Positions 1 to 48,748 of a stretch of DNA of 48,748 nt are shown here, piece by piece. The notes under the pieces are model-generated. The model saw only the letters and a list, made by a program, of their open reading frames with translations, was not told the DNA's origin and ran no database searches. A program made the translations under genes and the position numbers. The DNA lies in assembly GCA_021776345.1 (NCBI GenBank), contig JAJFGC010000091.1:1-48748 (forward strand), given 5' to 3'. Source of the DNA: Hyphococcus sp. GTDB taxonomy: Bacteria > Pseudomonadota > Alphaproteobacteria > Caulobacterales > Parvularculaceae. How positions within the stretch are numbered: position 1 is the first letter of the stretch; each line of letters opens with the position of its first letter.

Positions 1-444
1 TGTTGGGCACATCAAAATTGTGCTAATATGATCCGTTAGTACACGATTAATTTCTTCGGGCATCTTACGATTGAAGGATCTTAAACCAGCCTCGACATGC
101 ACAACAGGGATGTGAAGCTTTGCCGCGGCGAGCGCACCCGCAAGGGTCGAATTCGTATCGCCGAAAACGACGACGCCGTCCGGCTCTTCTTCAAGCAACG
201 TTTTTTCGATCGCTGCCAGCATACGCGCTGTCATCTCGCCATGACCGCCCCCGTGAATATCGAGGTTGTAGGCCGGGCGCGGAATGCCCAGTTCATGGAA
301 AAATATCTCTGACATGTTGTGGTCGAAATGTTGGCCGGTATGAATCGAGACTTCCTCAATGCCGTCACGATCCGCGATCGCGCGGGACAACGGCGCCGCT
401 TTCACAAACTGGGGCCGTGCGCCGATGATGGTGATTAGCCGCAT
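1..444 (-). CDS. wbpI: UDP-GlcNAc(3NAcA) 2-epimerase, WbpI/WecB family, 5' part only (runs off the left edge)
   Basis: Manual reverse translation from 444: MRLITIIGARPQFVKAAPLSRAIADRDGIEEVSIHTGQHFDHNMSEIFFHELGIPRPAYNLDIHGGGHGEMTARML...FGDTNSTLAGALAAAKLHIPVVHVEAGLRSFNRKMPEEINRVLTDHIS. The GARPQF start is WbpI-like. Absent from the ORF track because it is open at the edge. Confidence 0.85.
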   Translation of the reverse strand, partial: MRLITIIGARPQFVKAAPLSRAIADRDGIEEVSIHTGQHFDHNMSEIFFHELGIPRPAYNLDIHGGGHGEMTARMLAAIEKTLLEEEPDGVVVFGDTNSTLAGALAAAKLHIPVVHVEAGLRSFNRKMPEEINRVLTDHISTILMCPT

Positions 445-472
445 AAAAATATCTTTCTTGGGTTCGGGAGCC

Positions 473-1540
473 TTACGATAAGCGCCTCAGGAGAGCGAAA
501 TTTATCCTTGAGCGCACATCTTGTTTTGTTTGAAATTCATCGAGCAGGAAATTAAACCCTTCTCCATGTTTCGTAATAAAAACGCGCCAGCTCTCCGGGC
601 TCCAGAAATTTATATGGTAGCGCGAAGTGTCAACGCGACCGTCAGGCACGGTGAGGACAGCGAGCCCGCCAGGCGCGACCGCATCAAGAATATTGCGCAA
701 AGCGTCGGCAGGACGCTCCAAATGTTCCAAAACTTCGGTACTCAAAACCACATCGGCTTGCGCCGGCTGCGGGTCGTAAATGTCGTGGATTTCAAAATGT
801 CCGTCCGGCATACGCTTGCGCGCCTGCTCGATGGCCACGGCCGAAAAGTCATTGCCGGCAACACTCGCCGGCGATGTTCCTTCGAGAATAGCGTTGAGTA
901 CAATCCCGGGTCCTACTCCGATATCGAGGACGGCCTTGTCGTTTAATACGACGTCGTTGTTATCGAGCATGGTTTTCACGCTGCCAGCGAGCGTAAGATA
1001 TGGCTCTTCATCTTCAATAGAAGCGAAATAGGTGTCCATTGCCTCCTTGGTATTGTGCTCCTTCGGATAAATTTCGCGGCTGTCGAACCCGATTGTTGTT
1101 TTTCGCATTTCGGCAAGAAGCCGCTCCAACTTTTCGTTACGGGCGCTCAATATCTCACGGGCGGTTTTTACGTTTTCAAGCTTATCGGTGATTTGCTCGA
1201 TCCTGGTCGACGCTTTCCCGATACGCATACGCAGGTACTGTTTCAGTTCTTGGTTCCGGATTTGCGCGTCTGTGAGGCTCGCTTTTAAGCCTGTTATGCG
1301 CATGTTTCCGGTATCGCGCGTAGCGGTTAGTTTGGCGACGAGTTCATCACGGCCCGAAACTAATGATTTAATTTTCGACCGTGATGCTGCGAGTGCTGCG
1401 GCTAAAGAGCGGTGACGTTCGCGAAGCTTGTCGGCAGCTTCGCGGGCCGCTGCAATGGTTTTGTCTTTTGTCTCAATCTTTTTTTCCGCTGCGAACAGTT
1501 CCGCGCGCCAATTTGATGCACCACTCATCTTAAACCTCAT
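473..1540 (-). CDS. SAM-dependent class I methyltransferase with a long N-terminal coiled coil
   Basis: 355 aa. N-terminal ~130 residues are heptad-rich K/E/A/L/R; C-terminal VLDIGVGPGIVLNAILEG...VVLSTEVLEHLERPADALRNILDAVAPGGLAVLTVPDG is a methyltransferase fold. Confidence 0.8.
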   Translation of the reverse strand: MRFKMSGASNWRAELFAAEKKIETKDKTIAAAREAADKLRERHRSLAAALAASRSKIKSLVSGRDELVAKLTATRDTGNMRITGLKASLTDAQIRNQELKQYLRMRIGKASTRIEQITDKLENVKTAREILSARNEKLERLLAEMRKTTIGFDSREIYPKEHNTKEAMDTYFASIEDEEPYLTLAGSVKTMLDNNDVVLNDKAVLDIGVGPGIVLNAILEGTSPASVAGNDFSAVAIEQARKRMPDGHFEIHDIYDPQPAQADVVLSTEVLEHLERPADALRNILDAVAPGGLAVLTVPDGRVDTSRYHINFWSPESWRVFITKHGEGFNFLLDEFQTKQDVRSRINFALLRRLS

Positions 1541-2023
1541 CTCGGCGATACCGTGGCCGGCCTGGGCCGCGCCGTTAACTCCAGGTGTTTAACATCGCTT
1601 CAACCGCTACGTAATGTGCGCTGCAGACGAAATGAAGAAGACGTCACACAATGGGCGGCCGCCGAATCCCGTAAAACAATGCTAAAGGTAATCAATCCAT
1701 TGTAAAGGCTGAGAAAACTTGGCGGCGCCAGTGACAAATCGCCGTAGCTCAAGGTCGTGCAGGCGCCGTTTTCAAAGCATGAAAAGACGAGTGAATGCGC
1801 TGCTGCCTTGCAGAAAAAGGCCAGCATCGCCCTGACAATTAATAAAACCATGAATCTTAGCCAGCAAAAAGCAAATAGGGTTTGCGGGCCTCAATTTCTG
1901 TTTGCATCAGCAAAGGACCTTCACATCAGAGGTTGCAAAGCCTAAGAAATGACGGTTAGGACGCTATACGATGGCGCTGCATCGTCAGTCAGCGTCTGAA
2001 AAGATAACACCGGAATTAATAAG

Positions 2024-2941
2024 TTGCCCTTTAACACCGCCCTCAATGTCAAGCTCTCTGAATTCGAACGGATATTTACCGACATTGTTCGCGACGGCGC
2101 TTTTTATTCTATAGGAAAAATTCCAACCCGCCTGCCTGGCAGAGTAGTTCCGGTCGGCGCGGAGAAATACTTAGCCGAAATTCAAGATGCGCCGAACGGC
2201 CTGGTCGGCGTGATATGCACGCCCGCCCTCGCGTCTGCGATCCCGGAAAGTCTCGCCTGCGCGGTAGCGGAAAACCCAATGGTGGCGGCTATGGCCGTCC
2301 ATACGCAGCTAACGGAAAGGGCCGATCAATTCTGGACGACGTTTCCTTCTCGGATTGCTGAGGGCGCGCAAATACATGAGACCGCGTATATTGCTCCCAA
2401 GAACGTGGTGATTGGCAAAAACGCCGTCATTGGACCCAACGCGACAATCATGGAGCGAGCCATAATCGGCGATCATTTCTCGCTCGGCGCGAATTCAGTT
2501 GTCGGATCTGACGCCTATGAAGTGCGGACCGTAGATGGCGTGCCAAAAATCTTACCGCAAGCCGGGGGCGTTAAGATTGGCGACAGCGTTTCAATTCTTT
2601 CTGGTACGACCGTGGCTAGAAGCATTTTTCCGCTCTTCACGGAGATCGGCGATGCATGCACGTTCGACAATCTCGTCCACGTCGCGCATGACTGTATCCT
2701 GGGCAAACGGGTGAAGATGGCGGCCACGGCAATGCTTTGCGGTCGCGTCATGCTGAAAGACGATGTTTTCATCGCTCCGAACGCAACAATCTCCAACGGC
2801 GTTACCATTGGCGAGCGCGGTTTCGTCACACTGGGCGCCGTCGTCGTGGAAGATGTCCCAGAGGGCGGCCGGGTCACAGGAAATTTTGCGGTCGATCATG
2901 CGCAATTCACAAAACTGAGAACACGGGACTCTGCGTTCTAG
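2024..2941 (+). CDS. LpxD-like left-handed beta-helix (hexapeptide) acyltransferase
   Basis: 305 aa with hexapeptide repeats (IAPKNVVIGKNAVIGPNATIMERAIIGDHFSLGANSVVG ... GDACTFDNLVHVAHDCILGKRVKMAATAMLCG), LpxD-like. TTG start as called. Confidence 0.75.
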   Translation: MPFNTALNVKLSEFERIFTDIVRDGAFYSIGKIPTRLPGRVVPVGAEKYLAEIQDAPNGLVGVICTPALASAIPESLACAVAENPMVAAMAVHTQLTERADQFWTTFPSRIAEGAQIHETAYIAPKNVVIGKNAVIGPNATIMERAIIGDHFSLGANSVVGSDAYEVRTVDGVPKILPQAGGVKIGDSVSILSGTTVARSIFPLFTEIGDACTFDNLVHVAHDCILGKRVKMAATAMLCGRVMLKDDVFIAPNATISNGVTIGERGFVTLGAVVVEDVPEGGRVTGNFAVDHAQFTKLRTRDSAF

Positions 2942-2972
2942 TTTCGAAACTTCAAGAAAGTTCATAAAAGCA

Positions 2973-5681
2973 ATGAAGACAGTCCTTAATATTGTCCTGA
3001 ACCATGCGATTCAGGATGCGCGCGTACTGAAATCGGCTATGGCTGCACGAGATGCGGGATGGCGCGCCGCGGTTATCGGGTTTTCGAAAACTAAAGAAAC
3101 TGAAATACATGATGTAGATGGCGTCGAGGTGATCCTGACGCCAAACGCACGCTGGATATTGGAAGCAGGGGGGACCTGGGAAAGAGATGTAGAGCAAAGA
3201 GATATGGAGCGGTTTGTCGAGGTTACTGCCGAGCTATTCGCTCCCCATGCTGAACGCCTCGATGCTGATCTTATTCACTCACATGACATGTATGGCCTTG
3301 GCGCCGGCGCCTATCTCGTACGGGAGCTGGCGCGTCGAGCCATGACGCCGGCATGGATTCACGATGCTCACGAATATACACGCGGCGCGACAAACATTTC
3401 GCGTAATCTTCAACACCAGGCGATGAAACAGCACCATCGCTTTATCCGTGAACCGGACGGCCTTATCACGGTCAGCGACATGATTGCGGACAACCTTGTC
3501 GCAGAAGATAGCCTGGAGATCCGGCCAACGGTAGTCCTGAACGCCCCCCGCAAGAACACCGGTCGATCTGACGACGATATCCGAAGCTCAATCGGGCTCG
3601 GCGACGATGTCCCTTTGATCGTTTATAGCGGGTCAATTGCCTCCAAGCAGCGCGGGGTAGCCACGCTAATAGAGGCAATGGCTGACATGCCCGACGTCCA
3701 TGTAGCTGTCATCTGTAATCGGCAGGTTGCATTCGATCAACTACGCGACATCGCCGCTGCGAAAGGGGTAGCCGATCGTCTGCATCAGCACGATTACGTT
3801 CCCATAGACGAAGTCACAAATTTCTTGCGCACCGCAACGTTGGGGTGCCACCCCATGCTGCATTTCGGTAATGGCGAAGTCGCTATGCCGAATAAATTAT
3901 TCGAGTACATTCATTCCGGGATCCCGCTTCTTGTAAGCGATGTGAAATCGATGGCTGCATTTGTGCGGAGTCATGAGATTGGTGAGGTTTTTATTGCCGA
4001 AGATGCAGAGAGCCTTGCTGAGCAAGCTATGCGAATTATCTGTAATCGCAACGACTACGCTACAAATATTACCGAGGAGCTGATTGATACGCATTCCTGG
4101 GAGACGCAGGCCCCAAAGATCCTTCACATGTATGACGAGGCGATGGCGCGCAGTGCGCCATCGACTGAAGGTCATATGCGCGTTCTCCACGGCGTAACCG
4201 GGGCTGCAGGGCAACCATGGCAGGCAAGCCGCGCTTTACGCGCCATAGGCGTCGATGCTGACGCCATCCGGGTCTTTGCTGAAAAAACAAAAGCAAACTT
4301 TCGCGTTGACCATGTTTTTGATCACCGAATGAAAGCTGACGCACATCTTTCATTCGCGCGACTGGCTCCGCGATACGATGTTTTCCATTTTTATGCGCGT
4401 AGCTTTTTAGCAAAGCGCCCAAGTTATATTTATCCTAGCGCACAAGACCTTTTGCTTCTACGCGCGGCTGGTAAAGCTGTTGTCTTTAATTTCCGAGGCT
4501 CAGAGGCGCGTATTCCGAGCCTGTTCCGTGAAAAATGTCCTTATCACTGGCTGCCTGAAACCGCCAATGACGAGGAACGCGAACTTGAAAACGTTCAGCG
4601 TGAATTTATTGATTTTGTGCAGGCGATCGGTTGCAAACCGGTCGTCATAGATCCTGAAGTTCAAACCTACGTCCCCGGCGCCGAGATCATTCCCAGAGCG
4701 ATTGACCTTGATGCATGGGCGTATTCAGATCCGCCGGATAATGCCACTCCACGCATTCTTCACGCGCCGACAAATCGAGAGATTAAGGGAACCGATATTA
4801 TCCTTTCTGCCCTTGAGGCGCTCAAGTCTGAAGGCGTTAAATTTGATCTTGAACTGGTTGAAGGTATGACCCACGCCGAAGCTCGTGACGCTTACGCCAG
4901 ATCAGATATCATTATCGATCAGGTCCGCGGCGGGTGGCATGGCGTGCTTGCTCTCGAAGCCATGGCTCTTGGCCGACCGGTGATGGCCTATATTCGTGAT
5001 GATCTTGTGAGCCACTTCCCAGACCCGTCACCAATCGCTCTCACTCGGCCTGAAACGCTCAAGGATGACATTAAACGGCTGCTGGCGAATGCAGACGAAC
5101 GCCGCGCGTTAGCGCGGCGAGGCCGTGAATATGTGGAGCGAGTTCATGACAGCAAAAAAATCGCTAAAAGTTACAAAGTTCTGTACGAGCGCATCCTGAA
5201 AGAACCGCCTGCCGGCGATCTTCTAAAAGCAACCCCGTTTCTATTGCGCCAGCTCGATACATACCAGTTAGAGGCTGCTTGCATCGCGCAAATCACCAGA
5301 AAAACTGATGCAGGCACATTGATGGAACTTTTAGAAAATCTCGAATCTGGACAAACCTTAGTTGTTCCGGCATCAGCTCCAGGCCACAAGCGATATCATG
5401 CGGCTCTAGATCGCGTCCATGCTCGCTTCGAAAATCGTGAGGAACAGTTTAGAGCCGCTATCGAGCGGCAAAGGGCGGCGAAAAACAAGCTTCGCAACGC
5501 TTATGAATCAGCCCGAGCAGCGAAGGCGCGGTTACAAAAGCGCAATGAGGAACTGATTGCTCTTCTCGCGAATGGTAATAAAGACCTCGCCAGTCAATTC
5601 GCTCAGCTTCAGCGCGCCCATAAACGCGGGGGCGTGCGCGCTATTGCCGGCGCCATTGGCCGTAAGATCCGCTGGTTTTGA
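2973..5681 (+). CDS. Two-module GT-B glycosyltransferase with C-terminal coiled coil
   Basis: 902 aa. Module 1: VLNHAIQDARVLKSAMAARDAGW...VYSGSIASKQRGVATLIEAM...MPNKLFEYIHSGIPLLVSDV. Module 2 begins MRVLHGVTGAAGQPWQASRALRAIG...TDIILSALEAL...DQVRGGWHGVLALEAMALGRPVMAYI. Tail is K/R/E/A-rich coil. Paralogous to the first two modules of 8796..12434. Confidence 0.8.
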   Translation: MKTVLNIVLNHAIQDARVLKSAMAARDAGWRAAVIGFSKTKETEIHDVDGVEVILTPNARWILEAGGTWERDVEQRDMERFVEVTAELFAPHAERLDADLIHSHDMYGLGAGAYLVRELARRAMTPAWIHDAHEYTRGATNISRNLQHQAMKQHHRFIREPDGLITVSDMIADNLVAEDSLEIRPTVVLNAPRKNTGRSDDDIRSSIGLGDDVPLIVYSGSIASKQRGVATLIEAMADMPDVHVAVICNRQVAFDQLRDIAAAKGVADRLHQHDYVPIDEVTNFLRTATLGCHPMLHFGNGEVAMPNKLFEYIHSGIPLLVSDVKSMAAFVRSHEIGEVFIAEDAESLAEQAMRIICNRNDYATNITEELIDTHSWETQAPKILHMYDEAMARSAPSTEGHMRVLHGVTGAAGQPWQASRALRAIGVDADAIRVFAEKTKANFRVDHVFDHRMKADAHLSFARLAPRYDVFHFYARSFLAKRPSYIYPSAQDLLLLRAAGKAVVFNFRGSEARIPSLFREKCPYHWLPETANDEERELENVQREFIDFVQAIGCKPVVIDPEVQTYVPGAEIIPRAIDLDAWAYSDPPDNATPRILHAPTNREIKGTDIILSALEALKSEGVKFDLELVEGMTHAEARDAYARSDIIIDQVRGGWHGVLALEAMALGRPVMAYIRDDLVSHFPDPSPIALTRPETLKDDIKRLLANADERRALARRGREYVERVHDSKKIAKSYKVLYERILKEPPAGDLLKATPFLLRQLDTYQLEAACIAQITRKTDAGTLMELLENLESGQTLVVPASAPGHKRYHAALDRVHARFENREEQFRAAIERQRAAKNKLRNAYESARAAKARLQKRNEELIALLANGNKDLASQFAQLQRAHKRGGVRAIAGAIGRKIRWF

Positions 5682-6017
5682 AACCCATCGCGGGTATCTT
5701 GGCGCATTTGACGGTGGATAGCAGTCTATGTCGATAAACCCCTTGGCCTTCACTCCTGACAATGGCCAGTTGAATCCCGATACCTGCAACAGCTGGCCTT
5801 ATCGTGAAGGTCGGCCAGATGCTGCATGCAGTACCACCCTGCTTTCTAAGCTCTGTGCATTGTGGTCAATGGCGGGTTGATCCGCATTTTGGCAATGAAG
5901 ATTTAATATCGGCAAAGGATGCGCGCGAAAGAGAACCGCCAGGAAAGTCAACGAACGCCCCAAAACATCCAGTGACGTTGCCGCCCATCTGCTTAAAATA
6001 TTGCAACCGAATGGCCC

Positions 6018-6599
6018 TCACTCACCGATGAGGAAAAGCGCCTCTTCACGTTCCTCATAGCATTCGTTTGTTCGTGGACAAACTAGATCCGGACCGAGCA
6101 CCTCACCAGCGCGGCTTACCCAGCCCTTTCGCCGGGCAGGGGCGCCGACCATCAGCGCGTAAGGTTTTACATCCCGGGTAACGACAGCGCCTGCGGCCAC
6201 GAAACAATATTCGCCGAGCTCAGTTGCTCCGTCAGATGGTCCGCATACAATCGTCGCATTCGCGCCGATTGTAGCGCCGCGTCGCGCGATGATTTCTCCG
6301 AATTCCGCCTTGCGGCTAACAAAAGCTCGTGGGGTCAGAACATTCGTAAAAACACAGGAGGGGCCGCAAAATACTCCCTCTTCCAGTGTCACGCCTTCGT
6401 AAATAGAAACGTTGTTTTGAATTTTGCAGCCGTCCGAAATGTTCACATTCGGGCCGATCGCAACATTTTGGCCGATGGATACATTCCGGCCGATCTGCGA
6501 ATCTGACAGGATGTGGGAAAAGTGCCAGATTTTTGTGCCTTCGCCGATAGTGCACCTATCGTCGATAACGGCGGTTTCGTGTATTTGTGGCGGCGTCAT
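6018..6599 (-). CDS. wbpD: UDP-2-acetamido-3-amino-2,3-dideoxy-glucuronate N-acetyltransferase (WbpD-like)
   Basis: 193 aa hexapeptide acyltransferase: [92 protein letters not shown]. Confidence 0.85.
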
Positions 6600-6704
6600 G
6601 ATTATCTTTCCGATTACGGTTCACTGATTGCTAAAATCACGACGGCGGGAAAGCAAGCGGTAACGGCGTGGGGCTTGCAAAACCTGCGCTTCTTCTTCCG
6701 TGGT

Positions 6705-7235
6705 CGTGAGTCGCTAACAATCCATGCGTCCGCTATGGGCGATACGCTTGCAGCCATGGGTTCGATGGCGCGATTGGCGCGTCGTATGGTTGGTGACGGA
6801 CATCTCCGCGCCTCCCGTGAGACAGATGCCGCCATTCCCTTTGAGCGCGGGCAGGTCGGACGGCGGTGCTGAGCCTCTTGGCGACCACTTCGCGCCGTGG
6901 CTCTTGAGGTGACAGGACCATCATTGGTGATCGACAATAATTGGCAGCGCTGCCAATCGCACTACAGGCCGTGTAGGCCCACGGCGGCGTCTATGTGCAT
7001 GACAGCCAGGAGATGGTGGTTGAACAATTTGCCGAACATCCTGCGGGGCGAACTTCACGCGGCCGAATATCGGCACAGTGGAGCATTGATACATAGCCGA
7101 CCTCGCCGTGACAACGGTCGTTTCTCAGCCCATCGCCGACTACCTTGGTCAGCAATACACCCGAAATCGCGCCAGTAAAGGCGCTGCGTAATACGCCCGC
7201 CTCTCAAGTAATAGACGTCCGTCCGAGCACGTATT
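6705..7235 (+). pseudogene. Degenerate glycosyltransferase remnant, paralogue of 12957..14324
   Basis: Frames stitched together match the 455-aa GT: MGDTLAAMG..IPFERGQVG (parent MGDTLTAAG..LPFEQTLGQ); SLVIDNNWQ..LPIALQAV*AHGGVYVHDSQEMVVEQFAEH (parent MLVIANDWQTLPIAAQAAAMNGSVYVYDSHELAVEQFAQD); FTRPNIGTVEH*YIADLAVTTVVSQPIADYLGQQYT (parent FTRPIIDAVEQKHIPGAAVTTAVSASIAKFLSQRYK); ALRNTPASQVIDVRPS (parent VLRNTPTYRTINFRPS). Internal TAG about 6974 and TGA about 7087, plus frameshifts and an internal deletion. Confidence 0.85.
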
Positions 7236-7249
7236 CCTCAAAAGCTTGG

Positions 7250-8419
7250 TTAGACAAACTCGGTCGTATCGTCAAAAACGTCACCGGACGAGGTTGGGGA
7301 CGGCACGGTCTCCGCTCCGCTCGCCAGCGTAATGTAGTTGGCAAAATATGGATAAAAAGATCCCGTGATCGCCAGAGCAGACATCAAAATGTTCATACCT
7401 CGTAAAAAAAAGCGCAAAAGCACGAGCGAAATGAGGAGCTTCGTGATCGAACCGACTTCGCCATTTTGAAATGCGATGAACCAAAGAACGATCACGAATA
7501 ACGCGATCGACATCGACATAGCATTGATAAACTGTGTAAACGGCGCCAGCGCAAGGCGGGCCTGATAGGCTTCAAGAAATGCGCTGTATTCCTTGTCTCC
7601 AACGACCGTGCTACGCCAGCTTCCCGGTGAGTTGTGATGCGCGGCGAGGAAACGCCTCGCGAAGAACTTCTTTGCGAGTCCAAACTCACTGCCTGCCTCC
7701 TTCATACGGCGGCTCGTTCGCGAGGAATGAATCGTAAAACGAAGGAATGCAGGTGATAGTAGAACGAGCGCAGCGACTAGCATTGCTGTCAAAGAGAAGT
7801 TCAACCAGAAAGACACCGCGAGTGCGATTGCCGCCGTTAAGGCCGCCGGGATAGCGCTTAGCAACTGAATCAGCATTCTCCCCATAAATCGCGGACTTTG
7901 ATGCAGAATCTCCGTTTCTAACTCCGCTGGAATCTCTTGTCCCTCGCGGCGCTTGCAGCGAATGAGTTCGATGGCGGCAACAAAACGTTCTGTTTCGAAA
8001 TCAGCCGCAAGACGAATTGCGTGACGGCGCGCCTTGTAGATCAACACACCGGCAAGCGAAATAAGGAAAGCGATAACGCTGGTCGCCGCGAGAACAGCGG
8101 CTTGATTCTCGGGATCGACGATCTTCGCCAGCATTGGATCGGGTGCGAACGAGATGTGAGTGACGATTTTTATTGCTGCGACTAAAGCAAAGGCTTGCAT
8201 GAACGCACCCGCAAGCTCAAGAATTGCGATCATCGCTGATCGTTTAAAAAATTGTGGCGTAAGACAGCCGAGCAACCAGACCACGCAGACTCTCAAACGA
8301 CGGACTACATCCCGTGCGAATTCGACACCACTTTCAAACCGACCGTCTGTCAAAATGAGTTTCAATTCATGTACTCCGACGATACGTCGCTGCATGTGCA
8401 TCGCAGCGAGACGTTCCAA
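7250..8419 (-). CDS. ABC-exporter-like transmembrane protein lacking a nucleotide-binding domain
   Basis: 389 aa, multiple hydrophobic helices (MIAILELAGAFMQAFALVAAIKIV..., VLAATSVIAFLISLAGVLIY, AIPAALTAAIALAVSFWLNFSLTAMLVAALVLL, MSMSIALFVIVLWFIAFQ). Layout resembles a type IV ABC exporter TM domain. No Walker A or LSGGQ motif. Confidence 0.6.
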   Translation of the reverse strand: MERLAAMHMQRRIVGVHELKLILTDGRFESGVEFARDVVRRLRVCVVWLLGCLTPQFFKRSAMIAILELAGAFMQAFALVAAIKIVTHISFAPDPMLAKIVDPENQAAVLAATSVIAFLISLAGVLIYKARRHAIRLAADFETERFVAAIELIRCKRREGQEIPAELETEILHQSPRFMGRMLIQLLSAIPAALTAAIALAVSFWLNFSLTAMLVAALVLLSPAFLRFTIHSSRTSRRMKEAGSEFGLAKKFFARRFLAAHHNSPGSWRSTVVGDKEYSAFLEAYQARLALAPFTQFINAMSMSIALFVIVLWFIAFQNGEVGSITKLLISLVLLRFFLRGMNILMSALAITGSFYPYFANYITLASGAETVPSPTSSGDVFDDTTEFV

Positions 8420-8544
8420 ACAACGGGGCCTTTCCGGTCAGCTTGGCCGTCTGTTTGGAAGCTATGCACCAAAGCCAAAATCCCGTAATCTGTAAAAATG
8501 ACAAAAAGACGCTCCCAAGCAATTCAAGAACGGTCGAAACTCTG

Positions 8545-8799
8545 ATGGCATCACTTTCTCCATACGACGCGCCAATAGACAAGGTTGCCATGCTCGTATT
8601 CAACCCTTGCGCACCGGACCACCGCGTAACGAAAGAAGCGGAATATCTCGCTTCAACCGGCAAACAGGTTAGAGTGTACTGCCTACTAAAAGAAGGACTA
8701 CCAGAACGCGAAACGATAAATGGCGTCGAATACCTGCGTTTTGGTATTAACTGGAGTAAGACCCTCAGGCGCATTCTGACCTTTCGAGACCCGTTTTAA
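8545..8799 (+). pseudogene. Orphan N-terminal fragment of a GT-B glycosyltransferase
   Basis: MASLSPYDAPIDKVAMLVFNPCAPDHRVTKEAEYLASTGKQVRVYCLLKEGLPERETINGVEYLRFGINWSKTLRRILTFRDPF* is the first Rossmann strand/helix region of a GT4-like enzyme and ends abruptly. Its stop overlaps the stop of the opposite-strand 1212-aa GT. Confidence 0.65.
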
Positions 8800-11700
8800 G
8801 CCTGTGCGGCACGGTTTTTCGCGACCAATTGGTATACATTTTCGATCGTACGGCATTGAGCGCGCCAGGCATGCTCTTCAGTCAACTGCGCCAACACCTT
8901 CGGAGACGGTTTCGCGGCGCTCCCTTTATCCAATAGTCGCTTGATTGCTGCCGAACAGGCGTTCGCGTCATAGGGCGGATAAATTTCACCAAGATCATAA
9001 CGCTCGACAAATTTTCTGATCTCCTGGAGGTCTGACGCCACGATCGGCAAACCAGCAAAAGCCATCTCAAAGAGCTTGTTCGGCATCGCGTATTCGTAGG
9101 ATAGCGTCACCGGCAAGATCGGGATCACTCCGACGTCGGCGCTTTTAATAAAACTGACGACCGTTGCCGCTGGCACGGGATCAACTAAATGGAAACGGTC
9201 GGCGACACCCAGTTTTTCCGCCTCAGCCCGCAGGGAAACGACCGTTTCTTCCCGCTGAGGCCCTACAGTCGCGAATTCAACATCCGGTAGCGAAACCAGC
9301 GCCTTCAAGACCATATCAATGCCGCGGTTGAGCGTGACGAAACCTACGTAAACAATGAGTTTCGTCTCGCGCGACAAGCCGAGACGTATGCGCAAGGTGT
9401 CTGTGCCTGTCTCAGTTTCATTCTCACCCTCACCCTCTATTACTGGTGCGTTTCTTACAACCGCCGGACGGGTGATATTGTATTTCCGCTGGAGGTGGTC
9501 GGCGATGGCGTCGCTTACTGTGATGACGGCATCGCAGTCCTTGATTGACCGCTTTTCGAGCCACTCGATTGTCTTTTGCCGGATCGGCGGCGGCGGCGGC
9601 TGGCGGTGCGTTTCAAGCTCGTGCGAATCGTAAATCAGCGCCGCACCGGTTTTCTTGGCAGTTGCGCGTCCTGTCGGTAGCGTGTGGAGATCATGAGCAT
9701 GGACCACATCGGGACGCCACTCAGCGACATCTTGCGCGACGGCGTCGCTGAACGCCGCATATTTAAGGAACTGACTGCAACGGCTAATAATGAAGCGGCT
9801 GGCTGGTTTAATTACCAGTTTGCGTGTTGCCGCCTTGGTGATAGAGGCAAGTTTCGTGACCACTAGCTTGAAGGGCGCAAAAGGGCCATCATTACGCGCC
9901 GACTCAGCAAGCCGCTTGAGTCGCGCCGATCGGAATGGACTATACGCCGGTGCTGCTGCAGCTGAACCCGAGAGCGTCTCTTCAGCAAGCTTAAGTTCGC
10001 GCTGCAATATTGAGTTTCTTTCCCGTAGCACGTTTACCTTGCGCTCAAGCGAGCGCATTTTCACACCATTATCTCGATCGTGATGGATCGCTCGCACAAT
10101 GTAGTCGAGCGGCGTATCGAGATCGATCGACATTGGCCTCGAGTTTACTTCCTGATAAAGGTTGTGCAGTTTCTGGGCGACGACATTCGCGTCATGATGC
10201 GCCTCGCAATATGCGCGGCCCGCCTGGGACAAGCGCGCACGCTCGTTCAAGTCCAAGATCAACCGTTGCAAGACAGTGGCCACGGACTCCGGCGTGGCGA
10301 CGGCAATCGGCAACTCGCCGCCCAGATGATGTATAAGATCTTCACGCACATAGGAAACAACGGGCTTGCCAAGAGCCATCGCTTCTACTGCAAGGACGCC
10401 GTACCATCCGATACGTAGCTGGTCGACAATTATATCGGCGCGCTGATAGATTTTTCGCGCCTCGTTTTGCGGAACACCTTCGACGAGTTCAAAATCGAAG
10501 CTCACCCCATTGCGCTGCAGTCGCTCCACGGCGGCAAGCACGGCGTCGCTGCCTTTTACGCCCCGACGGCTTGGCGCATGAACAACGAGCGGTCTCGGGT
10601 TGTCGCCGAGGCCTATAAACGGCCATTTTTCAAGATTAATCGCGCGCTCAACAATGCGCGCCTCGGGCAAATAGGTTTGCAATTCCGGATCGACAACAAC
10701 GACTTCATCGGCGATTGCGCTGGCAAAATCGAGTATACGGCGTTTGGTCTCGTCATTGCCGCCGCTCTGGAGTTCACCTATCTCGCTTTCCGCATAATGA
10801 AAGGGTGTCATTGCTTTAAAGGTGCGGAAGAGTCGCGCCTCACTGCCGCGAAAATGCATGACAATCCGTTTACCGGCGGCCTTTAAGAGAAGCAGGTCGA
10901 AGCCAGCAGGAAATGCGCCGGTTGTCGGATCGATCATGAAACTGCGAGCGTGAAAATGAAAAATGTCAAAATCGTCGATCACCGCCCGCAAGGCGCCGGT
11001 CATTTCCACCGGATCGGCGGCGGATTTTACGGGATAATTGAGATCTGCCGCGTAACCGAATTTTGACGGCAAAACGTGAAGGCTCCTCGCGCTCACGCCA
11101 GGCAGTCGATCCAACGCACGGGCAAGGACCGCGGGTTGACCGGCGGATGGCGTGGGACCGTGAAGAACGCGAATTTCCTCAGCGTTGGCGTCCATCTGTG
11201 CCCCGATGATGGGGTCGATCAGCTTTTCAGGAGGGGCGCCCGCCGCCTTCGCATAGACCTCGAGCAGACGCCGCTCCTGCACTTCCCACGCAAAATTCGC
11301 GATGACCTCGCGCCGAACTTTCTGATCGCGGGCGCCTGCGGATCTATTCGACAGCAACGCATCAATGGTTTTAGCGGCGCCTGCCGGATCGTCGAAGTCG
11401 ACAACCTTGCCGGCGCCGTATTCTTTCATAAAGCCGCTCAAAGCTTTTAGAGGTGGCGCGACAACCGGAAGGCCGGCAAACACAAACTCGAACAGCTTTG
11501 TTGGCAGAGAATATTCTGTGTTTCCATAACGCTCAAATGGAATGACGCCGAGGTCAGCATCCGACAAGTATCGCCAGACTTGATCGTGAGGCGCATAAGG
11601 CAGCCAGTGAACGCGCTGCTTGACGCCGCACGCCTCTGCGGCCGCCTGGATCGCATCAACATGATCGCCTTTATTATTGGTGATAATCGCAAAGTGCGTA

Positions 11701-12434
11701 TCTGGCAGATGATGTAGCACAGGCATGACGCGCTCGACGCCGCGACCGGCTTTGGTCTGTCCTGCATAAACAATAAGCGGCGCCGCACCGATATCGAGGT
11801 TCGCCTTGACTGTGCCGACCGCATCATTGAGAGGCGGATAAAGCGCCGGCGCGTTGAAAATAGTCCGCATCGGCGGCAAACTGCCATATTGCTCCTTCAG
11901 AACGCCTGCAAGCCCCTCCGTCGCTGTCAGATGGTAGTCCGCATCATGAATGAATGCCGCCTCTATATCGCCGGCGAGCGTGCGGAACGCTGGTGGAATA
12001 TGGCTTGAGCCAGCGACCCATTCATGATTGTCATGAATCCAGTAAACAGGGCGGTTACTGGCATCGCGGCGGATTGCTTCGCCGAGCCCCATAAGATACA
12101 TATCGTGTGTATGCAGAACATCTGGCGCGAAGTCAGCAGCGAAACTGCGCACGTTTCGGAAGAAACATGCCATCGCCGTCAAGTGGTGGCGAAATCGAAC
12201 CTTTTCATCACTCTCGTCAGGTTTCCTTTTCGGGATCTCATCGTATTTCGAAAAGAAAAGGCAGCGGACGCCATTGTGGTATTCCTCCAAAGGGCTGTCG
12301 GCCAAGACTGCTTTCGCCGAGCGGCCAACAAGAACAAAGTCCGGAAACATTTTCCGCATTGCCGCGGCCATCTTGAGAACGCGGCTGTCGCGAACAATGT
12401 CGTTCATCACAACCATCATACCGCGGCGAGCCAT
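8796..12434 (-). CDS. Triple-module glycosyltransferase (two GT-B modules, coiled coil, 5'-truncated third GT-B module)
   Basis: 1212 aa. Modules 1-2 parallel the 902-aa GT (MNDIVRDSRVLKMAAAM; EEIRVLHGPTPSAGQPAVLARALDRL; DQLRIGWYGVLAVEAMALGKPVVSYV). Then a coil (KMRSLERKVNVLRERNSILQRELKLAEETL). Then a GT starting mid-domain (DAVAQDVAEWRPDVVHAHDLHTLPTG...MPNKLFEMAFAGLPIVASDL). Confidence 0.8.
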   Translation of the reverse strand: MARRGMMVVMNDIVRDSRVLKMAAAMRKMFPDFVLVGRSAKAVLADSPLEEYHNGVRCLFFSKYDEIPKRKPDESDEKVRFRHHLTAMACFFRNVRSFAADFAPDVLHTHDMYLMGLGEAIRRDASNRPVYWIHDNHEWVAGSSHIPPAFRTLAGDIEAAFIHDADYHLTATEGLAGVLKEQYGSLPPMRTIFNAPALYPPLNDAVGTVKANLDIGAAPLIVYAGQTKAGRGVERVMPVLHHLPDTHFAIITNNKGDHVDAIQAAAEACGVKQRVHWLPYAPHDQVWRYLSDADLGVIPFERYGNTEYSLPTKLFEFVFAGLPVVAPPLKALSGFMKEYGAGKVVDFDDPAGAAKTIDALLSNRSAGARDQKVRREVIANFAWEVQERRLLEVYAKAAGAPPEKLIDPIIGAQMDANAEEIRVLHGPTPSAGQPAVLARALDRLPGVSARSLHVLPSKFGYAADLNYPVKSAADPVEMTGALRAVIDDFDIFHFHARSFMIDPTTGAFPAGFDLLLLKAAGKRIVMHFRGSEARLFRTFKAMTPFHYAESEIGELQSGGNDETKRRILDFASAIADEVVVVDPELQTYLPEARIVERAINLEKWPFIGLGDNPRPLVVHAPSRRGVKGSDAVLAAVERLQRNGVSFDFELVEGVPQNEARKIYQRADIIVDQLRIGWYGVLAVEAMALGKPVVSYVREDLIHHLGGELPIAVATPESVATVLQRLILDLNERARLSQAGRAYCEAHHDANVVAQKLHNLYQEVNSRPMSIDLDTPLDYIVRAIHHDRDNGVKMRSLERKVNVLRERNSILQRELKLAEETLSGSAAAAPAYSPFRSARLKRLAESARNDGPFAPFKLVVTKLASITKAATRKLVIKPASRFIISRCSQFLKYAAFSDAVAQDVAEWRPDVVHAHDLHTLPTGRATAKKTGAALIYDSHELETHRQPPPPPIRQKTIEWLEKRSIKDCDAVITVSDAIADHLQRKYNITRPAVVRNAPVIEGEGENETETGTDTLRIRLGLSRETKLIVYVGFVTLNRGIDMVLKALVSLPDVEFATVGPQREETVVSLRAEAEKLGVADRFHLVDPVPAATVVSFIKSADVGVIPILPVTLSYEYAMPNKLFEMAFAGLPIVASDLQEIRKFVERYDLGEIYPPYDANACSAAIKRLLDKGSAAKPSPKVLAQLTEEHAWRAQCRTIENVYQLVAKNRAAQA

Positions 12435-12594
12435 GGCGTTTATCCTTGCTTACGGCGCACGGCGCGCCATTGATAGGTTAACCCGCTTCTACGCGAGGTC
12501 GCCACGATGGGAAAGCGCTGCGTTGAAAGTCTTGTTCCTGCTAAAAACCGGAATTGATGCTTAGCTTGCATAACCTTAGCGGCTAAACTGTACT

Positions 12595-12905
12595 CAGCGT
12601 TGTTGGCACGAAAGTGTAGAGCCTCTCCAGCAGGTGATCATCGTCGGCGTAACGCGCCAAAGCTGCTTCCGCTTCGCGCGCCGCGCATTGACGGCGAATT
12701 GGAGATGTCTGGGATCGATATCACTCAATCGAGGCGCGCCAAATATATAGCCAAACCGCATAAGTCGCTCTCGCAACGCGGGAAGACCTTCCTGCGCTGT
12801 CACACGGAGGGTATCGCCTCTGGCGACTGTCTTGTTATTCCAACTGCCAGTTTTAAACGGTTATACGCTTTTGTAATCCATGGCAGGGAAGGGCGGAGAC
12901 CCTGC
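12595..12905 (-). pseudogene. Possible degenerate coding remnant, family unrecognised
   Basis: Minus-strand frames join through a frameshift into a protein-like string: ARGDTLRVTAQEGLPALRERLMRFGYIFGAPRLSDIDPRHLQFAVNARR / EAEAALARYADDDHLLERLYTFVPTTLSTV*. No intact ORF. Confidence 0.3.
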
Positions 12906-12956
12906 TGCGACAACACCGCCAGGCATCGGAGAATTTGATGAAGAATTGGCGTTGGT

Positions 12957-14324
12957 TTAGGCCGACTTGTTGTAGGATAAAGCGTTCTCATATGCTGCGA
13001 TGACAGACGGCGCCTCATTTTCCCAGTTGTGGATTTTTGCGGCTGCGAGCGCGGCGCGTCGTTGCCGGTTGAGAGCTTCAATCGAAATGCTGTTTAGAGC
13101 AACTGCGATTGCGTCAGGTGAAGTTCCAGCATAGGTGACGCCGGCGCCGGTCTCCTCGACGAGGCGGGCCATTTCCGGCAAATTGCTGACGGCAAGCAAA
13201 AGCCCAGCCATCAGATATTCAAAAAGCTTATTCGGTAACGCGTAACGTTTGTGTAAGGACAAGTCTGGCAAGGCCAGAAAACCGATGTCGAACTGGCTTG
13301 CGGCGTCAATAAGATCGTCAACCGCAACTGGCGGCAGGAAGTGTACGCGTTCCTGTATTTGGTGCAGCGCCGCGTGCGCTTCTAATTTTTGAATGTAACT
13401 TGGATGCCCGGGCCCACGTACATGAAATGACAGATGTGGTTCCCACATGCAAACACTCTCAATCGTTTCTTCTAGTCCTCGACCAGGCGCGATTACGCCT
13501 TGGTAGAGAACGCGGATCTCGTTGGCGCTTGGGCGAAAATTGATCGTCCTATAGGTCGGTGTGTTCCGCAGCACCATGGCTGGAGTCGTCAATTTATAGC
13601 GCTGGCTAAGAAACTTTGCGATCGACGCGGACACGGCGGTCGTGACAGCTGCGCCCGGAATATGTTTTTGTTCGACGGCGTCAATAATTGGCCGGGTAAA
13701 GCGAACCCAACTCAGATCCTGGGCGAATTGTTCAACGGCCAACTCATGGCTATCATAGACATAGACGCTGCCATTCATCGCAGCAGCTTGTGCAGCAATC
13801 GGCAAAGTCTGCCAGTCATTGGCGATGACAAGCATTGGACAGTCCGCGCTCTGGGCCGCTTCAATTGCTGCGTCATACATCGGGCGAAGGTGAGGGGATT
13901 GGCGCCAATAATCCTCAAGGTATCGGTCGGTCGCGCTGACGCCGGCTTGCTGGATCATACGACTGGCTTTCGCCGCCGTCTGCATTGCAAGCTCACTAAT
14001 CGGCGCATGACTCTCGCGAAGCCGCTGAGAAACTGTCGCGAATGGCGTCGCGAAGCTTGAGTTGCGCCGGCCAAGTGCTTCTGCAACCGGCGCAAGCATT
14101 TTCCCCGCCATTTGGCCGAGGGTCTGTTCGAAAGGTAGCGCTGCTCTCGGTTGGGCGCCGACCGCCGAGACGCTCGTTACAGGCCATTGTGGCGGCGCAC
14201 TCAAGCCGCCATCCAATCCAATGCCCATGACGCTCCACCCTGCAGCCGTTAGCGTATCTCCCATGCGGCGGACACGCGGATCATCTGCCACGGGAGACCA
14301 GGTCAGGAGAAGGGCATGTTTCAT
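12957..14324 (-). CDS. GT-B family glycosyltransferase
   Basis: 455 aa: MKHALLLTWSPVADDPRVRRMGDTLTAAGW...VYVYDSHELAVEQFAQD...VLYQGVIAPGRGLEETIESV...YALPNKLFEYLMAGLLLAVSNLPEMARLV. Confidence 0.8.
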   Translation of the reverse strand: MKHALLLTWSPVADDPRVRRMGDTLTAAGWSVMGIGLDGGLSAPPQWPVTSVSAVGAQPRAALPFEQTLGQMAGKMLAPVAEALGRRNSSFATPFATVSQRLRESHAPISELAMQTAAKASRMIQQAGVSATDRYLEDYWRQSPHLRPMYDAAIEAAQSADCPMLVIANDWQTLPIAAQAAAMNGSVYVYDSHELAVEQFAQDLSWVRFTRPIIDAVEQKHIPGAAVTTAVSASIAKFLSQRYKLTTPAMVLRNTPTYRTINFRPSANEIRVLYQGVIAPGRGLEETIESVCMWEPHLSFHVRGPGHPSYIQKLEAHAALHQIQERVHFLPPVAVDDLIDAASQFDIGFLALPDLSLHKRYALPNKLFEYLMAGLLLAVSNLPEMARLVEETGAGVTYAGTSPDAIAVALNSISIEALNRQRRAALAAAKIHNWENEAPSVIAAYENALSYNKSA

Positions 14325-14399
14325 GAAAAATGAACCGATGCCGGCCTTCGTGTTGCCGGGCTTATTGGCAGTCGCAGAATGGAAATGGCAAAAGCAATC

Positions 14400-14724
14400 A
14401 TGACGTCGTTACAAATACACGAAATCAATGCAATCGACGATAACTGCCATATCGGCAAAAGGCACAAATATCCGGCGCTTTTCGCACATCTTGGTGGGGT
14501 CACGTATTGGCCACATGTTTCTGTCGGCCAAAAACGTCTCCATCGGTCTGAAAGCACCAGTCGGAGACGGCTGCAAGGTGCAAGATAGCGTTTGCGCATA
14601 TGAGGGTGTCGTGCCTGAAGACGAGGTTTCTGTAGGCCTTTTTGCCTGTCTACGAACCTCGCGACGCCGCCCGCCTTGGCGAATCGAAAATCAAGGCACG
14701 GGGAAATTATCGCTTACCGATTAA
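14400..14724 (+). pseudogene. Degenerate wbpD-like N-acetyltransferase remnant
   Basis: MTSLQIHEINAIDDNCHIGK, then a frameshift, then TNIRRFSHILVGSRIG..VSIGLKAPVGDGCKVQDSVCAYEGVVPEDEVSVGLFACLRT. Parallels intact Wbp[78 protein letters not shown]. Confidence 0.85.
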
Positions 14725-15851
14725 TGGCCTGCATTCATAAGACCGAGAAGGCGGGCGGCGGTTTCAGCCGCGCTAGGAGGGCGTTCGCCCGCGGCTCTGA
14801 TGTCGCCCTTACGAAGCGTGCTCAATTGTAATGCCGGATCGACATCGCTGACGCGCAGGTCGCGCCGCCATGGGCCATCACCGCAAGCAATAATCGGTTT
14901 GTCGGTGGCAAGATACTCGACGATTTTGCTTGGCGGCACCTTGCTTTTAGTGGACGCAACGTAGATCAGGCCATCCGCCGCTGAAATGTAGCTGAGCGCG
15001 TCTTCGTATGATTTCACGCCATGTATTGTGATCGCAGCTGACGCACTGCTTTTCTGAAGTATGCGTGTTTCTTTATCTGTTAGTCTACCAACAAAATGTA
15101 GCATGAGGCTCGGCGTTATCTCCAGGGCCTTTTCATATAAACGCAGTATATCTTCAATGCTTGCTAAGGGATCAGAAAGCGCAATGGAGCCAGCGTGAAC
15201 GATGTTGATACTATCAGCGGGCAGGTTAGTGCGGCGTCCGAGGTTAGGCGGTGCAAAGTGCGCCAAAACCTTCGCCCGCTTCGCGCCGAGAGAGTTCAGT
15301 TCGTCGGCGACGAAATGATCGACGCAAGTAATGAGATCCATTTTTTTGATCCATTTTTTTGCAATGACGCGCTCGCCGATACGACGGTGGAAGGCCATTC
15401 TTTCACGCCGATGAGGCGCATCGAGCCAATGGTCCCGAAAGTCTGCCGCCCAGCTAACCGATGGCCACTGGCGTTTGAATGCTAGGCCGGCAGCATGGAT
15501 CGATTCCGGCGGTGAGGTCGTTAGAACCCAGTCCGGCGTGCCGTCAAGGGCCTTAATGGCGGCGCGGGCGGCGCTTGTGGTCCAGCGAATATCGGGATCG
15601 GGCCAGAGTAACCAGTTTCGTGCATGATCGCGCGGGCTCTTCCTCGCGGAAATTATCGTCGTCGCAGGGTCTCTGTTTGGGTGGGGTACTGCGAGCCCGA
15701 TTTCATCGGTAGGCAAACTCGGTGCAACAACAAAGACGTTTGAACCCTCGTTGCGTAATGCCTGTGCAAGAAGAAATGGGCGACGGGCGCCGCCAGAAGC
15801 CGCTGGTGGATAATGGCGCGTAACAAGGACAATCCGTAACTGAGGCGCCAT
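14721..15851 (-). CDS. Glycosyltransferase, GT4/group 1 type
   Basis: 376 aa: MAPQLRIVLVTRHYPPAASGGARRPFLLAQALRNEGSNVFVVAPS...WVLTTSPPESIHAAGLAFKRQWPSVSWAADFRDHWLD...KIVEYLATDKPIIACGDG. Confidence 0.75.
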   Translation of the reverse strand: MAPQLRIVLVTRHYPPAASGGARRPFLLAQALRNEGSNVFVVAPSLPTDEIGLAVPHPNRDPATTIISARKSPRDHARNWLLWPDPDIRWTTSAARAAIKALDGTPDWVLTTSPPESIHAAGLAFKRQWPSVSWAADFRDHWLDAPHRRERMAFHRRIGERVIAKKWIKKMDLITCVDHFVADELNSLGAKRAKVLAHFAPPNLGRRTNLPADSINIVHAGSIALSDPLASIEDILRLYEKALEITPSLMLHFVGRLTDKETRILQKSSASAAITIHGVKSYEDALSYISAADGLIYVASTKSKVPPSKIVEYLATDKPIIACGDGPWRRDLRVSDVDPALQLSTLRKGDIRAAGERPPSAAETAARLLGLMNAGH

Positions 15852-17206
15852 CAGGCTTTCAAGATTTTGTCGCCATGGCTCTCTGCAAACTTTGCGAGCG
15901 CGTTGCGCGTGTCGATGATGAGTGGGGCCGAATCCACGATCAATTCATAGTCGACATTGTCATGGTCTGTTGAGATCAGGACAGCATCGTAACCTGATAG
16001 ATTCTCACGTGTAAATTCAATCGATTTTAGACCGTTAAATTCGGGGTGGTCGCGCGTATGCGGAACAACGGGTATGTAGGGATCATAGAAATCCACCTTC
16101 GCGCCTCTTTCCTGCAACATCTCGATAAGGTGCAGCGACGGACTTTCACGCATGTCGTCAACCCCTTTTTTATAGGCGAGGCCGGAAACGAGAATACGGG
16201 AGCCGGAGATGGATTTTTGCGATTTCTGGCTGAGCCCTTGGGCGACGGTTTCGATGACAATACGCGGCATGCCCATAACAACGTCGCCGGCGAGCTCAAT
16301 GAAGCGGGTGGATTGTCGGTGCGCGCGCGCTTTCCACGTCAGGTAAAACGGGTCGATCGGTATGCAGTGTCCCCCAAGACCGGGGCCAGGGTAAAAGGCC
16401 ATATACCCAAAGGGCTTTGACTTTGCGCCTTCGATTACATCCCAGATATCGATATCCATCCCCTGAAAGACGACCTTTAGCTCATTGACGAGGGCGATGT
16501 TCACAAGCCGGAATATATTCTCCGTTAGTTTCACCGCCTCAGCCGTTTTCATATTTGGGACCATGAAAGGCGTTGTGATGGTCGCGTAAAGCGCTTTCGC
16601 CATTTGGCGTTCGGGCTCAGAATCGGCGCCCACAACCTTTGGAATGGAGCTGGTATCGAAATCAGGATTGCCGGGATCTTCCCTCTCCGGAGAATAAGCG
16701 ATGGCGAAGTCGACGCCGGCTTTTAAGCCACTTTCCTCAAGGATTGGACGAACCACTTCTTCCGACGTACCGGGATATGTGGTCGATTCAAGAATAACGA
16801 TCTGCCCTTTGCGCAAATGCTTAGCGATGGCGCGCGATGTGTGTTCCACGTAAGAAATGTCGGGTTCGCGGTGTATGTTCAGCGGCGTCGGTACGCACAT
16901 CAAGATTGCATCAGGCTCCTTAAGACGGGTTTCGTCTGTCGTCGCCTCCATGCGGCCTGTTTCATTCATCTTGGTAAGTCGGTCGTCGGTAATATGCTTG
17001 ATGTAAGTTTTGGCGTTTTTGATGGCGCCGACTTTTTCTTGGTCGACGTCATAGCCGAGCACCCGAATCCCAGCATTAATAAAGGCTTCTGCAAGCGGCA
17101 AGCCGACATAACCTAGGCCGATAATGCCTACTGTCAGGTCGCGAGACTTCGCTTTTGCTACGAAATCTTCTGCCAGCTGTTCGCTTTGCGCTATTTGATT
17201 CGTCAT
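15851..17206 (-). CDS. wbpA: UDP-N-acetyl-D-glucosamine 6-dehydrogenase (WbpA-like)
   Basis: 451 aa: VGIIGLGYVGLPLAEAFINAGIRVLGYDVDQEKV...ILESTTYPGTSEEVVRPILEESGL...GPGLGGHCIPIDPFYLTWKA. Confidence 0.88.
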   Translation of the reverse strand: MTNQIAQSEQLAEDFVAKAKSRDLTVGIIGLGYVGLPLAEAFINAGIRVLGYDVDQEKVGAIKNAKTYIKHITDDRLTKMNETGRMEATTDETRLKEPDAILMCVPTPLNIHREPDISYVEHTSRAIAKHLRKGQIVILESTTYPGTSEEVVRPILEESGLKAGVDFAIAYSPEREDPGNPDFDTSSIPKVVGADSEPERQMAKALYATITTPFMVPNMKTAEAVKLTENIFRLVNIALVNELKVVFQGMDIDIWDVIEGAKSKPFGYMAFYPGPGLGGHCIPIDPFYLTWKARAHRQSTRFIELAGDVVMGMPRIVIETVAQGLSQKSQKSISGSRILVSGLAYKKGVDDMRESPSLHLIEMLQERGAKVDFYDPYIPVVPHTRDHPEFNGLKSIEFTRENLSGYDAVLISTDHDNVDYELIVDSAPLIIDTRNALAKFAESHGDKILKA

Positions 17207-17212
17207 CGACGC

Positions 17213-18376
17213 TTATCCTTTGAAAAAGTCGGCAACAGCGTTGATGATGGTGCGTTGTGTATCTTCTTCGAGATACGGATGCATGGGCAGACTGACAACC
17301 TTTCCAGCTTTATCGTTACTGACACTAAGGTCGTCCCCATTCTCGCTAATGCCCTCATAGCAGGGCTGTTGATGCAGTGGGATTGGATAGTAAACCGCGG
17401 TCGGAATCCCGTGCTTCTTCATGTGTTCCTGAAACCTGTCGCGCTCAGGCGTTTCAATTGTGTATTGAGCCCACACAGAACGGTAACCGTCCTTCACATA
17501 AGGCGTTGCATCGACAATATTATCCAAAGCGGTTGTGTAGCGCTCAGCGACCACTTGCCGCTTCTCAACCTCGGCGGAGAAGATTGCCAGCTTCTCAATA
17601 AGAATTGCAGCCTGGATAGTATCAAGCCGGCTATTAACGCCAATCCGTGTGTTCAGATATTTCGGCAGATGGTTGAATTCACGTTGCTCGATATCGCCTT
17701 TGGACGCTTTGCCGTGCACGCGCAATGAGTCGATCGTGTCTGCAAGGTCGCTGCGATTCGTGTAAACTGCGCCGCCATCGCCATAACAGCCAAGGGGTTT
17801 TGCCGGAAAGAAGCTCGTCGTTGCAATGTCGGCCCATTCCGTCGGGTGCTTCCCGTTAATTGTCCCGCCGAACCCTTGTGCGCTGTCAGCGATCAGGCTC
17901 ATCCCGTATTTTTCGGCAATCTCGGAAATCGCGGGATAATCCGCTGGTTGACCGAACAGGCAAACAGCGACGATGGTTTTGGGAGTTAGTGCGCCTTCAG
18001 TCTTTACTTTCTGAATTGCAGCCTCAAGTTTTACCGGGTCCATATTGTATGTGCGCGGATCGATATCGACAAAGATTGGCGTGGCGCGGAGGAGCGGCAA
18101 GGGCTCAGATGTCGCTGCAAAGGTGAAGCTCGGACAGAAAACCGCATCGCCCTCGCCAATGTTCAGAGCGGACATCGCGAGATGCAAGGCGTCCGTACCG
18201 TTGCCGCAGCTTAGCGCGTGCCGGGCGCCGGTATAGTCGGCGAGCTGTGCTTCGAATTCGCGCACGGGCGGACCCATCACATAGGCGCCGCTCTCAACCA
18301 CGCTGGCAATGGCTGCGTTGATTTTATCCTTGATCTGCGCGCGCTGCGCTTGAAGGTCGATAAAGGCGATGCTCAC
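17213..18376 (-). CDS. wbpE: DegT/DnrJ/EryC1/StrS sugar aminotransferase (WbpE-like)
   Basis: 387 aa: MSIAFIDLQAQRAQIKDKINAAIASVVESGAYVMGPPVREFEAQLADYTGARHALSCGNGTDAL...SFFPAKPLGCYGDGGAVYT. Confidence 0.88.
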   Translation of the reverse strand: MSIAFIDLQAQRAQIKDKINAAIASVVESGAYVMGPPVREFEAQLADYTGARHALSCGNGTDALHLAMSALNIGEGDAVFCPSFTFAATSEPLPLLRATPIFVDIDPRTYNMDPVKLEAAIQKVKTEGALTPKTIVAVCLFGQPADYPAISEIAEKYGMSLIADSAQGFGGTINGKHPTEWADIATTSFFPAKPLGCYGDGGAVYTNRSDLADTIDSLRVHGKASKGDIEQREFNHLPKYLNTRIGVNSRLDTIQAAILIEKLAIFSAEVEKRQVVAERYTTALDNIVDATPYVKDGYRSVWAQYTIETPERDRFQEHMKKHGIPTAVYYPIPLHQQPCYEGISENGDDLSVSNDKAGKVVSLPMHPYLEEDTQRTIINAVADFFKG

Positions 18377-18465
18377 GTTTCGTTACTCCACATTGAAAAT
18401 CTGTCCATTATTAATCATCGCCCTGTTGGGCGGCGCTGCTTAGAGTGCATCCGCGCGCTTCGCAG

Positions 18466-19449
18466 TTACGCTCCTTCGGCGCGCAATAGCGCATCTAGCA
18501 CGGCCATAGCCTCGCGGCCATCGGTGCGCGGCGTCCGGCCTGTTTCGACGCACTCAAGGAAGTGGTCGCATTCGCGCCTCAAAGGTTCGTGATCCGCGTA
18601 CGGCATTGGTTCCGGGTCACTTTTTGTTGGGGCCGGGTCGCCGTCACTGGTCGTAATCTGGTGACGATATAGACGCAATTTCTGCGCAGGATCGGTGTTA
18701 GAGTCTTCGAACACAATCATCCCAGTTTCACCGACCACGACCAGGCGATGTTCTTTGAACGGATGCAGCCAGGAGGCAAAAATGTGGGCCCGACCGCCCC
18801 CGTTAAATGCCATGTCGATCCGAAATTCGTCCTCAACGCCGTCCGTAACCCAGCCGCCGCCGCTGCCGTTGACTCTTTCCGGCACGCTCCCGAACAAAGC
18901 AAGTAACATGGAAACATCATGCGGCGCGAAACTCCACAGCGCATTCTCGGCCCTTCGAAATTTACCGAGGCTGAGGCGGTGGGAATAGGCATAGCGGAGC
19001 GCGCCGATCTCGCCTTTCGCTACTGCTTCGCGTAAGGCCTCGAACGCCGGATGGTATTGTAGGAGATGCCCTACCATGAGCGTGCGGTCGGTCTCGTCTG
19101 CTGCGGCGATCATTCGCTCACCGTCTTCGCGGGTTAGGGCGAGCGGTTTTTCAACATAGACGTGCTTGCCTGCAGCGAAGGCTTTGAGGGCAAGGTCGGC
19201 GTGCATTTCGGCAGGTGCGGCAATTGCGACAGCCTTGATACTGTCGTCGTCAAGAATATCGTCAAAGGTCTTGACCTCGGTATTATTTTTGTTGGCTTCG
19301 CGCGCTGCAGTTGCCGGGTCGGGGTCGCAAATCGCTGCAAGCGCATTAAGGCTGCCGAAATTTCTCGCTAGATTTTTGCCCCAATGCCCAGCGCCAATCA
19401 CCGCCGTCGCCGGGCGTGATAAAGTCGACATAAGCTGTTCCGCTCTCAT
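18466..19449 (-). CDS. wbpB: Gfo/Idh/MocA oxidoreductase (WbpB-like)
   Basis: 327 aa: AVIGAGHWGKNLARNFGSLNALAAICDPDPATA...HVYVEKPLALTREDGERMIAAADETDRTLMVGHLLQYHPAF. Confidence 0.85.
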   Translation of the reverse strand: MRAEQLMSTLSRPATAVIGAGHWGKNLARNFGSLNALAAICDPDPATAAREANKNNTEVKTFDDILDDDSIKAVAIAAPAEMHADLALKAFAAGKHVYVEKPLALTREDGERMIAAADETDRTLMVGHLLQYHPAFEALREAVAKGEIGALRYAYSHRLSLGKFRRAENALWSFAPHDVSMLLALFGSVPERVNGSGGGWVTDGVEDEFRIDMAFNGGGRAHIFASWLHPFKEHRLVVVGETGMIVFEDSNTDPAQKLRLYRHQITTSDGDPAPTKSDPEPMPYADHEPLRRECDHFLECVETGRTPRTDGREAMAVLDALLRAEGA

Positions 19450-19764
19450 TTATGTGGTCTTTCAGCGGTGCATCACCTGCCGATCCGCGCAAGTCAAGCC
19501 CGCTGATAAAAAAACGTCGTAATCAGTGTACGCAAGCTCAGGCGCGGCGAATTCTAAGACCAGTGGCGCTAATCAGCCAGGCAACACGCCGAGGCTGTAG
19601 GCGCCTACAAACCGATCAACCCCACCAAATAGCACTTTGTTTCTGCCAGCGACCGCTGATATCAATTCTTCGCCTCGTGCGCTCTCTCATAAGCGCCGCG
19701 AAGTTTAGCGAGTTTTTCCTCATCGCTTCGACGCTGGCGCGCGTAAAAGCGGCGTCGAATCCGA

Positions 19765-20030
19765 TCTTTGAAAGCCTACAGGCGTTAGTTGCCTCGACGC
19801 GAGCAGCGCTTGTGGCGACTGATTCAGTTGGACTTCAGAAAGATGCCTATTTCAACGAGGTTCCTTGCGTGACGATGCGCGGCGAGACCGAATGGATGAA
19901 AACGATCACACACGGATGGAATCGTCTGTGGTCGGAACCGGCCTTTCAGGAGAGGCGCGCAATTACGGAATATGGCGGCGGTCAGTCGGCTGAGAAGATC
20001 ACTGACATTATTGTCAGAGGGCTCGCCTGA
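19765..20030 (+). pseudogene. C-terminal remnant of a WbpI-type UDP-sugar 2-epimerase
   Basis: PIFESLQALVASTRAALVATDSVGLQKDAYFNEVPCVTMRGETEWMKTITHGWNRLWSEPAFQERRAITEYGGGQSAEKITDIIVRGLA* matches the 2-epimerase C-terminal pattern TDSGGxQKEAyf.xVPCvTlRdETEW...GWN. No recognisable N-terminal part upstream. Confidence 0.7.
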
Positions 20031-20080
20031 TAACGATCAGCATCACTGAGTGACGTAACGTCGGTTTTGGTGCTGGCGCT

Positions 20081-20632
20081 TTAGAACGGCGTGTCAAAGT
20101 CGCGCCAGCCTTGTGCGGCTGCGTCTTTCTCAGAGATTTGAACGCCGCCGGCGTCCATGCCCCAATCGATATTGAGATCGGGATCGTCCCATTTGACGGT
20201 GCTGTCGCTCGCCTTGTCATAGAAGTTATCGACCTTGTAGGCGACATGGGTGTTGGCTTCGAGCGTCAAAAACCCGTGGAGGAAGCCTGCGGGCACGAAG
20301 ATTTGCACGCCATTTTCAGCGGAGAGTTTCGCCTTCACCCATTGGCCGAATGTTGGTGAGCTTTTGCGCGCATCGACAGCGACATCGACAACGGTCCCGG
20401 CGAGAACGCGGACGAGCTTCGCCTGAGCAAAGGGCGGCGCCTGAAAATGCAGCCCCCGAAGCGTGCCTTTTTGAGCGGAGAGCGACTCATTGTCCTGAAC
20501 GAAGTCGCAGGTGACGCCGGCTTCCTTAAAGCTCCGGGCATTATAGACTTCCGAAAAATAACCGCGAGCATCGCCATGGCGCTTAGGCGTGATCAGTTTA
20601 ACGTCAGGGATTTCAAGGGCTTCAACCTTCAC
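20081..20632 (-). CDS. rfbC: dTDP-4-dehydrorhamnose 3,5-epimerase
   Basis: 183 aa: VKLITPKRHGDARGYFSEVYNARSF...FVQDNESLSAQKGTLRGLHFQAPPFAQAKLVRVLAGTVVDVAVDARKSSPTFGQW. Confidence 0.92.
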   Translation of the reverse strand: MKVEALEIPDVKLITPKRHGDARGYFSEVYNARSFKEAGVTCDFVQDNESLSAQKGTLRGLHFQAPPFAQAKLVRVLAGTVVDVAVDARKSSPTFGQWVKAKLSAENGVQIFVPAGFLHGFLTLEANTHVAYKVDNFYDKASDSTVKWDDPDLNIDWGMDAGGVQISEKDAAAQGWRDFDTPF

Positions 20633-20776
20633 GAGGGCTTCCTTTTAATAGTGATGGGCGTCTTATCATGCGCCTTCGGCGGACTTGCAACGACAAAGCC
20701 ATATGGCGCGGTCAGCGAATCTGCCCATAGTTTCCTTGCTCCGGCGGAATCGCCGGGGAAAAGAAATAACCGCAAC

Positions 20777-20809
20777 ATCTTGCGTTATTTGCTGAATGTA
20801 TCGCAAGAT
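20777..20809. promoter_or_regulatory. Inverted repeat ATCTTGCG-N17-CGCAAGAT upstream of nrdB
   Basis: Perfect 8-bp arms at 20777-20784 and 20802-20809, about 50 bp upstream of the nrdB start; candidate operator (possibly NrdR-type). Confidence 0.4.
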
Positions 20810-20859
20810 AGTGTAGAATTTGCTGCATTATTTAACGACAAAGAAACGGGATATTTTCC

Positions 20860-21903
20860 ATGTTGGACGCCGCCGAAACGAGCCAGTCTTTGCCAGGTCT
20901 GATGACGCCTTCTCATGCCTATAAGCCTTTCCGCTATCCCTGGGCCTATGATTTCTGGAAGCGCCAGCAGCAGGTTCACTGGATGCCGGAAGAAGTGCCG
21001 CTGGGCGAAGACTGCAAGGATTGGGCAAATAATATCTCGGACGCCGAGCGCAATCTGTTGACCCAGATTTTCCGGTTCTTCACCCAGTCGGATATCGAGG
21101 TGAACGACAATTATATGGAGCGTTACGCGCGCGTCTTTAAGCCGACCGAAGTCAAGATGATGCTGTCGGCATTCTCCAATATGGAGACGATCCATATTGC
21201 GGCTTATGCGTTGCTGCTTGAAACCATCGGCATGCCGGAGTCTGAGTTTTCGGCGTTTCTGGAATATGAAGCGATGTGTGACAAGCATGATTTCATGCAA
21301 AAGTTCGGTGTAGAGACGAATGAAGATATCGCACGAACGCTGGCGATGTTTGGCGCTTTCACCGAAGGGCTGCAGCTCTTTGCGTCTTTTGCTATGTTGA
21401 TGAATTTTCCACGCTTCAACAAGATGAAGGGCATGGGGCAAATCATTACATGGTCGATCCGCGATGAATCGCTTCACTGCGAAGGCATGATCAAGATGTA
21501 TCACGCCTTCGCCAAGGAGACGGGGTGCGTCACGCAAGCGGTTGCTGACGATATTGTTGAGTGCTGCAAAACGGTTGTCGGTCTCGAAGACAAGTTCATC
21601 GATCTGGCGTTTGAGATGGGCCCGGTCGAGGGCATGACCGCGGACGATATCAAGCAATATATCCGCTACATCGCCGATTGGCGCCTCGACCAGCTTGAGC
21701 TGCCGAAAATCTACGGCGTTGAGAAGCATCCGCTGCCATGGCTTACGGAAATCCTCAACGGCGTTGAGCACGCAAACTTCTTCGAGGCGCGCGCAACTGA
21801 ATATTCCAAGGGCGCAACCCAGGGCGAATGGCACGGCGACGAAGGCGTCTGGTCAAACTTCGATCAGATGATGGAGAAGCGGAAAGTTGTGGTTGTTGAG
21901 TAA
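20860..21903 (+). CDS. nrdB: Ribonucleoside-diphosphate reductase beta subunit (class I)
   Basis: 347 aa: YPWAYDFWKRQQQVHWMPEEVPLGEDCKDW...SAFSNMETIHIAAYALLLETIG...EYEAMCDKHDFM...SIRDESLHCEGM. Confidence 0.93.
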   Translation: MLDAAETSQSLPGLMTPSHAYKPFRYPWAYDFWKRQQQVHWMPEEVPLGEDCKDWANNISDAERNLLTQIFRFFTQSDIEVNDNYMERYARVFKPTEVKMMLSAFSNMETIHIAAYALLLETIGMPESEFSAFLEYEAMCDKHDFMQKFGVETNEDIARTLAMFGAFTEGLQLFASFAMLMNFPRFNKMKGMGQIITWSIRDESLHCEGMIKMYHAFAKETGCVTQAVADDIVECCKTVVGLEDKFIDLAFEMGPVEGMTADDIKQYIRYIADWRLDQLELPKIYGVEKHPLPWLTEILNGVEHANFFEARATEYSKGATQGEWHGDEGVWSNFDQMMEKRKVVVVE

Positions 21904-22669
21904 CCCGAACCCAACCACTGATAGCACAAGCTACACTGGTGAATATTTTACACCTCTTAGTCAAATCCAATTTCGAGGGTTTGATAGGCAGGGCGTCTTG
22001 GTGGTTGATGGAATGGGCGGTCGACGTGGCGTCGAAATTGATCCAATTCCAAAACGGCTTTTCAAATACCTAAAAGCGGAACATATTTCTTTTTATAAAG
22101 ATAAAAATAGCCTCCGGTTTGGTAGTCAAAAATTCTACCGGATCGAGCATGAGGGACGATTGCTCGGCTTCAACGACCCGTATGATGGGAGCGTGCGACA
22201 ATACAATCCAACGACTAGGCAGCAATGTCACATGCCAACAAATAGTTTTGTCTTCAGCACGTCCGTCGAGTGGACACCGGACAGTCAATTCGAGTGGTGG
22301 GTAAGACAAGGATGCAATTACAATGCATGCATCGAGTTTGATGGAAAAAAGTTGATTACACAATTAGCTGAATCTACTGAATTGAAATATCCTGGTACGG
22401 GGCTTTTAATTGGGAATTCCATTTACACGCTATCAGGTGCTTGTGAGGAAGTGAAAGCATTTACAATCGACCCGTTTAAAAGCCACCTGAAAAAACGAAA
22501 AACTCTTGCGTGGGAAAAAGAATATCGATTCTGTTTATCCCACGATGATAGCTCGGAAGAGGTTCATACAACACTTGTTTGCCCAAATTTGTCGGATGCA
22601 TTCGTTCAGATATCGGTATTCGATCCATGGTTTCTGAAACAGGGAATCTTAAAAGAACTCACTCAATAA
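21887..22669 (+). CDS. Hypothetical protein, DUF2971-like
   Basis: 260 aa: RLFKYLKAEHISFYKDKNSLRFGSQKFYRIEHEG..FNDPYDG...FEWWVRQGCNYNACIEFDGKKL...KRKTLAWEKEYRFCL. Start uncertain (TTG 21887 overlaps nrdB; ATG at 22013 in frame). Confidence 0.55.
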   Translation: MWLLSNPNPTTDSTSYTGEYFTPLSQIQFRGFDRQGVLVVDGMGGRRGVEIDPIPKRLFKYLKAEHISFYKDKNSLRFGSQKFYRIEHEGRLLGFNDPYDGSVRQYNPTTRQQCHMPTNSFVFSTSVEWTPDSQFEWWVRQGCNYNACIEFDGKKLITQLAESTELKYPGTGLLIGNSIYTLSGACEEVKAFTIDPFKSHLKKRKTLAWEKEYRFCLSHDDSSEEVHTTLVCPNLSDAFVQISVFDPWFLKQGILKELTQ

Positions 22670-22743
22670 TCCCATTAATAAACTGGGTTCAGCAAGCAGA
22701 GCGAATTTGACCCACCCTAGATCCGTAGCGCCTCCGCGCCTCA

Positions 22744-23769
22744 TCAATAAACCGGCGCCAATCCCCGCGCCAACGCCCGCAGTTGCGGACGCATTTCTTC
22801 GACCATCTCGACCGCGCCTTGCGTCAGCCTACGCAAATTTTTCTTCGAGGAATCATCGAGTTTGTCGGAGCCGCGGCCTTTCTCTAGGCGATAGTCAAAG
22901 CGCGTATACTTCTCACCCAGAAGATATTTAAGCTGACGATTAACCGCGCGGGCCTGCCCGTCTTGAATGGCGGAGATCAGCGGCGTGCGGAATCTGCCCG
23001 TTGGCGAAATCCATTCGGAAAAGCCCCATCGCCGCGCTTTCTCAAATGGATAATTGCGCGTCTGCCGGCCAGTGCCGAGAGAAATAACGCGCAGCTCATC
23101 GCCCGGGAAAAGCCGCATGGCTTCGGCGACGGCGGCCATCGCCGGGTCGTTGATGTAAACGCCGCCGTCGATTGCTGTCCAGCTGTTGGCGCGATCTGGA
23201 CTTTCAATTTTGTGGGGCGGGAAAAAAGTCGGCGCGGCGGTCGAGCCCTGAACGGCATCGCGCACTTTGATCATGCCAAAACGGTCTCCTTCGGGCCGGG
23301 TCTCGTAAATTGGTCCGCCACGAAAGAGGACGGTGTCGCGCGGGTCGATCGAATAGGCGGGGATCATCAGATTGCGCCGGGCGCTGGCAAAGACGACGTC
23401 GCCAAAGCTCTCGGTCAGGACCGCCGCCAATCCATCTGGCCGGTAGAGCGGTCCGAAAAGTTGCGGCAGGCGCCCGATAAGGGGCAGGCGGGTGAAAAAT
23501 TTCTGCGGAAAAATCCGCCGCGCATCCGCCTCATAGCGATCCCGGATCTCTGACGGCGTCGGTCCCGTGCCGCCGTCAGGCGCGGGGAATGATAAAGCGG
23601 CCGCGATCAGCGCGCCCGACGACGTCCCGGCGATAAGATCGAAACATTCCGAAACGGTGCAGGTTTTTCCCGCCGCCTTGAATTCGCCGTCAAGCGCGTC
23701 GAGGACGATAGCCGCCACGATCCCTCGCACGCCGCCGCCATCAATCGAAAGGATATACCTGGTCGCCAT
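22744..23769 (-). CDS. Patatin-like phospholipase
   Basis: MATRYILSIDGGGVRGIVAAIVLDAL (oxyanion GGGxRG), DLIAGTSSGALIAAALS (GxSxG), AIDGGVYINDPA (DGG). Longer ORF upstream start at 23814 judged less likely. Confidence 0.88.
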   Translation of the reverse strand: MATRYILSIDGGGVRGIVAAIVLDALDGEFKAAGKTCTVSECFDLIAGTSSGALIAAALSFPAPDGGTGPTPSEIRDRYEADARRIFPQKFFTRLPLIGRLPQLFGPLYRPDGLAAVLTESFGDVVFASARRNLMIPAYSIDPRDTVLFRGGPIYETRPEGDRFGMIKVRDAVQGSTAAPTFFPPHKIESPDRANSWTAIDGGVYINDPAMAAVAEAMRLFPGDELRVISLGTGRQTRNYPFEKARRWGFSEWISPTGRFRTPLISAIQDGQARAVNRQLKYLLGEKYTRFDYRLEKGRGSDKLDDSSKKNLRRLTQGAVEMVEEMRPQLRALARGLAPVY

Positions 23770-23888
23770 GGTTTTCTCCGTTGCCCTGTTGCATCGCAGC
23801 GCCGGTGTGGACAAGCGCGCTCTGCGCCGTCATATTCCGCTGAAAATGTGTGACAAATCAAATCACGAGCACGAAAAAGGCCTGAAAA

Positions 23889-24101
23889 ATGTCAAACGAC
23901 CCTGAACGCATCACCATTCTTGCCCGCGAGTTCACTGCTGCCGCGCTTGAGTTTCACCGTGGCCGGATGGCGGAAAAAGGCTACCGCATGGAAGGGTCGA
24001 TCACGCCAAAGACATTCAAGATGATTGAGGGCATGGATGCGCCCAAAGACCTGTTTGACGGCGAGCCGCTTTTTTCGGTGACATTTGTGAAGAAAGACTG
24101 A
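23889..24101 (+). CDS. Small hypothetical protein (70 aa)
   Basis: MSNDPERITILAREFTAAALEFHRGRMAEKGYRMEGSITPKTFKMIEGMDAPKDLFDGEPLFSVTFVKKD; ORF context ahead of the symporter gene. Confidence 0.55.
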   Translation: MSNDPERITILAREFTAAALEFHRGRMAEKGYRMEGSITPKTFKMIEGMDAPKDLFDGEPLFSVTFVKKD

Positions 24102-24162
24102 TCGCTTTTTCTATAAAAATATCTAGCCGCATTTTGTCTGGTGCGGCGCGTCGCTCAATCTC

Positions 24163-25611
24163 ATGATTGCGTTCCTGAACGATCTCCTCTGGGGCAAGGT
24201 GCTGATCTTTGTTCTGATCCCGGTCGGGCTTTGGCTCACGGTCAGGTCAAACTTTGTCCAGTTCCGGCATTTCGGCCGCATGTTCGGTATTCTGGGGCAG
24301 GCGTTTCATCATGAATCGGATAAGCCGACCTCGTTTCAGGCGCTGGCGCTTTCGGTCGCAGGCCGGGTTGGGGCGGGCAATATCGCCGGTGTCGCCGTTG
24401 CTATCACGCTTGGCGGACCGGGCGCCATTTTCTGGATGTGGCTTGTTGGTCTGGTTGGCATGGCGACCAGCTTTTTCGAATGCTCTATCGCGCAGCTTTA
24501 TAAACGCCTTGAGCCTTCCGGTAATTTTCGCGGCGGGCCAGCGTTTTATATTCAGCATGGATTGAAAAAACGCCTTGGCGGCGGCGCGATTATTTTGGCG
24601 GGTGTTTATTCCGTTTTGCTCCTCGTGACGTTCGGTATTGCGTTTAACATCTTGCAAAGCTTTGCCGTTGCGACCTCGGTTGCCGACGCTTTCGGGGCGC
24701 CGCCGATTGTTACTGGCGGCGTGCTCGCAATTGCGGTTGGCGGCGTTATCTTTGGCGGTATCGGGCGCATTACCAAAGTCGTCGAGATTATCGTGCCAGT
24801 GATGGCGATCAGCTATATTGCCTTGGCGCTGTTTATCCTCGCGACGCGTGCTGGTGATCTGCCCGGTGTTCTCTCAACGATCGTCACCAGTGCGTTTGGT
24901 GTGAACCAGGCCTTCGCCGGCGGCATCGGCGCGGCGCTGACACTGGGCATTCAACGCGGGCTTTTCTCTAACGAGGCAGGGCTTGGGTCCGCCCCTAACG
25001 TCGCAGCTGTCGCCTATGTGCCGCATCCGGGCCATCAAGGCATCGTCCAGGCATTGTCCGTTTTTATCGACACCATTCTGATCTGCACATGCACTGCTTC
25101 CATCATTCTTCTGTCGGGCATTGATTTTACGGATCCTGATGTCGATGGCGTAATTCTGACCCAAACCGCGTTGCAGGATCATGTCGGCGGCTGGGCGAAC
25201 GAGTTTATCGCCGTTGCCTTGATGCTTTTTGTCTTCAGTTCGATCATGTATAATTATTTTCTTGGCGAAAACGCCCTCGACTTTTTCGTCAATGATAATC
25301 AACTGGCCTTCAACATTTTTCGTGGCGTGACCCTCGGCTTCATCGTGCTTGGGTCAACACTTGACCTCGCCGCCGCCTTTGGTTTTGCCAATGTCACCAT
25401 GGGACTTTTGGCTCTCGTCAATTTGCTTGCGCTTGTGTTGTTATTCCCGACGGGCCTTCGGATCTTGCGTGACTTTGATGGGCAACTCAAAAAAGGCGTG
25501 AACCCGGTTCTTGACGTGCGCGATTACAAAGATCTCGATATTGACGAAAAGGCCTGGGCGCTTCAGCCTGAAGATGAGAAGCGTCTCACGGCAAAACGCG
25601 GCGGCGCGTAA
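24163..25611 (+). CDS. Alanine/glycine:cation symporter (AGCS family)
   Basis: 482 aa: LSVAGRVGAGNIAGVAVAITLGGPGAIFWMWLVGLVGMATSFFECSIAQLYK...QRGLFSNEAGLGSAPNVAA. Confidence 0.92.
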   Translation: MIAFLNDLLWGKVLIFVLIPVGLWLTVRSNFVQFRHFGRMFGILGQAFHHESDKPTSFQALALSVAGRVGAGNIAGVAVAITLGGPGAIFWMWLVGLVGMATSFFECSIAQLYKRLEPSGNFRGGPAFYIQHGLKKRLGGGAIILAGVYSVLLLVTFGIAFNILQSFAVATSVADAFGAPPIVTGGVLAIAVGGVIFGGIGRITKVVEIIVPVMAISYIALALFILATRAGDLPGVLSTIVTSAFGVNQAFAGGIGAALTLGIQRGLFSNEAGLGSAPNVAAVAYVPHPGHQGIVQALSVFIDTILICTCTASIILLSGIDFTDPDVDGVILTQTALQDHVGGWANEFIAVALMLFVFSSIMYNYFLGENALDFFVNDNQLAFNIFRGVTLGFIVLGSTLDLAAAFGFANVTMGLLALVNLLALVLLFPTGLRILRDFDGQLKKGVNPVLDVRDYKDLDIDEKAWALQPEDEKRLTAKRGGA

Positions 25612-25625
25612 CTGAAGAATTGGCG

Positions 25626-26267
25626 ATGGCGAAGCTCGACATATACTGGTCCTTTCGCAGCCCTTATTCCTATTTGGCGATAGATCGCCTGATCGAGATC
25701 GCGCGTGACTATGACATTGATGTCGCGTTTCGTCCTGTTCGACCGCTGGCGATGCGCGAGCCGGATTTTTTTGAGCGCGTCCGCAAGCAATTCCTGCCTT
25801 ATCTGTTTCAGGACGCGCCGCGCGAAGCAGAACGGCTCGGTGTTGCTTTTGGCATGCCCAACCCCGATCCCATCAGTATGGATATGATAAACGGCAAGGT
25901 TGATGGCGAGCAGCCGATTATGAACAAAATTATGGGCCTCGCAATCGCCGCGTCTAAGATCGATCTCGGCTTGAAGTTTGCGCAAGCGGTGGGTCGATCG
26001 ATCTGGGGCGGTAAGGCCAACTGGCACGAGGATGCCGCTCTTGATGAGGTTTTGAAAGAGGCCGGCCTTGCGCTTAAGCCGCTCGCGGGATGGGTGGCGG
26101 TGAGCAAGCGTACGATTGAAGAAACCATTGCCGACAACGAAGCGGCGCAGCTCAAGCATCACTGGGGCGTGCCATTAATGGTGCTTGATGGTGAGCCCTT
26201 CTTTGGGCAGGATCGGATCGACGCTTTAAAGTGGCGGTTGGATCAGCTTGGTCTTCGACGCGACTGA
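25626..26267 (+). CDS. 2-hydroxychromene-2-carboxylate isomerase / DsbA-family protein
   Basis: MAKLDIYWSFRSPYSYLAIDRLIEIARDYDIDVAFRPVRPLAMREPDFF...HHWGVPLMVLDGEPFFGQDRIDALKWRLDQLG. Confidence 0.82.
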   Translation: MAKLDIYWSFRSPYSYLAIDRLIEIARDYDIDVAFRPVRPLAMREPDFFERVRKQFLPYLFQDAPREAERLGVAFGMPNPDPISMDMINGKVDGEQPIMNKIMGLAIAASKIDLGLKFAQAVGRSIWGGKANWHEDAALDEVLKEAGLALKPLAGWVAVSKRTIEETIADNEAAQLKHHWGVPLMVLDGEPFFGQDRIDALKWRLDQLGLRRD

Positions 26268-26276
26268 CGCAATCAA

Positions 26277-27149
26277 TCAGCGCTTTTCGTCAGCGACCCG
26301 TATCAGATATTGTCCGTAGCCGGTTTTTTCCAGCGGCTTTGCCAGGCGCCTGAGGGCATCTTGATCGATATAGCCAAGACGGAAAGAAATCTCTTCAAGG
26401 CAGGCGATTTTAAGACCTTGTCGTTCCTCAATCGTTTGGACGAAATGCGCCGCTTCCAATAACGAAGCATGCGTGCCGGTATCAAGCCAGGCATAGCCAC
26501 GCCCCATCATATGCGCACGAAGACTGTCATCATGCATGTACATTTCGTTGAGGGTTGTGATTTCCAATTCACCACGAGCAGAAGGGTTGACAGCGCGGGC
26601 GCGCTCGCAAACGGTTTCGTCATAAAAGTAGAGGCCGGTGGCGGCAAAGTGCGATTTTGGGGTCGTCGGCTTTTCTTCAATACCAACAACATTGCCCTTG
26701 GCGTCGAACTCTATCACACCATAACGTTCGGGATCAGCCACCTGGTAGCCAAATATTTCGGCGCCGCTTTCTAGCTTTGCGGCTCGTTGCAGCATTTCCG
26801 CGAGGCCATGGCCGTAAAAAATATTGTCGCCTAAAACGAGCGCACATTTATCGCCGGCAATAAATTCTTCACCGATGATAAATGCCTGTGCGAGGCCCTC
26901 AGGTTTTGGTTGTGCAGCGTAGTGAAAATTGACGCCGAGCTCCGCGCCGTCGCCGAGAAGTCTCTGAAACGAGCTTTGATCCTCAGGCGTTGTTATGATG
27001 AGAATGTCGCGAATGCCAGCGAGCATCAAAACGCTTAACGGATAATAGATCATCGGCTTGTCGAAGATTGGCAGCAATTGCTTCGAAACACCGCGCGTGA
27101 TCGGGTGCAGCCGTGTGCCGGAGCCTCCTGCCAGAACAATACCCTTCAT
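26277..27149 (-). CDS. rfbA: Glucose-1-phosphate thymidylyltransferase
   Basis: [68 protein letters not shown]...[14 protein letters not shown]. Start taken at the MKGI Met. Confidence 0.95.
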
Positions 27150-27323
27150 GATCAATCCTTTTGCTGAATCCAGTCAGGACGTCCCTATCGCACATATTCT
27201 GCGTCAGGCTCAAACGCCTCCGGACCTTATAGGTGTTTTCGTCTTGATACGGGGTTAAAGCCTAGATAGACGCAAGGCTCTGATCGCCCTATGGTTACCG
27301 CCATTATCTGGAGGAGGGGTCTT

Positions 27324-27635
27324 ATGCGCCTAACGATGTTTTTTGCAGCTATGTTGTTGGTGAGCGCTTGCGCGACAGTTTCGCCACGGGCCGAGCTTGA
27401 AGACAGATTTGTTGAGTTTGGCTTGTCTGAAGAACGAGCGGCCTGTCTGGCCGATGAGCTTGACGAGCGTCTTGATCGCGATGATTTAGCGGATGTTTCC
27501 GATTATATCGCAGGGCTCAATGATGTGGACAGCGCCGGGGCTGCGCTTGATGCGCTGCTGCGAATTGAAAACCCACGCGCGGTGAGCGCGATTGGCGGGG
27601 CGAGCCTTGCTTGTGCTTTTGGCGGGCGCGACTAA
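27324..27635 (+). CDS. Small predicted lipoprotein
   Basis: MRLTMFFAAMLLVSACATVSPRAELEDRF: signal peptide with lipobox LVSAC. Confidence 0.65.
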   Translation: MRLTMFFAAMLLVSACATVSPRAELEDRFVEFGLSEERAACLADELDERLDRDDLADVSDYIAGLNDVDSAGAALDALLRIENPRAVSAIGGASLACAFGGRD

Positions 27636-27678
27636 ATAACGGCTCAAGGGGCCATTTCGCCCATAGCAGGATGAGCCG

Positions 27679-28818
27679 ATGAATTGGTCAGATGGGCATG
27701 TACCGAATGCAGCTGGCGCGATCAAACAAAATTTTGATGTTGTCGGCGATGCCCTCGCCGACAATTTTGTGGATAAGCTTGAGCTGGGCGCCAGCTTTGC
27801 CGTTTGTATTGACGGCGAGCTGGTTGTCGATATTCGCGGCGGCCATGCAGACAAGGCCAAGGAACAGCCATGGACGGAAGATACTATTGCCTGCATTTAT
27901 TCCAGCGGCAAAGCAGTGCTTTCGCTCCTGATTGCACACGCAGTAAGTAATGGCAGCTTATCTTATGATGCGCCGGTTGCGGATTACTGGCCGGAATTTG
28001 CACAAGCCGGCAAAGAGGAAATTACCGTCGCACAAATGCTGTCGCATCAGGCGGGGCTCTGCGCGATTGCCGAAGAGATGCCGCCGGAGACCTGGCTCGA
28101 CTGGGGTGCGATTACAGATCGGCTCGCAGCAATGGCGCCCCTTTGGGAACCGGGAACGGCGAATGGGTATCACCCTCAAACATTCGGGTATCTTGCTGGC
28201 GAACTGTTGCGGCGCGTTAGCGGAAAGTCCGTGGGTGAGATGCTTCGAGATCTGAACGCCAGCGATGACTTGCAAATATTCTGCGGCATGAAAGAAGCCG
28301 AGATCGCGCGCGCCGCCTACATGCCAAAACCGCCGAAGGCGCCGGACCTTGGCGAGTTAAACGAGTTCACGCGTCTGGCGTTTCTGTCAAAATGGGCATC
28401 GGCGGCGCGGGTTTCCCGGGACGAATGGATGGCGGCGGAAATCCCCGCATCGAACATGCATGGCGATGCCCGGTCATTGACGCGCATTCTTCACCCTTTC
28501 GTCAATGGCGGTCAGTGGAACGGCGACCCAGTTCTCACCGAAGAGGCGATCAAGGGCGCGTTGCAAGAACGCATTCGCGGCGACGATCTTGTCCTGCCGT
28601 TCAACCTTTCCTGGTCCGCCGGGCTCATGCGTAATATCAATGGTCATTTCGGGCCGAATGAAAATGCATATGGTCATGCCGGCTTTGGCGGATCGATGGT
28701 TGTTATTGATCCGCAAAACCGGCTGACCGCCGCTTATGTGATGAACAAAATGTCACCGCATCTTGTTGGCGATCCGCGCGGCGTGCGGCTTGTCAACGCG
28801 GTTTATGATTGCCTCTAA
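27679..28818 (+). CDS. Serine hydrolase, beta-lactamase/EstB-like esterase family
   Basis: 379 aa: IACIYSSGKAVLSLLIAHAVSNGSLSYDAPVADYWPEFAQAGKEEITVAQMLSHQAGL (SxxK); YGHAGFGGSMVVIDPQNRLTAAYVMNKM. Confidence 0.88.
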   Translation: MNWSDGHVPNAAGAIKQNFDVVGDALADNFVDKLELGASFAVCIDGELVVDIRGGHADKAKEQPWTEDTIACIYSSGKAVLSLLIAHAVSNGSLSYDAPVADYWPEFAQAGKEEITVAQMLSHQAGLCAIAEEMPPETWLDWGAITDRLAAMAPLWEPGTANGYHPQTFGYLAGELLRRVSGKSVGEMLRDLNASDDLQIFCGMKEAEIARAAYMPKPPKAPDLGELNEFTRLAFLSKWASAARVSRDEWMAAEIPASNMHGDARSLTRILHPFVNGGQWNGDPVLTEEAIKGALQERIRGDDLVLPFNLSWSAGLMRNINGHFGPNENAYGHAGFGGSMVVIDPQNRLTAAYVMNKMSPHLVGDPRGVRLVNAVYDCL

Positions 28819-28821
28819 GCG

Positions 28822-29133
28822 CTAAAACCTGACGCGGAAATCGACGCTGACAAAAGCTGGTTGCGGATAGCCCGGAAACACCTTGTCCATCGATTTGCAT
28901 TCATGGAGATAGGCTTTGCGCAATGGCGTATCTGCGCGGGCGCGTTGCGTTACCGCAAGCATTTCGATACGCCGCGCGCCTAGGCTTAGCGCAGCGATCG
29001 GCTTTGGTTGAGCTTGATGGCCGCGTATGTTGGTGAGTGTGTGGTTTTGCCCAAGCGCTGGCAGCGCGTGAAAAACAAACACGCCCGCAAGCGCTGCTGT
29101 TCTGATAAACATGTCTCGCTCCGTCCCTGACAC
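28822..29133 (-). CDS. Small putative secreted protein
   Basis: 103 aa: MFIRTAALAGVFVFHALPALGQNH signal-like N-terminus; no family recognised. Confidence 0.4.
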   Translation of the reverse strand: MSGTERDMFIRTAALAGVFVFHALPALGQNHTLTNIRGHQAQPKPIAALSLGARRIEMLAVTQRARADTPLRKAYLHECKSMDKVFPGYPQPAFVSVDFRVRF

Positions 29134-29217
29134 AGAAAGGGTGGAGAGCGGAGGTGAGGATTGTTTTATCCGTAAGCCGGAATTTTGTCTAAAAACTGTC
29201 GCGGAAAGTCTGGCAAA

Positions 29218-30189
29218 TTAGACTGAAATTTTTCGTGCAATCCAATCAATCAGCAAGGCGTTTAATTCGCTTGGTTTTTCCCACATTACCCAATGGCCAC
29301 TGCCGGCAATGATGTGCTTTTCCAGATCGGGAACAATTTTTTCCATGCCGTCTGCGGTTTCCGGGGGTAGGAAAAGATCAAGATCGGCGCCGACCCAGAG
29401 GGATGGCGCGCGTATGGTTTCGTCGCGCCCTTCCATCAATTCCCAGTTTTGGTCGATGTTTCGATAGAGATTGATGCCGCCATGAAAGCCGCTGCGATTG
29501 TAGGCCTCAACGTAAACGTCAAGTATCTCTTGGCCTACAAGCAACTTGTCCTGGCTTGGCGAGGGCGCCTTTTTGAAACGGCTAGGCAGATCAAAAACCC
29601 GCGGGACCAATGACGCCCAGCGTTCTCGCGGCGCCGGTTTTTGAAACATCATCGCAACGAAACGCTCGACGTCGCTTTCAAAAAGTTTTTCTGCTGTTCC
29701 CGGTTCCTGAAATTGAACAAAGTAGTGTTGCTCGCCAAACCGCTTTCTCACAATTGTGATAGGCGGCGCAGGCGGGCGTGGTTTAACGGGCGTGCAAACG
29801 CCAATGATCCCCGCAACCCGGTCGCAGCGCCATTGCCCCATGCTCCAGACAATTGAACCGCCCCAGTCATGGCCGCAGAAAGTGGCTTTTTCAATTTTCA
29901 ACGCATCAAGGATCACCGCGAGATCAGTTGTGATGTGCTCAATGTCGTAAAGGTCAACATCCTTTGGCGCATCGGATCGGCCGAAACCTTTGAGGTCGAT
30001 AGCGATTGTCCGATAGCCGGCGCCTGCGAGCGCATGGATTTGGTTACGCCATGAAAAAGCAATTTCCGGCCAGCCATGCACCAGCAAGATCGGCGGCTTG
30101 GTTCTCTGCGGGTCGCCGTCAACTTCATAAACAGCGATATTGACGCCGTTGGCGTCAATAAAGAATGGATCAGGGAAGCTGCCAGTCAT
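29218..30189 (-). CDS. Alpha/beta hydrolase (epoxide hydrolase/haloalkane dehalogenase-like)
   Basis: ILLVHGWPEIAFSWRNQIHALAGAGYRTIAIDLKGFGRSDAPKDVDLYDI...TFCGHDWGGSIVWSMG...GSGHWVMWEKPSELN. Confidence 0.88.
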   Translation of the reverse strand: MTGSFPDPFFIDANGVNIAVYEVDGDPQRTKPPILLVHGWPEIAFSWRNQIHALAGAGYRTIAIDLKGFGRSDAPKDVDLYDIEHITTDLAVILDALKIEKATFCGHDWGGSIVWSMGQWRCDRVAGIIGVCTPVKPRPPAPPITIVRKRFGEQHYFVQFQEPGTAEKLFESDVERFVAMMFQKPAPRERWASLVPRVFDLPSRFKKAPSPSQDKLLVGQEILDVYVEAYNRSGFHGGINLYRNIDQNWELMEGRDETIRAPSLWVGADLDLFLPPETADGMEKIVPDLEKHIIAGSGHWVMWEKPSELNALLIDWIARKISV

Positions 30190-30278
30190 GGCGTCAAGGT
30201 GAAAGCAAACCAGCAAAACTGCAATGGCTGACTGCAGCGCTGCTATTTTCTATTTTAATGGGCGGCACTGGCGAGTAG

Positions 30279-30713
30279 ATGCGGGTGGATGAGGAACAAA
30301 TGAATTCTCCATCGTCGCGGCCTGCGCCCCCTGGCTGGGTGTTGAAGTCTTATCCGCAAACATTCAGCGGCCGGGCTGGCCCATTCTATTTCCGGGAAGA
30401 AGGCCCAATCCCAGGTGTTGGTTTTTTCTCTGAGCCTCATCACGGAAATCTGGGAGGCATCGTTCATGGCGGCATGTTGATGACGCTCGCTGATATGGCG
30501 TTGTTTGATATTTGCTTCAGACGCGAGGGCGCCTTTAGCGCTGTTACCGTCTCGCTGAATTCAGAGTTTTTGCGGCCCGCGCCGATTGGCGACTTCATTG
30601 AGGCCAGCGGCGAAATTATGAAAGCCGGTAAGGCTATGTCTTTTGTCCGGGGCGTTGTGACCGCAAATGAAAGGCCGGTATTAAATTTCTCCGGTTCACT
30701 TATGCGGATTTGA
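30279..30713 (+). CDS. PaaI-family hotdog thioesterase
   Basis: 144 aa: HHGNLGGIVHGGMLMTLADMALFDICFRREGAFSAVTVSLNSEFLRPAPIGDFIEASGEIMKAGKAMSFVRG. Confidence 0.8.
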   Translation: MRVDEEQMNSPSSRPAPPGWVLKSYPQTFSGRAGPFYFREEGPIPGVGFFSEPHHGNLGGIVHGGMLMTLADMALFDICFRREGAFSAVTVSLNSEFLRPAPIGDFIEASGEIMKAGKAMSFVRGVVTANERPVLNFSGSLMRI

Positions 30714-31632
30714 TGGCGCGTTCTTTTTGGTTCACCCGAATTGCATCAAAACTGAAGATCGCCAGCGCGGTCCAGATCAATCCAAAACAGATCGCATGGG
30801 CCGTGGTGAAAGGCTCGCCATAATAAATGCCAAGCGCGAATTGCAGTGTCGGACCGATATATTGCAGGAAGCCAACGGTCGTCAGGTTCAGCCGTCGCGC
30901 TGAAAGCGCGAACAAGACAAGCGGAATAACCGTGACCGGCCCGGCAAGGATCAGCAAGGCATCTTTGCCGCCGGACTGGTTGAGGAAGACAGCGCCGCCT
31001 GCGCTCATAAGCCAAAGCAGATAAATGACAGCTATCGGCGTGAGCAGCGTTGTTTCAATAAACAATCCCGGCATCGCACCGACAGGCGCCGTTTTGCGCA
31101 GATAACCGTACACGGTAAAGAGCAACGCAAGCCCGAGCGAGACCCAGGGGAACACCCCGGCGCCGATCGTCAAAACAGAAACGCCGAGCGCGGCAAGAGC
31201 AACGGCGATAATCTGAGCGACCCGTAATTTCTCGCCCATGATGAAGACGCCCGCGGCAACATACATCAGCGGGTTGATGTAATAGCCAAGGCTTGCTTCC
31301 AGCACGCGATCGTTGATCACCGCCCAGACATAAATCAGCCAGTTGAAAGAGATCGCGACAGCGCTGATCGCGAGCATTATTAAAACATGACGGTTAGTGA
31401 AGGCGCGGGCAACCTCGCCCCATTGTTTGCGCAGCGCAATCAGAACGGCGCCAAAGGGAACCGACCAGATGATGCGGTGGGCCAGGATTTCCATCGCAGA
31501 GACGTCATCAAGGGCCTTTAGGAAAACCGGAAATGCGCCCCATAGGGTGTAAGCGGCGACGCCGAATATGAGCCCCTCTTTAACGAGGCTGGCGTCTTTT
31601 CCGGGCGCGGGTTTATTGGAAATATTTGTCAT
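30700..31632 (-). CDS. rarD: EamA-family transporter RarD
   Basis: LIFGVAAYTLWGAFPVFLKALDDVSAMEILAHRIIWSVPFGAVLIALRKQW...FNWLIYVWAVINDRVLEASLGYYINPLMYVAAGVFIMGEKL. 3' end overlaps the convergent thioesterase gene. Confidence 0.88.
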   Translation of the reverse strand: MTNISNKPAPGKDASLVKEGLIFGVAAYTLWGAFPVFLKALDDVSAMEILAHRIIWSVPFGAVLIALRKQWGEVARAFTNRHVLIMLAISAVAISFNWLIYVWAVINDRVLEASLGYYINPLMYVAAGVFIMGEKLRVAQIIAVALAALGVSVLTIGAGVFPWVSLGLALLFTVYGYLRKTAPVGAMPGLFIETTLLTPIAVIYLLWLMSAGGAVFLNQSGGKDALLILAGPVTVIPLVLFALSARRLNLTTVGFLQYIGPTLQFALGIYYGEPFTTAHAICFGLIWTALAIFSFDAIRVNQKERAIKSA

Positions 31633-33037
31633 AAATGGGCGCCAAATGCTTTTCGTATTTTTTCCAGGCGCCAACGGCCTTTTTGTTTATGGGTTTGCGC
31701 ACTTGGGCGATGCTGGCGGTCGCAACGGCGCCGCTGTTTTCATGAAAACGGTTCCAGTGATCAGGTTTTGCGGCGCCTATATGATCAAACAGTTTCTCAG
31801 TCGCCTTCTCTGGTTCACCTACCAGAGACTCATAACTCAGCGCCATCAAGTCATCACTGTATATATCTGACCAGTGCTGACAGAGTTGATTGTGCGCCTG
31901 AATGAATTGTACGCAATGATCGAGATTATGCGCCCACCGGTTATCGGCTATGCGAGATCTAAAGCATGACCATGCGACATCTTTTGGGTCGCGCTTGCAC
32001 CAGACTACCTTCGCGTTTGGAAGAACAATACGCGCGACGCCTGCATAGTAGTGATTGATGATCGTCTTGTCGGTGTAATACCGGCTCGCCCCGAACCGGC
32101 TTCGAACTCCCTCAACATAAACTTGTGCGATGGACTGCCAGTCTTCGGTTTTAAACGTTTCCGCCTGCGCCAAATTCCTCGGTTCGAATGCGCCCAGACT
32201 TAAGGTTGCCAGACGCATGAGCCCATGCTCGCCAGTCGGCGTGATGTGCGGCGACGTCGCCAGTATTTGTTCGAGTAAAGTCGAGCCGGATCGGGCCGCG
32301 CTCACCATCAGGATGTGGTTTTCTCCGCCTTTTTCGAGGCGTCGCTCGCGAATGTAGTCGCCAGAAAAGCTTTGCTTCAGGCGATCAGCATATCCGAGCG
32401 CCCATTCGATATTGAATGGCGTTGTTTTTTCTCGCAGCGCGCCGCCGACGGAAAAAGCCGCAAAAGCTTTATCAATGTCGCCGGCATGATCGTAAGCGCG
32501 CCCAAGGGCGTAATGGAGTGGAATGATCTGCTCGGGCGCTGTTAGGCGGCGTGTCAGGGATTCCATTGTCTGGATATCCGTGTCGATATTTTCATAGGCG
32601 TTTAAGAGCCCCAGCTGCTCCCATGCCGACCCTTGGTCGGGATTCAGTTTTAACGACTGGCGGAAAAGCTCCTGCGCTTTGACAAAGTCTCCGGATTGCG
32701 CCTGGTAAACGCCCTCCAGCAGATAGCCGTCGGCTGCGGCTGAGGGCTTTGTTTGCAATTTGCGCGCAAGCTCGGCGGCTTGTTTGTTTTTGGCGACGGC
32801 GCCAAGCGCATTGATCACCGAGATAATGCGCTGCGGATCGTTTGGCTGTTGTGCTGACCAGTTCTGCGCCGCGAAAAGAGCGGATTCTTGATCGCCTAAT
32901 AATCCAGCCAGCTGCATCGCCCCCTGCCAATCAACAGCAGGCGCATCTTTAATCCGAACCAGTGCTTGCAGTTTTTTTGCAGCGAGAGCAGGGGATCGCG
33001 CGGAAATTAATGCTGATATTTCCTGTAGCGAAGTCAC
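31613..33037 (-). CDS. TPR-containing sulfotransferase
   Basis: 474 aa: TPR-like N-terminus (AQELFRQSLKLNPDQGSAWEQLGLLNAYENIDTD); sulfotransferase ILMVSAARSGSTLLEQILATSPHITPTGEHG...KVVWCKRDPKDVAWSCFRSRI...LSYESLVGEPEKATEKLFDHIG. Confidence 0.85.
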   Translation of the reverse strand: MTSLQEISALISARSPALAAKKLQALVRIKDAPAVDWQGAMQLAGLLGDQESALFAAQNWSAQQPNDPQRIISVINALGAVAKNKQAAELARKLQTKPSAAADGYLLEGVYQAQSGDFVKAQELFRQSLKLNPDQGSAWEQLGLLNAYENIDTDIQTMESLTRRLTAPEQIIPLHYALGRAYDHAGDIDKAFAAFSVGGALREKTTPFNIEWALGYADRLKQSFSGDYIRERRLEKGGENHILMVSAARSGSTLLEQILATSPHITPTGEHGLMRLATLSLGAFEPRNLAQAETFKTEDWQSIAQVYVEGVRSRFGASRYYTDKTIINHYYAGVARIVLPNAKVVWCKRDPKDVAWSCFRSRIADNRWAHNLDHCVQFIQAHNQLCQHWSDIYSDDLMALSYESLVGEPEKATEKLFDHIGAAKPDHWNRFHENSGAVATASIAQVRKPINKKAVGAWKKYEKHLAPIYDKYFQ

Positions 33038-33042
33038 TCAGA

Positions 33043-34068
33043 TCAAGCCGCCGCAGATATCAGGCGCCGGTTGAGCAACAATTCAGCAATCTGCACGGCG
33101 TTCAGCGCCGCGCCTTTGCGCAGATTGTCGGAAACACACCAGAAGGCGAGCCCATTATCAACCGTTGGATCAACGCGCAGCCGGCTGATGAAGGTGGCAA
33201 AATCACCGACGCATTCGATCGGCGTGACATAGCCGCCATCTTCGCGCTTATCGACGATCAGAATGCCTGGCGCTTCGCGCAAGATTTCCCGCGCTTCGTC
33301 ATCTGAGATCGGGTTTTCAAATTCGACATTCACCGCTTCAGCATGGCCGACAAAAGTCGGCACGCGTACACAGGTCGCCGTAAGCTTGATCTTTGTATCA
33401 AGGATTTTCTTTGTCTCCGCCATCATCTTCCACTCTTCTTTGGTGAAGCCGTCTTCCATAAAGGCGTCGATATGGGGAATGACATTGAAGGCGATCTGTT
33501 TGGTGAACTCGGTTGGCTCCGGCGCGTCTGTGACAAAGATTTGTTTGGTCTGATTCCAAAGCTCGTCCATCCCAGCTTTACCCTTGCCGGATGTCGACTG
33601 ATAGGTCGAGACGACGACGCGCTTGATCTTGGCGGCGTCATGGAGCGGCTTTAACGCGACAACCAATTGCGCGGTGGAGCAATTCGGGTTGGCGATAATG
33701 TTTTTCTTCGCGAAGCCGGCAACGTCGTCCGCGTTCACTTCCGGCACGATCAGCGGAACATCCGGGTCCATGCGGAAATGCGAGGAGTTGTCGATGACAA
33801 TGGCGCCGGCTTTGGCGGCTTTCGGCGCCCATTCTTTGGACACAGAACCGCCCGCCGCAAAGAGCGCGATATCGACTTTGGAAAAGTCGAACGTTTCCAG
33901 ATCCTGGCATTTCAACGTCTTGTCGCCAAAAGAAACTTCGCGGCCAATTGATTGGCGCGAGGCAAGTGCAAAAACTTCCTTCACCGGGAAAAGGCGTTCA
34001 TCGAGAATGGTCAGTATTTCCTGACCGACATTACCGGTGGCGCCAACGAGGGCGACGTTGATTTCCAT
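33043..34068 (-). CDS. asd: Aspartate-semialdehyde dehydrogenase
   Basis: 341 aa: INVALVGATGNVGQEILTILDERLFPVKEVFALASRQSIGREVSFGDKTL...KNIIANPNCSTAQLVVALKPLHDAAKIKRVVVSTYQSTSGKGKAGMDEL. Confidence 0.95.
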   Translation of the reverse strand: MEINVALVGATGNVGQEILTILDERLFPVKEVFALASRQSIGREVSFGDKTLKCQDLETFDFSKVDIALFAAGGSVSKEWAPKAAKAGAIVIDNSSHFRMDPDVPLIVPEVNADDVAGFAKKNIIANPNCSTAQLVVALKPLHDAAKIKRVVVSTYQSTSGKGKAGMDELWNQTKQIFVTDAPEPTEFTKQIAFNVIPHIDAFMEDGFTKEEWKMMAETKKILDTKIKLTATCVRVPTFVGHAEAVNVEFENPISDDEAREILREAPGILIVDKREDGGYVTPIECVGDFATFISRLRVDPTVDNGLAFWCVSDNLRKGAALNAVQIAELLLNRRLISAAA

Positions 34069-34112
34069 GATCTGCTCCAGAGTCGAGCAGGCGAAAAACG
34101 CTCAAACGGCGT

Positions 34113-34590
34113 TCATGTCAACCATTCCGCCAAGCAGTAATTCTGAAGGGCCTGATAGAGGCTTTGCGGCGCAGGTGCTCGTGATAAAAGCCGCTCGGGG
34201 TGAGGGGTTCTACCCGCCATAAGCCAGAATTTGCGTTTGAGGCGGTAGCCAAAGGATTGCCGGCTTTTGCCGCTGTTTTTGACAGGAAAGGCTTTATTCG
34301 GAATGTCGATACCGAGGAACGGGCAGAGACTGCCCTAGCCATCGCCGGAGGCCAGCGTCATCTCGAGGAGGTCGTCTGGCCGATATTTAAAATATTCCCA
34401 AACACCAGCTTTGTGTGCTTGATAGGTCGCGATCCAATGATCTTCACGGCTGCGCGCACGGGCGTGATCACGGCCATCGGCGAACGCATGAAGCACCGTC
34501 TTCTGATGGCGAAAATGATTATCGATGGAGCGAAACCAGTCTTGCGGGTCGCGAACAGTTAGAATGAACAGCTGCGCCGAAGGGCACGAT
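34113..34590 (-). pseudogene. 5'-truncated sulfotransferase remnant with in-frame TAG
   Basis: LFILTVRDPQDWFRSIDNHFRHQKTVLHAFADGRDHARARSREDHWIATYQAHKAGVWEYFKYRPDDLLEMTLASGDG*GSLCPFLGIDIPNKAFPVKNSGKSRQSFGYRLKRKFWLMAGRTPHPERLLSRAPAPQSLYQALQNYCLAEWLT*. TAG at 34335-34337, final stop 34113-34115. N-terminal PAPS-binding half is missing. Confidence 0.75.
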
Positions 34591-35403
34591 CTTGTTGGCG
34601 CTGTCATGGCCGATATCGGCGCGGCCAAGATAGGGAATGCCGGCGCGGCCGCACCAATATTGCGCGATTTCTTCGTCGGTTTGGCCAAAAGGGCGGTCGT
34701 TTTCCGGGGCGTCGGAAATGCGGCCTAGCATGACCCCTGCAGCATTTTTTATTTTCGGGCTCGACATGACCGTGAACAGTGAGCGGTCAATGCGATAAAG
34801 ATATTCGCCGATATCTTCGAGCATCACGATGTGGTCGGAGAGGTCCGGCGCCCAGCCCGTCCCGATCATATGCGCCAGCACTGTGATATTAAACGCGGCA
34901 AGTTTTTTCCCGTCGCTTGCTGTCGGCTCCAATGTAGTAGCGTCGCCTTTGACCAAATAACCAAGCGCACGCTCAATTGCCGCTGCGCCGCCCTCACGTG
35001 GAAGATCGCTTGGCATTGGTCCGTGTACGGGCTTGCCGATCTTATCTTTGTAGAGCCGCGCGAGAATCATGCCGGCATCAGAATAGCCAAGATAGGTTTT
35101 CTGGCGGGCGGTCTCATTGAGCGCTGAGAAAATGGCGTCGTCGAGGCGGCAGGCGCCATAGCCGCCGCGGGCAAACCAGACGACGTCATAATTGGGATCG
35201 TTCGCAACTTCCAAAAACGCCGCGCTGCGCTCCGCGTCGGGTCCCGCGAAATGACCCGCGGTTGCAAAACATTGCCGATGGAAATGAAGCTCCACCTGCG
35301 CGCCAAAGCACGTGGACGCGATAGCGCTTACCTCATCGGCAAGCTTTTGCGTTATCGGTCCGCCGGGGCAGACAAGGGAGATATATTTTGTTTTTTTGCT
35401 CAT
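34519..35403 (-). CDS. ldcA: LD-carboxypeptidase (murein tetrapeptide carboxypeptidase), chimeric C-terminus
   Basis: 294 aa: VWFARGGYGACRLDDAIFSALNETARQKTYLGYSDAGMILARLYKDKIGKPVHGPMPSDLPREGG...GIPYLGRADIGHDSANKIVPFG then AAVHSNCSRPARLVSLHR* read from another frame of the sulfotransferase remnant. Confidence 0.85.
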   Translation of the reverse strand: MSKKTKYISLVCPGGPITQKLADEVSAIASTCFGAQVELHFHRQCFATAGHFAGPDAERSAAFLEVANDPNYDVVWFARGGYGACRLDDAIFSALNETARQKTYLGYSDAGMILARLYKDKIGKPVHGPMPSDLPREGGAAAIERALGYLVKGDATTLEPTASDGKKLAAFNITVLAHMIGTGWAPDLSDHIVMLEDIGEYLYRIDRSLFTVMSSPKIKNAAGVMLGRISDAPENDRPFGQTDEEIAQYWCGRAGIPYLGRADIGHDSANKIVPFGAAVHSNCSRPARLVSLHR

Positions 35404-35496
35404 CGTTAAGGTTCTATCCTAGCAAGACGGCGTAAATCAGGCCCTAACCCGTTTGGTGACGCACTATAAACAAAATCAGCCTATAGCGATTTCCTG

Positions 35497-36894
35497 ATGA
35501 CTGAGAAAAAAGACTATTTCTTCTGCGGCATTGGCGGGTCGGGGATGTTGCCATTGGCGATGATCGTCAAGGCCGGGGGCCACCAAGTTGAGGGCTCGGA
35601 CCGGGCGCTGGACCAAGGGCGCACGGGCGCCAAATTCGATTATTTACGGTCTCTCGGGATTGCGCTCCACGCGCAGGATGGTTCAGGCGTTAAGCGCGGC
35701 GCCCAAATTTTGGTCGCCTCGGCGGCGGTGGAAGACACCGTGCCGGATGTTGTGGCGGCGAGGGATGTGGGCGCCGCGCGGCTTTCCCGAGCCGAATTGC
35801 TCGCCCGATTGTTTAATGACGCCGAGACGCCGATTGGCGTCGCCGGGACAAGCGGCAAGTCGACCACCACGGGCATGATCGGCTGGATACTGCATCACAC
35901 AGGCAAAGATCCGACGGTAATGAACGGCGCCGTCATGAAAAATTTTGTGTCGCCGGATGCGCTGTTTGCCAGTGCGCTGGTAGGCGAGGGCGCCGCTTTT
36001 GTCAGCGAGGTCGATGAGAGTGACGGCTCGATCGCAATGTTCGATCCAAAGATCGCCGTGTTGAACAATATCGCGCTTGACCACAAATCGATGGATGAGC
36101 TGCGGGCGCTTTTTAGCGCGTTTGTGGAGCGCGCCGAAACGGCGGTGCTCAATCTCGACAATGATGAAACACAAGCGATGGCCAGTGATCCGACACTCCA
36201 TGCGCTGACCTATAGTCTCGTCGATGAAACGGCGGACTTCATTGGCGAAAATATCGAGCCTCAACCCTTTGGCGTGGCTTTTGAGGTGAACGCCAAGACT
36301 GGAGAGACGGCGCATGTTGATCTGAAAATGCCTGGACGTCACAATGTTTCAAATGCGTTGGCTGCGATTGCCGCTTCCCATGCGGCAGGTGTTTCGCTCA
36401 AAGCGGCTGGTGAGGCCCTTGGCGCGTTCGCCGGCGTTCGCCGCCGCCTTGAATATGTCGGAGAAAAAAGCGGCGTCACCATCATCGATGATTTCGGCCA
36501 CAACCCGGATAAGATTACGGCAAGCCTTAAAACCTTGCACGAATTTCCGGGCCGGTTGCTGGTCATGTTTCAGCCCCATGGCTTCGGGCCGCTCAACAAG
36601 ATGAGAGATGAATTTATTGCGACGTTCGTCGGTAATCTCGAAGAGGACGACGTCTTACTAATGCCGGAGCCGGTCTATTTCGGCGGCACAGTTGATCGGT
36701 CGGTCTCGTCCAAAGATATCGCGGCGGGGATTGTTGCAGGTGAGCGTAATGCACGGGCGTTGCCAGATCGCGACGCTTGCGGGAAAAGCCTGCTGGCGCT
36801 GGCAAAGCCTGGCGATCGCATCGTCATTATGGGCGCGCGCGATGACACCCTCTCGGTGTTCGCAAATGATTTACTGAAACGACTGGCGGCCTAG
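35497..36894 (+). CDS. mpl: Mur ligase: UDP-N-acetylmuramate:L-Ala-gamma-D-Glu-meso-DAP ligase (Mpl-like)
   Basis: 465 aa: DYFFCGIGGSGMLPLAMIVKAGGHQVEGSDRALDQG...GVAGTSGKSTTTGMIGWILHHTG...VSEVDESDGSI...VLNNIALDHKSMDEL...IDDFGHNPDKITASLKTL. Confidence 0.8.
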   Translation: MTEKKDYFFCGIGGSGMLPLAMIVKAGGHQVEGSDRALDQGRTGAKFDYLRSLGIALHAQDGSGVKRGAQILVASAAVEDTVPDVVAARDVGAARLSRAELLARLFNDAETPIGVAGTSGKSTTTGMIGWILHHTGKDPTVMNGAVMKNFVSPDALFASALVGEGAAFVSEVDESDGSIAMFDPKIAVLNNIALDHKSMDELRALFSAFVERAETAVLNLDNDETQAMASDPTLHALTYSLVDETADFIGENIEPQPFGVAFEVNAKTGETAHVDLKMPGRHNVSNALAAIAASHAAGVSLKAAGEALGAFAGVRRRLEYVGEKSGVTIIDDFGHNPDKITASLKTLHEFPGRLLVMFQPHGFGPLNKMRDEFIATFVGNLEEDDVLLMPEPVYFGGTVDRSVSSKDIAAGIVAGERNARALPDRDACGKSLLALAKPGDRIVIMGARDDTLSVFANDLLKRLAA

Positions 36895-37196
36895 CCGAAC
36901 ATATTTCGTTCCTCGCCGGCCTCTATAAATTTGATATCGCGTTCGAGAACACCCGCGTCTCCGAGCGCTTTCATCCAGGCCGCCATATGCGGTTGCGTAA
37001 AGTGTTTTTCGAGCGCAGCCCAATTCTCCCAATACTCAACCACGACAAATGTATCGGCATCGAGCACGTCTACGCCATAAGAATAATAGATGCAGCCATC
37101 CTCCTGGCGCGTCTTGGTGATGGTTGCTTCCATGATGTCGCGCACTTTCTCGAGGGCGCCGGGTTCAACTTTTGCTTTTCCTGAAACGATGATCAT
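36891..37196 (-). CDS. Antibiotic biosynthesis monooxygenase (YgiN-like, dimeric alpha-beta barrel)
   Basis: MIIVSGKAKVEPGALEKVRDIMEATITKTRQEDGCIYYSYGVDVLDADTFVVVEYWENWAALEKHFTQPHMAAWMKAL. Start placed at 37196 rather than the upstream 37418. Confidence 0.85.
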   Translation of the reverse strand: MIIVSGKAKVEPGALEKVRDIMEATITKTRQEDGCIYYSYGVDVLDADTFVVVEYWENWAALEKHFTQPHMAAWMKALGDAGVLERDIKFIEAGEERNMFG

Positions 37197-37275
37197 GGCA
37201 AGGCTTCCTTTCGCTGCGTGATGAGGCGAGCATGAAGCTTCGTGCGCAAACCGTCGAGTGAAAAGGGCAGTAGTA

Positions 37276-37956
37276 ATGACGACGAGTGACCTTGCAAATT
37301 GGATAATGCGCCCGCCGCCGGAATTGCCAACCGTTGAGGGGCGGCTTGTGCGCATTGAGCCGGCGCGGTTTCCGGGCGATGCGAGCGATTTATTTGAAGC
37401 GATCGGCGGGCCGGGCAATGACGACCTCTGGCGCTATATCCCGATTGGGCCATTTAAAACGGCGGATCTCTTAAGCGCGGCGATGACGGTTGTGATCGAA
37501 GCGGAAAAATGGCGAACGCATATTATCCGCGAAGTGAAAACCGGTGAGATGCTGGGTATGGCAAGTTATATGCGCGTTCGCCCGGAGGCTGGTTCTGCAG
37601 AAATCGGCTGCATCGTCTTTTCAAAGAAACTGCAGCGTACGCCTGCGGCTACCGAGGCGATGTATCTGATGGCGCGCTATCTATTCGATGATCTCAGCTA
37701 TCGCCGTTATGAATGGAAGTGCAACAACGCCAATGAGGCATCGCGGCGCGCCGCGATCCGGCTAGGCTTCACCTTTGAAGGCGTCTTCCGCAACGACATG
37801 GTCGTCAAAGGCGAGAACCGCGACACCGCGTGGTACTCGATCATCGACAGCGAATGGCCGCGGGTTAAGGCAGGGTTCGAGGCGTGGCTGGCGGCGGAGA
37901 ATTTTGATGGTGAGGGACGTCAGCGACGATCGCTTGATGAATACCGTAGCAATTGA
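37276..37956 (+). CDS. GNAT-family N-acetyltransferase
   Basis: MTTSDLANWIMRPPPELPTVEGRLVRIEPARFPGDASDLFEAIG...AEIGCIVFSKKLQRTPAATEAMYLMARYLFDDLSYRRYEWKCNNANEASRRAAIRLGFTFEGVFRNDMVVKGENRDTAWYSIIDSEWP. Confidence 0.88.
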   Translation: MTTSDLANWIMRPPPELPTVEGRLVRIEPARFPGDASDLFEAIGGPGNDDLWRYIPIGPFKTADLLSAAMTVVIEAEKWRTHIIREVKTGEMLGMASYMRVRPEAGSAEIGCIVFSKKLQRTPAATEAMYLMARYLFDDLSYRRYEWKCNNANEASRRAAIRLGFTFEGVFRNDMVVKGENRDTAWYSIIDSEWPRVKAGFEAWLAAENFDGEGRQRRSLDEYRSN

Positions 37957-38027
37957 GGTAAGCGGTTGTCTAACCATTCGGCACGGCTATAACCGGATAC
38001 GCAACGCCAAACGTTCCGGGAGCCCTC

Positions 38028-39221
38028 ATGAACATCCATGAATATCAAGCCAAACGCCTGTTGAAAGAATTCGGCGCGCCGGTCTCGGAAGGCCGTGCGG
38101 TCTATCAGGCGAAGGAAGCCGAGGCTGCGGCGAAAGAATTGCCAGGCCCTCTCTATGTGGTGAAGGCGCAGATTCATGCGGGCGGGCGCGGCAAGGGCAA
38201 GTTTAAAGAAGAAAGCGCCGGCGCGGCGGGCGGCGTGCGGCTGGCGAAGTCGCCGGAAGAGGCGGCGGCTTTTACCAGGCAAATGCTCGGCGCGACGCTC
38301 GTCACCAAACAAACCGGCCCGGACGGCAAAAAGGTCGGGCGCATCTATATCGAGAATGGCTCGGACATAGAGACCGAGCTCTACCTCTCGGCGTTGGTTG
38401 ATCGCGGTACCGGCCGGATTGCGTTTATCGCCTCGACCGAAGGCGGCATGAATATCGAGGAAGTGGCCGAAGAAACGCCCGAAAAAATTGTCACCATCCA
38501 AATTGATCCCGTGACGGGGTGCATGCCGCATCATGCGCGCCGGATTGCGCAGGCGCTTGGGTTGAAAGGCGCCGCGGCCAAACAATGCGGCAAGTTGATC
38601 CCGACGCTCTACAAAGCATTTACTGAAAAAGACATGAGCATGTTGGAGATCAACCCTTTGGTCGTCACCAAGACGGGCGAACTTCTGGTGCTTGACGCCA
38701 AGGTCGGCTTCGATCCGAATGCGATGTTCCGCCATCCGAATATTTTGGAGATGCGCGACGTTACCGAAGAGGACCCGATGGAGCTCAAAGCCTCCGAGTT
38801 TGACCTTTCTTACGTCAAGCTCGACGGCAATATTGGCTGCATGGTCAACGGCGCCGGGCTAGCGATGGCGACCATGGACATCATCAAACATTATGGCGCT
38901 GAGCCAGCCAACTTTCTTGATGTCGGCGGCGGCGCGACAAAAGAAAAAGTCACCGAAGCGTTCAAGATCATCACCACCGATCCAGGCGTTAAAGGCATTC
39001 TCGTCAATATTTTTGGCGGCATCATGAAATGCGACATCATCGCCGAAGGCATCGTCGCGGCGGTAAAAGAAGTTGGCCTCGATGACCCGCTTGTTGTGCG
39101 CCTTGAAGGCACCAATGTGGAGAAGGGCAAAGAGATTCTTGCCAATTCCGGCCTGAAAATCACGCCGGCTGATGATCTTGAAGACGCGGCGCAGAAGATT
39201 GTGGCGGCGGTTCAGGGATAA
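38028..39221 (+). CDS. sucC: Succinate-CoA ligase (ADP-forming) beta subunit
   Basis: 397 aa: [38 protein letters not shown]...[17 protein letters not shown]...[25 protein letters not shown]. Confidence 0.97.
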
Positions 39222-39249
39222 ATTAGCTTTTGCAGGGAGTGCTAGCGAA

Positions 39250-39669
39250 ATGAATTATGCTGGCTTTTGGATTCGCGTCGCCGCTACAATTATTGATACT
39301 ATTGTTTTTGCTATCTTTTTAACTCCACTGACCATATTCGTTTATGGTATTGAATATTATACAGCACCTGAGGCGTCGTTTTTCCAAGGTCCTGCTGATG
39401 TTGTTATCAGTTGGATATTGCCTCTGGTCGCAACAGTTATTTTTTGGGTTACGCTTGCAGCAACACCCGGAAAGTTAGTGCTAGGTCTTAAGGTTGTCGA
39501 TGCGAGTGCTGGCGAAAAAATCGGCGTGATAAAAGCGTTTTTGCGTTACCTTGGATATTTTGTTTCTGCAATTCCGGTGTTGATTGGTTATATTTGGGTG
39601 GCTTTCGACGCGCGTAAGCAGGGATGGCATGATAAAATTGCTGGTACGGTTGTTGTGCACGCAAAATAG
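39250..39669 (+). CDS. RDD-family membrane protein
   Basis: MNYAGFWIRVAATIIDTIVFAIFLTPLTIFVYG...TPGKLVLGLKVVDASAGEKIGVIKAFLRYLGYFVSAIPVLIGYIWVAFDARKQGWHDKIAGTVVV. Confidence 0.88.
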   Translation: MNYAGFWIRVAATIIDTIVFAIFLTPLTIFVYGIEYYTAPEASFFQGPADVVISWILPLVATVIFWVTLAATPGKLVLGLKVVDASAGEKIGVIKAFLRYLGYFVSAIPVLIGYIWVAFDARKQGWHDKIAGTVVVHAK

Positions 39670-39693
39670 GGTGTGGGCACACATTATTAAATA

Positions 39694-40119
39694 ATGGAAA
39701 TACAGAATTTCACCTTCTTCCATCCCCTCCGTGTGCGGTGGAATGAATGCGACGCGCACGGCATCGTCTTCAATGTAAACTATCCGCTCTATTTCGATAT
39801 TGGAATTTGGGAATACACACGGCGCCTCGGATATGCGAAAGACGCGGCGCCGGAATTCGTGACCGCGCGTCTTGAATGCGATTTCCGCGGCTCGGCGCAG
39901 TTTGACGATGAACTGGAGATCGGCGCACGGTGCGCGCGGATCGGACGCAAATCCTGCGCCTTTGCGTTTGCGGCGTTTCGCGGCGAAGAGCTGCTCGCCG
40001 AAGGTCTCAACATTTATGTCGCCGTCAAGCGCGGAACGACCGAAACCATGGCGCTCGAAACGGAATATATAGAGCGCGTCACGGCTTTTGAAAAAACCCC
40101 GCCGGAGCGCGCCCAATGA
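39694..40119 (+). CDS. Acyl-CoA thioesterase, YbgC/4HBT hotdog family
   Basis: 141 aa: FTFFHPLRVRWNECDAHGIVFNVNYPLYFDIGIWEYTRRLGY...GSAQFDDELEIGARCARIGRKSCAFAFAAF. Confidence 0.85.
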   Translation: MEIQNFTFFHPLRVRWNECDAHGIVFNVNYPLYFDIGIWEYTRRLGYAKDAAPEFVTARLECDFRGSAQFDDELEIGARCARIGRKSCAFAFAAFRGEELLAEGLNIYVAVKRGTTETMALETEYIERVTAFEKTPPERAQ

Positions 40120-40475
40120 AAAAACTTTCCATCCCCGCTGCCTTCGACCGCATCACCGAATGCTGGTCGCCGCATATTGCGGCACAGGTGAACAATCAGG
40201 AAGTCCGGCTTGCGAAAATTGACGGCGCGTTTGAGTGGCATGCCCATCAAGATGCCGATGAAGCATTCTTTGTGGTCAAGGGCGCTTTTACGATGCGCTT
40301 TCGCGATCAGGATGTTGAAATGAGCGAAGGCGATTTTATTGTCGTCCCTGCTGGTATTGAGCATATGCCGGTGGCGGACGAAGAATGCTGGATCATGATG
40401 ATCGAAAACGCCGACACAGTGAACACCGGCGACAATCAATCAGAGCGAACGAAAACAGATTTGCCGAAACTCTAA
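40116..40475 (+). CDS. Cupin-domain protein
   Basis: 119 aa: VRLAKIDGAFEWHAHQDADEAFFVVKGAFTMRFRDQDVEMSEGDFIVVPAGIEHMPVADEECWIMMIE. Confidence 0.85.
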   Translation: MKKLSIPAAFDRITECWSPHIAAQVNNQEVRLAKIDGAFEWHAHQDADEAFFVVKGAFTMRFRDQDVEMSEGDFIVVPAGIEHMPVADEECWIMMIENADTVNTGDNQSERTKTDLPKL

Positions 40476-40502
40476 GGCTTTAAAAAGGCCGTATCAGTTT
40501 TG

Positions 40503-41294
40503 TCATCTTGGCAAAATGCGATAGCGCGCGTGCACAAAACAATAGGCGGAAAACGCAACCATGCCGGCGCCGGCAAGGCCAAGGAGGGTGCGGCCGAAAG
40601 TGCGCGTCTCAAGAATGCGCAATGCCTCGCCAAGACCAGCGGCGTGTTTCGGGTCTGTCGTCCAGGCGGCCGTGGCGATAAGCCCGCCAATAATGAGAAG
40701 AACGATTCCATGCGCAACGAGGCCATAACGAATGACAGGCTCCAGCCACCGCGTTGTTTCAGTAATGCGAATGTCGTCTTTGTATGATTGCCGCCAGGCT
40801 TTGAGGAAAAGATAAATTCCCACGGCAACAGTGACCGCGCCGGCAAGTGCGATCAGCCAACGTCCAAACGGCTGACTCATGATCGCCGCGCTCCAGTTCT
40901 CGGCTGTATTGTCGCCGCTAGTTTCGGCACTGGCGCCCCGAAACATGATCGTGACGGCGGACGCCGCCAGAAAGGCGTGGGTGGCGCCGGACAAAAATTG
41001 GCCCGCCCTGGCGGCTAACCCCTCGGCGGCGTTTCCCTCATTTTCCAGGTCAAGAAATGCATCGGTAAATCGCCAAAGCGTATAGGCGAAAAGACCAGCG
41101 GCGACGACGCCCAGAAGCCCGACGCCAAAAGGCTGTTGGACAAGATATTCAAGGGCGCCGGTGGAGTCTTCCGCCTCCCCGCCATTGACAGCGGCGAAGA
41201 TGGCAATCGCGCCAACCAAAAAATACACAACGCCACGAGCGCTGTAGCCAGCGCGCATTAGCCCCTCAAGGGTATTGCTGGCTCTGTTTTTCAT
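40503..41294 (-). CDS. DUF1206-like membrane protein
   Basis: MKNRASNTLEGLMRAGYSARGVVYFLVGAIAIFAAVNGG...VRYGLVAHGIVLLIIGGLIATAAWTTDPKHAAGLGEALRIL: repeated RxGYxARGVVY/GLVAHGIV TM units. Start at 41294. Confidence 0.75.
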   Translation of the reverse strand: MKNRASNTLEGLMRAGYSARGVVYFLVGAIAIFAAVNGGEAEDSTGALEYLVQQPFGVGLLGVVAAGLFAYTLWRFTDAFLDLENEGNAAEGLAARAGQFLSGATHAFLAASAVTIMFRGASAETSGDNTAENWSAAIMSQPFGRWLIALAGAVTVAVGIYLFLKAWRQSYKDDIRITETTRWLEPVIRYGLVAHGIVLLIIGGLIATAAWTTDPKHAAGLGEALRILETRTFGRTLLGLAGAGMVAFSAYCFVHARYRILPR

Positions 41295-41463
41295 AAATTT
41301 GCGGCTTGACGGTTGATTGGATTTATAATGACAAAACACAATCCCATGATGAACGTTCCGTTGTGGAGGCGTTCGGCGCCGTTCCAGTGGCTGACGCCAT
41401 TGCGGCGGCGGCAAACCGCCGTTAGGACAGGCCCCTGAAGCCAGCACGCAAGACGGAGCCAGC

Positions 41464-42363
41464 ATGTCCATCCTCGTCGACAAGTACACCAAAGTCATCT
41501 GCCAGGGCCTGACCGGCGACACTGGCTCATTCCACACGGAACAGGCGATCGCCTATGGCACGAAAATGGTCGGCGGAGTGACGCCGGGCAAAGGCGGGCA
41601 GACTTGGAAAGCTGGCGAGGCGGCGAAGGGCGCGAGCCTGCCGGTATTCGACACCGTCGCGGAAGCTGTTGAAAAAACCGGCGCTGACGCAACTGTGATT
41701 TATGTACCGCCGCCTTTTGCGGCTGATGCCATTCTCGAAGCGATTGCGGCGGAGATACCGCTGGCGATCTGCATTACCGAGGGTATCCCGGTGCAGGATA
41801 TGGTAAAGGTCAAGCGCGCCCTTGACGGTTCCAAGACGCGGCTTGTGGGTCCGAACTGCCCTGGCGTCATCACGCCGGACGAATGCAAGATCGGCATTAT
41901 GCCCGGCCACATTCACCGCAAAGGCCATGTTGGTGTGATCTCTCGTTCGGGAACGCTGACCTATGAAGCGGTTCATCAAACCACCGTTGCCGGGCTTGGC
42001 CAATCGACCTGCGTCGGCATTGGCGGCGATCCGGTCAAGGGCGCCGACTTCATTGAAGTCCTCGATATGTACCTGCATGATGATGAGACCCATTCGATCA
42101 TCATGATTGGTGAAATCGGCGGTTCTGCAGAGGCAGATGCGGCGAAGTTTTTGGCAAACCACAAGATCAAGAAGCCAACAGTTGGATTCATTGCCGGGGT
42201 CACCGCCCCGCCAGGGCGGCGCATGGGACATGCAGGTGCGCTCGTTTCGGGGGCGGAAGACACCGCCGAGGCGAAAATCGATGCGATGAAGACGGCTGGG
42301 ATCGCTGTCTCGCCAACACCGGCGGCGATGGGGCGAACGCTTCTCGAAATTCTTAAAAAATAA
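41464..42363 (+). CDS. sucD: Succinate-CoA ligase (ADP-forming) alpha subunit
   Basis: 299 aa: [45 protein letters not shown]...[42 protein letters not shown]. Confidence 0.97.
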
Positions 42364-42465
42364 ACACCTAATGGGTAGAGTTTGCGTGAATAAGCATTGA
42401 ATCCGCGTCCCGTTGGCGTATCTAGATAGCCCAAGCGGAGTCGGCATAAAGAGTTGGAATGCGTC

Positions 42466-45438
42466 ATGCCCGAAGATGGAGCGGCGCCAAAGTTAGATCA
42501 GACGGGCCCAGATCAAAACGGATCTGCCAGCACCGTTTTGTCCGGATCAAACGCCCAGTACCTTGAGCAGCTTTATGAAAAATACGCCGCGGACCCGTCA
42601 TCGGTAAGCGAAGAATGGCGCGCTTTTTTCGAGCGGGAAGCTGGCGCGCCTAATGGCGCCCATCACGCTGATGGCCCAAGCTGGGCGCGCTCAGACTGGC
42701 CGCCGGCTCAAAATGGCGAGCTGACCGCTGCAATGGACGGCAATTGGGGCGCTGCCGAGCTAGACGTCAAAGCAAAGATCGAAAACCGTGCGCCCGCCGC
42801 CTCGGCCGAAGAAGTCCGGCAAGCGACGCAGGATTCATTGCGCGCATTGATGCTAATCCGCGCCTATCGCATTCGCGGTCATTTGATCGCCGACCTTGAT
42901 CCCCTTGGCCTGCAAGAAAAAGAGATTCACCCAGAGCTCGATCCCGCGACGCTAGGTTTCACTGACGACGATATGGACCGGCAGATCTTTATCGATCATG
43001 TGCTCGGTCTTGAAACGGCCACGCTCCGCGAAATCATGGAGATCCTCAAACGCACCTATTGTGGGACGTTTGCGGTTGAGTTCATGCATATTACGGATCC
43101 GGAGCAAAAGAGCTGGATCCAGCATCGCATCGAGGGACCGGACAAGGACATCACCTTTACGCCAGAAGGTAAAAAGGCGATCCTCAACAAATTGATCGAG
43201 GCGGAAGGCTTCGAAAATTTTCTCAATACAAAATATACGGGTACGAAGCGTTTTGGCCTTGACGGCGCTGAAGCCTTGGCGCCGGCGCTTGAACAGATCA
43301 TTAAGCGCGGCGGCGCGCTCGGCGTTGAGGACATTATTATTGGCATGCCTCACAGGGGTCGCCTCAATGTTCTGGCCGCGGTGATGGGTAAGCCCTACCA
43401 CCACATCTTCCATGAGTTTCAGGGCGGATCAGTGACGCCGGGCGACATTGGCGGATCGGGCGATGTTAAATATCATCTCGGCGCATCTTCCGACCGCGAG
43501 TTTGACGGCAACAAAGTTCATTTGTCCCTGACGGCAAACCCCTCGCATCTGGAAGCGGTCAACCCGGTGGTGCTCGGTAAGGCGCGATCCAAACAGGACC
43601 GGCTTGAGGCGCCTGACCTTGATACGCCGCGCACTCATGTGCTGCCGCTGCTTCTTCACGGGGATGCAGCGTTTGCCGGACAAGGGATTGTCGCCGAGTG
43701 TTTTGGGCTTTCCGGACTTCGCGGCTATCGCACTGGCGGCACGATCCATTTCATCGTCAATAATCAGATCGGCTTTACAACAAGCCCGAATTTTGCACGG
43801 TCATCGCCCTATCCGTCCGATGTCGCGAAGATGGTCGAGGCGCCAATTTTTCACGTGAATGGCGATGATCCGGAGGCGGTGGTTTACGCCGCCAAGGTCT
43901 CGGCCGAGTTTCGTCAGAAATTTGGCGCCGATGTCGTCATCGATATGTTTTGCTATCGCCGGTTCGGTCACAATGAAGGCGATGAACCAAGCTTTACCCA
44001 ACCGCGGATGTATAAAAAGATTCGCAATCTGGAAACGACGCGCGCGATCTACGCAAAGCGGCTGGAAGAGCAAAATGTCATCGGTTCGACCGATAGCGAA
44101 GACCAGCGCGAACGGTTTCGCAAATTCCTGGGCGATGAATTCGCTGCGGCTGAAGCATTCAAACCAAACAAGGCTGACTGGCTCGACGGGCAGTGGTCCG
44201 GATTTATTCAGCCGGTAGACGACGATCGTCGCGGCAACACGGCAGTGGGGCTTGAAAATCTAAAATCAATTGGGAAAACCCTGACGGATTATCCGGGGCG
44301 TTTCAAGATTCACAAGACCCTTGCGCGTATTCTCGACCAAAAACGTAAAACGATTGATGAGGGCGCCGGTATTGACTGGGCAACAGCGGAAGCGCTCGCA
44401 TTTGGCTCCCTCCTTCAGGATGGGTTTGGCGTGCGTCTTTCCGGTCAGGATTCTCGACGCGGAACATTTTCCCAGCGTCACGCCGTTTTTATTGATCAGG
44501 AGACGGAGCGAACCTACACCCCGCTGCGCCACCTAAAGGATTCGAACGCTACATTTGAGGCGCACGATTCAAACCTTTCCGAGTTTGCGGTGATGGGTTT
44601 TGAATATGGCTATTCTCTAGCCAATCCGAAGTTTTTGGTGATGTGGGAAGGCCAGTTCGGCGATTTTGTGAACGGCGCTCAAATCATCATCGATCAGTTT
44701 ATTTCATCGGGTGAGCGCAAATGGTTGCGCATGTGCGGGCTCGTGCTTTTGCTGCCTCATGGCTATGAAGGGCAAGGGCCGGAACACTCGTCAGCTAGGT
44801 TAGAGCGGTTTTTACAGCTTTGCGCCCAGGACAATATGCAAGTTGCTAACTGCACAACGCCGGCGAATTATTTCCATATCCTTCGCCGACAGATGCGCCG
44901 TAATTTCCGTAAACCGCTGGTGCTGATGACGCCTAAATCGCTATTGCGTCATAAGAAAGCGGTGTCAACGCTCGCCGAGATGGGGCCGGGTTCCTCGTTT
45001 CACCGGGTTTTGTGGGACGATGCTGAATACAAGCCGGGCTCAACGGTCAAGCTGGTTTCCGACGCCAAGATCAAACGCGTCGTCCTGTGCTCGGGCAAAG
45101 TCTATTACGACCTTTTGGAAGAGCGCGAAAAACGCGGCCTCGACAATGTTTATCTTATGCGAGTCGAGCAGTTTTATCCATTTCCGGCGCATTCGCTGAT
45201 CAAGGAATTGCAACGGTTCAAAAATGCCGAAATGATCTGGTGCCAGGAAGAGCCTAAAAATATGGGCGCCTGGTTCTTTATGGAGCCAAACCTTGAATGG
45301 ACGCTGAATCAGATTGGCGCAAAACACAAACGAGCGCGTTATGCCGGGCGCTCCGCCGCCGCCTCGCCGGCGACCGGACTGATGAGCCAGCACAAAAAAG
45401 AACTGAATGAATTTATGGACGATGCGCTAGAGAAGTAG
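42466..45438 (+). CDS. sucA: 2-oxoglutarate dehydrogenase E1 component
   Basis: [30 protein letters not shown]...[31 protein letters not shown]...[25 protein letters not shown]...[21 protein letters not shown]. Confidence 0.97.
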
Positions 45439-45466
45439 CGTGATCGCTCCTGATACGGAGAAAAGA

Positions 45467-46996
45467 ATGTCAACCGAAATTCGCGTGCCCGCTTTGGGAG
45501 AATCTGTGACCGAAGCGACCATCGCAAAATGGCTGAAAGCCGAGGGCGAGGCGGTCAGCGCTGATGAGCCCTTGGTCGAGCTTGAAACTGATAAGGTTTC
45601 GGTTGAAGTCCCGGCGCCGCAATCGGGCGTGCTCGCGAGCATCGCCGCACAGGAAGGCGATACGGTTGAGGTCGATGCCTTATTGGGTGCGATTGAGGCG
45701 GGCGCCGGCAAGACAGCTGAGGCGAAGCCAGCCGCCGCGGCGCCGCAAGAAACACAAGCCGCCGCAGCCACTGGCGGCGGCGAGGAAGTTGAAGTTCGCG
45801 TTCCGGCATCCGGCGAATCCGTCACTGAGGCGGACATCGGCGAATGGCTCAAAAAAGAAGGCGATGCCGTAACCGCAGATGAGCCGATTGTCAGCCTTGA
45901 GACCGACAAGGCGGCCATGGATGTGCCCGCGCCCGTATCTGGCGTGTTGAAAAAGATCGCGGCTAAACAAGGCGACACAGTTGAAGTCGGCGCTCTGCTA
46001 GCGGTTATTGAAAAAGGCGCCAGCGCCAAGGCAAACGGCGCCGCGACGCCGAGCGCAAGCTCCAGTGACAACCGCCCGAGCCCGCGTGACGTCGCTGCGT
46101 CCGGGCAAAGTGTTGCGGAAAGTCGCGACAAGCCGCTATCACCCGCTCCCCGCCGCGTTGCCGCCGAGCGCGGCGTCGATACGTCGTCAATAGCCGGAAC
46201 GGGAAAGGACGGCCGCGTTACCAAAGGCGACGTCTTGTCGGCAAAGGTAAAAACACCCGCGACGCCGTCAGCGCCATCAGCGCCGCGCGATCCCGGCGCC
46301 CGCGAAGAGCGGGTCAAGATGTCCCGATTGCGCCAGACGATTGCTCGGCGCTTGAAAGAATCTCAAGACAATGCAGCGATGCTGACGACGTTTAATGATG
46401 TCGATATGAGCGCTGTTATGGATCTCAGAAAACAGTACAAAGAGCTTTTTGAAAAGAAGCACGGCATCAAGCTTGGCTTCATGTCGCTTTTCACCAAGGC
46501 TTGCGTCCATGCGCTGAAAGAAGTGCCCGATGTCAACGCCGAAATCGACGGCGATCACATCATCTACAAAAACCACTATGACATTGGTGTCGCCGTCGGC
46601 TCGGACAAAGGCTTGGTCGTGCCGGTCATTCGCGACGCGGATCAGCTGTCGCTGGCGGAGATCGAATTGACGATCGCCGATTATGGCGAGCGCGCCCGCG
46701 CCGGCGCGTTAAAGCTTGAAGAAATGCAAGGCGGCACGTTTACGATCTCAAATGGCGGGATTTACGGATCGCTCATGTCAACGCCGATCCTGAACCTGCC
46801 GCAGTCAGGCATATTGGGCATGCACCGGATCGAAAAACGCCCGGTTGTCATCGATGACGAAGTTGTCGTCCGCCCGATGATGTATCTGGCGTTGTCCTAT
46901 GATCACCGCATCGTTGACGGCAAAGCCGCGGTGACATTCCTGGAGCGCGTCAAGGAAAACCTCGAAGACCCGCAGCGGCTGTTGCTTGATCTTTGA
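45467..46996 (+). CDS. sucB: 2-oxoglutarate dehydrogenase E2 component (dihydrolipoyl succinyltransferase), two lipoyl domains
   Basis: Two lipoyl motifs ([14 protein letters not shown] and [14 protein letters not shown]), E3-binding region ([33 protein letters not shown]), catalytic core ending [19 protein letters not shown]. Confidence 0.95.
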
Positions 46997-47435
46997 TTTG
47001 ATGTTTCTAAGGCAAGTTGAATACCGTTTATTTGATCATGAAATTGATCATATTGACCATGCTGGCGACGGTTCGCATGAGTTAGACCGAGAGCTGTGTT
47101 TGACTGATAGTGAAGATCGCCAGAAATTTATTTCTTGGCAGCAAAACAAAGACAGCTTTCACGTTGAAATTGGTGATAAGTCCTTTTTTACGAACGATGG
47201 CATAGTTCACAATGCATCGACACATAATATCTGGCGCAAAATTATAAATGAAAATGTACAGCTAAAATATCGTGATAAAGGAAAACAGGTTTTACAAATT
47301 AGTTCTGTTGATTATTCTGTTTTTGTATGTGCGTATGAAACGCAGTGGCAAACAAAAGATGGCTATTGGGGTGCAGATACACTCCACATCTGTCGCAAAC
47401 TGCCTGAAGGCTTCGAGGAAATTCTGAATGACTAA
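46986..47435 (+). CDS. Hypothetical protein inserted between sucB and lpd
   Basis: 149-aa ORF as called (in-frame ATG at 47001) of visibly lower GC than its neighbours: ...[82 protein letters not shown]. Its stop overlaps the lpd ATG by 8 nt. Confidence 0.55.
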
Positions 47436-48748
47436 TCAATACGACGTCATCATCATCGGCGCCGGTCCTGGCGGCTACAATGCTGCAATTCGCGCAGGGC
47501 AGCTTGGGCTTAAGACGGCGATTATCGAAAAGCGCGACAATAAAAAGCTTGGCGGCACCTGTCTGAATGTGGGCTGCATTCCGTCAAAGGCGCTGCTGCA
47601 TGCGTCCGAGCTTTATGAGTCGGCGGAAAAGGATTTCCAGGGCCTTGGCATCAAGACCGACGGATTGTCGCTTGATTTGCCGCAAATGCTGAAACAGAAA
47701 GACGACGCCGTCGACGGCCTGACCAAAGGCGTCGCGTTCTTGATGAAGAAGAACAAGGTCGAGACGTTTCTCGGCACTGGCGAAATCATTGCGCCAGGCA
47801 AAGTACGGGTCAATGGCGACAAACCGGTGGAGCTCAGCACTAAAAATATCGTCATTGCGACCGGTTCTGAGGTCACGCCTTTGCCGGGTGTCGAGATCGA
47901 TGAAAAACAGATCGTCTCATCGACCGGTGCGCTCGATTTTGCATCCGTTCCGAACCATCTCGTCGTTATCGGCGGCGGCGTTATCGGGCTTGAGCTGGGA
48001 TCAGTCTGGCGCCGGCTTGGCTCAAAGGTGACCGTGGTAGAATATCTTGACCGCATCCTGCCGGGCATGGACGGTGAGGTCTCAAAACAATTCCAGCGTA
48101 TTCTCAAAAAACAGGGCGTCACGTTCAAACTGTCCTCCAAAGTGACCGGTGCGGAAAAGCTCAAAACCAAAGTCAAGCTTACCGTTGAGCCTGCCGCTGG
48201 CGGCGATTCGGAGCAGATCGAGGCTGACGCTGTGTTGCTCGCGATCGGTCGCCGTCCTCATATAGAAGGGTTGGGGTTGGAAACTGTTGGCGTTAAAACA
48301 GACAAACGCGGCATTATCGAAACCAACCACTTCAAAACAAGCGTCGATGGCATTTGGGCGATAGGCGACTGCATTGACGGGCCAATGCTGGCCCACAAAG
48401 CAGAAGACGACGGCGTCGCTTGCATTGAGCTTATCGCCGGCAAGGCTGGGCATGTGAATTATGAGACGGTGCCGGGCGTTGTTTATACCTATCCGGAGGT
48501 TGCCTATGTCGGAAAAACCGAAGAGGAGCTGAAAGAGGCGGGTATTGACTACAAAATCGGCAAGTTTCCTTTCGCCGCCAACAGCCGCGCCAAAACCAAC
48601 CATGAAACGGATGGTTTTGTAAAAGTGCTGGCGGATGCGAAAACCGACCGGGTGTTAGGCTGTCATATTATCGGTCGGGAGGCCGGCGAGTTGATTGCCG
48701 AGGCCGTCAGCGTCATGGAATTTGGCGGCGCCTCGGAAGATATTGCCC
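47428..48748 (+). CDS. lpd: Dihydrolipoyl dehydrogenase (truncated by right window edge)
   Basis: Manual translation from ATG 47428: [70 protein letters not shown]... (GGTCLNVGCIPSK redox motif). Absent from the ORF track because it is open at the edge. Confidence 0.96.
   Translation, partial: MTNQYDVIIIGAGPGGYNAAIRAGQLGLKTAIIEKRDNKKLGGTCLNVGCIPSKALLHASELYESAEKDFQGLGIKTDGLSLDLPQMLKQKDDAVDGLTKGVAFLMKKNKVETFLGTGEIIAPGKVRVNGDKPVELSTKNIVIATGSEVTPLPGVEIDEKQIVSSTGALDFASVPNHLVVIGGGVIGLELGSVWRRLGSKVTVVEYLDRILPGMDGEVSKQFQRILKKQGVTFKLSSKVTGAEKLKTKVKLTVEPAAGGDSEQIEADAVLLAIGRRPHIEGLGLETVGVKTDKRGIIETNHFKTSVDGIWAIGDCIDGPMLAHKAEDDGVACIELIAGKAGHVNYETVPGVVYTYPEVAYVGKTEEELKEAGIDYKIGKFPFAANSRAKTNHETDGFVKVLADAKTDRVLGCHIIGREAGELIAEAVSVMEFGGASEDIA

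Follow-up and report, generated by a model that had tools for sequence, protein, structure and literature searches.

A probable tail swap by inversion between two neighbouring glycosyltransferase genes in a polysaccharide gene cluster of Hyphococcus sp.

Background

Glycosyltransferases (GTs) of CAZy family GT4 adopt the GT-B fold, as represented by GlgM (6tvp) and MshA (3c4q). Two-module enzymes consisting of a GT4 module and a Glyco_trans_1_2-type module occur in Psychrobacter and in a further relative (G073). Invertons and gene-altering programmed inversions are reportedly treated by Chanin (2024) and Milman (2023). In the mba/UU172 system of Ureaplasma, chimeric genes are made by inversion between specific repeats (PMC3047005), and invertons bear inverted repeats of 10–40 nt (PMC11892184). 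Convergent genes may also share their last nucleotides; TTAA is among the tetramers reported for the class with overlapping stop codons (PMC2174442).

We analysed a 48,748-nt stretch of Hyphococcus sp. DNA (the window) containing a 1212-aa "triple glycosyltransferase". Its last module, termed the body here, resembles GT4 enzymes in having a Glycos_transf_1/Glyco_trans_1_4 C-lobe and most of the N-lobe, but the first strands are encoded by a separate ORF on the opposite strand, the head, and the remainder is the third module of a long protein. Known two-module GTs, in contrast, terminate in a coiled or basic tail and are without a third GT module. As in Ureaplasma and in invertons, coding segments of neighbouring genes appear to have been exchanged by inversion to give chimeric ORFs; unlike those reversible systems, which have inverted repeats and a recombinase, the present locus revealed no such repeats, no identified recombinase and no evidence of reversal. 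We consider it highly probable that an inversion swapped the tails of two neighbouring genes.

Organization of the locus

The locus is a polysaccharide gene cluster. The positions that a first-pass annotation had given for the 1212-aa ORF, the opposite-strand head and their overlapping stops proved exact (Table 1). The head ends at a plus-strand TAA (8797–8799) and the fusion at a minus-strand TAA (8798–8796); ATG 8590 is an alternative possible start of the head ORF.

Table 1 Coordinates of the fusion locus and of genes used for comparison
Feature	Coordinates	Strand	Remarks
1212-aa fusion ORF	8796..12434	-	two-module GT (residues 1 to ~855) plus headless GT4 body
Two-module GT part	9816..12434	-	GT4 module (residues 1-400), Glyco_trans_1_2-type module (~405-800), then coiled/basic tail
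Headless GT4 body, ~340 aa (VIKPASRFIISRCSQFLKYAAF...AQA*)	8796..9815	-	now third module of the fusion
Orphan GT4 head, 84 aa (MASLSPYDAPIDKVAMLVFNPCAPDHRV...GINWSKTLRRILTFRDPF*)	8545..8799	+	residues 13 to ~70 = N-terminal part of GT4 N-lobe
TTAA tetramer	8796..8799	.	contains both TAA stops
Left inversion breakpoint, range	8755..8797	.	high end: set by the in-frame TAA of the head
Right inversion breakpoint, range	9795..9890	.	low end: onset of body homology; high end: in-frame joins with plausible linker length
902-aa two-module GT, same locus	2973..5681	+	34% identity to the fusion's two-module part; without third module; built-in control
Psychrobacter GT4 + two-module GT pairs	L035:7734-11752; L037:7983 to ~11900		
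G278, GT4 in two ORFs	L056:4160-5206, region upstream to ~5.55 kb	-	TGA stop of head overlaps GTG start of body (GTGA)

Three further ORFs of the window deserve mention. A 192-aa ORF (19452–20030, plus strand) matches only positions 250–304 of the 347 of the Epimerase_2 profile and looks like a truncated UDP-GlcNAc 2-epimerase. Another gene remnant, a 98-aa ORF (14428–14724, plus strand), seems to be a degenerate piece of a hexapeptide acetyltransferase similar to the one encoded intact at 6018–6599. The minus-strand ORF at 7250–8419 codes for a 389-aa membrane-like protein with a weak ABC_membrane match (E 0.03), in which no ATPase domain was seen.

The third module of the fusion protein

In Pfam searches, the 1212-aa protein proved to have three GT C-lobes. 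The C-lobe of the third module is complete (PF13692, positions 2–141 of 142, E 3.9e-36), while its N-terminal Rossmann lobe is not: PF13439 (Glyco_transf_4) matches only from position 51 to 164 of 170, and a PDB search aligned the module to residues 94–358 of GlgM 6tvp. Judged from these alignments, the fusion ends in a GT4 module that is devoid of the first ~50–90 residues of the N-lobe, which bears out the first-pass view that the module starts mid-domain without its first Rossmann strands. An AlphaFold model of the body alone (mean pLDDT 88; alignment of 10) shows a GT-B fold, with fold matches at E 1e-15. In the model, the strand that runs into the motif DVVHAHD comes first, indicating that the earlier strands of the N-lobe are absent from the body.

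Head and body as parts of one GT4

Ten relatives were obtained from a genome-wide pattern scan, each via the body motif MPNKLFEM and none via a head motif. The homologues found in this way are complete GT4 proteins, in which the order is head, linker, body and the N-terminal regions align with the orphan head (E 1e-8 to 7e-5). The closest of the ten are GT4 proteins of 402–421 aa from an Alteromonadaceae MAG, Plasticicumulans, a Beijerinckiaceae MAG, Sulfurovum and Megaira, and body homologues of ~400 aa are present in several phyla.

Head and body were also scored apart against 172 proteins, from all loci fetched by then. All of the seven best head matches were among the eight best body matches, an overlap that has a chance of ~2e-7 among the 45 best-scoring body matches, and the heads of other GT4s scored near zero against the orphan head. 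The eighth of these body matches, G278, had been fetched by the body alone (40% identity). Its head is encoded directly upstream of its body on the same strand in another frame; it shares 57% identity with the orphan head over 53 residues (30 identical) and reached a score of 154, as compared to at most 47 in 1000 shuffles. The two-ORF state of G278 could reflect a naturally split GT, but a frameshift in the linker would account for it just as well. With this exception, the close homologues are all single proteins. Two further genomes from the family of G278 yielded no further close relatives, searches of viral contigs gave no matches, and the plasmid search gave one distant body match (34%).

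Within the 3.64-Mb genome, the head matches in one place only, and neither a second copy of head or body nor another headless member of this GT4 family was found in this assembly. By sequence comparison, the orphan head supplies the N-terminal part that the body lacks, the two being of the same GT4 subfamily and collinear in relatives; an assignment to different GT subfamilies, which the first-pass annotation had named as contrary to its proposal of an inversion, is not what we found. Chance is not a reasonable explanation, because the head has a single genomic match, is of the same subfamily and abuts the 3' end of the body in the sole orientation that re-inversion can join.

The two-module glycosyltransferase and its relatives

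Homologues of the two-module part comprise the 902-aa protein of the same window, G073 (838 aa) and the proteins of Psychrobacter fozii (930 aa) and Psychrobacter sp. NG25 (898 aa), in all of which a coiled or basic tail follows the second module and a third module is lacking. Residues 1 to ~800 of the fusion align with these homologues over their length, with 28–29% (module 1) and 38–42% (module 2) identity to the G073 and Psychrobacter proteins. Full-length homologues of the fusion in distant taxa would, as pointed out in the first-pass annotation, speak against an inversion; no 1212-aa homologue or other triple fusion was found in 59 relatives, 386 genomes of the same class and 399 of the same phylum (about 800).

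In P. fozii and Psychrobacter sp. NG25, the ordinary, intact counterpart of this GT4 gene (405 aa) is located 8 nt upstream of an intact, co-directional two-module GT gene. Going by this gene order, the GT4 and the two-module GT are natural neighbours which occur as separate enzymes, and conservation of the pair suggests that both work on the same polysaccharide. As regards relatives with the uninverted order, intact, separate neighbours exist in Psychrobacter; these are co-directional, and no close relative with both genes in the exact convergent order was found at this locus.

Reconstruction of the uninverted arrangement

When the segment from ~8755–8797 to ~9795–9890 was re-inverted in silico, head and body merged into one ORF of ~430–450 aa, and a two-module GT of ~850–890 aa with a stop of its own resulted. 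The join is in frame when the two breakpoint coordinates sum to a multiple of 3. Frame arithmetic and worked examples showed that, for every in-frame pair of breakpoints, the two-module gene enters the frame of the head and stops at TAA 8797–8799. Since the frames are locked in this way, the present stop of the head is the two-module gene's own stop, and the present stop of the fusion is that of the GT4. The notion that the two-module enzyme lost its own terminus and gained a headless GT is therefore supported, its stop being the TAA that now ends the head. In the uninverted arrangement, TTAA 8796–8799 forms a 4-nt tail-to-tail overlap of two convergent genes.

Re-inversion of approximately the segment first suggested (~8800 to ~9900) yields a GT4 joined in frame, with a correction at the left end. 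If that end is placed at 8799 or 8800, the TAA of the head usually remains in frame, so that the breakpoint must be at or below ~8797. The 6-bp pair TTAAGC (8796) and GCTTAA (9989) was considered as a crossover site and ruled out by reading the sequence, as the in-frame TAA of the head would stay. The breakpoints are located to within ~40 bp on the left and ~95 bp on the right. The linker between the Trp of the head and LKYAAF comprises 36–41 residues in 400-aa homologues and is much longer in others; the linker of the re-inverted GT4 falls within the range of the family, but due to this variation the linker length cannot fix the breakpoints. Comparison of the two-module tail with its homologues, intended to place the right breakpoint, was not significant, with 85–288 of 300 shuffles performing as well.

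Proposed history of the locus

We infer an ancestral state of two adjacent convergent genes with TTAA as the overlap of their stop codons: on the plus strand an ordinary GT4 gene (~400–450 aa), on the minus strand the gene of a two-module glycosyltransferase (~850–890 aa). A segment of ~1.0–1.1 kb would then have been inverted, one of its ends falling within the GT4's variable linker and the other among the final few codons of the two-module gene, immediately beyond the stop of the GT4. The outcome would be a tail swap. The GT4 head would have kept its own start and gained the last 0–14 codons and the stop of the two-module gene, so that the final 0–14 residues of the head ORF, and its stop, probably derive from the two-module tail; the two-module gene would have lost those codons and acquired, in frame, the remaining ~340 codons and the stop of the GT4. 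The arrangement of head and body, each present in one copy, is the only one that a single inversion would explain. The model rests on a draft assembly, and the co-directional order of the Psychrobacter pair counts against a convergent ancestor. The two overlapping frames of G278 also count against the model, since they suggest that this linker may be broken in other ways than by inversion.

Alternative explanations

The true chromosome might be uninverted, the flip having arisen during assembly or from chimeric molecules in the library. The genome, from a single strain, is indeed a draft of 293 contigs with an estimated contamination of 3.1%. Such an artefact is nevertheless very unlikely: it would require two clean junctions, both in frame; head and body have no second copy in the assembly; and no inverted repeat >6 bp joins the breakpoint regions, leaving a graph assembler without a repeat to turn on. 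A second alternative is a programmed, phase-variable inversion, in which a recombinase would toggle between the fusion and separate GT4 and two-module enzymes. There are known cases of surface-polysaccharide and antigen genes altered by inversion (PMC3047005; PMC11892184), and long frames are open in both orientations here. However, the longest inverted match between the breakpoint regions, 6 bp, is at the level of 300 random placements (5–10 bp) and short of the repeats of invertons, and no recombinase was identified among the main ORFs of the window scanned with Pfam. We thus regard a switch as highly improbable, and a one-off, illegitimate inversion as the likelier origin.

Independent events, with the third module acquired by gene fusion and the head a relic of a different GT gene, would fit with the occurrence of other gene remnants in the locus. 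Yet the two pieces are of the same subfamily, abut exactly on opposite strands with overlapping stops, and are the only head and the only headless body of this GT4 family in the genome; the closest relatives of the head among those tested belong to the same GT subfamily as those of the body. Coincidence of this kind appears extremely improbable. A further proposal concerns the outcome and is compatible with the inversion: the GT4 may still work as a split enzyme, its head peptide and the fused body meeting in the cell. G278, the closest relative, already consists of two ORFs which overlap by GTGA as in translationally coupled genes, and both pieces of the Hyphococcus GT4 are free of stops and frameshifts. 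A recent inversion would likewise leave both intact, though, and the two ORFs of G278 may result from a frameshift or sequence error; the split falls within one Rossmann domain, and the single-protein state of the other close homologues also argues against a working split GT, which we deem very unlikely.

Functional consequences

With the initial β strands of the N-lobe, the acceptor lobe, residing on another polypeptide, the ordinary GT4 was probably inactivated by the inversion. The two-module enzyme, which retains both modules and loses at most ~14 C-terminal residues, may still work, with the GT4 body as a passenger. There is little likelihood that the free head peptide docks on the headless third module, so that a split glycosyltransferase would be attached to the two-module enzyme in a three-activity complex. 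If it does, the split of G278 would independently show the same tolerance a second time, and a head acting in trans would provide a direct test of how far the GT-B fold tolerates splitting.

We advise against annotating the 1212-aa "triple glycosyltransferase" as three functional enzymes. The kind of event is familiar, but the case is unusually clear: it exemplifies how, where the stops of convergent genes overlap, a small inversion would lead to an in-frame tail swap and generate a novel multidomain protein in a single step, with neither repeats nor a mobile element involved.
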